Translations under genes and position numbers: made by a program | Source: Candidatus Nomurabacteria bacterium | GTDB lineage: Bacteria; Patescibacteriota; Minisyncoccia; Phycocordibacterales; UBA9973 | NCBI GenBank assembly: GCA_023267435.1 | Contig: JAHFNH010000006.1 | Coordinates: 1 to 39,676 of the forward strand | Length of the DNA stretch: 39,676 nucleotides | Reading direction: 5' to 3' | Shown here: piece after piece, positions 1-39,676 of the stretch | How the letters are laid out: each line of letters begins with the position of its first letter | How positions within the stretch are numbered: the stretch's first letter is position 1 | The notes under the pieces: generated by a model | The model's database searches: none | What the model was told of the DNA's origin: nothing | What the model saw: only the letters and a program-made list of their open reading frames with translations

Positions 1-120
1 TCATATCGACGGCGGAGTTCGGCACCTCGATGTCGGCTCACCTTAGCGCGGCGGTGGAGAAGCTGCCAAGCGTTTGGCTGTTCGCCAATTAAAAAGGTAC
101 GCGAGCTGGGTTCAGACCGT
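1..120 (+). rRNA. rrl: 23S rRNA, 3' domain, exon upstream of intron (5' truncated by window edge)
   Basis: Matches conserved domain V: 'catatcgacggcgg..ttcggcacctcgatgtcggctca', 'tttggctgttcgccaatt', 'ggtacgcgagctgggttcaga'. Confidence 0.95.
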
Positions 121-466
121 GGAGGAGTTGCATCATATAGCAATATATATCGCGACTTTTCCACAGTCTGAGCCCTCAGAGGCAAATAAAGTTTTTATGT
201 AAGTTGTAAGAACTTAGACTGTTTTAATCGAAATTAACCATGTTACAGTTTGTAACATCACGGCGGCGATATGTAGAAATACATATTGGCAAGCTAACTT
301 ATATCGGAGAAATCCTATTTCCTTAACAAGGAAAGGACAACGCCGAGGGAAGAGTTTATACTCACCCGTAGAGACTAAATGTTAGCGTTCTCGCAAGAGA
401 ATATGTCATAGTCCGATCCCTTCAGTAATGAAGGTTCAGTTTAAATACTGATGTAAAACGTAGATG
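121..466 (+). other. Group I self-splicing intron in 23S rRNA, no ORF
   Basis: Removing 121-466 restores 'ttcagaccgt|cgtgagacaggttggtctcctatctactg', the universal domain V sequence. 5' exon ends in U, intron ends in G. Core P7-like 'gagactaaatg' (371-381) / 'catagtcc' (407-414). GNRA hairpins: atatgta-GAAA-tacatat, ttctc-GCAA-gagaa, ccttca-GTAA-tgaagg. Confidence 0.87.
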
Positions 467-758
<292 letters not shown>

Positions 759-775
759 AAATTTGAAAGTCACAG

Positions 776-874
776 TACGCCGATGAGGCGTATAAATAAA
801 AAACAACTCGCCTCAACGGCGAGTGCGCCGAAGAGGCGCAAAACAAAACAAACTGAGTGTGCCGATGAGGCACA
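776..874 (+). repeat. 23S-5S spacer hairpin cluster with repeated GCC-GA[T/A]GA-GGC stem-loop
   Basis: Hairpins at 776-792 (tacgcc-gatga-ggcgta), 806-824 (actcgcc-tcaac-ggcgagt), 824-840 (tgcgcc-gaaga-ggcgca) and 858-874 (tgtgcc-gatga-ggcaca). Confidence 0.8.
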
Positions 875-887
875 AAATCAAGTTTTC

Positions 888-1000
<113 letters not shown>

Positions 1001-1058
1001 AGTACTTGATTTTTATCTCTTAAATTTAAACCTTTGAAATATAAGGTTTTTTGTGCTA

Positions 1059-1087
1059 TTGACTTTTTTGTATAAAAATGCTAATAT
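1059..1087 (+). promoter_or_regulatory. sigma70-like promoter TTGACT-N17-TAATAT with extended -10 (TGc)
   Basis: TTGACT 1059-1064, TAATAT 1082-1087, spacer 17, 'atgcTAATAT'. Confidence 0.75.
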
Positions 1088-1236
1088 GTTGGTAGGTTTT
1101 TCTACTTCCTTGATTAGTAGATATGGGGTGAATTGATAAACTCCCTTAAAGCCTAAAGGAAAAAAATAGTCTCGGTGCATGTTCCGATTAACAAGCTAGT
1201 CCTTAAGTACTTGGACGAAAATATGTACATTGAAAA

Positions 1237-1683
1237 ATGAAAACTATCAGCCAAATCGGGAGACAGGTCATTAACCGTCTTTTCAACGAAAAGTATAGAG
1301 TTGATCAACCATCTTATCCAGTTCACAGAACCGTTTGTTTTCCACAAGAAAACATAGATGAGTTCAAGAAAGATTTTTATTTAGAGAAATCAATAGAAAG
1401 TCAGAGTTCCCTTGATGGAATGGGAGTAGGATTGAAACGAACATTGATCTATGTGTGGGGGATTGAATTCGGATTGGTGTTTATTCCGACAAATGGAAAG
1501 GAATCGTTGTTGAATGCTTTTTTAAGAGACAAAGAAAATTTCAAGTTGAGACGAGGTATTCCTTCCCACATTGTTATGATTGATGGTTGGAATCATGTTG
1601 AAAAACAAAAATCTTTTGAGATTGTTTCTGTTTTTCGTATTTCTTTAAACCAAGAAGCGATAATTCAAAAACTTGTCAAGTAA
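1237..1683 (+). CDS. Hypothetical protein (148 aa)
   Basis: ORF downstream of a clear promoter, followed by a terminator. Confidence 0.75.
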   Translation: MKTISQIGRQVINRLFNEKYRVDQPSYPVHRTVCFPQENIDEFKKDFYLEKSIESQSSLDGMGVGLKRTLIYVWGIEFGLVFIPTNGKESLLNAFLRDKENFKLRRGIPSHIVMIDGWNHVEKQKSFEIVSVFRISLNQEAIIQKLVK

Positions 1684-1701
1684 TGTCATAAGATATATTG
1701 T

Positions 1702-1733
1702 AGGCTCATGTTGTAAAAACATGAGCCTTTTTA
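1702..1733 (+). terminator. Rho-independent terminator
   Basis: aggctcatgtt..acatgagcct + T-tract. Confidence 0.8.
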
Positions 1734-1792
1734 TTTTATGTTATACTGTTTTTAAATAATCTTGTTTTGTATAAACTAAAAAATAAATAAAA

Positions 1793-1990
1793 ATGGCATC
1801 ACTAAACGAAGACCTTAAACAAAAGCTTACTAAATTAGCAAAAGATGGAAAACTCTATGCTGTACCTGATGAGGAGGCAAAGAGTGCATTTGATGCAATA
1901 CGGAAAGAGCTTGAACCATTAAATCGTGAATCAAAATTAAAACAATTTGGTTCTGAAATGAAGGCAAGAGATAGATTTTTTAATATATAA
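1793..1990 (+). CDS. Hypothetical small protein (65 aa)
   Basis: ORF bounded by terminators on both sides. Confidence 0.65.
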   Translation: MASLNEDLKQKLTKLAKDGKLYAVPDEEAKSAFDAIRKELEPLNRESKLKQFGSEMKARDRFFNI

Positions 1991-2008
1991 TCTTCTCTTT
2001 TAAAACAA

Positions 2009-2042
2009 AAATCCCTTAGTAAAATAACTAAGGGATTTTTTT
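2009..2042 (+). terminator. Rho-independent terminator
   Basis: aatcccttagt..actaagggatt + T-tract. Confidence 0.85.
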
Positions 2043-2076
2043 ATTTAAACCAAATTAACATTAGGTTTTTTGTTGT

Positions 2077-2105
2077 TTGACTTTTTAATATCTACGTGCT
2101 AATAT
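2077..2105 (+). promoter_or_regulatory. sigma70-like promoter TTGACT-N17-TAATAT
   Basis: TTGACT 2077-2082, spacer 17, TAATAT 2100-2105, extended 'tgc'. Confidence 0.75.
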
Positions 2106-2154
2106 GTAAGAAATAAATTGTTAGTGAATATTCACCCTTTAAAATTATAAAATC

Positions 2155-2610
2155 ATGAAAAATAAAACTTATGTCGCTTCCATTTTTTTTGGATTAATTA
2201 CTTTTTATGTATTTCATTCCTCACTCCATTTTGACCTAATTCAATCAGGTCTTTTGTCCGGAATGGTTATATGCTGTTGTTCTATAACAGGCTTAGTGTC
2301 TAAGGATATATACGAGCGTGAAGCTACAGGTAAACCGGAAAAGGAATCTGTGCTTAAAAAACATTCTGGTAAAAAACTCAAAGTAGAGGCAAGTTTTTAT
2401 TATGAAAAAAAATCAGGCGATAACACAGTTGCAACTTTGTTTTCTTATCCCGGTAGTCGTGGAAATAATGGTAGTGGTGGTATTGAATTAATTTTCTGTT
2501 ACACAAGTAATAAATTTGAACCCGGTGATGTTATTGATATAACTTATCACGAGGAAGATAACAAATTGTGCTTTGTAGGAAAAGGAATTTTTAAAACTTC
2601 TGCTTTGTGA
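2155..2610 (+). CDS. Hypothetical membrane-anchored protein (151 aa)
   Basis: Two N-terminal hydrophobic segments followed by a soluble beta-rich tail. Confidence 0.7.
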   Translation: MKNKTYVASIFFGLITFYVFHSSLHFDLIQSGLLSGMVICCCSITGLVSKDIYEREATGKPEKESVLKKHSGKKLKVEASFYYEKKSGDNTVATLFSYPGSRGNNGSGGIELIFCYTSNKFEPGDVIDITYHEEDNKLCFVGKGIFKTSAL

Positions 2611-2633
2611 ATTATTTCATTGTTAAAAATTTT

Positions 2634-2669
2634 AAGCCCCGAGTATCATTGATACCAGGGGCTTTTTTT
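2634..2669 (+). terminator. Rho-independent terminator
   Basis: aagccccgagtatcattgataccaggggctt + T-tract. Confidence 0.8.
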
Positions 2670-2686
2670 ATTTCTATTTTTAAATT

Positions 2687-3421
2687 TTATTTAATCTGAA
2701 ACGAAGCTTTGACTGTCACCATTATTTCTTTCTGGATTTTGGAAGTGTCATACATTCCATAATCACTGACTTCAGCTGAATTGGGAGCCATGACTTGCAC
2801 CACGCCACTCGAGGCTGATTTTAATGTTCCGATTTTCTTTCCACCAGCTTCAGCGAGTTTATTTGCGCGAGCTTTAGCATCAGCAATCGCATCTGTTAAG
2901 AGTTCAATGCGAGCATCGGGAAGTTTGGAATAATAGTACTCAAGAGAATTTGTTACAAAAATAACACCTTTGTTGATAACAAGAGAATTGGTATTTTTAG
3001 CTAAGTCAGAAATTTTTTGAACATCGGCTGATTGTACTTCGATATTTTGTACGAGATTATAACTTTTCTCTGCTTGGCTGTTGTTGTCATAAATTTCATT
3101 CATCAAAACAGGGGAGACATCGATTTGTTCTGCGGGTATTCCATTGGAAGCTAAAAAGTTTTTTACTTCTTTCAAGTCGGCATCTAGTTTTACATATCCG
3201 TCTTTCACGGTGGAGAGTTTTACTACGCGAGTGATATTAGAAGTCCATTTTACTTTATCAGATGTATATTCTCTTTTAGCGGATCCGGTAGTAGTGATGT
3301 TATCTGTCGAACGAAGTGAATAAAATGTATAAGATGCGAGAGCAAAACTTATGATAATAGACAGACCTAAGATTAATCCGAAACCAATCAACTTTTGACT
3401 TGTTTTTTCTTTATTTTCCAT
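2687..3421 (-). CDS. SIMPL domain-containing protein (DUF541)
   Basis: Signal/TM N-terminus, 'ITTTGSAKREYTSDKVKWTSNI', 'DAIADAKARANKLAEAGGKKIGTLKSAS'. Confidence 0.88.
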   Translation of the reverse strand: MENKEKTSQKLIGFGLILGLSIIISFALASYTFYSLRSTDNITTTGSAKREYTSDKVKWTSNITRVVKLSTVKDGYVKLDADLKEVKNFLASNGIPAEQIDVSPVLMNEIYDNNSQAEKSYNLVQNIEVQSADVQKISDLAKNTNSLVINKGVIFVTNSLEYYYSKLPDARIELLTDAIADAKARANKLAEAGGKKIGTLKSASSGVVQVMAPNSAEVSDYGMYDTSKIQKEIMVTVKASFQIK

Positions 3422-3490
3422 AAGCCTATTTTATAAAATATCAGGAATATAAGCAATTTATTTTGTTTTTAAATATGTTATCATAACCAT

Positions 3491-4273
3491 ATGACTTGGG
3501 CTTTCAGACGACAGCTTTTTTATTTGAGTATTTTTGTTGCCTTTTTGGCAATTTTGGGATTTTTAATAATTTACCCGCGTTTAACTAAAGCACCATCTTG
3601 TTCGGATGGAAAACAAAATGGTACCGAGACAGGGGTGGATTGTGGAGGTTCTTGCCAGATAGCCTGTACTTATCAAGTGGATCAAGTTTCGATACTTTGG
3701 TCTCGTGCTTTTGAAGTTGTGCCTGGACGATACAATGCTGTGGCTTATTTAGAAAACCATAATCAAAATACTGCGATCTATAAAATAGCTTATCGATTTC
3801 GTTTTGCTGACAAGGATAATATTTATATCGGCAAGAGAGAAGGCGAGGCTTATGTTCCTCCGTCAGGTAAATTTGCTATTTTTGAACCAGCTATCGATGT
3901 CGGGAATTCCGTTCCTGTTTATACAACTTTTGAATTCACTCAAGCTCCGACTTGGATACAAGTTTCTCAAGACAAGATTGATCAGTTGAAAGTCGCTGTC
4001 AGCCAGATTTCTTTGCAGAATGAAACTGTCAGTCCGAAATTAACCGCTACCATAAAAAATAATTCTCTTTTCCAAATTCCTGAAATAAACGTCGTGGCAA
4101 TTTTATACAACGCGGCCGGCAATGTCGTTTCAGCTAGTCGTACATATCTGGATGTGTTAAATGGAGAGGAGAGCGCTCCAGTCAGTTTTACTTGGCCGGA
4201 ACCTTTTACAGATAAAGTCATCGCTGAAGAAATAATTCCAGTTTACAACATTTTTAATGTTAAGTTGAAATAA
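3491..4273 (+). CDS. Membrane-anchored extracytoplasmic protein with 'CSDGKQNGTETGVDCGGSC' motif
   Basis: N-terminal TM followed by Cys-rich motif and a beta-rich domain; abuts rodA. Confidence 0.75.
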   Translation: MTWAFRRQLFYLSIFVAFLAILGFLIIYPRLTKAPSCSDGKQNGTETGVDCGGSCQIACTYQVDQVSILWSRAFEVVPGRYNAVAYLENHNQNTAIYKIAYRFRFADKDNIYIGKREGEAYVPPSGKFAIFEPAIDVGNSVPVYTTFEFTQAPTWIQVSQDKIDQLKVAVSQISLQNETVSPKLTATIKNNSLFQIPEINVVAILYNAAGNVVSASRTYLDVLNGEESAPVSFTWPEPFTDKVIAEEIIPVYNIFNVKLK

Positions 4274-5407
4274 ATGGCTAAGACTTCTTTTTTCAGGAGA
4301 ATAGACTGGCTTCTGTTGCTTTTTATTTTGCCGATACTTTCCGCTGGACTTGTTACGATGAAGTCTTTCGTGCCGGGTTCGTCCGAAGAAAATTTTTTCG
4401 GCAGACAGCTCATTTGGATCGGTGTTTCACTTGTCATATTTTTTATTTTTTCCTTCATTGATTTTAGATTTTTAAAGAGGACGGATATACTTGTTTCACT
4501 TTTTGTTTTTTTCTCGTTTCTCTTATTGTTACTTTTCGTCTTAGGTCATGCATCGCACGGAGCGAGAAGTTGGTTTTCATTAGGTTTCTTTTCTTTTCAG
4601 CCGTCGGATATGATGAAATTGGTAGTTATTTTGATTTTGGCAAAATATTTTTCTCGTCGCCATGTTGAGATTCGTAACTTAAAGCATATATTTATTTCTG
4701 GACTTTACGCTCTCATTCCTTTTCTTTTGGTTTTTTTTCACCCCGATTTCGGCTCGGCAATAATTATATTTTTCATCTGGTTCGGTATGACTTTAGTTTC
4801 CGGTATTTCCAAAAGGCATTTGGCTATCGTGGGAGCCGGAGGTCTTATCGTATTTTTTGTCTTATGGACTTCCGTTTTTGCTCCTTATCAGAAAGCCCGC
4901 ATTGTAAATTTTTTGAATCCCTTGGCCAATATTCACGGCTCAGGTTATAACGCTCTGCAGTCGACGATCGCTGTTGGTTCCGGACAAGTTCTTGGAAAAG
5001 GTTTAGGTTTCGGCACTCAGTCTAGATTAAAATTCTTGCCGGAATATCAGACAGATTTCGTCTTTGCGGCATTCTCAGAAGAGTGGGGCTTCATCGGTTC
5101 TATTTTAATAATTATTCTTTTTGGTCTGGTGGTCTGGCGTATTTTGTATAATGCTTCACTCGGAGCGACAAATTTCGAAATGCTTTTCGGTATCGGTGTT
5201 GCTATTTTTTTTATGAGTCATATATTTATAAATATCGGTATGAATTTAGGGCTTCTGCCTGTGACTGGAATCACTCTGCCTTTCATGAGTTATGGTGGTT
5301 CGCATCTTTTGACTGAATTCATGGCGCTTGGTATTCTCATGAGTATGCGTGGATATGCCAGACCGGCACATCGCGATGACATGAAGAATGAATTTTTAGG
5401 GGCATGA
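4274..5407 (+). CDS. rodA: Rod shape-determining protein RodA (SEDS family)
   Basis: SEDS motifs 'GARSWFSLGFFSFQPSDMMKLVVILILAKYF', 'VGSGQVLGKGLGFGTQSRLKFLPEYQTDFVFAAFSEEWGF', 'TGITLPFMSYGGSHLL'. Confidence 0.93.
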   Translation: MAKTSFFRRIDWLLLLFILPILSAGLVTMKSFVPGSSEENFFGRQLIWIGVSLVIFFIFSFIDFRFLKRTDILVSLFVFFSFLLLLLFVLGHASHGARSWFSLGFFSFQPSDMMKLVVILILAKYFSRRHVEIRNLKHIFISGLYALIPFLLVFFHPDFGSAIIIFFIWFGMTLVSGISKRHLAIVGAGGLIVFFVLWTSVFAPYQKARIVNFLNPLANIHGSGYNALQSTIAVGSGQVLGKGLGFGTQSRLKFLPEYQTDFVFAAFSEEWGFIGSILIIILFGLVVWRILYNASLGATNFEMLFGIGVAIFFMSHIFINIGMNLGLLPVTGITLPFMSYGGSHLLTEFMALGILMSMRGYARPAHRDDMKNEFLGA

Positions 5408-6264
5408 TTATTTTAAACGGAAAAAAAATACAAGAAGAAATTTTAGCTTCAGTAAAAACTGAAGTGGCTTTTTTAGGTTTTCAGCCAGTTTTCTGCGATG
5501 TTTTCGTCGGGGAAGATCCAGTGTCTTCGCAGTACGTGCGTATGAAAGAAAGAATGGCAGAATCAGTCGGTATTAGTTTTCATAAAGCTTCTTTTCCTGC
5601 ATCTATCAGCACAGAAGATTTAATAAAAGAAATAAAAAAAATAAATGAGATGCAAAATATGTGCGGAGTTATTGTTCAGCTTCCTTTGCCAGATTCTTTA
5701 GATCGTAGAGCTGTTTTAGATGCAATAGATCCAGAGCTGGATGTTGATTGCTTAGGGACTGTTTCGAGTGAAAAATTTTACAGTGGTAAGCCGGCATTAA
5801 GTTTCCCGACAGCCTTGGCTTGTATGACTCTTTTAGATTCGACCGGTTTGGATTTGAAAGGCCTGTCTGCCGGTGGGGCAGATAAAAAAATAGTTGTTTT
5901 AGGTAATGGGGAATTGGTAGGCAAACCCGTTTCAGCACTGTTGCATTTTCGTGGATTGAGTTCTGTGACAGTTACTCGTGATACTCAAAATAAAGAAGAA
6001 CTTATCAAGCAAGCTGATGTGATAATTTCTGGCATGGGCAATGGAAAATATATAACTGGTGATATGATTAAAAATGGAGCAGTCTTGATTGATGCTGGTA
6101 CTTCGGAATCAACCGGTGGTATTGTCGGTGATGTTGATTTAGAATCAGTCAGAGATATTGCTGGATATGTCTCACCAGTGCCTGGGGGAGTAGGACCGGT
6201 TACCGTAGCTCAGCTTCTTAATAATGTATTACAAGTAGCTAAAACAAAAAACAATGAACAATAA
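5404..6264 (+). CDS. folD: Bifunctional methylenetetrahydrofolate dehydrogenase/cyclohydrolase
   Basis: 'YVRMKERMAESVGI', 'GVIVQLPLP', 'PVPGGVGPVTVAQLLNN'. Confidence 0.95.
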   Translation: MIILNGKKIQEEILASVKTEVAFLGFQPVFCDVFVGEDPVSSQYVRMKERMAESVGISFHKASFPASISTEDLIKEIKKINEMQNMCGVIVQLPLPDSLDRRAVLDAIDPELDVDCLGTVSSEKFYSGKPALSFPTALACMTLLDSTGLDLKGLSAGGADKKIVVLGNGELVGKPVSALLHFRGLSSVTVTRDTQNKEELIKQADVIISGMGNGKYITGDMIKNGAVLIDAGTSESTGGIVGDVDLESVRDIAGYVSPVPGGVGPVTVAQLLNNVLQVAKTKNNEQ

Positions 6265-6802
6265 TATTTTTTTCTTTTTTTATAATCTCGCACATCACTT
6301 TGCTTTTTTCGATAAGCTAGTAGTTTTTATTGCTGATATTTTTCCGTACTTAGTTATTTTGTCATCTGGTTTATTCTTGGCTATATATTTAAAAATTTCT
6401 TTTTCAAAAAATATCTTTAAAGATTTACTAAACAAATGGAGAGAAATTAGTTTTGTTTTTTGTTCTGTAGTTTTTGCTACAGTATTTGATCAAATATTAA
6501 AATTTTTAATTCATACCCCTAGACCATTTTTAGCATTACCAAATGTTCAGGCTCTTTTTTCTGAAACAGGTTTTGCTTTTCCGTCTGGGCATGCGACTTT
6601 TTTTTCAGCGCTCGCATTTTCAATTTTCTTTTTAAATAAAAAAGCCGGTTATGTCTTTATGTTTTTCGCATTACTCATAGGCTTGGCGCGCATCATTGCC
6701 GGAGTGCATTTTCCTATAGATATCTTGGGGGGATTCATTTTAGGAATTGGAACAGCTTATTTAGTAAAGTCCATATTTGCATATTTTTTTAAAAATGTAT
6801 AG
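6254..6802 (+). CDS. PAP2-family phosphatase
   Basis: PAP2 motifs 'KFLIHTPRPF', 'FPSGHATFFSALA', 'ARIIAGVHFPIDILGG'. Confidence 0.92.
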   Translation: MNNNIFFFFYNLAHHFAFFDKLVVFIADIFPYLVILSSGLFLAIYLKISFSKNIFKDLLNKWREISFVFCSVVFATVFDQILKFLIHTPRPFLALPNVQALFSETGFAFPSGHATFFSALAFSIFFLNKKAGYVFMFFALLIGLARIIAGVHFPIDILGGFILGIGTAYLVKSIFAYFFKNV

Positions 6803-6817
6803 AATAGCTCTATCGTT

Positions 6818-8179
6818 ATGTGGAAGAAAAGAATTTTAGCTTTAATAATACTTATTTTAGGCGCAGGAGTTGCCTTTTTTGTCTTCAAGACTGAGCCTCA
6901 ATTAAACAAACATTTTTCAACTCAAAGTTCATTTTGGAAGCAGACTCCATTCCGCCTTGGTTTAGACCTTTCCGGTGGAACACATTTGATCTACAAAGCT
7001 GATATTTCTCAAATCAAACCAGGACAGGTGAGTGATTCAATGAATGCTCTCCGTGATGTTATTGAACGCCGCGTGAACCTTTTCGGAGTTTCTGAGCCAG
7101 TCGTACAAGTACAAGAAGGTGGTTTTGTTTCCGGTGGGGAAGAGAAGTTGATCGTTGATTTACCTGGAGTTACTGATGTTGAAAAAGCTACACAAATGAT
7201 CGGTCAGACTCCACTATTGGAATTTAAAACTGAAGCACCTAAAGACGCTCCACAGAAATTAAATGTAGACAAAGATGGTAAGGCGACTTTAGACGTTGGT
7301 TCTCAATTCGTTTCCACAGAACTTTCAGGTAGATATTTAAAACAGGCTACTTTAGAATTCGATCAGAACACTAGAGAGCCAAAAGTTAGCTTGCAATTTG
7401 ATGATACAGGTACAGCTCTATTCGCAAAAATCACTAAAGAAAATATTGGCAAGATGGTTGCTATTTACTTGGACGGAGCACCAATTTCCACTCCCGTCGT
7501 TCGAGAAGAAATTCCAAACGGTCAAGCTGTCATCTCTGGTAATTTCACTCCAACCGAAGCAAAACAACTAGTAGGTAGATTAAATTCTGGTGCTCTTCCT
7601 GTTCCTATTTCTCTGCTTTCCAGACAAACAATCGGAGGTACATTAGGTATTAGTGCTGTGCATGCTGGAGTAAAAGCTGCTATTATCGGTTTCTTGATCG
7701 TCGCACTCTTCCTTCTTCTTTGGTACAGATTGCCTGGATTAATCGCAGTGCTTTCACTTTGTATTTACATTGTTATAATTTTAGCTTTGTTTAAATTATT
7801 GCCAGTTACTTTGACTGCTGCCGGTATTGCTGGATTCATTATTTCAATCGGTATTGCCGTGGATGCGAACGTTCTTATTTTCGAACGTGTGAAAGAAGAG
7901 CTTAAAGCTGGACGAACCGTTTCTGATGCAGTTGCTTCAGGTTTCGCCCGCGCATGGTTCTCTATCCGCGATTCAAATACTTCCAGTATTATCACTGCTA
8001 TTATTCTTTTCTGGTTCGGAACATCACTCATTAAAGGTTTTGCTTTGACGCTTGGTATGGGAGTCTTGGTTTCAATGTTCTCAGCTATCACAATCAGTAG
8101 AATTTTCCTTTCAGCTATTTCATTCGTAGGGGAGGGCAAGGTCGCTAGATTTTTATTTAATTCTGGCATTTCAAAATAA
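6818..8179 (+). CDS. secD: Protein translocase subunit SecD
   Basis: 'FRLGLDLSGGTHLIYKAD', 'IAGFIISIGIAVDANVLIFERVKEEL'. Confidence 0.95.
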   Translation: MWKKRILALIILILGAGVAFFVFKTEPQLNKHFSTQSSFWKQTPFRLGLDLSGGTHLIYKADISQIKPGQVSDSMNALRDVIERRVNLFGVSEPVVQVQEGGFVSGGEEKLIVDLPGVTDVEKATQMIGQTPLLEFKTEAPKDAPQKLNVDKDGKATLDVGSQFVSTELSGRYLKQATLEFDQNTREPKVSLQFDDTGTALFAKITKENIGKMVAIYLDGAPISTPVVREEIPNGQAVISGNFTPTEAKQLVGRLNSGALPVPISLLSRQTIGGTLGISAVHAGVKAAIIGFLIVALFLLLWYRLPGLIAVLSLCIYIVIILALFKLLPVTLTAAGIAGFIISIGIAVDANVLIFERVKEELKAGRTVSDAVASGFARAWFSIRDSNTSSIITAIILFWFGTSLIKGFALTLGMGVLVSMFSAITISRIFLSAISFVGEGKVARFLFNSGISK

Positions 8180-8188
8180 AAAAATCAT

Positions 8189-9094
8189 ATGTTTATCATA
8201 AAATACAAAAAAATATTCATCAGTATCTCAATGGCTTTGGTTGCTCTTTCTGTTATTTTCCTTTTAACTTTTGGCTTAAAGGTAGGTATTGATTTTAAAG
8301 GAGGTGCATTGATCGAAGTTTCTTATAAAGATGCTCGCCCTGTCCAAGCTGATTTAACTCCAGCACTTGAAGCCATGAATATCGGTTCAGTTCTTGTTCA
8401 ACCAACAGGTGACTCAGGTTATCTTATAAAGACTCGTGATTTATCTGAATCTGAACACACCACCCTTTTAAACACTCTTTCCGAAGGTGGTAAATTTCCA
8501 GTTGAAGAAAAGAGTTTCAATTCCATCGGTCCATCCGTCGGACGCGAGCTTACTCGTAAAGCAATCGTAGCTATTATATTAGTTTCACTTGCTATCATTA
8601 CTTTCATCGCTTACGCTTTCCGAAAAGTTTCCAAACCAGTTTCTTCTTGGAAATTCGGAATCATTGCGATCATCACACTTTTGCACGATGTTGCTATTCC
8701 TATCGGACTTTTCACATTGCTTAGTCATTACCAGGGAGCAGAAGTGGATACGTTGTTTGTGGTGGCAGTATTGACTGTATTAGGTCTTTCCGTTTCTGAC
8801 ACTATTGTTATCTTCGATCGTATTCGAGAAAATATCAAAAATAAAATGTCAGCAAACTTTGATGAGATAGTTGGACGTTCCTTGGAACAATCTTACCGCC
8901 GATCCATCAATACTTCTTTGACTGTTATCCTAGTACTTCTTTCTCTGTTCTTCTTCGGTCCTGCTTCTACTAGATACTTCTCTTTAATGCTCGTAACTGG
9001 AATGTTCTTCGGAACTTACTCCTCAATTTTCCTTGCTTCTCCTTTACTGGTTTGGGTTCAAGAGGCTCAAGATAGAAAAAAAGCTAAGAAATAA
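8189..9094 (+). CDS. secF: Protein translocase subunit SecF
   Basis: 'VGIDFKGGALIEV', 'VLGLSVSDTIVIFDRIREN', 'RSINTSLTVILVLLSLFFFG'. Confidence 0.95.
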   Translation: MFIIKYKKIFISISMALVALSVIFLLTFGLKVGIDFKGGALIEVSYKDARPVQADLTPALEAMNIGSVLVQPTGDSGYLIKTRDLSESEHTTLLNTLSEGGKFPVEEKSFNSIGPSVGRELTRKAIVAIILVSLAIITFIAYAFRKVSKPVSSWKFGIIAIITLLHDVAIPIGLFTLLSHYQGAEVDTLFVVAVLTVLGLSVSDTIVIFDRIRENIKNKMSANFDEIVGRSLEQSYRRSINTSLTVILVLLSLFFFGPASTRYFSLMLVTGMFFGTYSSIFLASPLLVWVQEAQDRKKAKK

Positions 9095-9102
9095 TTTATA
9101 AA

Positions 9103-9130
9103 AAACCGACTGTAATAGGTCGGTTTTTTT
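9103..9130 (+). terminator. Rho-independent terminator after secF
   Basis: aaccgact gtaat aggtcggtt + T-tract. Confidence 0.85.
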
Positions 9131-9177
9131 GTGATATAATGTACGTATATTATTAATAACTTAAATTAGCGTCGCGC

Positions 9178-9219
9178 TTCAACAGTACGCATACCCCAAG
9201 GGTGATTCTGTTGAATCAC
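9178..9219 (+). promoter_or_regulatory. lemA leader with two mutually exclusive hairpins
   Basis: ttcaacag (9178-9185)/ctgttgaa (9208-9215) overlaps gtgattc (9202-9208)/gaatcac (9213-9219), upstream of the CDS at 9237. Confidence 0.5.
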
Positions 9220-9236
9220 GTTATTCGCAAAATCAT

Positions 9237-9785
9237 ATGATGTATTTTTGGATAATTTTATTGGTAGTTTTGTTTTGGGCTGTTTTTTCTTTTAACGGTC
9301 TTGTCTCATTGCGCAATCGTGCCAAGGAAGCTTGGGCGGATATCGAAGTGCAATTAAAGCGCCGTTATGACCTTATTCCTAATTTAGTGAATACAGTGAA
9401 AGGTTATGCCACTCATGAATCTAGTGCCTTTGAAAATGTCACCAAGGCTCGCAGTGCTGCGATGGGCGCAGGGAATATCACAGACAAAGGTGTGGCTGAG
9501 AATCAACTTGCTGGCGCATTGAAATCTGTTTTTGCTATTGCTGAAGCGTACCCAGAATTAAAAGCCAACCAAAACTTTTTAGCTTTGCAATCAGAACTTT
9601 CCGACACTGAAAATAAAATTCAATCCGCTCGCAGATTTTATAATGCAAATGTCCGTGATCTGAATACTAAAGCAGAAGTTTTTCCATCAAATATAATAGC
9701 GAAAATATTTAATTTTTCTAAAATGGATTTCTTTGATCTAGGTGACAACGACGCCGCTCAGAATCCTGTAGAAGTAAAATTTTAA
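9237..9785 (+). CDS. lemA: LemA family protein
   Basis: 'NRAKEAWADIEVQLKRRYDLIPNLVNTVKGYATHE', 'RRFYNANVRDLNTKAEVFPSNIIA'. Confidence 0.95.
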   Translation: MMYFWIILLVVLFWAVFSFNGLVSLRNRAKEAWADIEVQLKRRYDLIPNLVNTVKGYATHESSAFENVTKARSAAMGAGNITDKGVAENQLAGALKSVFAIAEAYPELKANQNFLALQSELSDTENKIQSARRFYNANVRDLNTKAEVFPSNIIAKIFNFSKMDFFDLGDNDAAQNPVEVKF

Positions 9786-9801
9786 TATTTTTTTAAATTC
9801 A

Positions 9802-10317
9802 ATGAAAAAAAATTATAAATCAGGAATAGCTATAACTACTTTAATATTAATTATTGCAACAGTGGCGGTTGGCGGTCTTTATTTATTTAGTAAAAAACAA
9901 ACATCACAAGTTAAAGAAAATCAAAAGACAGTTTCTAATCAGAACTATGTAAAAAACAATAATATTATTCCAAATCCAAATAGTACCTCAAGTAAAAATA
10001 TTACTCTCGGTAAAGAATTTATTGCACATAAAGGAGAGAAATTTGTAGTTGATGGATCTTACGGAGATATCTTTGAGATAACTGATTTTTACAATGTAGG
10101 TCCTTGTCCTACTGGTGCAAATTGTTTTTTGATGAGTGGCCAAGCTGTCTTTTATCAAATAAAAACAGCAGATAGTCCTTATGGAAACAAAGGAAGATTA
10201 TATAATAGTCAACTAGAAGAGGATTTAAAAATTATGCCGTATTCAGTTTTTGTAAATGGTTCTGATTATGAAACATATGCCAGAATAGTTCTTCAAATAC
10301 AAGGCAAAAATCAATAA
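9802..10317 (+). CDS. Hypothetical membrane-anchored protein
   Basis: N-terminal TM, low-complexity linker, C-terminal domain; lies between lemA and htpX. Confidence 0.7.
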   Translation: MKKNYKSGIAITTLILIIATVAVGGLYLFSKKQTSQVKENQKTVSNQNYVKNNNIIPNPNSTSSKNITLGKEFIAHKGEKFVVDGSYGDIFEITDFYNVGPCPTGANCFLMSGQAVFYQIKTADSPYGNKGRLYNSQLEEDLKIMPYSVFVNGSDYETYARIVLQIQGKNQ

Positions 10318-10326
10318 ACATTTTTG

Positions 10327-11250
10327 ATGGCAACGCTATACACTCAACAATCAAAAAATGTGACGAAGACTTGGTTTTTGATGACCTTGTTTTTGGTCGT
10401 GGTTATTTCTATCGGTTTTGTTTTTGCACAATATTACAGAAATTCAAATATTCTTTATTTTTTTATAATTTTTAGTGTTGGCATGAACATCGCGAGTTAT
10501 TGGTATTCCGACAAGATTACTCTCGCCGTGAATCACGCTCGTCCCGTAAAGAGGGAAGAAGACCGAGAACTTTGGAATATTGTTGAGAATCTTTCAATTA
10601 CTGCCGGTTTACCGATGCCGAAACTTTATATTATCGATGATCCATCACCTAATGCTTTCGCGACCGGTAGAGACAAAGAACACGCAGTCGTGTGTGTGAC
10701 TTCTGGAATTATGCAAATACTCGACAGGTCTGAACTCGAAGGTGTGATAGCGCACGAGCTTTCGCATATCGGTAACAGAGATATTTTACTTTCGACTGTC
10801 GTGGTTGTTCTTGTGGGTTTTGTTTCGCTTCTGGCGAATGTTTTTTTACGTTCGATGTTTTGGGGAGGAGGAAGAAACAGGGATGACAATAATAATAGTA
10901 ATGCAATATTTATGATTTTAGGAATTGTACTTTCAATTCTTGCACCGATTTTTGCGACACTCATCCAGCTCGCAATTTCCCGCAAGAGAGAATTTTTGGC
11001 TGATGCATCTGGTGCACTACTCACTCGTTATCCTGAAGGTTTAGCGAATGCATTAATAAAAATAGATAAATATTCTCAGCCGATGAAATATGCCAACCCA
11101 GCCACCGCACATCTTTTTATTGCAGATCCGTTTGCTTCGTCCCGCCGAAGCCTTGGCGAAGGGGGAGAGAGAATGGTAAAAAAAGCAACTAGCCTTTTCG
11201 CAACTCATCCTCCTGTAGAATTGAGAGTTAAAGCACTTTTGGGAAAGTAA
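10327..11250 (+). CDS. htpX: Protease HtpX (M48 family)
   Basis: 'GVIAHELSHIGNRDIL' (HExxH), 'RKREFLADASGALLTRYPEGLANAL', 'FATHPPVELRVKAL'. Start chosen at ATG 10327 rather than TTG 10324. Confidence 0.94.
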   Translation: MATLYTQQSKNVTKTWFLMTLFLVVVISIGFVFAQYYRNSNILYFFIIFSVGMNIASYWYSDKITLAVNHARPVKREEDRELWNIVENLSITAGLPMPKLYIIDDPSPNAFATGRDKEHAVVCVTSGIMQILDRSELEGVIAHELSHIGNRDILLSTVVVVLVGFVSLLANVFLRSMFWGGGRNRDDNNNSNAIFMILGIVLSILAPIFATLIQLAISRKREFLADASGALLTRYPEGLANALIKIDKYSQPMKYANPATAHLFIADPFASSRRSLGEGGERMVKKATSLFATHPPVELRVKALLGK

Positions 11251-11275
11251 AATTTCCATTTTCCCTTTATTTTGC

Positions 11276-11319
11276 TATACCCCAACACCAATTTTGAATT
11301 AAATTGGTGTTGGGGTATA
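11276..11319 (+). repeat. 19-bp perfect inverted repeat in front of gatC
   Basis: tataccccaacaccaattt (11276-11294) - tgaatt - aaattggtgttggggtata (11301-11319). Confidence 0.9.
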
Positions 11320-11327
11320 CTTTCTTT

Positions 11328-11600
11328 ATGGAAATTAAGGATATAGAAAACCTAGCGGAATTGGCGAAAATTGAGCTCACAGACGCAGAAAAAGAGACTG
11401 TCTTAAAAGATTTAGACGGTGTTTTGGGTTATGTGAAGCAGATTGAGTCTGTGGAGGTGAGTGATATAACACCAGCCTATGCAAACAGAAATATTTCTCG
11501 CGAAGATGTACTTGAACCTCGAGAATTTTCCCGTGAAGAAATTATTTCACAGTTTCCAGATAGTCAGGATGGGTTTGTTAAGGTGAAAAAGATTTTATAA
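11328..11600 (+). CDS. gatC: Asp-tRNA(Asn)/Glu-tRNA(Gln) amidotransferase subunit GatC
   Basis: 'MEIKDIENLAELAKIELTDAEKETVLKDLDGVLGYVKQIESVEVSDI'. ATG 11328 preferred over the ORF-track start at 11304, which lies inside the inverted repeat. Confidence 0.9.
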   Translation: MEIKDIENLAELAKIELTDAEKETVLKDLDGVLGYVKQIESVEVSDITPAYANRNISREDVLEPREFSREEIISQFPDSQDGFVKVKKIL

Positions 11601-11608
11601 TATGAAAT

Positions 11609-11693
11609 GCAAAATTTCTTAAAATTTTTGAGCCTTCGCCCTCGGAGTCATAGGACAGGGAACCCACGACTTTTAAAATTTTAAAAATTTTGC
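11609..11693 (+). repeat. Imperfect ~21-bp terminal inverted repeat element between gatC and gatA
   Basis: gcaaaatttcttaaaattttt (11609-11629) versus ..aaaattttaaaaattttgc (to 11693), about one mismatch; GC-richer centre 'gagccttcgccctcggagtcataggacagggaacccacgac'. Confidence 0.6.
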
Positions 11694-11703
11694 AAACAAA
11701 AAA

Positions 11704-13116
11704 ATGGATATAAAAAATTTAACAATTACGAAAGCAGGAGAGATGATGAAAAAAGGAGAATTAACTTCTTTGGATTTAGTCTCAGCTTGTTTAAAAAATA
11801 TTGAAGAAAAAAATAAAGAATTAAATGTCTTCTTGGAAGTTTTTGGTGATGCATTAGATCAAGCTAAAAAAGCAGACGAGATCATTAAAGCAGGGAAGGG
11901 TGGAAAATTAACAGGTATACCAATAGCAATCAAAGACAATATTTTAATCATTGGCAAAAAAGTTAGTGCTGGTTCCAAGATGCTCGAGAATTATTCTGCG
12001 AGTTATGATGCTTTTGTAATTACAAAATTAAAAGCCGAAGGTGCCGTTTTAATCGGAAGAGTAAATATGGATGAATTCGCGATGGGCTCTTCGACAGAAA
12101 ATTCTGCTTATGGAGTAGTCAGAAATCCAATAGACCCGACTCGTGTTCCAGGAGGATCTTCGGGTGGCTCCGCTGCGGCAGTCGCAGCTGGTATGTGTTT
12201 AGGTGCTCTAGGAAGCGATACAGGAGGCTCTATTCGCCAACCAGCGAGCTTTTGTGGACTTGTCGGTATGAAGCCGACATATGGCGCAGTTTCTCGTTCT
12301 GGACTCATTGCTATGTCTTCTAGCTTGGATCAAATTGGTCCGATCACAAAGACTTCCGAAGATGCTCAAATTATTTTTAATGCGATAGTTGGTAAAGATA
12401 AAATGGATGCAACATCTATTGAATTAACTCCCCACCTTAATAAGGAGGGGGTTGGGGGTGGTAAAAAAATCGGTGTGCCACGAGGATGGCTCAAAGAAGG
12501 AGTAGATACAGAAATTCTGAAAAACTTTGAAGAGTCACTAGAAAAATTAAAAAATAAAGGTTACGAAATAGTAGATATTGATTTACCTTATTCGAAATTC
12601 TCTTTGGCTGTTTATTATATTCTGATGCCAGCAGAAGTTTCTACAAACCTATCGCGTCTCGATGGTGTGCGTTATGGATTGCGAGTAGAAGGGAAGGATG
12701 TGGCTGATACATACAAAAAAAGCCGTTCCGCTGGTTTTGGTATTGAAACTCGCCGAAGAATTATTTTAGGTACTTATGTTTTGTCACACGGATATTATGA
12801 TGCTTACTACAACAAAGCTTGGAAAGTGCGCCACGCTATCGAAAAAGAATTTGAAGATATTTTCAAAAAAGTTAATTTCATTGCAACGCCGACGACACCG
12901 ACACCCGCTTTTAAATTTGGAGAAAAGAAAGATCCTTTGCAAATGTATTTGTCAGATATTTTCACCGTGCCAGCCAACATTGCCGGAGTGCCGGGTATCT
13001 CTGTGCCGAGTGGATTTTCTAAAGAAGGCTTGCCACTAGGTGTTCAATTTATGGCTCCTTGGTCAGTTGATCAATCATTATTTGCTATCGGGCAAGATTT
13101 AGGAGAAAATATATAG
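11704..13116 (+). CDS. gatA: Asp-tRNA(Asn)/Glu-tRNA(Gln) amidotransferase subunit GatA
   Basis: Amidase signature 'GRVNMDEFAMGSSTENSAYGVVRNPIDPTRVPGGSSGGSAAAVAAG'. Confidence 0.95.
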   Translation: MDIKNLTITKAGEMMKKGELTSLDLVSACLKNIEEKNKELNVFLEVFGDALDQAKKADEIIKAGKGGKLTGIPIAIKDNILIIGKKVSAGSKMLENYSASYDAFVITKLKAEGAVLIGRVNMDEFAMGSSTENSAYGVVRNPIDPTRVPGGSSGGSAAAVAAGMCLGALGSDTGGSIRQPASFCGLVGMKPTYGAVSRSGLIAMSSSLDQIGPITKTSEDAQIIFNAIVGKDKMDATSIELTPHLNKEGVGGGKKIGVPRGWLKEGVDTEILKNFEESLEKLKNKGYEIVDIDLPYSKFSLAVYYILMPAEVSTNLSRLDGVRYGLRVEGKDVADTYKKSRSAGFGIETRRRIILGTYVLSHGYYDAYYNKAWKVRHAIEKEFEDIFKKVNFIATPTTPTPAFKFGEKKDPLQMYLSDIFTVPANIAGVPGISVPSGFSKEGLPLGVQFMAPWSVDQSLFAIGQDLGENI

Positions 13117-13119
13117 TAT

Positions 13120-13764
13120 ATGGATCTATTAAAATATTTAAATCCTAATTCTACTTCTGGCCAACCTCCTTTTAGTCCGACATTTCTTAACCTTGAATAT
13201 ATATTCAATCAGATTTTGCATTTTTTCCAAAGTTTATTTGGCGGTTTTATTTCTGACAGCTTCCTTCTTTTTTTGAAACTTTTTTTCGCTCTTTTAGCTA
13301 TTTTTTTCATCATCATTATCGGCTATTCTCTTTCCAGAATAATGGAAATACAAAAAAAAGAGAAAGAGCATTTAGAACATGAAATAGCCGAGTATGCTCA
13401 TAAACACGCTGAGAAAGAAAAAACTGGAGGAGAGGGAACTGACAGACCTAGAAATGAGCGCTGGGTGAATGTTTTGAAATATCTTTCATCAATTAATTCG
13501 AGCGACTGGAAGCTGGCAGTTATGGAAGCTGATTCGATGCTTGAAAATTTAACTGATCAGATTGAATTACAGGGAGACAATTTGGGCGAGCGTTTAAAGG
13601 CAGCCGATAAGGAAAAATTTAAATCTTTAGACGATGCTTGGGAGGCGCACATTGTCCGCAATAAAATAGCTCACGGAGGATTGAGCTATGACTTGACTCA
13701 ACATGAAGCAAATAGGGTGGTAGTCCTATACGAAAACGTATTTCGAGAATTTGGTTATATATAG
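13120..13764 (+). CDS. Membrane-anchored protein with C-terminal HEPN-like RNxxxH motif (214 aa)
   Basis: TM segment 'LFFALLAIFFIIIIGYSLSRI', charged coiled-coil, alpha-helical domain ending 'AHIVRNKIAHGGLSYDLTQHEANRVVVLYENVFREFGYI'. Confidence 0.7.
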   Translation: MDLLKYLNPNSTSGQPPFSPTFLNLEYIFNQILHFFQSLFGGFISDSFLLFLKLFFALLAIFFIIIIGYSLSRIMEIQKKEKEHLEHEIAEYAHKHAEKEKTGGEGTDRPRNERWVNVLKYLSSINSSDWKLAVMEADSMLENLTDQIELQGDNLGERLKAADKEKFKSLDDAWEAHIVRNKIAHGGLSYDLTQHEANRVVVLYENVFREFGYI

Positions 13765-13816
13765 TTTACTTTTTTAAAATTTCAGGTATACTATTTTAGT
13801 GCTAAAAGCTATCTAT

Positions 13817-13887
13817 AGCGGGATAGAGAAGAGGCATCTCGCAAGGCTCATAACCTTGAGACGGCCGTTCGATTCGGCCTCCCGCAA
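13817..13887 (+). tRNA. tRNA-Met (CAT), probably initiator
   Basis: Acceptor gcggga/tcccgc with unpaired A1:A72, D-stem gaga/tctc, anticodon arm caagg-ctCATaa-ccttg, T-arm ggccg-ttcgatt-cggcc. CCA not encoded. Confidence 0.85.
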
Positions 13888-13963
13888 CAAGCAAGTGCTA
13901 AAAACGACGGCTCTGCCTTAGGCATCGCAACGTCGTCATGCTTTACTCGGTGGTAACGCTCTC

Positions 13964-13993
13964 GACAAAAAGCAAAGCAGTTTGCTTTTTGTC
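13964..13993 (+). repeat. 13-bp perfect hairpin running into the 5' end of the second tRNA
   Basis: gacaaaaagcaaa - gcag - tttgctttttgtc; the last 3 nt are tRNA nt 1-3. Confidence 0.85.
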
Positions 13994-14065
13994 GGCGTAG
14001 CTCAGACGGTTAGAGCGTGGGACTCATAAGCCCAAGGTCGGAGGTTCGATTCCTCCCGCCGACAC
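13991..14065 (+). tRNA. tRNA-Met (CAT anticodon; elongator Met, or Ile2 if lysidine-modified)
   Basis: Acceptor gtcggcg/cgccgac, D-arm gctc..gagc, anticodon loop ctCATaa, T-arm ggagg-ttcgatt-cctcc. Confidence 0.88.
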
Positions 14066-14108
14066 AACAAATTGGAAGATTTTTCCATTTGTGGTAGATT
14101 ATATCAAT

Positions 14109-14180
14109 GCGACTGTAGCTCAACGGTAGAGCACCCGCCTGTCACGTGGGAGGCCGTGGGGTCAGCACCCATCAGTCGCG
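14109..14180 (+). tRNA. tRNA-Asp (GTC) with non-canonical T-loop
   Basis: Acceptor gcgactg/cagtcgc, D-arm gctc/gagc, anticodon arm cccgc-ctGTCac-gtggg, T-arm gtggg-gtcagca-cccat (loop is not TTCRANN). Confidence 0.75.
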
Positions 14181-14186
14181 CAGAAT

Positions 14187-14214
14187 AAAAAAACACTCGA
14201 AAGAGTGTTTTTTT
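14187..14214 (+). terminator. Rho-independent terminator after tRNA-Asp
   Basis: aaaaaacactc-gaaa-gagtgtttttt. Confidence 0.8.
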
Positions 14215-14216
14215 AT

Positions 14217-14361
14217 TGCGACTGAAGAAATATCTGTGAGATATTTCGTTGGGTGCTGACGGTCGGAACGATGTTTTGTCAGCAGACAAAACCGTGAGAC
14301 GGGGTCGCGAAATTTTCGAGCGACGGCGAGAAAATATTTGTGACCTAGCCCATCAGTCGCG
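14217..14361 (+). other. Structured intergenic element bounded by the tRNA-Asp acceptor sequences
   Basis: tgcgactga (14217-14225) / tcagtcgcg (14353-14361). Internal hairpins gaaatatct-gtg-agatatttc and gttttgtc-agca-gacaaaac. Contains gggtgctgac, reverse complement of the tRNA T-arm gtcagcaccc. Confidence 0.55.
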
Positions 14362-14391
14362 TCAATTCTATATACTTGTTATAATAAAAAC

Positions 14392-14823
14392 ATGGAAGAT
14401 GAAAAATTTGTTATAAAAGCTAGGGCAGTTATTCTACATGAAGGGAAACTTTTAGCAGTACAACATCCGCATGATGCTAGTTTTGTGGCGCTTCCGGGAG
14501 GAAAATTGGAATGGGGAGAAGATATAAAAGGATGTCTGTCTAGAGAGATGATTGAAGAACTTGGAGTGAAGCCAGACATAGGTAGGTTGTTTTATATAAA
14601 CAATTATACCCAATCTGATGGTAAACAATATGTGGAATTCTTCTTTGAAGTAAAAAATGGTGCAGATTATTTAGATACTGAAAAACTTGCTCGTTCTCAT
14701 GCTCATGAAATTGCAAAAATAGTTTGGGTAAGTCCCAGTGATGATTTTAATATGCTTCCAAAAACTTTTGCTGAAGACTTTAAAGCAGGGAAGGTGGTTT
14801 CAGACGAGGTTATATTTATTTAG
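14392..14823 (+). CDS. NUDIX hydrolase
   Basis: NUDIX box 'GGKLEWGEDIKGCLSREMIEELGV'. Confidence 0.93.
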   Translation: MEDEKFVIKARAVILHEGKLLAVQHPHDASFVALPGGKLEWGEDIKGCLSREMIEELGVKPDIGRLFYINNYTQSDGKQYVEFFFEVKNGADYLDTEKLARSHAHEIAKIVWVSPSDDFNMLPKTFAEDFKAGKVVSDEVIFI

Positions 14824-15226
14824 TCTTACACTTCTCACACTTACATCCAATAGGTTTGATATGTTCATCAAAGTATTCTTTTCCGTAGTCGAAGGTTAAT
14901 TCTTCACCATTTTTTATATTTTTTTTGGCCATATAAAATACTCGTCCTTGCCATATTTCTGGTTCGACATTTGGCCGGCAAGAATGGTTTACATAACGAG
15001 CAGTATTTGATCGTATTGCGCCATCGATGGTTCTTCTGGAATTTATTTCAAAAAGATATTTACTATTGCTTTTGTATTCTTCTTCTTTAGATATTGTCCT
15101 GCCGAAATATTCTATAATACAGGTTCCTTTTTTTATGTCTTCCATTGCGAAAAGTCCCAAGCCCGCACTAGAACGCTTAGCTTTTACTTTACAGTCACTT
15201 ATTTTGTACTTATCTTTTTTTATCAT
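14816..15226 (-). CDS. SET domain-containing protein (lysine methyltransferase-like)
   Basis: 'RSSAGLGLFAMEDIKKGTCIIEYFGRTIS', 'RYVNHSCRPNVE', 'GEELTFDYGKEYF', post-SET 'GCKCEKCKTK'. Confidence 0.92.
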   Translation of the reverse strand: MIKKDKYKISDCKVKAKRSSAGLGLFAMEDIKKGTCIIEYFGRTISKEEEYKSNSKYLFEINSRRTIDGAIRSNTARYVNHSCRPNVEPEIWQGRVFYMAKKNIKNGEELTFDYGKEYFDEHIKPIGCKCEKCKTK

Positions 15227-15314
15227 GAGTGCTTTCGATTATACATTGTTTATTAAAAATATAAAAACATTAAACCCTTTTATATTTTTTGTATTTGTGT
15301 TATTGTGAAAATAC

Positions 15315-16010
15315 ATGCCAGACAAGCAGAAAAAAAATATATGCTTCTTTATTCTTCCGGGATTCAACCCGGATTCTAATTCTGTGGGTGGTATAAAGCA
15401 GGCGCTTGAATCTCTGGGCTATCCGGCTTTTTCAGCAAATTTTTGGGGTAATAATGAAAAGAAAGATTTTTCTAAATTGACGATAGAAGAATGCAGAATT
15501 GGAATTAAAGAAGAAATAGAAAAACTTTCAAAAAATTATGAATATATTATCGGTATTGGTATAAGCCTAGGGGGAGCGCTTCTGCTTGATTATGCGAAAA
15601 ATGAAGATGGGCTTTATTGTGTGGTTAGCGTGGGCACTCCTTTTAAATTAAGATATGAACTTTCTATTAAATTTGGATTGATTATTTTACCATTATTGAG
15701 ATTGTTCTATAAATTAACAAACAGAAAATCTAAATGGGTTGCTTCTGGGAAGGTTGTGCGTTATTTAACGAGAGATTTTATTCAAGATGTCGACCGAGTA
15801 CGTACGAGAGTTTTGTTGTTACACAGTACTTTTGATTTCGTGGCAGAGCGCGAAGTTGTCGATGAATTTTTAAATATGATGTCAAGCACTGATAAGCAAG
15901 TCGTATATATAAAAGATACAGATCATGTTATCAATTATGATAGTGAGATCATTCTCCCAGCTATGTTTGATTTCTTAAGCTTACCTGGTGACAACCTAGA
16001 TGTTATTTAA
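15315..16010 (+). CDS. Alpha/beta hydrolase
   Basis: Nucleophile elbow-like 'GIGISLGGALLLDYA', C-terminal 'STFDFVAEREVVDEFL..DTDHVINYD'. Confidence 0.82.
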   Translation: MPDKQKKNICFFILPGFNPDSNSVGGIKQALESLGYPAFSANFWGNNEKKDFSKLTIEECRIGIKEEIEKLSKNYEYIIGIGISLGGALLLDYAKNEDGLYCVVSVGTPFKLRYELSIKFGLIILPLLRLFYKLTNRKSKWVASGKVVRYLTRDFIQDVDRVRTRVLLLHSTFDFVAEREVVDEFLNMMSSTDKQVVYIKDTDHVINYDSEIILPAMFDFLSLPGDNLDVI

Positions 16011-16011
16011 T

Positions 16012-16725
16012 TTATTTTTTACTCTTGGTTCTTGAGAAGAAAATTACTTTTAAAAAATGAAATAAATAAAGTACACTGATCTTGAAAGTACCTTCAGCTT
16101 TAAATCTGCGGGCAGAAGTTTTCATTGTGAATGATTTATTGAAAACAACTTCTCCTTTTTTTGAAACTCTTTTTGCTGTATCTGTGTCTTCTCCATAAAA
16201 AAGAATATCCGTATTGTATCCGCCAATTTCATTTAACACACTAGCTCTGATCATATTATTTCCTCCGATCAAGATTGCTCCACGTTTCGTAGTGTTCATT
16301 GTTTTATTTGCCCAAGAGTAAATATTTTTTTGAATAAAGAGGGAGAAACTCCTGAAGAAAGGGGAGCCATCAAAATAATCATAAGGGCCAGTGACTGCGA
16401 CAGTTTCCTTATCTTTAAAAGATTCTACTCCTTTTTTTATCCAATCTTTTTCTGGCAAGCAGTCAGCATCCATATTAGCAATAATTTCTCCAGTGGCATT
16501 CTTTCGTCCACATTCTCTCGCATATAATAGTCCCTTTTTCCCTTCATATGCCAATTTTACTGGAAAGTTTTTAGCCACTTCTTCTGTTTTATCAGTACTA
16601 GCATTATTAACGACAATAACTTCGAAATTTTTATAATCTAAGGCACAGACAGCTTTAAGTGTGTCTGCTAGATATTTTTCTTCATTATGAGCCGGTATAA
16701 CAATACTAACTTTTAGTTCTTTCAT
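16012..16725 (-). CDS. Glycosyltransferase family 2
   Basis: 'KVSIVIPAHNEEKYLADTLKAV', 'VVNNASTDKTEEVAK', 'IIANMDADCLPEKDWI'. Confidence 0.93.
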   Translation of the reverse strand: MKELKVSIVIPAHNEEKYLADTLKAVCALDYKNFEVIVVNNASTDKTEEVAKNFPVKLAYEGKKGLLYARECGRKNATGEIIANMDADCLPEKDWIKKGVESFKDKETVAVTGPYDYFDGSPFFRSFSLFIQKNIYSWANKTMNTTKRGAILIGGNNMIRASVLNEIGGYNTDILFYGEDTDTAKRVSKKGEVVFNKSFTMKTSARRFKAEGTFKISVLYLFHFLKVIFFSRTKSKK

Positions 16726-16740
16726 ATTTTTTTTAAATAA

Positions 16741-17430
16741 TTACTTTATACGCAATTTACGCATTTTAATAAACTGATTAATGAGTTCAAAAATAGATGC
16801 TGTAGTTAAAATATTAAAGAACATAGTAATGTCTTTTTTCATTCCAGTAATTATTCCATATTTTTTTGATTTTAATGGACTACGAACATTGTCCCAAAAA
16901 ACTATTTTTATTCGGCATTTATTTTTTATTAATATTCTATTTAAAAAAGTTTCTAGACCAAAACCCGGTAGGTGAGACATTTCTTCTAGATTATTTTTAA
17001 TTAAATCTTTTTTAAAGGCCCTTTCACCAGAAAAAAAATCAAATCCAGTTATTTGATAAAATTTATCCATTGTCGGACTGATTTTTCTGACACTCATGGC
17101 GATATCTGTTTTATTTGAAATAACAGGTTCGATAAGGTTCGTAATATTTTCTGCAGTTAAACCGATAAGATCAGCATCGATGAGACAAAGAATATCACCA
17201 GTTGATTCTTTGATACCTCTGACGATAGTAGCACTTTTACCTTTATTTTTTTCATTATTAATAAGGCGAACATTTTTAAATTTCGCAACCACTTCAGCAG
17301 TATTGTCAGTCGAACAATCATTTATTACTATTACTTCGTTTATTAATGGGTGACCACAAATAACTTCGAGAACGCTTGCGATTCTAGCTCCTTCATTATA
17401 TGCTGGGATTAGGCACGAAACTTTATTCAT
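16741..17430 (-). CDS. Glycosyltransferase family 2 (DPM1-like)
   Basis: 'VSCLIPAYNEGARIASVLEVI', 'VINDCSTDNTAEVV', 'LCLIDADLIGL'. Confidence 0.92.
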   Translation of the reverse strand: MNKVSCLIPAYNEGARIASVLEVICGHPLINEVIVINDCSTDNTAEVVAKFKNVRLINNEKNKGKSATIVRGIKESTGDILCLIDADLIGLTAENITNLIEPVISNKTDIAMSVRKISPTMDKFYQITGFDFFSGERAFKKDLIKNNLEEMSHLPGFGLETFLNRILIKNKCRIKIVFWDNVRSPLKSKKYGIITGMKKDITMFFNILTTASIFELINQFIKMRKLRIK

Positions 17431-17463
17431 CTTATTATCTTACTATAAAAACACAAAAATCCC

Positions 17464-18030
17464 ATGTCTATTAGCTTAACAGCAATATCTTTATGGATAA
17501 TCCGTTATGGATATTTGATTATTTTACCTATTTCAATTATCGAGGGTCCGATTATTACAGTAATTGCGGCCTTTTTGGCTCATCAGGGGTATTTTAATAT
17601 TTTCATTGTGTACTTTGTGGTAGTTTTGGGTGATTTGATTGGAGATCTTTTATTTTATTTTATAGGTCATTTTGGAAAAAAACTTTCCAATACTGCCTTG
17701 GGTCGTTTTTTTGGTCTGACGGACGAACGCATAAAGAAATTGTCGGAACATTTTGATGTTCATAGCGGCAAGACTATTTTTTGGGGTAAATTAACTCATT
17801 CGATGGGATGGGCTGTTCTTCCCGCTGCGGGATTAGCAAAAATGCCAATAGGAAGATTTTTATGGTTTAATCTGCTTGGTACACTTCCGAAGTCTCTTAT
17901 TTTTTTGCTCATTGGATATTATCTGGGATATGCGTATCAAAGTATCGATTCATATATAAGCAAAATAGCGTTGGCACTTTTTATTGTTTTAGCTGCTGCG
18001 ATTTTCTTTTACTTTAAAAAGAAGAAATAG
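17464..18030 (+). CDS. DedA family membrane protein
   Basis: 'IEGPIITVIAAFLAHQGYFN', 'VVLGDLIGDLLFYFIGHFGKK', 'GKLTHSMGWAVLPAAGLAKMPIGRFLWFNLLGTLPKS'. Confidence 0.85.
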   Translation: MSISLTAISLWIIRYGYLIILPISIIEGPIITVIAAFLAHQGYFNIFIVYFVVVLGDLIGDLLFYFIGHFGKKLSNTALGRFFGLTDERIKKLSEHFDVHSGKTIFWGKLTHSMGWAVLPAAGLAKMPIGRFLWFNLLGTLPKSLIFLLIGYYLGYAYQSIDSYISKIALALFIVLAAAIFFYFKKKK

Positions 18031-18053
18031 TGTTATAATATCGGTAAATATTT

Positions 18054-18692
18054 ATGGAAAATATAATCAAAGGTTACAAACTGCATTTCAAAAATAGAGG
18101 ATTTGTCATCTCTGTGGTTTTTGCTATGGCAATGCTTGTTGTTAGTTTGTTTGTAAATTTTTATGCCGGTATGTATGCGACCAATAGGGCAAGTAATGCC
18201 GTATCGGATATTATTTTGAGTAATATTAGAACTTTCGACGTTGACGGATTATTTGTTTATGGTGGATTCTCCCTTTTTATTTTTATCGTTATTCTTTGCC
18301 TCGTTAATCCAAAAAAAATTCCTTTCACTGTAAAATCAATCAGCTTATTTATTGTAATTCGTTCAATTTTTATTTCTCTCACTCATTTGGGTCCGTTTCC
18401 GACACAAGCCCTCGTCCCTGCAGAAAATATTATAAGCTATGTCAGTTTTACTGGTGACTTGTTTTTTTCAGGCCACACCGGTTTGCCATTTTTAATGGCT
18501 CTTATTTATTGGGATAATAAATTTATTCGTTATTTATTTTTTGCCTTATCTTTATTTTTTGGTGTTGTGGTTTTGCTCGGTCATTTGCATTACTCGATCG
18601 ATGTTCTTTCCGCATTTTTCATAACTTATACTATTTATCATATTTCAGAAACAATTTTTAAAAAAGATTATAAAATTTCCGTGCAAAATTAA
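18054..18692 (+). CDS. PAP2-related (sphingomyelin-synthase-like) membrane protein
   Basis: 'GDLFFSGHTGLPFLMALIYWD' and 'LGHLHYSIDVLSAFF'. Confidence 0.82.
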   Translation: MENIIKGYKLHFKNRGFVISVVFAMAMLVVSLFVNFYAGMYATNRASNAVSDIILSNIRTFDVDGLFVYGGFSLFIFIVILCLVNPKKIPFTVKSISLFIVIRSIFISLTHLGPFPTQALVPAENIISYVSFTGDLFFSGHTGLPFLMALIYWDNKFIRYLFFALSLFFGVVVLLGHLHYSIDVLSAFFITYTIYHISETIFKKDYKISVQN

Positions 18693-18700
18693 TATCAAAT

Positions 18701-18883
18701 ATGGGACATATACTAGAGTCAATTTTATACGCAATAGTTTTCTTGCCGACAATGCTCATTTTGGCGGGATTGAAGAAGGTTTCAGAATTTTTCCAAAAAA
18801 GGGGAGAGGCAGGTAAAGTTATCGGATTTATTGTTTATGTAATAAGTTTGCCATTTGATTTTATAATCAAGCGATTTAAATAA
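18701..18883 (+). CDS. Hypothetical small membrane protein
   Basis: ORF shortly downstream of the PAP2-like gene; hydrophobic. Confidence 0.55.
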   Translation: MGHILESILYAIVFLPTMLILAGLKKVSEFFQKRGEAGKVIGFIVYVISLPFDFIIKRFK

Positions 18884-18969
18884 TCAAATAATTATAGTTA
18901 TTTTAGCAGATAGATTTTGGACGCATAAATTGCTATACTAGGGACTAATTTAATAATTAATATATACAT

Positions 18970-19350
18970 ATGGAATCTGTTAGAGAAAAAAAAGCTTGGG
19001 CGACAGTTATGAAAGGGAAGAGGTTTTTAGATGCCTTCAGGGGTATTCGGATTGTAGTAGCTACGACCAGCCATTTCGTTGTGCATTTATTTTTTGCAAT
19101 ACTCTCTATTGTTTTAGGTTTTTATCTAAATATTTCTGAAATGGAATGGATTGCTATAATTTTTGCGATTGGTTTTGTCATAGCTGCAGAAGCCTTCAAT
19201 ACTGCGATTGAAATAGATATAGATCTAACTTCGCCCGAATATCACCCATACGCTCGAGACACCAAAGATGTTGCTGCCGGAGCGGTACTTATTGCCACAT
19301 TCACTGCAATAATTATCGGATTGATAATTTTTATTCCTAAGGTTTTTTAG
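18970..19350 (+). CDS. Diacylglycerol kinase family protein (DgkA-like)
   Basis: 'FLDAFRGIRIVVATTSHFVVHL', 'AEAFNTAIEIDIDLTSPEYHPYARDTKDVAAGAVLIA'. Confidence 0.9.
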   Translation: MESVREKKAWATVMKGKRFLDAFRGIRIVVATTSHFVVHLFFAILSIVLGFYLNISEMEWIAIIFAIGFVIAAEAFNTAIEIDIDLTSPEYHPYARDTKDVAAGAVLIATFTAIIIGLIIFIPKVF

Positions 19351-19365
19351 TGTATAATTAAAGTT

Positions 19366-19749
19366 ATGAAACAATCAATATTATTTTTTAGTTTAGTCAC
19401 AGTTTTAGTTTTAGGCGGTATTTTTACTTTTATTTTTAAAAGTACACCCGGAAGTGTGCCAGGTAAATATGATACTTTTGCTACTTGTTTGAAAGATAAA
19501 GGTGCAACATTTTACGGCGCTTTCTGGTGCCCTCATTGTAAAGCGCAAAAAGAACTTTTTGGTCCTTCAGTAAAATTATTACCTTACGTTGAGTGTTCTA
19601 CTCCAGATGCATCAGCTCAGACACAGATTTGTAAAGATAAAAAAATAACTGGTTATCCGACTTGGGAGTTTGCTGATGGTACCCGTTCGGAAGGGGAAGT
19701 TTCACTTGAAAAATTGGCTGAGAAAACCAGTTGTGTTTTGCCTCAATAA
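19366..19749 (+). CDS. Thioredoxin-fold protein, CPHC active site, membrane-anchored
   Basis: 'FYGAFWCPHCKAQKELFG..LPYVECS..CKDKKITGYPTWEFADG'; resembles the Trx domain appended to VKOR proteins. Confidence 0.88.
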   Translation: MKQSILFFSLVTVLVLGGIFTFIFKSTPGSVPGKYDTFATCLKDKGATFYGAFWCPHCKAQKELFGPSVKLLPYVECSTPDASAQTQICKDKKITGYPTWEFADGTRSEGEVSLEKLAEKTSCVLPQ

Positions 19750-19755
19750 TTATTT

Positions 19756-20307
19756 ATGCCAGACTGGATTCATATTTTTAATTTAACATTGGGAATACTA
19801 GCTGTAGTATTGCAGGTTATTTCTGTGGCGGTATTAATTTTGCTTATCTTTGCACCGAAAGAAAATGAAGTTGTTTTGTTTATTAAAAAACATTTCTTGT
19901 TTTTTGGTTTCTTGACGTCTCTCTTTGTTGTATTACTTTCTCTTTTTTATTCTGAATTTCTACACTATGCTCCATGTTTCTTGTGTTGGCTGCAACGTAT
20001 TTTTATGTTTCCACAGGTAATTCTTCTTGGCATAGCTTATTTTAAAGACGATCGGAAGATTGTTATTTATTCCTTTCCACTTCTTCTAATTGGTTTTTTG
20101 ATTGCCGCTTATCACGAATACATTTACATTTTTAGCGAAGGTGCTGGACCATGCGATGCTTCCGGTGTTTCTTGTGTTCATCGTTTAGTGTCCGAAATTG
20201 GCGGTTACATTTCTATTCCAATGCTTTCACTTACAAGTTTCGCAGCCTTAATGGCAATACTCCTTGTTGGTCACTATGGAGGAAGAAGTTTTAGAAATAG
20301 TTTATAA
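19756..20307 (+). CDS. Disulfide bond formation protein DsbB family
   Basis: Multi-TM with 'APCFLCWLQRIFMFPQ' and 'GAGPCDASGVSCVHR'. Confidence 0.9.
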   Translation: MPDWIHIFNLTLGILAVVLQVISVAVLILLIFAPKENEVVLFIKKHFLFFGFLTSLFVVLLSLFYSEFLHYAPCFLCWLQRIFMFPQVILLGIAYFKDDRKIVIYSFPLLLIGFLIAAYHEYIYIFSEGAGPCDASGVSCVHRLVSEIGGYISIPMLSLTSFAALMAILLVGHYGGRSFRNSL

Positions 20308-20333
20308 TTTTTATTAGCTAATTAAATTTATTT

Positions 20334-20900
20334 ATGGATATACAATCTTGTACTATTGAAGAATCTCCAATTACTCACTTTTTATTTTCGAATCCAAAAA
20401 TGGCTTGGTTTTGGCTTATTGTTCGTGTTTATGTAGGCTGGTCATGGCTGGAAGCGGGCTGGGGTAAATTAGGCAGTCCTATGTGGACAGGTGATCAAGC
20501 AGGCGGAGCGTTGAGCGGCTTTATTCAAGGAGCTTTACAAAAGACAGCTGGTGCTCATCCAGATGTTCAAGGTTGGTATGCTTCATTTTTACAAAATGTC
20601 GTGCTTCCTCATGCTAGCTTTTGGTCACACTTGGTTACATATGGAGAAATATTAGTTGGTGTCGCTTTAATACTAGGTATTTTTACAGGTATCGCTTCTT
20701 TCTTTGGTTTATTTATGAATTTCAGTTATCTTTTAGCTGGTACAGTAAGTACTAATCCCATCTTATTTATCTTGGGCTTAGGTCTAGTTATGGCTTGGAG
20801 AATTGCCGGACAATTTGGCCTCGATTATTTTGTTTTGCCATGCGTGGGTACTCCTTGGTTTAAGGGAAGTCTTTTTAAGAAAAAAGAATCGACAGCTTAA
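20334..20900 (+). CDS. DoxX/DoxD family membrane protein
   Basis: 'RVYVGWSWLEAGWGKLGSPMW', 'GEILVGVALILGIFTGIASFFGLFMNFSYLLAG'. Confidence 0.85.
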   Translation: MDIQSCTIEESPITHFLFSNPKMAWFWLIVRVYVGWSWLEAGWGKLGSPMWTGDQAGGALSGFIQGALQKTAGAHPDVQGWYASFLQNVVLPHASFWSHLVTYGEILVGVALILGIFTGIASFFGLFMNFSYLLAGTVSTNPILFILGLGLVMAWRIAGQFGLDYFVLPCVGTPWFKGSLFKKKESTA

Positions 20901-20927
20901 CAATTTCTCAATAAAAAAGTTATTCAC

Positions 20928-20956
20928 TTGACTGATACCCCCAGGGGGTATATACT
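20928..20956 (+). promoter_or_regulatory. csoR promoter with overlapping CsoR-type operator
   Basis: TTGACT-N17-TATACT; spacer contains the perfect palindrome ATACCCCCAGGGGGTAT (20935-20951). Confidence 0.88.
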
Positions 20957-20962
20957 TGGCGT

Positions 20963-21226
20963 ATGCAAAATAACAAGCAAAAACTCGTACGCAGATTAAA
21001 AATTATTGAAGGGCAGGTGAGGGGATTGATAAATATGATCGAAGACGGAAAATATTGCATTGATATTATTACTCAGACTTCTGCTATTAAACAAGGTCTT
21101 TCAGGAGTAGAAGATTCTCTTTTAGAAGATCATCTGGGATGTTGCGCTGTGAATCAAATAAAAAAAGGTCAGACTGAAAAAGCAATAAAAGAAATATTAA
21201 AAGTTTATCAGCTAAAAAGAAAGTAA
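20963..21226 (+). CDS. csoR: Copper-sensing metal-responsive repressor, CsoR family
   Basis: 'KLVRRLKIIEGQVRGLINMIEDGKYCIDIITQTSAIKQGL...EDHLGCCA'. Confidence 0.93.
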   Translation: MQNNKQKLVRRLKIIEGQVRGLINMIEDGKYCIDIITQTSAIKQGLSGVEDSLLEDHLGCCAVNQIKKGQTEKAIKEILKVYQLKRK

Positions 21227-21323
21227 TTATAAATATTTTATATATTTAAAGATTTAAAAATTCTGAAGTTCTCAGCTCGACAGCTTCGAAACCCCCTTTA
21301 AAAACATAAAATATTAAAAATTT

Positions 21324-23606
21324 ATGAAAAAAGACACATACAAAATAAAAGGAATGCATTGCGCTTCGTGTGCTGGGATTATTGAAAAGACTTTCAAGAA
21401 AACAGAAGGAGTAAGTTTAGCTGAAGCAAACTATGGCACTGAATCTGTGAAAATTTCTTTCGATGAAACAAAAACAAATCCTGAAAATCTTTCTAAGAAA
21501 ATTGAACCATTAGGTTATTCTCTTGTTACTGAAACTGCGGAAAGTATGGGTATGTCTGCAGAAGAACATGCTGCGCATACGGGCATCGGGCAATCAAAAA
21601 AAGAAAAGCTTGCTGAGATTTTAGCAATGAGAAACACTGTCATGTCAGCCATTCCTTTGGCTGTTATCAGCGTTTTTGTAATGGGCTGGGAAATTCTTTC
21701 TAAATATGGAGTTGTCGGAGGTATGGGTGATGTTTCAAAAGAATTTTTTCATCACTTGATGCCACTTTTGGCGACTTATGTATTGTTTGTCGTAGGAAAA
21801 CCTTATCTATTAGGCGTAGTTAGATTTTTACGCTACGGCAAGGCAAATATGGATACTTTGATCGGTATTGGTACATCGGTGGCTTTTATTTATAGTTTTA
21901 TTGTGAGCGCATTTGAAGAAACTTGGCTGAAAAATTTTCCAAATGTCGGAGTGACTTATTTTGATGTTACGATTATTGTTATTACTTTTATCGCTCTTGG
22001 AAAATATTTGGAAGCAAAGTCAAAATTAAAAACAGGTGATGCGATTGAAAAACTTTTGGGCCTGCAAGCGAAAACTGCTCTTGTAATACGCGATGGTAAG
22101 GAAGTAAAAATTTCCATAAATGAAGTGATTCACGGTGATTTTATTATTATCAAGCCGGGAGCGAAAATTCCTGTTGATGGCATAGTGACAGAAGGCGAAT
22201 CATACATAGACGAATCAATGATCAGTGGAGAACCGATGCCAGTTCATAAAAAAACAGGTGACGCCGTTTCAGCTGGTACAATAAACACAAATGGAACTTT
22301 TAATTTTAAAGCGACAAAGGTTGGTGCAGAAACATTACTGGCGCATATTATTAAAATGGTGGAAGACGCGCAGGGAAGCAAGGCGCCGATTCAAGCTTTG
22401 GCAGATAAAATTTCTAGTATCTTTGTACCAATTGTTTTAGTTATTTCTTTTCTCACATTAGGACTTTGGCTTTTATTTGGATCAGGCCCACTTGGTTTTT
22501 CACAAGCATTTTCGTATGGTTTAGTTTCGTTTGTCGGTGTATTGGTAATAGCTTGTCCGTGTGCTTTAGGACTCGCTACTCCGACAGCGATTATTGTCGG
22601 TGTTGGTAAAGGAGCGCGAGAAGGCATTTTAATAAAAGATGCGGCGACACTAGAAAAACTGCATCAAGTAAACGTGGTGGTGATTGATAAAACTGGGACG
22701 ATTACAAAAGGTAAACCGGAAATTGTAGATATTAAAGATTTAGATGAATCAATGATGTCTGTTCTGATCTCATTAGAAAATAAATCAGAACATCCTATTG
22801 CTCATGCCATTGTGACTTATGGTAAAGAAAAAAATCTTCCAAGTCAAAATGTTTCGAATTTTGAAATTATTAAAGGAAAAGGTTTAAAAGGTGTGGTGAA
22901 CGGTATAGAGTATTTTGCTGGTAATACTAAACTTGTTGAAGATCTTAAAATTACTTTTGATCGAAACATTATTGAACAATATACAGCTCAAGGTAAAACT
23001 CCAGTAATTCTTGCTTCAACAGAAAAAGTTCTTGGCTTTGTGATGGTTGCAGATGAGATAAAACCGGAATCACAAAAAGCAGTGAAAGATCTTCATGCTT
23101 TAGGTATAAAAGTGATAATGCTGACGGGTGATGAAAAGAAGACCGCTCAGTATATAGCTGACTTGGTGGGTATTGATGAAGTTGTACCGCATGCTCTGCC
23201 GGAAGATAAAATTAATAAAGTGAAAGCTTTACAGGCTGAAGGTAAAATCGTCGCGATGGCAGGGGATGGTATTAATGATGCTCCGGCTTTAGCTCAAGCG
23301 GATGTGAGTATTGCCATGGGTACTGGCACGGATGTGGCGATTGAAACGGCTGGTATTACTTTACTTAATGGTGATATTTCCAAATTAGTTAAGGCAATTA
23401 AATTATCAAAAATAACAATGAGAGGAATAAAGCAAAATCTTTTCTGGGCATTCTTTTACAATATTATCGGTATTCCTTTAGCATCTGGTTTATTTTTCCC
23501 GATTTTCGGTTGGCTCTTGAGTCCAGTCTTTGCTGGTTTTGCTATGGCGATGTCGAGTGTGTCAGTCGTGTCGAATTCATTAAGAATTAAAGCTAAAAAA
23601 TTATAA
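21324..23606 (+). CDS. copA: Copper-translocating P-type ATPase
   Basis: N-terminal HMA 'GMHCASCAGIIEK', 'CPCALGLATP', 'DKTGTITKGKP', 'GDGINDAPALAQADVSIAMGTGTDVAIE'. Confidence 0.95.
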   Translation: MKKDTYKIKGMHCASCAGIIEKTFKKTEGVSLAEANYGTESVKISFDETKTNPENLSKKIEPLGYSLVTETAESMGMSAEEHAAHTGIGQSKKEKLAEILAMRNTVMSAIPLAVISVFVMGWEILSKYGVVGGMGDVSKEFFHHLMPLLATYVLFVVGKPYLLGVVRFLRYGKANMDTLIGIGTSVAFIYSFIVSAFEETWLKNFPNVGVTYFDVTIIVITFIALGKYLEAKSKLKTGDAIEKLLGLQAKTALVIRDGKEVKISINEVIHGDFIIIKPGAKIPVDGIVTEGESYIDESMISGEPMPVHKKTGDAVSAGTINTNGTFNFKATKVGAETLLAHIIKMVEDAQGSKAPIQALADKISSIFVPIVLVISFLTLGLWLLFGSGPLGFSQAFSYGLVSFVGVLVIACPCALGLATPTAIIVGVGKGAREGILIKDAATLEKLHQVNVVVIDKTGTITKGKPEIVDIKDLDESMMSVLISLENKSEHPIAHAIVTYGKEKNLPSQNVSNFEIIKGKGLKGVVNGIEYFAGNTKLVEDLKITFDRNIIEQYTAQGKTPVILASTEKVLGFVMVADEIKPESQKAVKDLHALGIKVIMLTGDEKKTAQYIADLVGIDEVVPHALPEDKINKVKALQAEGKIVAMAGDGINDAPALAQADVSIAMGTGTDVAIETAGITLLNGDISKLVKAIKLSKITMRGIKQNLFWAFFYNIIGIPLASGLFFPIFGWLLSPVFAGFAMAMSSVSVVSNSLRIKAKKL

Positions 23607-23607
23607 T

Positions 23608-24627
23608 ATGCAAAAATATAAATTTCATGTTCAGGGTATGCATTGCAAGGCTTGTGTGATGATGACCGAGAGCGAGATTGCTGAGCTTGTGGGTGTAAGT
23701 TTTGTTAAAACAAACCTTAGTAATCATTCGATGGAAGTGGAAGGTGATTTTGGTGACAAAACTGTAGAAGAAATTATAAAAGAATTTAATGGTGCTTTGA
23801 ATAAACACGGATACAGAGTGTCACAAGAGAAAGAAGAAAAGAAAATAAATTGGAGTGAATTTAAAATTGCTATTCCAGTCACGATAGCTTTTGTTGCATT
23901 CTATATACTTTTGCAAAAGATTGGCTTGGTGAATTTGATTAATGTTTCAAAAGTGACTTATGGCACAGCTTTTGTCGTCGGCATTATCGCTTCGCTTTCG
24001 ACCTGTATGGCTGTCGTCGGAGGATTGGTCCTTTCCATGTCAGCTTCCTTTGCGAAGGAAGGCGACAAAGTTCGTCCACAGATTATGTTTCATATTGGAA
24101 GAATACTTTCTTTTTTTGTTTTGGGTGGAGTGATCGGTCTGCTCGGAGCATCTTTTCAATTAAACACTTTTGGAACTTTTATTTTAAGTTTCATTATTGC
24201 TTTAGTGATGTTGATACTAGGTATTAACCTACTAGATGTTTTTCCTTGGGCGAAAAAATTACAGCCAGGTATGCCGAAGTTCTTATCCAAACATGCATTA
24301 GGTGTTTCAAAATTAAATCACAGTCTGACTCCGCTTCTAGTTGGTGTGGCGACATTTTTCTTACCATGTGGTTTTACTCAATCAATGCAGATTTATTCTC
24401 TTTCGACTGGTAGTTTTATGCAAGGTGCATTAACAATGCTTTCATTCGCATTGGGCACGCTTCCAGTTTTAGGTCTGCTTTCTTTCAGTTCTTTCTCAAT
24501 TCAGAAGAGTTCCAAGTCGGGAATTTTCTTCAAATCTGCTGGATTGATTGTAATTCTTTTTGCATTATTTAACCTTATCAATGCGTTGGTGGTAATAGAT
24601 GTCTTGCCTCCAATTTTTAACTTCTAG
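23608..24627 (+). CDS. HMA domain fused to a TauE/SafE (UreH-like) transmembrane domain
   Basis: N-terminal 'HVQGMHCKACVMMTE' followed by six-TM 'GIIASLSTCMAVVGGLVLSMSASF...FFLPCGFTQSMQIYSLSTGSFMQGALTMLSFALGTLPVL'. Confidence 0.88.
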   Translation: MQKYKFHVQGMHCKACVMMTESEIAELVGVSFVKTNLSNHSMEVEGDFGDKTVEEIIKEFNGALNKHGYRVSQEKEEKKINWSEFKIAIPVTIAFVAFYILLQKIGLVNLINVSKVTYGTAFVVGIIASLSTCMAVVGGLVLSMSASFAKEGDKVRPQIMFHIGRILSFFVLGGVIGLLGASFQLNTFGTFILSFIIALVMLILGINLLDVFPWAKKLQPGMPKFLSKHALGVSKLNHSLTPLLVGVATFFLPCGFTQSMQIYSLSTGSFMQGALTMLSFALGTLPVLGLLSFSSFSIQKSSKSGIFFKSAGLIVILFALFNLINALVVIDVLPPIFNF

Positions 24628-24636
24628 TATGATACA

Positions 24637-25086
24637 ATGAAAAATATGAAATCAAACGTAAAACAAAATACAAATTCAAATACATTGATAATTGTCGTGG
24701 CTATCATTATTGCTAGTCTTATTATCGGTAGTGCTATTTATTTTTCCGGATCAAAACAAAGATCAGAGCAGGGTGTGGAGGAAGAAAATGTCGTAAATGC
24801 AAATAATGTTTCCATAGTGGACGGCAAGCAGATTATTGAAATTACTGCCAAGGGTGGATATCGCCCAGCGCATAGTGTTGCGAAAGCAGGGATTCCAACC
24901 ATTCTTCGTTTGAACACAAATGGCACTTTCGACTGTACTTCCATTGTGCGTATTCCTAGTTTAAATATCAGTCAGAACCTACCTATTTCTGGAAGTACTG
25001 ACATAAGTCTTGGAACACAAAAAGCCACAGTTCTCCAAGGCACTTGCGGTATGGGTATGTATCCTTTTGATATTACTTTTCAGTAA
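24637..25086 (+). CDS. Membrane-anchored cupredoxin-like protein
   Basis: N-terminal TM; 'QIIEITAKGGYRPAHSVAKAGIPTILRLNTNGTFDCTSIVRIPSLN..TVLQGTCGMGMYPFDITF'; adjacent to copper genes. Confidence 0.75.
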   Translation: MKNMKSNVKQNTNSNTLIIVVAIIIASLIIGSAIYFSGSKQRSEQGVEEENVVNANNVSIVDGKQIIEITAKGGYRPAHSVAKAGIPTILRLNTNGTFDCTSIVRIPSLNISQNLPISGSTDISLGTQKATVLQGTCGMGMYPFDITFQ

Positions 25087-25168
25087 ATTGATTTTGGGTA
25101 GTTGAGTATTTACGTTATTTATGGTATTATGAATATATAATTATTAATTAATCAAATTAAATAAATTT

Positions 25169-25696
25169 ATGAAATTTGACGGAGCACCAAAACTAAATAT
25201 AACTAAAAAAGAAGAAAAAGCAGAGCCACAAAAATTAGACGACATGCTTCCTTTCTTAAAAATTTCACAGGATCAAATAAATCACAATAAGCAATTAAAA
25301 GCTGGTAATGAATTATTTTTGTCTGGTAAGTTTAATGAGGCAATAGAAGCTGCAAAAGATTTAAAAGAAGGTGGTTTTAAAAAGAAAGAATTTACAGAAG
25401 ATGAATTTGAAAAATTTAGTGAAGCTAGGGAGAATCTTGCTACACAATTAGGGTATACAGTTACTGTAAATGAAGGAAAGTGGTTTAATATTGAAAATGA
25501 AAATTGTTGGGTTTCAATGAAACATTCTATGACTCCCATTTTTAATGGGTATAAAGGCGGAAGAATCTCTGAAATCGCTATAGTGGATAAAGAAAATAAA
25601 AAGAATTTGATTGAATTTATTGGTAGTAATGTTATTGGTTTGAAAAACGAGGAGTTGAAAAAGTATTTTGATGAAATAATTAAATATTTTAATTAA
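25169..25696 (+). CDS. Hypothetical protein (175 aa)
   Basis: ORF with promoter-like upstream; no family recognised. Confidence 0.65.
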   Translation: MKFDGAPKLNITKKEEKAEPQKLDDMLPFLKISQDQINHNKQLKAGNELFLSGKFNEAIEAAKDLKEGGFKKKEFTEDEFEKFSEARENLATQLGYTVTVNEGKWFNIENENCWVSMKHSMTPIFNGYKGGRISEIAIVDKENKKNLIEFIGSNVIGLKNEELKKYFDEIIKYFN

Positions 25697-25762
25697 AAAA
25701 ACTTTCTGTGCTAAAATATAATAGGTCAAAATTATAAATTTAATTTTTTAGAATCAAGTTAT

Positions 25763-25825
25763 ATGGCAAAAGGAAATAATGCTCACAAAAAGGAAGTAAA
25801 GAAACCAAAGAAGGCAAAGAAATAA
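25763..25825 (+). CDS. Small Lys-rich protein MAKGNNAHKKEVKKPKKAKK (20 aa)
   Basis: Short ORF (missing from the ORF track) directly followed by a strong terminator; its 3' half is duplicated downstream of the HNH gene. Confidence 0.6.
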   Translation: MAKGNNAHKKEVKKPKKAKK

Positions 25826-25869
25826 TCTTTGAAAAGCCCCCGAGCATAGCTCGGGGGCTTTTTGTTATT
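25793..25869 (+). repeat. Direct repeat copy A (77 bp), left boundary of HNH cassette
   Basis: Identical to 26662-26738 (offset 869). Confidence 0.95.
25832..25865 (+). terminator. Rho-independent terminator (copy A)
   Basis: aaaagcccccgagc-ata-gctcgggggctttt. Confidence 0.9.
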
Positions 25870-25943
25870 TTTTTATTTAATGCAATATATTAGTAAAATA
25901 ATTGGGTGTTTTGATTTAAAAAGTTTTGTGATATGCTGCAGCT

Positions 25944-26639
25944 ATGCGAAAAATTTTGGATGACATATTAAGTTATAGAGAAATGTGTGAAGCAGAAAAT
26001 CAGGAAGTTATGCAACACGGAATGAATTTTCATATGAATCATTTTTATTCTGTTGTATTAATGTCTCAAAAATCAAATGCCCCGTATTATGACAAAATTC
26101 ATAATGATGGAATAACTATAGAATATGAAGGTCATGATTTAGCAACAAATTATTCTGAAAATCCTAAAGAACAAGATCAGCCTGAAAAATTACCAAGTGG
26201 AAAATTAACACAAAATGGTTATTTCATTAAAGCAGTTAATGAATTTAAAAAAAATAAAAGTAAACCAGAGTTAGTTAAAGTTTATGAAAAAATATTACCA
26301 GGAACTTGGTCATTAAAAGGATATTTTGATTTGATTGATTATAATGTTGTTCATGATGGAAAACGTAATGTATTTAGATATATTTTAAAATTAGCTAATC
26401 GAGAAGAAAATTCTAGTACAGAAAAAGTAAAACTCGAACACACTAGATTAATTCCTTCACAGGTTAAAAGGGAAGTTTGGAAACGAGATCAAGGAAAATG
26501 TGTTTTGTGTAATGATACAAAAAACCTACATTTTGATCACGATTTACCCTTCTCAAGAGGTGGTACAAGTTTGTCGGTAAATAATGTTCGATTGCTTTGT
26601 ATGAAACATAATCTTCAAAAGTCGGATAAAATTGAATAA
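25944..26639 (+). CDS. HNH endonuclease with probable N-terminal SRA/YDG-like domain (type IV-like restriction enzyme candidate)
   Basis: C-terminal HNH 'PSQVKREVWKRDQGKCVLCNDTKNLHFDHDLPFSRGGTSLSVNNVRLLCMKHN'. N-terminal 'DGITIEYEGHDLA...DQPEKLPSGKLTQNGYFIKAVNEFK...VKVYEKILPGTWSLKGYFDLIDY' resembles SRA-HNH proteins. Confidence 0.88.
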   Translation: MRKILDDILSYREMCEAENQEVMQHGMNFHMNHFYSVVLMSQKSNAPYYDKIHNDGITIEYEGHDLATNYSENPKEQDQPEKLPSGKLTQNGYFIKAVNEFKKNKSKPELVKVYEKILPGTWSLKGYFDLIDYNVVHDGKRNVFRYILKLANREENSSTEKVKLEHTRLIPSQVKREVWKRDQGKCVLCNDTKNLHFDHDLPFSRGGTSLSVNNVRLLCMKHNLQKSDKIE

Positions 26640-26661
26640 AAAATATCTTTATAAAAAGAAA

Positions 26662-26738
26662 GAAGTAAAGAAACCAAAGAAGGCAAAGAAATAATCTTTG
26701 AAAAGCCCCCGAGCATAGCTCGGGGGCTTTTTGTTATT
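26662..26738 (+). repeat. Direct repeat copy B (77 bp), right boundary of HNH cassette
   Basis: Identical to 25793-25869; contains the last 11 codons (including stop) of the small gene plus its terminator. Confidence 0.95.
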
Positions 26739-26795
26739 ACTTGTAATTTTTGTTATAATTTAAGTATTAAAAGAATTTAATTATATGAATTAGTT

Positions 26796-27317
26796 ATGGC
26801 AACAAATTTCAGTACAAAAAGTGGTGGAAATATAAAAAGTAAAACAGAACTTAGGGGTAACGAATACGGCAAAGCAGAAAAGGGCGTGATTGTTTGCAGT
26901 GTTTGCCATAATGTTTATTTTAAAAAAGGATGGCACAAGGCTGGCAGTGAACCAATAACAGAAACCAAGCTTTCTGGTACAGGAGTTCATTTTGATTTAT
27001 GTCCTAGTTGTAAAATGAAAAAGGGTAATCTTTACGGAGGAAAAGTAACTATCAAAAATGTTCCAGCTCTAACTCGTGATGAATTATTTAATCTTGTTGC
27101 TGGTTTCGGAAGACGTGCTACAGATCGTAATCCTCAAGACAGAATTATGGATGTAAAAACTACAGGAGGGAATTTTGTGGTAACTACAAACAATGACCAA
27201 CTTGCTGCAAAACTTGGACGCAAGATACACGAGACTTTTAAAAAGACAGAAATAAAAACTTCTTTTACTTCTGAGCCTCAAGAGGTTAGTAATGTAGAAA
27301 TAGTTTTTGCTAAATAA
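26796..27317 (+). CDS. Zinc-ribbon protein, NMD3-like / 'NMD protein affecting ribosome stability' type
   Basis: 'VCSVCHNVYF..HFDLCPSCKMKKGNLYGG' and C-terminal domain 'VTTNNDQLAAKLGRKIHETFK'. Confidence 0.65.
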   Translation: MATNFSTKSGGNIKSKTELRGNEYGKAEKGVIVCSVCHNVYFKKGWHKAGSEPITETKLSGTGVHFDLCPSCKMKKGNLYGGKVTIKNVPALTRDELFNLVAGFGRRATDRNPQDRIMDVKTTGGNFVVTTNNDQLAAKLGRKIHETFKKTEIKTSFTSEPQEVSNVEIVFAK

Positions 27318-27319
27318 AT

Positions 27320-27934
27320 TTGAATCTTTTTACTAAAAAAGAAGAAGCCTTGCTCAAGAAATTAAATACACCCACCAAGGTGCAGGACTTTTTAAATAGT
27401 CTGGAATTCAATTTTGAGCGGGATGGAAAAGATACTCTAAAATCACCAATTATGACCTTACGAGCAGGGAATGCGCATTGTATCGAAGGTGCAATTTTAG
27501 GGGCGTATATTCTCTCATTACACGGTTTTAAACCTCTTATAATGCATTTAGAGACCATTAAAGACAGGGATTTTGACCATGTTGTAGTTCCTTTCCAGCA
27601 AGATGGACTTTGGGGTGCATTATCGAAAACAAACCACGCAGTATTGCGTTATCGCGAGCCAGTGTATAAAAATATCCGTGAACTTGTGATGTCGTATTTT
27701 CATGAATACTTTTTAGATAATGGTACGAAAACCTTGCGCAGATATTCTCGTCCGCTTAATTTAAATGTTTTTGAAAAAAAATGGTTTCAAGAAGATGGCG
27801 ACTTGTGGGGGATAGATGAAGAACTCGATAAGATAAAGCACTACGATATAGCACCAAAAAGTGTTTTTAAAAAAATGCGCAAAGCAGACAAAATAGAAAT
27901 AGAAGCCGGTAAGATTTCAGAATATAAAATATAA
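27320..27934 (+). CDS. Hypothetical protein, transglutaminase/cysteine-protease-like (TTG start)
   Basis: 'TLRAGNAHCIEGAILGAYILSLHGFKPLIMHL..DFDHVVVPFQQDGLWGALSKTNHAVLRYREP': Cys..His arrangement. Confidence 0.6.
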   Translation: MNLFTKKEEALLKKLNTPTKVQDFLNSLEFNFERDGKDTLKSPIMTLRAGNAHCIEGAILGAYILSLHGFKPLIMHLETIKDRDFDHVVVPFQQDGLWGALSKTNHAVLRYREPVYKNIRELVMSYFHEYFLDNGTKTLRRYSRPLNLNVFEKKWFQEDGDLWGIDEELDKIKHYDIAPKSVFKKMRKADKIEIEAGKISEYKI

Positions 27935-28039
27935 ACCACATAGGATAATCCTATGTGGTGTTGTGTACTTTTTATATAATATGGAGGGTAGTCCTTGATG
28001 TTTTATTAAAAAACATACGGAGGGGAACCCTTCGTATGT

Positions 28040-28069
28040 TTGACAAATGACTATATTTTGTGCTACTAT
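28040..28069 (+). promoter_or_regulatory. Promoter TTGACA-N18-TACTAT with ~66-nt leader
   Basis: TTGACA 28040-28045, extended -10 'tgcTACTAT' 28064-28069. Confidence 0.75.
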
Positions 28070-28141
28070 TTTTAGTAGGTAAAGAAACCGATTCCTTATA
28101 TCGGCTCAGCATGTAATTCGTAAACTTAATACTTAAGCAAA

Positions 28142-28846
28142 ATGGCAAAAGCTGCAACAAGCGGTCAGGCCCGCGCTTTTAATGCGATGACAGTGTCTCG
28201 TATTGATGAGGAAGCCTTGAAACAAATTGATGGTGAAAAACTTCAAAAAATCATCGATAAACCGGAAGAATTTATACCAAACTTTATTGCTTGGATAAAT
28301 AACGGATGTAAAATATCAAACCAAAATACTGTACAAACCTTAAAAAATCTAGCATTCATTTGTGAGATTTTAATAAGAGATTTTTCAGAATTCGTGGTTT
28401 GGGATAGATTCCAACCAAGAGCTGAAGATAAAGTTAGTATCTCACTACGCTTTGGAGGCAATTTTATAAATTGGATTCTAAACCCAATGAAAATGAAAAA
28501 AGTATCGCTTGTAAATGGTTTAAAACTGAAGAAATTTAGTTTGTTAAAATCAATGAATGATACTGAAATCCAAAATGAGTTACAAAATCCAAAACCAATA
28601 GATGTGGAAATATTTTTACCACTGATATGGGCAATGATGCTTTCACAGAAGAACGGTGAAGTAAAAGAAAATGGATTACTTAATAATGGATATGCAAATA
28701 TTTTTCATGTGAAATTGGATGACAATCGTGTTGTTGCTGTGAGCGTGTTCTGGCACACTTCCGGGTGGCGTTTGGGCGCAGATGGGTTTGACTATCTCGG
28801 TCGTTTTGAAGTTGGCGGTGCGTTCTTTACTCCCGCTACTGCGTAA
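28142..28846 (+). CDS. Hypothetical protein (234 aa)
   Basis: Long ORF with its own promoter and terminator. Confidence 0.7.
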   Translation: MAKAATSGQARAFNAMTVSRIDEEALKQIDGEKLQKIIDKPEEFIPNFIAWINNGCKISNQNTVQTLKNLAFICEILIRDFSEFVVWDRFQPRAEDKVSISLRFGGNFINWILNPMKMKKVSLVNGLKLKKFSLLKSMNDTEIQNELQNPKPIDVEIFLPLIWAMMLSQKNGEVKENGLLNNGYANIFHVKLDDNRVVAVSVFWHTSGWRLGADGFDYLGRFEVGGAFFTPATA

Positions 28847-28868
28847 ATTGTGTAGCTTAAAATTATTT

Positions 28869-28907
28869 AGACCCTTCGTATCTTTTGATACTTTGGGTCT
28901 TTTTTTA
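28869..28907 (+). terminator. Rho-independent terminator
   Basis: agaccc-ttcgtatcttttgatacttt-gggtct + T7. Confidence 0.85.
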
Positions 28908-28926
28908 TGTTAAAATAAAACTATAA

Positions 28927-29541
28927 ATGAACAAGCCATCTAAAGGAATAATAATTGCACAGATCTTTTTAATCTTTATATTGCCCGTGGCACTGCTTTA
29001 TTTTAAGATTTTATCTTATGACTGGAGGATGGTTTTGTTGTTGATTGACTCTTTAGTTATTTATGGAATCATTCGGCATGAAAATTGGACTTATGAAGAT
29101 CTGGGTTTGCATCATCACAATATTAAAAAGGCTTTGCCGTTTTACGCATTCTTCACTGTTTTAGGTCTTATTGCTCTTTTTGTGATTGATCATAGGGTGA
29201 ATATGCCGGATGTTGAAACAAGGATTTTTTTTATAAAAACTTTCGCTTTTTTCATACCGATTTCTTTCTTTCAAGAATTTGCTTTCAGAGCTTTTCTCAT
29301 ACCCAGGCTGAGAGAAATTTCTAAAAATAATTATATAATAATTTTTTCAAATGCAGTTTTATTTACTCTCATTCATATAATATATCCTTATCTGGGAATC
29401 AGCTTGCCGATCGCTTTCGTGTCCGGTATTTTCTTCGCTTGGCTTTATGTAAAGTATCCAAATTTATTACTCATATCAATATCGCACATGATTTTAAATG
29501 TAACTGCGTTACTGCTCGGCTTCTTTTATATAGCTAATTGA
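28927..29541 (+). CDS. CPBP family intramembrane metalloprotease
   Basis: 'FFQEFAFRAFLIPRLRE', 'NAVLFTLIHIIYPYLG', 'ISISHMILNVTALLLGF'. Confidence 0.82.
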   Translation: MNKPSKGIIIAQIFLIFILPVALLYFKILSYDWRMVLLLIDSLVIYGIIRHENWTYEDLGLHHHNIKKALPFYAFFTVLGLIALFVIDHRVNMPDVETRIFFIKTFAFFIPISFFQEFAFRAFLIPRLREISKNNYIIIFSNAVLFTLIHIIYPYLGISLPIAFVSGIFFAWLYVKYPNLLLISISHMILNVTALLLGFFYIAN

Positions 29542-29617
29542 AAATAGTAGGAACCTGCTATAATATTAGTATTACTAATTAATTTTCCTGCCCAGCAGGA
29601 TTTAAAATTTAAAAATT

Positions 29618-30004
29618 ATGATTTATTTATTTGTTTTAGGACGCATTTTGTTTGGAGGTTTTTTCTTAATGAGCGGATATAGTCATATGAAGAATATGAA
29701 AATGATGTCAGGCTATGCAGGCTCGAAAGGAGTGCCAATGCCTACCGCAGCAATATTTGTTACCGGACTGCTACTTCTTTTAGGCGGAGCGGGAGTGATT
29801 TTAGGGGTTTATGTTAAATTTGCTCTTCTTTGTCTTGCACTTTTCTTAATTAGTGTAACATTTAAAATGCATGATTATTGGAATGTTCAGGATCCAATGC
29901 AGAAAATGACTCAAGAGTTAAATTTCAAGAAAAATTTAGCACTTCTTGGAGCGGTATTTATGGCCTTAATGATTCCATTACCTTGGGCTGTAACATTGTT
30001 TTAG
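29618..30004 (+). CDS. DoxX family protein
   Basis: 'LGRILFGGFFLMSGYSHMKNMKMMSGYAGSKGVPMPTAAIFVTGLLLLLGGAGVILGVY'. Confidence 0.88.
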   Translation: MIYLFVLGRILFGGFFLMSGYSHMKNMKMMSGYAGSKGVPMPTAAIFVTGLLLLLGGAGVILGVYVKFALLCLALFLISVTFKMHDYWNVQDPMQKMTQELNFKKNLALLGAVFMALMIPLPWAVTLF

Positions 30005-30013
30005 TCTCTTTAA

Positions 30014-30050
30014 AATAAAAACACGAAAGCAAAGCTTTCGTGTTTTTATT
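30014..30050. terminator. Bidirectional terminator between convergent genes
   Basis: aaaaacacgaaagc-aaa-gctttcgtgttttt. Confidence 0.85.
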
Positions 30051-31200
30051 TTACGTCTTTTAGTCGAAGTGTTATTAAAAATCCGCAAAACATAACAGCA
30101 CCTAAAATAAAAAATAAATATTCAAAAGATGGTATTAAAAAAAGAATCGGCACGGCTAGAAGGGGAGCTATGATATAAGAAAGAGGATAGGTATTTCTAA
30201 AAAAACTGATAGCATCTGCTCTTTCAGAGTTCACAACTTTAAAGAAATAACTTTCAGACATAACTTCTATTATGGCAGCTCCGACACGAGTGCCAAAAAG
30301 GATTATTGCCCAAAGTATTAAGTCTGCTCCTTTTATGAAAGGAATCATTAAGGCGAAAAATGCAGTTATTAGAAATCCGGACAAGAGCATTTTTTTCTCG
30401 CCGATTTTATCCGACAATTTACCGAGAGGGAATTCTAAAATAACGAAAGGTAATAACATGATAGTGAAAATTAAACCTATTTTATCCCAAGTGAAGCCTA
30501 TATGTTCGTGCAAAAAGATCGGGGTGTAAATAACCATCCAAGCGAAGAAAAACTTCAATATAAAATTTATAAAATATATTCTAGAAATATTTTTATCTTG
30601 GCGGAAAAATGACAGAGTTTTTAATACAGGAACTTTTTTATATACAGGATCCTTGAAATCTTTCAAGAACATAATAAATATTCCTGCTACTAACGCCATA
30701 AACACTGCGGCAAAAACATATATTCCTTTGTAAGAACTTTTATCTATGATGGTACCAGAAACCATTTGGGCGACAACCCAAGCTGAATTTGCGACGACTA
30801 AAAAAAGCCCGCGAAGCTTGCCAATATTTTTATCTTTAGAAAATTCTTCAACAAAAATATCTAAAGTTGCAATAATGAAATTACCTGAAGCGAAGTAGGC
30901 GATAAATGCCAAAATAACTGGAATTTTCTGGTTGAGAACACTAAGCGCAAGAAGTGATACTAGGCAGATTAAACTGAATATCAGAGTGGCATAGCGGTTG
31001 CCGGTACGTCGAAGAAGCCTGGGCATTTCCAGGAGGCCGATTATTGTCACAATAGAAGCTAGAACATAAACTAGTCCGACATAATTTTCACTGACATAAG
31101 ACTGCAAGAAGCTCGAATTGACGTATGAAGTCAAAGCCAAGTGGATGGAAAATAAGAACCCAGCTAGATATACTATTTTTCTGTCATTTTTAAGGGTCAT
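30046..31200 (-). CDS. MFS transporter
   Basis: 12-TM-like; 'FPLGKLSDKIGEKKMLLSGF' loop motif. Confidence 0.85.
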   Translation of the reverse strand: MTLKNDRKIVYLAGFLFSIHLALTSYVNSSFLQSYVSENYVGLVYVLASIVTIIGLLEMPRLLRRTGNRYATLIFSLICLVSLLALSVLNQKIPVILAFIAYFASGNFIIATLDIFVEEFSKDKNIGKLRGLFLVVANSAWVVAQMVSGTIIDKSSYKGIYVFAAVFMALVAGIFIMFLKDFKDPVYKKVPVLKTLSFFRQDKNISRIYFINFILKFFFAWMVIYTPIFLHEHIGFTWDKIGLIFTIMLLPFVILEFPLGKLSDKIGEKKMLLSGFLITAFFALMIPFIKGADLILWAIILFGTRVGAAIIEVMSESYFFKVVNSERADAISFFRNTYPLSYIIAPLLAVPILFLIPSFEYLFFILGAVMFCGFLITLRLKDVK

Positions 31201-31212
31201 TTTTGAGTAATT

Positions 31213-33153
31213 TTAGACACTTAAAACAACTGGAATAACGAGAGGGCGCTTGGCTGTTTTTTGGTAAAGGAATTTTGAGACAGTTTCTCCGACATTGTTC
31301 TTAATGTAGTCAAAATCAACCGGATTCATATTAGCCGTAGAATCTTCTACGCTTTTTTTAATAATTATTCTGACTTGGCGCAAGAGCTCTTGGTTTTCTT
31401 TAAGATAAACGAATCCGCGAGAGATCAAATCAGGAGATTTTTTTAGCTTGCCGGTATTTTGGTCAACTAGTGCAATGATAACAAACATACCATCTTGAGC
31501 TAGCATTTGGCGGTCACGAATAACGACATCTTGCACATTACCGATAGCGAATCCTTCCACCATCATAGGTGCTGATGGAGCTTTTTCTTTTAAGACTACT
31601 ATTTTTTTTCCTTCATTTTGAATTTCAATGATTGAGCCGTTGTCTGGAACAATAATATTTTCTCCCGACATTCCCAAAGACATTGCAAGTTCTTTGTGTA
31701 ATACAAGCATGTAATGGTTTCCGTGAATTGGAATAAAGAATTTAGGATGAGTTTTTCGGTGCAACCATTTTATGTCTTCTTGGTTTCCATGACCTGTCGC
31801 ATGAATATATTCTTCACTTGTACGATAGCTGATTATTTTTACTCCTTGGCGGGAAAGATTATCTTTTAATCCTTGCACAGCCATTTCATTGCCGGGAACA
31901 ATAGATGCTGAAAGAATAATAGTATCTCCTTTTTGGAGACTAAATTTTGTATGTGTCTTGTTTGCGGCACGATTGAGTGCGGCGAATTCTTCTCCTTGAG
32001 CTCCAGTCATCAGTACTAAGATTTTATTGGGAGGATAATTATTGGCTTCTTCAACAGGAATAATCGTGCCTTTTTTTGGTTTAAAAATTCCAGCTTGTTC
32101 GCAGACTTCTAAGTTTGTTTTCATAGAGCGTCCTTCAAGAATAACTTTTTTCCCCAATGATTCAGCAATTTCAACAATTCTTACCAAGCGAGTGATGTGC
32201 GAAGCGAAAGCTGCGATGATGATTCTACCGCTTATTTTTTTTATTAAATTTTCCATTCCTTCATGCACTTTCACTTCTGCTAAAGCAAATCCTTCGTTTT
32301 CCACATTGGTAGAGTCAGTCATAAGGAGCAGAACATTTTCTTTATCAAAAAATGCATATTCTTTTTCTTCTTCTGCGCTTACTACGCCATCAATTTGGTC
32401 AAGTTTATAGTCACCCGGATTTATAATATCTCCGTACGGAGTTTCTATGACGACTCCGATAGAGTCGGGCACTGTATGAGTCACACCGAAAAATCTTATG
32501 CGAATTTTACCTGCATAAACTACGCTATCTTTTTCAATAATATTAACATTGAGAGGAGGTAGGTGAGTGAATTCAGCTTGACGCTTTTGCATCAATAGGA
32601 TTGTTAGGTTTCTGGAATAAACTGGTGGATTGCCTATACGTGACATCACAATAGGAACACCCCCGATATGGTCTAAGTGTCCATGAGTTATTATGACTGC
32701 GCGAATTTTTTCTTTTCTTTCTTCAAGATAAGTGGTATTTGGAATAATATAATCTATACCCGGAGTGTCTTCAGTCTTGAATTGCATACCAGCATCGATA
32801 ATGATGATATCATCTCCGATTTCAATGGCGGTCATATTTTTTCCAACTTCTTCAACTCCACCTAAAGGTATAATACGAATATTACCATTTTCAAGTTTAG
32901 GAATTTTTTCACCAGAGCTTCTTGAAGCTATTGATTTTCCATGACTAAGAACCGGAGTTGGTGTGTGTCGTTTTTTACCAAATTTAGAAAATTGAAAGGT
33001 AGAATTTTTAGGCTGGAATTTTTTATGCGGATTGTTCTGCGCAGGATGGTGCGGTGTTTTGTGTTCTATTTTATGTTCGACTTTGTGTTGTTCTTGTTTT
33101 TTATCTTCAATACTGACTGAGCTGAAAGATAGTCTTGTTTTTTTTCTTATCAT
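31213..33153 (-). CDS. rnj: Ribonuclease J
   Basis: 'IRIIPLGGVEEVGKNMTAIEIGDDIIIIDAGMQF', 'ITHGHLDHIGGVPIV', 'GHGNQEDIKWLHRKTHPKFFIPIHGNHYML', with basic low-complexity N-terminal extension. Confidence 0.94.
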   Translation of the reverse strand: MIRKKTRLSFSSVSIEDKKQEQHKVEHKIEHKTPHHPAQNNPHKKFQPKNSTFQFSKFGKKRHTPTPVLSHGKSIASRSSGEKIPKLENGNIRIIPLGGVEEVGKNMTAIEIGDDIIIIDAGMQFKTEDTPGIDYIIPNTTYLEERKEKIRAVIITHGHLDHIGGVPIVMSRIGNPPVYSRNLTILLMQKRQAEFTHLPPLNVNIIEKDSVVYAGKIRIRFFGVTHTVPDSIGVVIETPYGDIINPGDYKLDQIDGVVSAEEEKEYAFFDKENVLLLMTDSTNVENEGFALAEVKVHEGMENLIKKISGRIIIAAFASHITRLVRIVEIAESLGKKVILEGRSMKTNLEVCEQAGIFKPKKGTIIPVEEANNYPPNKILVLMTGAQGEEFAALNRAANKTHTKFSLQKGDTIILSASIVPGNEMAVQGLKDNLSRQGVKIISYRTSEEYIHATGHGNQEDIKWLHRKTHPKFFIPIHGNHYMLVLHKELAMSLGMSGENIIVPDNGSIIEIQNEGKKIVVLKEKAPSAPMMVEGFAIGNVQDVVIRDRQMLAQDGMFVIIALVDQNTGKLKKSPDLISRGFVYLKENQELLRQVRIIIKKSVEDSTANMNPVDFDYIKNNVGETVSKFLYQKTAKRPLVIPVVLSV

Positions 33154-33214
33154 TTTTTATTTTTACTTACTTTTAATTAGCTTATAATATTTTTAGATTA
33201 GCCGATGAGGCTGA

Positions 33215-34978
33215 TTATTTTGAAAATATTTTCCAAACGTTGTCTTTTTCTGTATACCACAAATATGAATTCAAGAAACGATCAGAAGGGGAGATGATGT
33301 GATCTATCGAAATACCTTCTAGATTGTTTGAAACGACGTATATAAAATCTGGACTGTAGATAAATACTGCCGGCATATCTTTTTTTATTTCATCTTCAAA
33401 AGCCGCATATTTTTTAACGCGATTTTTTTCATCAAGCGTTATTAGTGCATCTTCTAAAAGTTTGTCTACTTTAGTGTTGGTATACATTGCCACATTAAGT
33501 CCTGGATCTTTTCTTTGAGAAGAATGCCAGAAAGCAAAAAGATCTGATTCGTGGTTTATAATCTGCCCGAAAAGAAGCGAATCATATTTGCGCGGACGGA
33601 TGACTGTCTGATTTAGATTTCCTATTTCAAAAGTTTTTACGTCAACTTTTATACCGATACTTTCCAAATCTGTTTTTATTAGATCAGCAGTTTTAACAAG
33701 CTCCGGCGCATTACCAGTGGAGATTGAAAATTCTAAACTAGCTTTTGCTTTTGTGGTCTTACCTTTTTTCTTGGCAGTGGTTGTCTTTTCTAAGAATCCG
33801 TCTGCGCCTTTTGTCCAGCCGTCTTTTGCTAATATGCTTTGTGCTTTTTGTAGATTATCTTCGTGTGAAGTTTTATCTTCTACACTTAGTTTTTGATAGG
33901 CAATCATGTTTGGTGGAATAGGGTCGTTTATGACTACTCCATAACCCTTCAAAACTTCTGTGACGATCTTGTCTTTATCTATTGCTTGATTGATAGCTTC
34001 GATGACGTGTTTATCAGTGAATATTTGCGCTTGGTTCTGGTTGAAGAACAATCCAAATACGCGTGGCAAGACAGAGGATTCTATGCGATATCCTTTTTCT
34101 TTCAACATCTCTGCGTTTTCCGGAGTTATGGAACTCACTTGATTTACTTCTCCATTTTGCAGTGCTGATATAAGATCGTTTTCATTTGGATAAAATCTTA
34201 ATGTTATATTTTTAATATAAGGTTTGCCCAATATGAATTTTTTAAATAATGAAAGATTGTAATAATCGATTATTCCAGATGATTGCTTGCTGACATCAGA
34301 TACTTGGTAAGGCCCCGATCCGATTGGATTTATATTTGCGTCGTTCAATTCGACAGGGGAATCTTTCCACACATGTTCAGGCATGATACCGAGAGTCATA
34401 TTTTCCAAAAATGATGCATACTGCCTCTTTAAAGTGAACTTAATTGTTTTTGCATCTACTATTTCTACAGAGACGCCATCCCAATTTCCTTTAATCGGAC
34501 TTTTAATAAGAGGATCTTTAGCTTCGTTGATAGTGAATAAAATATCTTCAGCTGTGACGGGCTTTCCATCGTGGAAATATATTTTATTTTTCAAAGTGAA
34601 AGTGTAAGTGAGCCCGTCTTTTGAAACATCATAGCTTTCCGCTAAATCTGGAATGAGCGTGCCGTCAGGGTTTTTTCTCATAAGGCCGGAATAAATGAGC
34701 GATACTAGATCACGGTCAGCGTCGGATAATGCCAATAGTGGATTTACGAAACGGGGAGTACCCACGATACCTTCGGAGATAGCTCCGCCTTGCATTGGCA
34801 CTTCTGTCATGAATGATTTATTTATTTTTTCTAATATTACTACTGTGCTGACAAAAAGAACAATTGTCAGACCAAGAAAAATAAACCATTCTTTTTTTGA
34901 AAAGTAGGAAAAGGTAGACCTTATTTCGTGTTTTTTAGGCAATTTAAAATTGCGTATGCGGCTATAGAAATTTTCCAT
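33215..34978 (-). CDS. ABC transporter substrate-binding protein, SBP_bac_5 family
   Basis: 'EGIVGTPRFVNPLLALSDADRDLVSLIYSGLMRKNPDGTLIPDLAESYDVSKDGLTYTFTLKNKIYFHDGKPVTAEDILFTI'. Confidence 0.92.
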   Translation of the reverse strand: MENFYSRIRNFKLPKKHEIRSTFSYFSKKEWFIFLGLTIVLFVSTVVILEKINKSFMTEVPMQGGAISEGIVGTPRFVNPLLALSDADRDLVSLIYSGLMRKNPDGTLIPDLAESYDVSKDGLTYTFTLKNKIYFHDGKPVTAEDILFTINEAKDPLIKSPIKGNWDGVSVEIVDAKTIKFTLKRQYASFLENMTLGIMPEHVWKDSPVELNDANINPIGSGPYQVSDVSKQSSGIIDYYNLSLFKKFILGKPYIKNITLRFYPNENDLISALQNGEVNQVSSITPENAEMLKEKGYRIESSVLPRVFGLFFNQNQAQIFTDKHVIEAINQAIDKDKIVTEVLKGYGVVINDPIPPNMIAYQKLSVEDKTSHEDNLQKAQSILAKDGWTKGADGFLEKTTTAKKKGKTTKAKASLEFSISTGNAPELVKTADLIKTDLESIGIKVDVKTFEIGNLNQTVIRPRKYDSLLFGQIINHESDLFAFWHSSQRKDPGLNVAMYTNTKVDKLLEDALITLDEKNRVKKYAAFEDEIKKDMPAVFIYSPDFIYVVSNNLEGISIDHIISPSDRFLNSYLWYTEKDNVWKIFSK

Positions 34979-35016
34979 ATGTTATGTATGAATGAAAACG
35001 ATGCCCGTTGGCAGTT

Positions 35017-35262
35017 TTAGTAGTTGTTAGCTTTTATTATTATAGCTAGGAATGCAGACAACGCAAATAATATTCCAGAAACTATTGAAAGAATAAAAAG
35101 GAATTTTTCAAAACCTCGGCGAGTATGGTGGAAAGATCCGCCATCGCCCCCGCCCAAAGCGCCACCTACGCCTGCGCTGGATTGCTGGAATAAGATAGCT
35201 AATATGAGAACTATTGAAAGTATTACCTGCGCGTACGGCAGTATTTTGGCTACTAAATGCAT
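35017..35262 (-). CDS. secG: Preprotein translocase subunit SecG
   Basis: 'VILSIVLILAILFQQSSAGVGGALGGGDGGSFHHTRRGFEKFLFILSIV'. Confidence 0.92.
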   Translation of the reverse strand: MHLVAKILPYAQVILSIVLILAILFQQSSAGVGGALGGGDGGSFHHTRRGFEKFLFILSIVSGILFALSAFLAIIIKANNY

Positions 35263-35338
35263 GAGGCTATTATTGCATATATGAGGTTTAAATGCAAATA
35301 TCCTGCATTTTTAAGGGTAGAATTCCTAGGATAGGAGC

Positions 35339-35368
35339 TTGACAAATGGGTAGTGGTTGTGCTATACT
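35339..35368 (+). promoter_or_regulatory. Promoter TTGACA-N18-TATACT (extended -10)
   Basis: TTGACA 35339-35344, 'tgcTATACT' ending 35368; ~215-nt leader follows. Confidence 0.8.
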
Positions 35369-35407
35369 TTCCCCAGTATTTGTACCTTGAAAATCTTCAT
35401 TTCTTAA

Positions 35408-35468
35408 GTCGGAAACAGCACTTTGGGCATCTCTATTTTATAGAGACGTCTAAAAAGCTGTTTCCGAC
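35408..35468 (+). promoter_or_regulatory. Structured 5' leader hairpin
   Basis: gtcggaaacagc (35408-35419) / gctgtttccgac (35457-35468), with inner tctcta/tagaga hairpin. Confidence 0.75.
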
Positions 35469-35508
35469 CCTGATTAATTTTTGATTTTTCATGGGTTTGG
35501 TCTAGCGG

Positions 35509-35533
35509 ACCGGTTCAATTGAACCGGTTCAAT
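35509..35533. repeat. Nested palindromes in leader
   Basis: ACCGGTTCAATTGAACCGGT (35509-35528) overlapping ATTGAACCGGTTCAAT (35518-35533), both perfect. Confidence 0.9.
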
Positions 35534-35586
35534 AAAAAATTGTAGATAACTAAATAAAATAATAATTTTTTAAAAACCAAAACAAA

Positions 35587-37407
35587 ATGAAAAAACAACT
35601 ATTAATTGTGTTGATATCCTTAATGGGATTTAACACGTTCGCTTTGACAGTAACTGTGTCAGCAAACTTTTCGAGTACAACCAGTACTCAAGCAATTAGC
35701 TCTATTGGCTGGACGATACATGGCGGTGTTACTTTATGGAACTCTGCCAATTATTTTGAGCTTTATTACCAGGTGGTAGACTCTACTACTGGAGTTACTT
35801 CACCAGTTCAAATGTTAACTTATGGGGGTACTGCGGGAGATTCAGTTAATACTACCGGAGTTTCTTTTACTTTGACAGGATTAACTGCGGGAGATTATTA
35901 CAAAATAATTCCGCGTCTTGATTTATGGCAGAATAATGTGCTTGTAACAATGGCAGTTGGTGTACCAATGGTTTTTCAAACCCAGTGTGCTCCGCCTACA
36001 TTAAGTGCAAGTCAAACATCAGTGTGCAGTGGAAGTTCTGTAAACTTAATTGCAAGCGGATCAAACACATACACATTGGATAACACAGGTCAGACAGGTT
36101 CATCATTTATTGTTAATCCTGCTGCTACTACTACTTATACAGTAACAGCAGTGACAGCCAGTGGTTGTTCAAGTACAAATAGTATTACAATAACAGTGAA
36201 TTCAGTGCCGACCATTACCGTTTGTCCTGATCCTACCATTTGCCATGGAACTTCAACAGTTTTGAGTGCCAGCGGTGCAACGACCTATTCATGGTTACCA
36301 GCTACTGGATTAAGCAATGCAACAAGTGCATCACCGACTTCATCAGCAACAAGTACGACTGTTTATACCGTAACTGGTACCACAGGAGGCTGTAGCAATA
36401 CGGCTACCGTAACAGTTAATGTAACTGGCATTTCATTGAATACAGGTTCTAATGTAACTATTTGCCAGGGAGGTTCGACAACTTTAAGCTCTTCAAATGC
36501 AACTGTTTATTCTTGGTCACCGACCAATGGTTTGAGCGATCCGACTATTGCAAACCCGGTTGCCAATCCCAATGTTACAACTGTTTATACAGTAACTGGG
36601 ATAAATGGAAGTTGTACAGCAAAAGATAGCGTTAAGGTGAATGTGAATGTAAACAATACGAATGCAACTCTGACTGTTCCATCATCGAATCCTTGCAAGA
36701 TAGCCATGAATCACACTGTGACTCTTTCCGGCTCTCCGGCTCTTGGAGTATTTAGCGTCAACGGGAACCCTTTATCGGGAACTTCGCTTGATTTGTCTAC
36801 AATACCAGCAGGGAATACAGTTGTAGATTATACTGTGACCAACACTTATGGTTGTACAAAAACAGTATCGGCTAGTTTCGTCAACGATTCTGCGCCGATT
36901 GTGTATAGTTCAACAGCACCTGTTGGTACTACCAGTAAATCGTTCGATGCTAAAGGAGCATTCATTGATGATCTTAAAGTTATGGTTGTTGGTAGCAGTA
37001 CCATTTACAGTGCTTCTTTGCAAAACATGACATCTGCATCGTTTAATAATCTTCCGGCAACGTTAGTTCCGGGATCGAAAATTAAATTTTTGTATGGTGG
37101 TGTTGGAACTTCATGTTTTACAGATCAGGAAGCTGTGAGCGTACAGGAAGTAGTTAAGAATGAAGATGTTTACATTTATCCGAATCCTTTTGTTAGCGTA
37201 TTGCATATCGGAGTTCCTTTCGGGGAATATAAGATTACAATTACTAACATGCTTGGACAAGTAGTTCAAGATCTATCAGCACAGGGAGATAATTTCGAAG
37301 TAGAGAAGGGAGATTTATCCCCCGGTAAATACTTTGTAACTATCGTTTCTGCTAAGAATAAGGACGGAAAAAGCTCAACGGTTGTAAAACCGATTGTTGT
37401 TCAGTAA
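35587..37407 (+). CDS. Secreted Ig/PKD-like repeat protein with C-terminal T9SS (Por) sorting domain
   Basis: Signal peptide 'MKKQLLIVLISLMGFNTFA'; repeats 'TICHGTSTVLSASGATTYSWLPATGLSNATSASPTSSATSTTVYTVTGTTGGCSNTATVTVNV'; C-terminus 'VYIYPNPFVSVLHIGVPFGEYKITITNMLGQVVQDLSAQGDNFEVEKGDLSPGKYFVTIVS..KPIVVQ'. Confidence 0.9.
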   Translation: MKKQLLIVLISLMGFNTFALTVTVSANFSSTTSTQAISSIGWTIHGGVTLWNSANYFELYYQVVDSTTGVTSPVQMLTYGGTAGDSVNTTGVSFTLTGLTAGDYYKIIPRLDLWQNNVLVTMAVGVPMVFQTQCAPPTLSASQTSVCSGSSVNLIASGSNTYTLDNTGQTGSSFIVNPAATTTYTVTAVTASGCSSTNSITITVNSVPTITVCPDPTICHGTSTVLSASGATTYSWLPATGLSNATSASPTSSATSTTVYTVTGTTGGCSNTATVTVNVTGISLNTGSNVTICQGGSTTLSSSNATVYSWSPTNGLSDPTIANPVANPNVTTVYTVTGINGSCTAKDSVKVNVNVNNTNATLTVPSSNPCKIAMNHTVTLSGSPALGVFSVNGNPLSGTSLDLSTIPAGNTVVDYTVTNTYGCTKTVSASFVNDSAPIVYSSTAPVGTTSKSFDAKGAFIDDLKVMVVGSSTIYSASLQNMTSASFNNLPATLVPGSKIKFLYGGVGTSCFTDQEAVSVQEVVKNEDVYIYPNPFVSVLHIGVPFGEYKITITNMLGQVVQDLSAQGDNFEVEKGDLSPGKYFVTIVSAKNKDGKSSTVVKPIVVQ

Positions 37408-37421
37408 AGAATAAAGAATGC

Positions 37422-37458
37422 ATAAGCCTTGAATGAAAATTCAAGGCTTATTTTTTTT
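37422..37458 (+). terminator. Rho-independent terminator
   Basis: ataagccttgaat-gaaa-attcaaggcttat + T8. Confidence 0.88.
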
Positions 37459-37487
37459 GTATTTTTTATAATGTATTTACACAAATT

Positions 37488-37517
37488 AAAAACCCTCCAA
37501 ATGAATGGAGGGTTTTT
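37488..37517 (-). terminator. Terminator for the minus-strand surface protein
   Basis: aaaaaccctcc-aaatgaat-ggagggttttt. Confidence 0.82.
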
Positions 37518-37530
37518 AATTATTTAATCT

Positions 37531-39676
37531 TTAAGCTTTAGGATGTGTGATGTATAACTTTCTTCCGATGATAGCTAATGCTATGATCGCAAGTATTAGA
37601 AATAGCCATCCGATCAATCGAGGCAGGGAACTTAATGCGAAGATAGAGTTCGCTTCAAGTCCGGTGCCTGTTGTCACAGAGTTTGTCACATAAGATATTT
37701 CATCTTTACTCAAGCTTGATCCGGTGACATTATAAGATGCCACTGCGGTAGTCACAAGAACATTCTGAAGGGAAGCATTAGAGTTAACTTTGCCTTTTAT
37801 TGTCATTGTACTTGTCTGATTTGGAGCCAAAGCTTTTATGTCGAAGGTTACAATGTTATTGCTTTCTAGCGTGCCTAGATCAGATTCAGTGAAATCAATC
37901 TCACTTGGAAGCTGGACGGTCAATTTTATATTTTCAAGATTCTTTGAAGCGACATTTTCGAAAGTTACAGAATAATCTACTTCATCTCCGACTGCGAGCT
38001 TTTCTTTCGTGGTTGTGATTCCAAGCTTGGCTGTCGCAACTCCAGAATAATCTTGAGAAGAATTGTTTGTGTCGTTTATAACTGGCACGTTATCCATGGA
38101 ATTTATAACATTAACATTTGATCCGTCTCCTGCTGTTGGAATTGTATTTGTATTGTCTGTCACTAGGACTATGTTGGGAGTTTGGAAGACAAGAATGTTT
38201 CCGTCATGAATCACACCTTGATTCACAGCTACTGCTCGGAAGTAGTAGATCGTATTTGGAGTTAAGTTCGTAACTACTTCTGAGAAGCTTATTGAAGCAG
38301 CTGTGCCTAAAGATTTTTGAGGTGTTGATAGATTTAAAGCAGATGTCTTTCCATATTGGAAATATCCTGTTGTTGCGGATCCATTTTGATTGATAAATAA
38401 TCCGTTCAGTTTTGCTGAAGTGGAAGTTTTCTGAGTTGCTTGAATTGTGGTGATTACTCCATTTAAGGAAGTTGAACCATTGGTAGGTGTGGTTGTGTTT
38501 GTTGTTGCGGGAGTAGTGGTTGTAGTTGTCTGGAAAGAAAGAATATTTCCTTTGACTGTGCCATAAGAATTGTTTGCGACAGCACGGAAATAATAAGTTG
38601 TGTTGGGAGTGAGGCCTGTAATATTTTGTATTAAAGATGAAACTACACTTGCTGTGCCTTGAGATGTGTGAACTGTCTCACTTGGAGTTCCTGCTAAAGT
38701 GCTTGAAGTGTTGTATTCAAACCAAGCTGTTGTCGGTGATCCATCTGGATTGATTGAACCGCCCAATGTTGCTGAAATGTTTATAACGTTTGTAGCATTC
38801 TGAGTGATGACTGTAGGTAGGAATACAATTCCACCACCTCCACCCCCGCCTCCACCACCGCCTATTGGGTTAATAGTGAAAGTAGAAGAACCAGATGTGC
38901 ATCCGCCATTGGCAACAGTAATATTTCCAGTACCAGCAGTAGTTGTGTCAGCTACGGTTAGACTAATAGTTAAAGAAATTGGACTCAAGACATTTGTTGT
39001 TCGTGCTGTTCCATTGAACAATGCAGAAGAAGTTCCGTTTACAAAATTGTTACCTGTGACAGTGACAAGAGTTGCTCCAGCTCCAGCTGTGACTGAATTA
39101 GGAGAAAGTAAAGTGATAGATGGACTTAATCCGCAACCGCCTCCTCCGCCAACTGCCAAAGTTGTAAAACTAATATTTGAGTTAACAAGATTTGGTCCGT
39201 CAGTAGCGACAAGCTTGTAGGTATATGAAGTGTTCGCTGTAAGTCCAGTCAAAGAAAAAGGAGGCAAGGTGACATTACCAATTCCTGTGATTCCGTTGAC
39301 TTGTGATCCCGGAAGGGTATTACCATTTTGATCTTGATACCAAACATTGATAGTTGTTCCATTTGGATTAACTACGCCGTTTAGAGTAGCTGTAGTTTGA
39401 GTGACGCCTGTTGCAGTGGCGGAGATGATGGAAGCGACAGGAGCTACTAGAGTTGTAAAACTAATATTTGAGTTAACAAGATTTGGTCCGTCAGTAGCGA
39501 CAAGCTTGTAGGTATATGAAGTGTTCGCTGTAAGTCCAGTCAAAGAAAAAGGAGGCAAGGTGACATTACCAATTCCTGTGATTCCGTTGACTTGTGATCC
39601 CGGAAGGGTATTACCATTTTGATCTTGATACCAAACATTGATAGTTGTTCCATTTGGATTAACTACGCCGTTTAGA
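37531..39676 (-). CDS. Large surface protein: Fn3-like repeats, poly-Gly linker, DUF11-like domain, C-terminal TM anchor (5' truncated by window end)
   Basis: Frame stays open to the window edge; listed 39558 start is an internal TTG. Repeats 'TATLNGVVNPNGT..W..LTGLTANTSYTYKLVATDG'; 'KLAVGDEVDYSVTFENVASKNLENIKLTVQLP'; C-terminal 'LIGWLFLILAIIALAIIGRKLY'. Confidence 0.88.
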   Translation of the reverse strand, partial: LNGVVNPNGTTINVWYQDQNGNTLPGSQVNGITGIGNVTLPPFSLTGLTANTSYTYKLVATDGPNLVNSNISFTTLVAPVASIISATATGVTQTTATLNGVVNPNGTTINVWYQDQNGNTLPGSQVNGITGIGNVTLPPFSLTGLTANTSYTYKLVATDGPNLVNSNISFTTLAVGGGGGCGLSPSITLLSPNSVTAGAGATLVTVTGNNFVNGTSSALFNGTARTTNVLSPISLTISLTVADTTTAGTGNITVANGGCTSGSSTFTINPIGGGGGGGGGGGIVFLPTVITQNATNVINISATLGGSINPDGSPTTAWFEYNTSSTLAGTPSETVHTSQGTASVVSSLIQNITGLTPNTTYYFRAVANNSYGTVKGNILSFQTTTTTTPATTNTTTPTNGSTSLNGVITTIQATQKTSTSAKLNGLFINQNGSATTGYFQYGKTSALNLSTPQKSLGTAASISFSEVVTNLTPNTIYYFRAVAVNQGVIHDGNILVFQTPNIVLVTDNTNTIPTAGDGSNVNVINSMDNVPVINDTNNSSQDYSGVATAKLGITTTKEKLAVGDEVDYSVTFENVASKNLENIKLTVQLPSEIDFTESDLGTLESNNIVTFDIKALAPNQTSTMTIKGKVNSNASLQNVLVTTAVASYNVTGSSLSKDEISYVTNSVTTGTGLEANSIFALSSLPRLIGWLFLILAIIALAIIGRKLYITHPKA
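39161..39676. repeat. Tandem repeat, period 291 bp (97 aa), identical over at least 225 bp
   Basis: 39161-39385 matches 39452-39676 base for base, to the window end. Confidence 0.95.

Follow-up and report, generated by a model that had tools for sequence, protein, structure and literature searches.

A restriction-type gene in the window, the 39,676-nucleotide stretch of DNA analysed here, is enclosed by two copies of the 3' end of a very small lysine-rich gene. With a probability of about 0.5, we interpret this arrangement as a cassette of around 0.87 kb, which lacks an integrase and restores the end of the gene at which it inserts. Restriction and toxin genes are known to turn up in genomes without a visible vehicle, and the arrangement looks like a recurrent means of moving single genes that carry no integration enzyme of their own. 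With a defined gene-end target, three different payloads and empty sites, the movement of such genes becomes directly testable in a minimal setting.

The features of the locus are listed in Table 1. The direct repeat is 83 nt long, with 98% identity between the two copies and a spacing of 869 bp; both mismatches fall within its first 6 nt, leaving an inner stretch of 77 identical nucleotides. This stretch contains the last 10 codons of the small gene, its stop codon and the full terminator, and both copies retain the same 16-pair terminator hairpin. A preliminary description, made from the letters of the window, had reported identical 77-bp repeats 869 bp apart that contain the last 11 codons including the stop, with a single HNH gene in between, and our comparison agrees on all these points, as the payload gene is the sole long open reading frame between the copies. 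The distal repeat now serves as its terminator. An exact 77-mer at a spacing of 869 bp excludes a chance origin. In a scan of the assembled stretches of the window's genome, G000 (794.7 kb), there is no comparable gene-end repeat apart from the 77-mer; the bare 31-nt terminator palindrome has one further exact copy (C3:177839), while the coding part has none. Being unique in the 795-kb genome, the repeat is not a common terminator copy present at many loci, an explanation that the preliminary description had named as fatal to its reading. The same whole-genome scan reveals no other gene-end cassettes in G000, the other spaced repeats being promoter copies, paralogues or adhesin repeats, and no orphan tRNA 3' ends were found there. 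Judged by its small genome and by the relatives found for it, the host is presumably a member of the Patescibacteria (CPR).

Table 1. Features of the cassette locus and its surroundings (positions in the window)
Feature	Position	Strand	Remarks
Target: 20-aa Lys-rich small gene	25763..25825	+	ATG to TAA, MAKGNNAHKKEVKKPKKAKK and stop; 75 distinct family members in relatives
Proximal repeat: final codons with stop, terminator and a few nucleotides past it	25787..25869	+	identical part 25793-25869
Proximal intrinsic terminator hairpin	25830..25864	+	
Payload: 231-aa SRA-HNH protein, candidate type IV (modification-dependent) restriction endonuclease	25944..26639	+	fold match and motif
Distal repeat: orphan small-gene 3' end and its terminator	26656..26738	+	identical part 26662-26738
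Distal intrinsic terminator hairpin	26699..26733	+	
Flanking gene, 173 aa	26796..27317	+	weak match to BCAM0308 family NF040826, below cut-off
Flanking gene, 204 aa; marks the empty site	27320..27934	+	in congeners, homologues follow the single-copy small gene at once or within a few hundred bp

The small gene is one member of a family with the pattern M.KG....K.KKPKK..K, for which 37 of 100 relatives have a match at the DNA level. A pattern scan finds it in 12 of the 384 genomes of a class sample, the family being largely limited to the window's order. Our collection comprises 75 distinct copies, and for 66 of these the downstream sequence extends over at least 1.5 kb. The KKPKK codons near the end of the gene are strongly conserved, and in this the end is comparable to the 3' end of a tRNA gene. 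The small gene had been called an unusual insertion site, but a recurrent family with such a conserved end makes it less odd. A similar Lys-rich small gene, for example MGKKGRGDKPGREKKKPKKKKK, is also carried by phage-like contigs from IMG/VR (L124, L125, L127 and L129). No integrase was recognised by eye among the listed open reading frames of the few phage contigs with a KKPKK-end small gene, and only in G118 are a small gene and an integrase found on one contig, about 16 kb apart and without a distal copy.

Empty sites are present in six congeners (L192, L110, L029, L117, L257 and L265). In each, the small gene occurs once, with one 3' end and no insert, and the distance from its start to the homologue of the 204-aa flanking gene (64-77% identity) is 78-409 bp. 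Other congeners have a guaA-like or other gene between these two, and the HNH gene is absent from all congener small-gene sites compared. Compared with these congeners, which have a single small gene and a homologue of the 204-aa gene but not the HNH gene, the window therefore contains an insertion. This comparison of empty and filled sites is at the species level rather than the strain level, and the neighbouring 173-aa gene, for which the small-gene surroundings of relatives yielded no homologue, is also extra in the window. The empty sites are those that the preliminary description had proposed to look for, and the finding that it had named as its other refutation, tandem duplication of the small gene in relatives that lack empty sites, was not observed.

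Exactly three of the 75 distinct small genes, those of G000, G005 and G137, are followed, at a distance of 0.87-1.1 kb, by a second, orphan 3' end, and the payload differs in each, so the other payloads that had been sought between the copies do exist. In G000 it is the SRA-HNH nuclease. In G005, which belongs to the same genus as the window, a 94-aa HTH_17/excisionase-like protein and a 143-aa Doc/Fic toxin are encoded between copies that are 88% identical over 81 columns, both with terminators. In G137, from another family of the order, an alpha/beta hydrolase of 305 aa and the S9/dienelactone type lies between the small gene and the orphan end. Here, identity between the copies is short, with a 15-nt core and scattered matches around it; the intact small gene ends with KKPKKSKKPHIF before the stop, where the orphan reads KQRREKKKPKKAKK; the end of the intact gene, SKKPHIF, is therefore different yet in frame. 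In all three genomes, the block shared by the copies has its 5' boundary near codons 8-12 of the small gene. None of the three cassettes encodes a recombinase, in line with the absence of an integrase claimed earlier. If G000, with its one cassette per genome, is typical, random placement would be expected to give fewer than two additional hits at a single gene among about 75 sites; the small gene was the only target searched systematically, and three cases are few. Candidate pairs in G039, G105 and G409 turned out to be chance motif pairs, and an orphan KKPKKAKK end in G502 (L248), without a nearby small gene, was left aside.

The copies themselves contain information on their origin. In G000, the identity over 77 bp takes in a species-specific terminator and both copies could therefore be local; because they are identical, this genome alone cannot separate a cassette from duplication of the target in situ. 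In G005, the coding differences between the copies are almost all synonymous (AAG/AAA, AAA/AAG and TAG/TAA), with one E/K change at the edge of the match. In G137, the coding differences upstream of the core are three synonymous ones (AGA/AGG, GAG/GAA and AAA/AAG) plus one K/R change, and the orphan end is nearer to the small genes of other lineages (6 mismatches in 42 to L246) than to its own neighbour (about 10). Short as these sequences are, they suggest that the copies of G005 and G137 diverged while both were coding, i.e. in different genomes, therefore favouring an imported gene end over duplication in situ.

In the mechanism we propose for the cassette, the mobile unit would be a single payload transcription unit, accompanied by one copy of the 3' end and terminator of the small gene. 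Its entry would take place by recombination within the conserved KKPKK codons (core AARAARCCNAARAAR); the host small gene would then read on into the 3' end brought by the element, and the original 3' end of the host, presumably the distal copy, would be displaced downstream to become the terminator of the payload. The intermediate may be circular or linear, and the exchange, which would take place in trans, is probably site-specific rather than dependent on RecA. As no cassette encodes a recombinase, strand exchange must be performed in trans or by RecA, and host Xer and RecA are the obvious candidates because G000 has a single tyrosine recombinase of the Phage_integrase family. This protein scores as XerD/XerC/XerA-like. 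G005 and G137 also have one protein of this family each, in all three genomes located outside the cassette, and the Xer type is the only one of the recombinase families checked that is common to the three. Serine recombinase matches are present on other contigs of G000 (one, small) and G005, and there are none in G137; those of G005 include two large enzymes (C12:14743 and C20:6012, open frames of 547 and 497 aa), unlinked to the cassette. By inspection, the core has no likeness to a dif site. A donor circle, the responsible recombinase and a strain-level pair of empty and filled sites were not seen.

The alternative that survives best, possible but on the unlikely side, involves no dedicated element at all. 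DNA acquired through competence, or a circle formed by chance, in which the payload lies beside the small-gene 3' end of a relative, would recombine through RecA at the conserved gene end, by insertion-duplication or homology-facilitated illegitimate joining. Such an origin is consistent with a cassette without recombinase and with copies that appear to have diverged in separate genomes, and the identities in G000 and G005 are long enough for it. A Fic gene in L290, placed in a mirror-image duplication of the 5' end of a Rossmann-motif gene (see below), would also fit a role as anchor for any conserved coding stretch. However, the short core and scattered matches of G137 offer little for RecA, and the recurrence at nearly identical codons of one small gene also argues against this origin.

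Among known phenomena, the nearest precedent is insertion with a long target duplication, gene-3'-end integrative elements being the other one. Restriction systems can enter a genome with target duplications that are long and of variable length, around 100 bp in order of magnitude (PMC3874152 and PMC1643837, which cite Nobusato et al. 2000 and Furuta, Abe and Kobayashi 2010). If the payload had joined a staggered or end-filled break in this way, with about 80 bp of host sequence copied to either side, in the manner reported for the restriction-modification genes of Helicobacter pylori, then a restriction-type gene would be expected between direct repeats of that order (83 bp in G000, 81 columns in G005), with no transposase and with empty sites in relatives, here observed at the species level. 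The identical copies of G000, both of which may come from the target sequence, also fit. Nevertheless, we regard this explanation as improbable. Such duplications are described as variable, whereas in three genomes the repeats considered here start at almost identical codons, with the gene end and terminator restored, and three types of payload, non-restriction genes among them, are found at one gene end. In G137 the two ends differ in sequence, unlike two copies of one target, and the mostly synonymous mismatches in G005 and G137 are unexpected for a single sequence that was duplicated and then drifted.

Tandem duplication of the small gene followed by gain of a gene between the copies, or an artefact of assembly, is very unlikely. 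The assembly of the window's genome is of the metagenome type and has 22 contigs, but the independent assemblies of G005 and G137 show the same layout, many sites are empty and single-copy, and the distal copy lacks the 5' part of the gene while the rest is 98-100% identical.

At the sequence level, the HNH matches of the payload are weak (HNH_5, E 8e-4, below the Pfam cut-off), and there is no match to a PDB sequence at E 0.001. An AlphaFold model calculated with 23 homologues has a pLDDT of 82 and a pTM of 0.74. Foldseek superimposes this model onto the SRA domain of SUVH5 (E 7e-6) and onto MspJI (E 2e-4), with ScoMcrA and AspBHI also among the matches, and the DH...N...N motif (HxDH, N and N residues) is invariant across the 23 homologues. 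The model thus combines an SRA fold and an HNH motif in one chain, and the payload is predicted to be a candidate type IV restriction enzyme rather than a homing enzyme. TagI, ScoA3IV and TbiR51I are modification-dependent endonucleases of the SRA-HNH type (PMC6212794); they share with the payload an N-terminal SRA fold and a C-terminal HNH domain in one chain, but are distant in sequence, and the top fold matches of the payload are other SRA proteins. The payload is sporadic, with a full-length match in 1 of 80 genomes of the genus (G000 only) and in 9 of 384 in the class sample, and has homologues in other phyla; from this distribution, it looks horizontally acquired. Most of its SRA-HNH homologues elsewhere have no flanking gene-end repeat, and their contexts are many and unrelated.

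The preliminary description had offered two readings, a single-gene element that restores the 3' end of its target, and homing by a nuclease gene. The former is largely supported by the empty sites, the other payloads and the absence of an integrase from the cassette. The latter, insertion of the HNH endonuclease gene into its own cut site, is scarcely credible: an HNH domain is present, but the SRA-HNH architecture is typical of modification-dependent restriction, Doc and hydrolase payloads occupy the same gene end without a nuclease, and the payload homologues are dispersed over unrelated contexts.

The proposed cassette resembles genomic islands of the tRNA type and IMEs in the duplication of a gene 3' end and restoration of the reading frame, and a tRNA-Gln version exists in L066. 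Gene-3'-end integrative elements normally encode an integrase and many genes, whereas the cassettes considered here consist of a single payload unit with one or two genes and lack an integrase, the 231-aa SRA-HNH frame being the only one inside the cassette of G000. Integron cassettes are also compact payload units, with toxin-antitoxin and restriction-type cargo and a recombination site beside the gene. Unlike them, the repeat is a gene 3' end with its terminator, in which inspection reveals no paired R'/R'' attC cores (GTTRRRY/RYYYAAC), and G000 contains no integron integrase passing the cut-off, its only Phage_integrase match being the Xer-like protein (the integron integrase model gives it 140 bits, its cut-off being 265).

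Three loci elsewhere suggest that such payloads have a wider habit of this sort, although they may be of different kinds. In L066 (2314-4390), downstream of a tRNA-Gln gene come, in this order, a Fic gene, 26 nt copied from the tRNA 3' end, a homologue of the SRA-HNH gene and a degenerate copy; no integrase was recognised on this 7.1-kb contig. In L290 (7400-8600), a RhuM/Fic gene has on one side a truncated 5' end (MKNKYKIGVAGVGMVGVQVR and stop) and on the other the intact gene, whose N-terminus differs slightly; the shared stretch is 45 nt long with 98% identity, and the arrangement is a mirror image of the case in the window. In L288 (6739-11210), four degenerate repeats of about 85 nt are interspersed with an LMW-phosphatase-like open reading frame, HTH-Doc, a RelBE-like pair and other small open reading frames, which gives the locus an integron-like look. 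Flanking repeats at E 1e-8 or better are present at 4 of 20 Doc/Fic loci and at 27 of 773 random open reading frames, a rough control in which the 27 include contig-end artefacts and target cases, and the four Doc/Fic loci are of mixed kinds. This excess is weak support for a cassette habit, and most Doc homologues have no flanking repeats. A doubtful but more general proposal would be a new minimal mobile unit of small-genome bacteria, consisting of a payload gene or operon and a borrowed gene end (of a small-protein gene or a tRNA, or a 5' end), for whose movement a host recombinase, for example Xer, would be responsible. If true, toxin and restriction genes of small genomes would be arrayed, integron-like, where tRNA genes and small genes end, with no integron integrase involved.

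Several other repeats are present in G000. Repeats of 70-130 nt are located upstream of single genes of unknown function (C3 at 55-59 kb, 95-98 kb and 113-115 kb; C9 at 38-39 kb and 88-89 kb); they carry TTGACnnGTCAA and TGATATTGTTT motifs and resemble shared promoter/operator regions. On C19, an exact 39-nt repeat, GTTCAACAATAGCCCTTGTGCGACATAGTTGTAGAAGAG, occurs at 6323 and 7677, 1354 bp apart. Finally, two non-coding patches, 4719 bp apart, are shared (window 35379-35586 and C11 40098-40305).

Follow-up and report, generated by a model that had tools for sequence, protein, structure and literature searches.

Type IX secretion systems (T9SS) span the outer membrane, their attachment complex works on the outer face of the cell, and the C-terminal sorting domains (CTDs) of their cargo are treated as markers of Bacteroidota that possess a T9SS. 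By what means CPR bacteria attach to particular hosts has long been asked. The closest described proteins are the type A cargo of Bacteroidota (PF18962/TIGR04183), among them gingipains, mirolase and SprB-like adhesins, which the protein analysed here resembles in its signal peptide, in its Ig-like or adhesin repeats and in a C-terminal CTD of about 75 amino acids whose motifs and predicted fold are the same. The signal peptides of Bacteroidota follow a Q-rule, with Gln at position +1 (PMC5837995). The attachment complex has been described for Porphyromonas, and mutual incompatibility has been reported between CTDs from different Bacteroidota species (PMC11285876). Patescibacteria are believed to lack an outer membrane and carry genes for a T4SS (PMC12102498). 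Outside subscription journals and preprints, no literature was found that links the T9SS or its CTDs with CPR bacteria.

The window, that is the whole stretch of 39,676 nucleotides that was analysed, encodes on its plus strand a protein of 606 amino acids, CTD protein 1, whose gene runs from ATG to stop (35587-37407; open reading frame call, Pfam and NCBIfam). The protein consists, in this order, of a signal peptide, a unique N-terminal region, Ig_7 repeats, a pre-CTD region and a T9SS type A CTD. The predicted Sec signal peptide, MKKQLLIVLISLMGFNTFA (35587-35643, plus strand), was recognised by its sequence pattern and by a crude caller, and the cleavage site NTFA^LTV places Leu at +1, not the Gln of the Bacteroidetes Q-rule. 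The Ig_7-type repeats (35995-36651, plus strand; residues ~137-355) scored 31.1 bits with PF19081 (Ig_7, CHU_C-associated; cut-off 27.3) and are up to 60% identical to repeats of Bacteroidia proteins, in agreement with the first-pass annotation, which had assigned them to Bacteroidetes adhesins. Among the matches listed from 295 genomes, the similarity ends by residue ~439 and there is no full-length counterpart; the protein, used as query against the contigs of the genome collection, gave no match. The pre-CTD region (36652-37173, plus strand) aligns, at residues ~367-529, with the paralogue CTD2 and with a protein of the related genome G010. The CTD itself (37174-37404, plus strand) occupies the extreme C-terminus, contains YPNPF, LGQ, LSPGKYFV and KPIVVQ, and scored 32.6 bits with PF18962 (Por_Secre_tail, residues 530-592; cut-off 27) and 31.9 bits with TIGR04183 (NCBIfam; cut-off 23). 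A profile of the C-terminal 247 amino acids and relatives matched the solved T9SS CTDs 8glk, 8glj, 8qb1 and 5hfs, and the modelled CTD, an Ig-like beta-sandwich with pLDDT mostly ~67-91, superposes on that of Tannerella mirolase (8qb1) at 2.1 Å with a TM score of 0.74 over the target, the model upstream of the CTD being of low confidence. No hydrophobic segment follows the signal peptide, so that a C-terminal transmembrane anchor is absent. The hallmarks of a Por/T9SS sorting domain that had been read from the sequence were thus found again in the motifs, in the profiles and in the modelled fold; by sequence and predicted fold the protein is a T9SS type A cargo, with putative CTD-dependent secretion.

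The source genome (G000) is small, 0.8 Mb, and is CPR-like judging by its size, its gene content and its reported grouping; the bacterium is probably host-dependent. A six-frame search of the genome detected the window CTD with E = 1.5e-9 and two stronger matches, one on the same contig (C11) and one on contig C9, where the gene sits among ordinary CPR-type genes; the genome has therefore three CTD genes. At the left flank of the window gene lies that of SecG, a subunit of the Sec export channel (35017-35262, minus strand; domain search). On the right, and convergent with it, is the gene of a CPR-type surface protein, hereafter the anchor (37531-39675, minus strand), in which domain search revealed a PGGG repeat, fn3-like and DUF11 domains and a C-terminal membrane anchor. 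The anchor gene starts beyond the window, at about C11:39944, and the second CTD gene of C11 is located to its right, outside the window and divergent from it; the homologues of the anchor in related genomes are likewise divergent neighbours of CTD genes. The codon usage of the window gene is ordinary for the genome (31st percentile; GC3, 59th percentile). Other secreted proteins of the same genome look Bacteroidota-like. A protein of 201 amino acids on contig C19 (L097:1996-2601, minus strand), with a Bacteroidota-style signal peptide and a final F, resembles a small outer-membrane beta-barrel, which would be odd for a supposed monoderm, and has no Pfam match. Six more (L088:11147-12346, plus strand; L068:16938-17558, L066:13237-13803, L084:511-1491, L086:355-1279 and L088:6538-7074, all minus strand) have Q after the signal peptide; one is thioredoxin-like and the rest have no Pfam match.

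CTD genes (PF18962, E <= 0.001) were detected in 24 of the 80 species of the genus, about a third, with 56 species lacking them, and 7 of the 10 sister genera sampled in the family have them as well. When the phylum was sampled evenly, 10 of 380 genomes carried them (5 of 380 over the cut-off); two of the ten are members of this genus, leaving 8 of 378 elsewhere. Hence, CTDs are concentrated in this clade, and at such a phylum-wide rate the match in the source genome is not due to chance. The possibility that such domains are common throughout the clade and passed on vertically, considered beforehand as contrary to a transfer, largely holds within the genus, the phylum being mostly devoid of CTDs. 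Contigs C15 and C14 of genome G123 (L043 and L044) are rich in CTDs and carry a transposase, lipoproteins and repeated GldM-like open reading frames; they are probably Bacteroidota contamination of that assembly.

CTD genes occupy the same chromosomal positions in different species and are therefore resident genes. Locus I lies directly before the glutaredoxin gene in five species (G003, G006, G007, G022 and G028), the site being empty in many relatives. Locus II consists of a CTD gene and a divergent gene for an anchored surface protein (G000, G010, G016, G041, G065, G067 and G077); Locus III adjoins NusA in at least four species, and Locus IV is placed between MurI and ExoIII in two. A single recent transfer was rejected on account of these syntenic copies. 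The origin proposed initially, horizontal transfer from Bacteroidetes, stands as regards an ultimate Bacteroidota source and falls as regards an isolated or recent event. Some members deserve separate mention. The Locus IV mini-proteins (L024:1481-1843 and L324:2620-3024, both minus strand), of 120-134 amino acids, are almost only signal peptide and CTD, and could act as a decoy or regulator. One Locus I passenger contains a dockerin-like repeat just under the cut-off (L051:8539-10083, minus strand). Beside the anchored surface-protein genes of G007 and G075 are small secreted proteins (L315:11087-11839 and L316:8926-9603, both minus strand) of similar appearance, whose signal peptides end in AQ or TQ.

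Profile searches did not detect SprA in any of the 40 CPR genomes with CTDs (completeness of 90% or more in 34); the same search found it in the 6 Bacteroidota/Ignavibacteria genomes used as positive control. PorU (peptidase C25) and GldM also gave no match over cut-off in the 40 genomes, in searches run without positive control. GldM matches below cut-off appeared only in G123, on Bacteroidota-looking contigs, and were set aside as T9SS parts for that reason. The profile searches of these 40 genomes hence revealed no T9SS encoded by the source clade, and the first reading of the window gene, as a T9SS cargo in a CPR-like genome, was confirmed as an observation, its interpretation being partly supported.

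Where identities were measured, the tag is better preserved than the remainder of the proteins. Within the Locus I family the CTDs are 66% identical and the passengers 29% (21 of 21 pairs), and within the short family, formed by six proteins mostly of Locus III plus three others, the values are 60% and 23% (36 of 36 pairs). The Locus II family, that of the window protein, showed 31% for the CTD against 20% for the N-terminal part (15 of 15 pairs), the SecA encoded beside it being 83-89% identical in three of those genomes. The CTD was therefore better conserved than its passenger in 57 of 57 comparisons for the first two families and in 72 of 72 when Locus II is included, suggesting that it is under selection; its preservation is unusual and would suit a tag that is read outside the cells producing it. 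In a lineage in which the machine was not found, a tag better kept than its protein points to a reader outside the known machinery of the lineage. Moreover, the Ignavi-type CTDs of CPR scored 132 bits on an Ignavibacteria profile, against 127 for held-out Ignavibacteria CTDs, a comparison biased by a set picked for its similarity to the CPR CTDs. For CPR CTDs the nearest value is 0.67 to Ignavibacteria CTDs and 0.69 to each other, and they do not form one clade in a CTD tree (11 changes versus 17 shuffled) whose alignment is too short to settle monophyly. Being as near to Ignavibacteria as to each other and not one clade, they could have been recaptured repeatedly by recombination, which would also keep the tag intact and would itself imply a pressure for keeping it.

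The N-terminal end of most of these proteins conforms to the Bacteroidota pattern as well. By a simple dipeptide test, Q follows the cleavage site in 47 of 52 CTD proteins, in 6 of 25 anchors and in 72 of 383 other proteins; an earlier automatic cleavage-site caller had given 30 of 52, an undercount, both methods being crude. Most CPR relatives thus follow the Q-rule, and the window protein is among the exceptions. A transmembrane anchor past the signal peptide was found in none of 55 CTD proteins, the window protein included, compared with 24 of 26 proteins of the anchor family. In all 14 genomes with at least two CTD genes a single CTD dialect is present, Bacteroidia-like in the source genome and Ignavibacteria-like in others. 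This pattern is partly the result of shared ancestry, and one of the 14 genomes (G123) looks contaminated. The incompatibility of CTDs between Bacteroidota species (PMC11285876) fits the requirement of a species-specific reader.

The CTD proteins would leave the CPR cell via Sec and, lacking a membrane anchor, would be retained wherever their CTD is recognised. The match of the CTDs to functional T9SS tags, the dialects and the incompatibility between species favour a reader of T9SS type, and hence that of the host, which must then be located on the outer face of the host. The most likely candidate would be the PorV/PorU-type attachment parts exposed there, by which the CPR adhesin would be docked on or linked to the host surface; the membrane-anchored surface protein encoded divergently may be its counterpart on the CPR cell, and the CTD dialect would mark the host lineage. 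We therefore favour, with a probability of roughly 0.4, Sec-exported adhesins whose CTD is read outside the cell by T9SS surface parts of a putative Bacteroidota or Ignavibacteria host, a reader that we infer. Against it speak the 56 species of the genus that have no CTD gene, the decay of the CTD in G042 and G016, a possible recapture of CTDs by recombination, the share of common ancestry in the dialect pattern and the missing Q of the window protein. More tentatively, host-type CTDs may let the host T9SS capture or covalently fix the CPR adhesins, the dialect following the host lineage. The initial suggestion that host machinery is used after contact survives in this form, as the most interesting reading and with indirect support; mimicry of host surface proteins and an undescribed secretion route, suggested alongside it, are conceivable alternatives.

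The strongest alternative places the reader on the CPR cell itself, where the CTD would serve as an Ig-like module for non-covalent anchoring, for example by pairing with the divergent anchored protein, and no host machinery would be needed. The divergent CTD/anchor pair of seven genomes, with 207-362 bp between starts where measured, and the lack of a membrane anchor in the CTD proteins agree with it, and conservation of the CTD suits any binding function. However, no anchor gene of this family adjoins the Ignavi-type CTD genes of Loci I and III, and a function at home would explain neither why CPR CTDs remain indistinguishable from those of Ignavibacteria nor why Q is kept after the signal peptide; this reading seems to us rather unlikely.

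A passive import, by which genes of host Bacteroidota are gained and lost and both the CTD and the Q signal peptides are functionless remnants, is improbable. It would explain the other Bacteroidota-looking secreted genes of the source genome, the patchy presence of CTDs, their unresolved tree and their decay: G042 keeps the Locus II pair (L310:6479-8203, plus strand) with a CTD that is a natural loss, without its YPNP part and with a signal peptide without Q, and G016 has an internal deletion in the CTD. Nevertheless, homologous passengers are found at the same locus in different species, the window gene has ordinary codon usage, and the CTD surpassed its passenger in each of the 72 comparisons. 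Furthermore, the Locus I passenger, whose structure model is of low confidence, gave no match in 197 Ignavibacteria genomes save three weak N-terminal ones, even though the CTD attached to it is 56-66% identical to its best matches there.

The CTDs look fully functional, and the genomes might secrete their CTD proteins by a T9SS of their own too divergent for detection, given that its absence comes from profile searches with a positive control for SprA only; that SprA, of ~2300 amino acids, was found in every control, and that Patescibacteria are believed to lack the outer membrane which a T9SS crosses (PMC12102498), make this very improbable. Equally far from likely is production or processing of the proteins within the host, following transfer of protein or nucleic acid into it, with signal peptide, Q and CTD addressed to its Sec, glutaminyl cyclase and T9SS. 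The two termini of most CTD proteins fit Bacteroidota export rules and Patescibacteria have T4SS genes (PMC12102498), but a protein with a Sec signal would ordinarily be exported by the CPR cell first. An artefact of a chimeric contig or contaminated bin, likely for G123, where the CTD genes are on contigs resembling Bacteroidota contamination, is hardly credible and was rejected for the loci used, the chimeric join initially feared being contradicted by a window without any N (a 10-N scaffold gap lies just beyond its right end), ordinary codon usage and GC3, flanking genes of CPR type to the left and right, and a gene order that recurs in independent assemblies.

If the host reading is true, the CTD would be an inter-species sorting signal, the hosts of uncultivated CPR could be predicted from sequence, and there would be a molecular handle on how these bacteria hold specific hosts. 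CTD matches in metagenomes, in any case, do not imply a T9SS. The significance lies in the clade-wide pattern rather than in the lone window gene.

Compared with the known systems, the anchored surface proteins of CPR (the homologues of 37531-39675) are, like the CTD proteins beside which they are encoded, secreted, repeat-rich and probably adhesive, and differ from them in having a transmembrane anchor, mostly no Q and no CTD. Unlike the cargo of Bacteroidota, the CTD proteins belong to a CPR genus in which no CTD-positive genome had a detected SprA; for the Locus I passenger Ignavibacteria gave no counterpart beyond the three weak matches, and the window copy is devoid of Q. Among the matches listed for Ignavi-type CTD queries against genome contigs were Ignavibacteria, further Bacteroidota and some members of other phyla, none of them named as CPR. 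The CTD proteins of Ignavibacteria (QNYPNPFNPST...) resemble the dialect of the sister species most, with best matches 56-66% identical, an equal profile score and Q after the signal peptide in 84 of 97; they differ in that Ignavibacteria possess their own T9SS, with SprA present in the controls, and in that CPR use the same kind of tag on different passengers.
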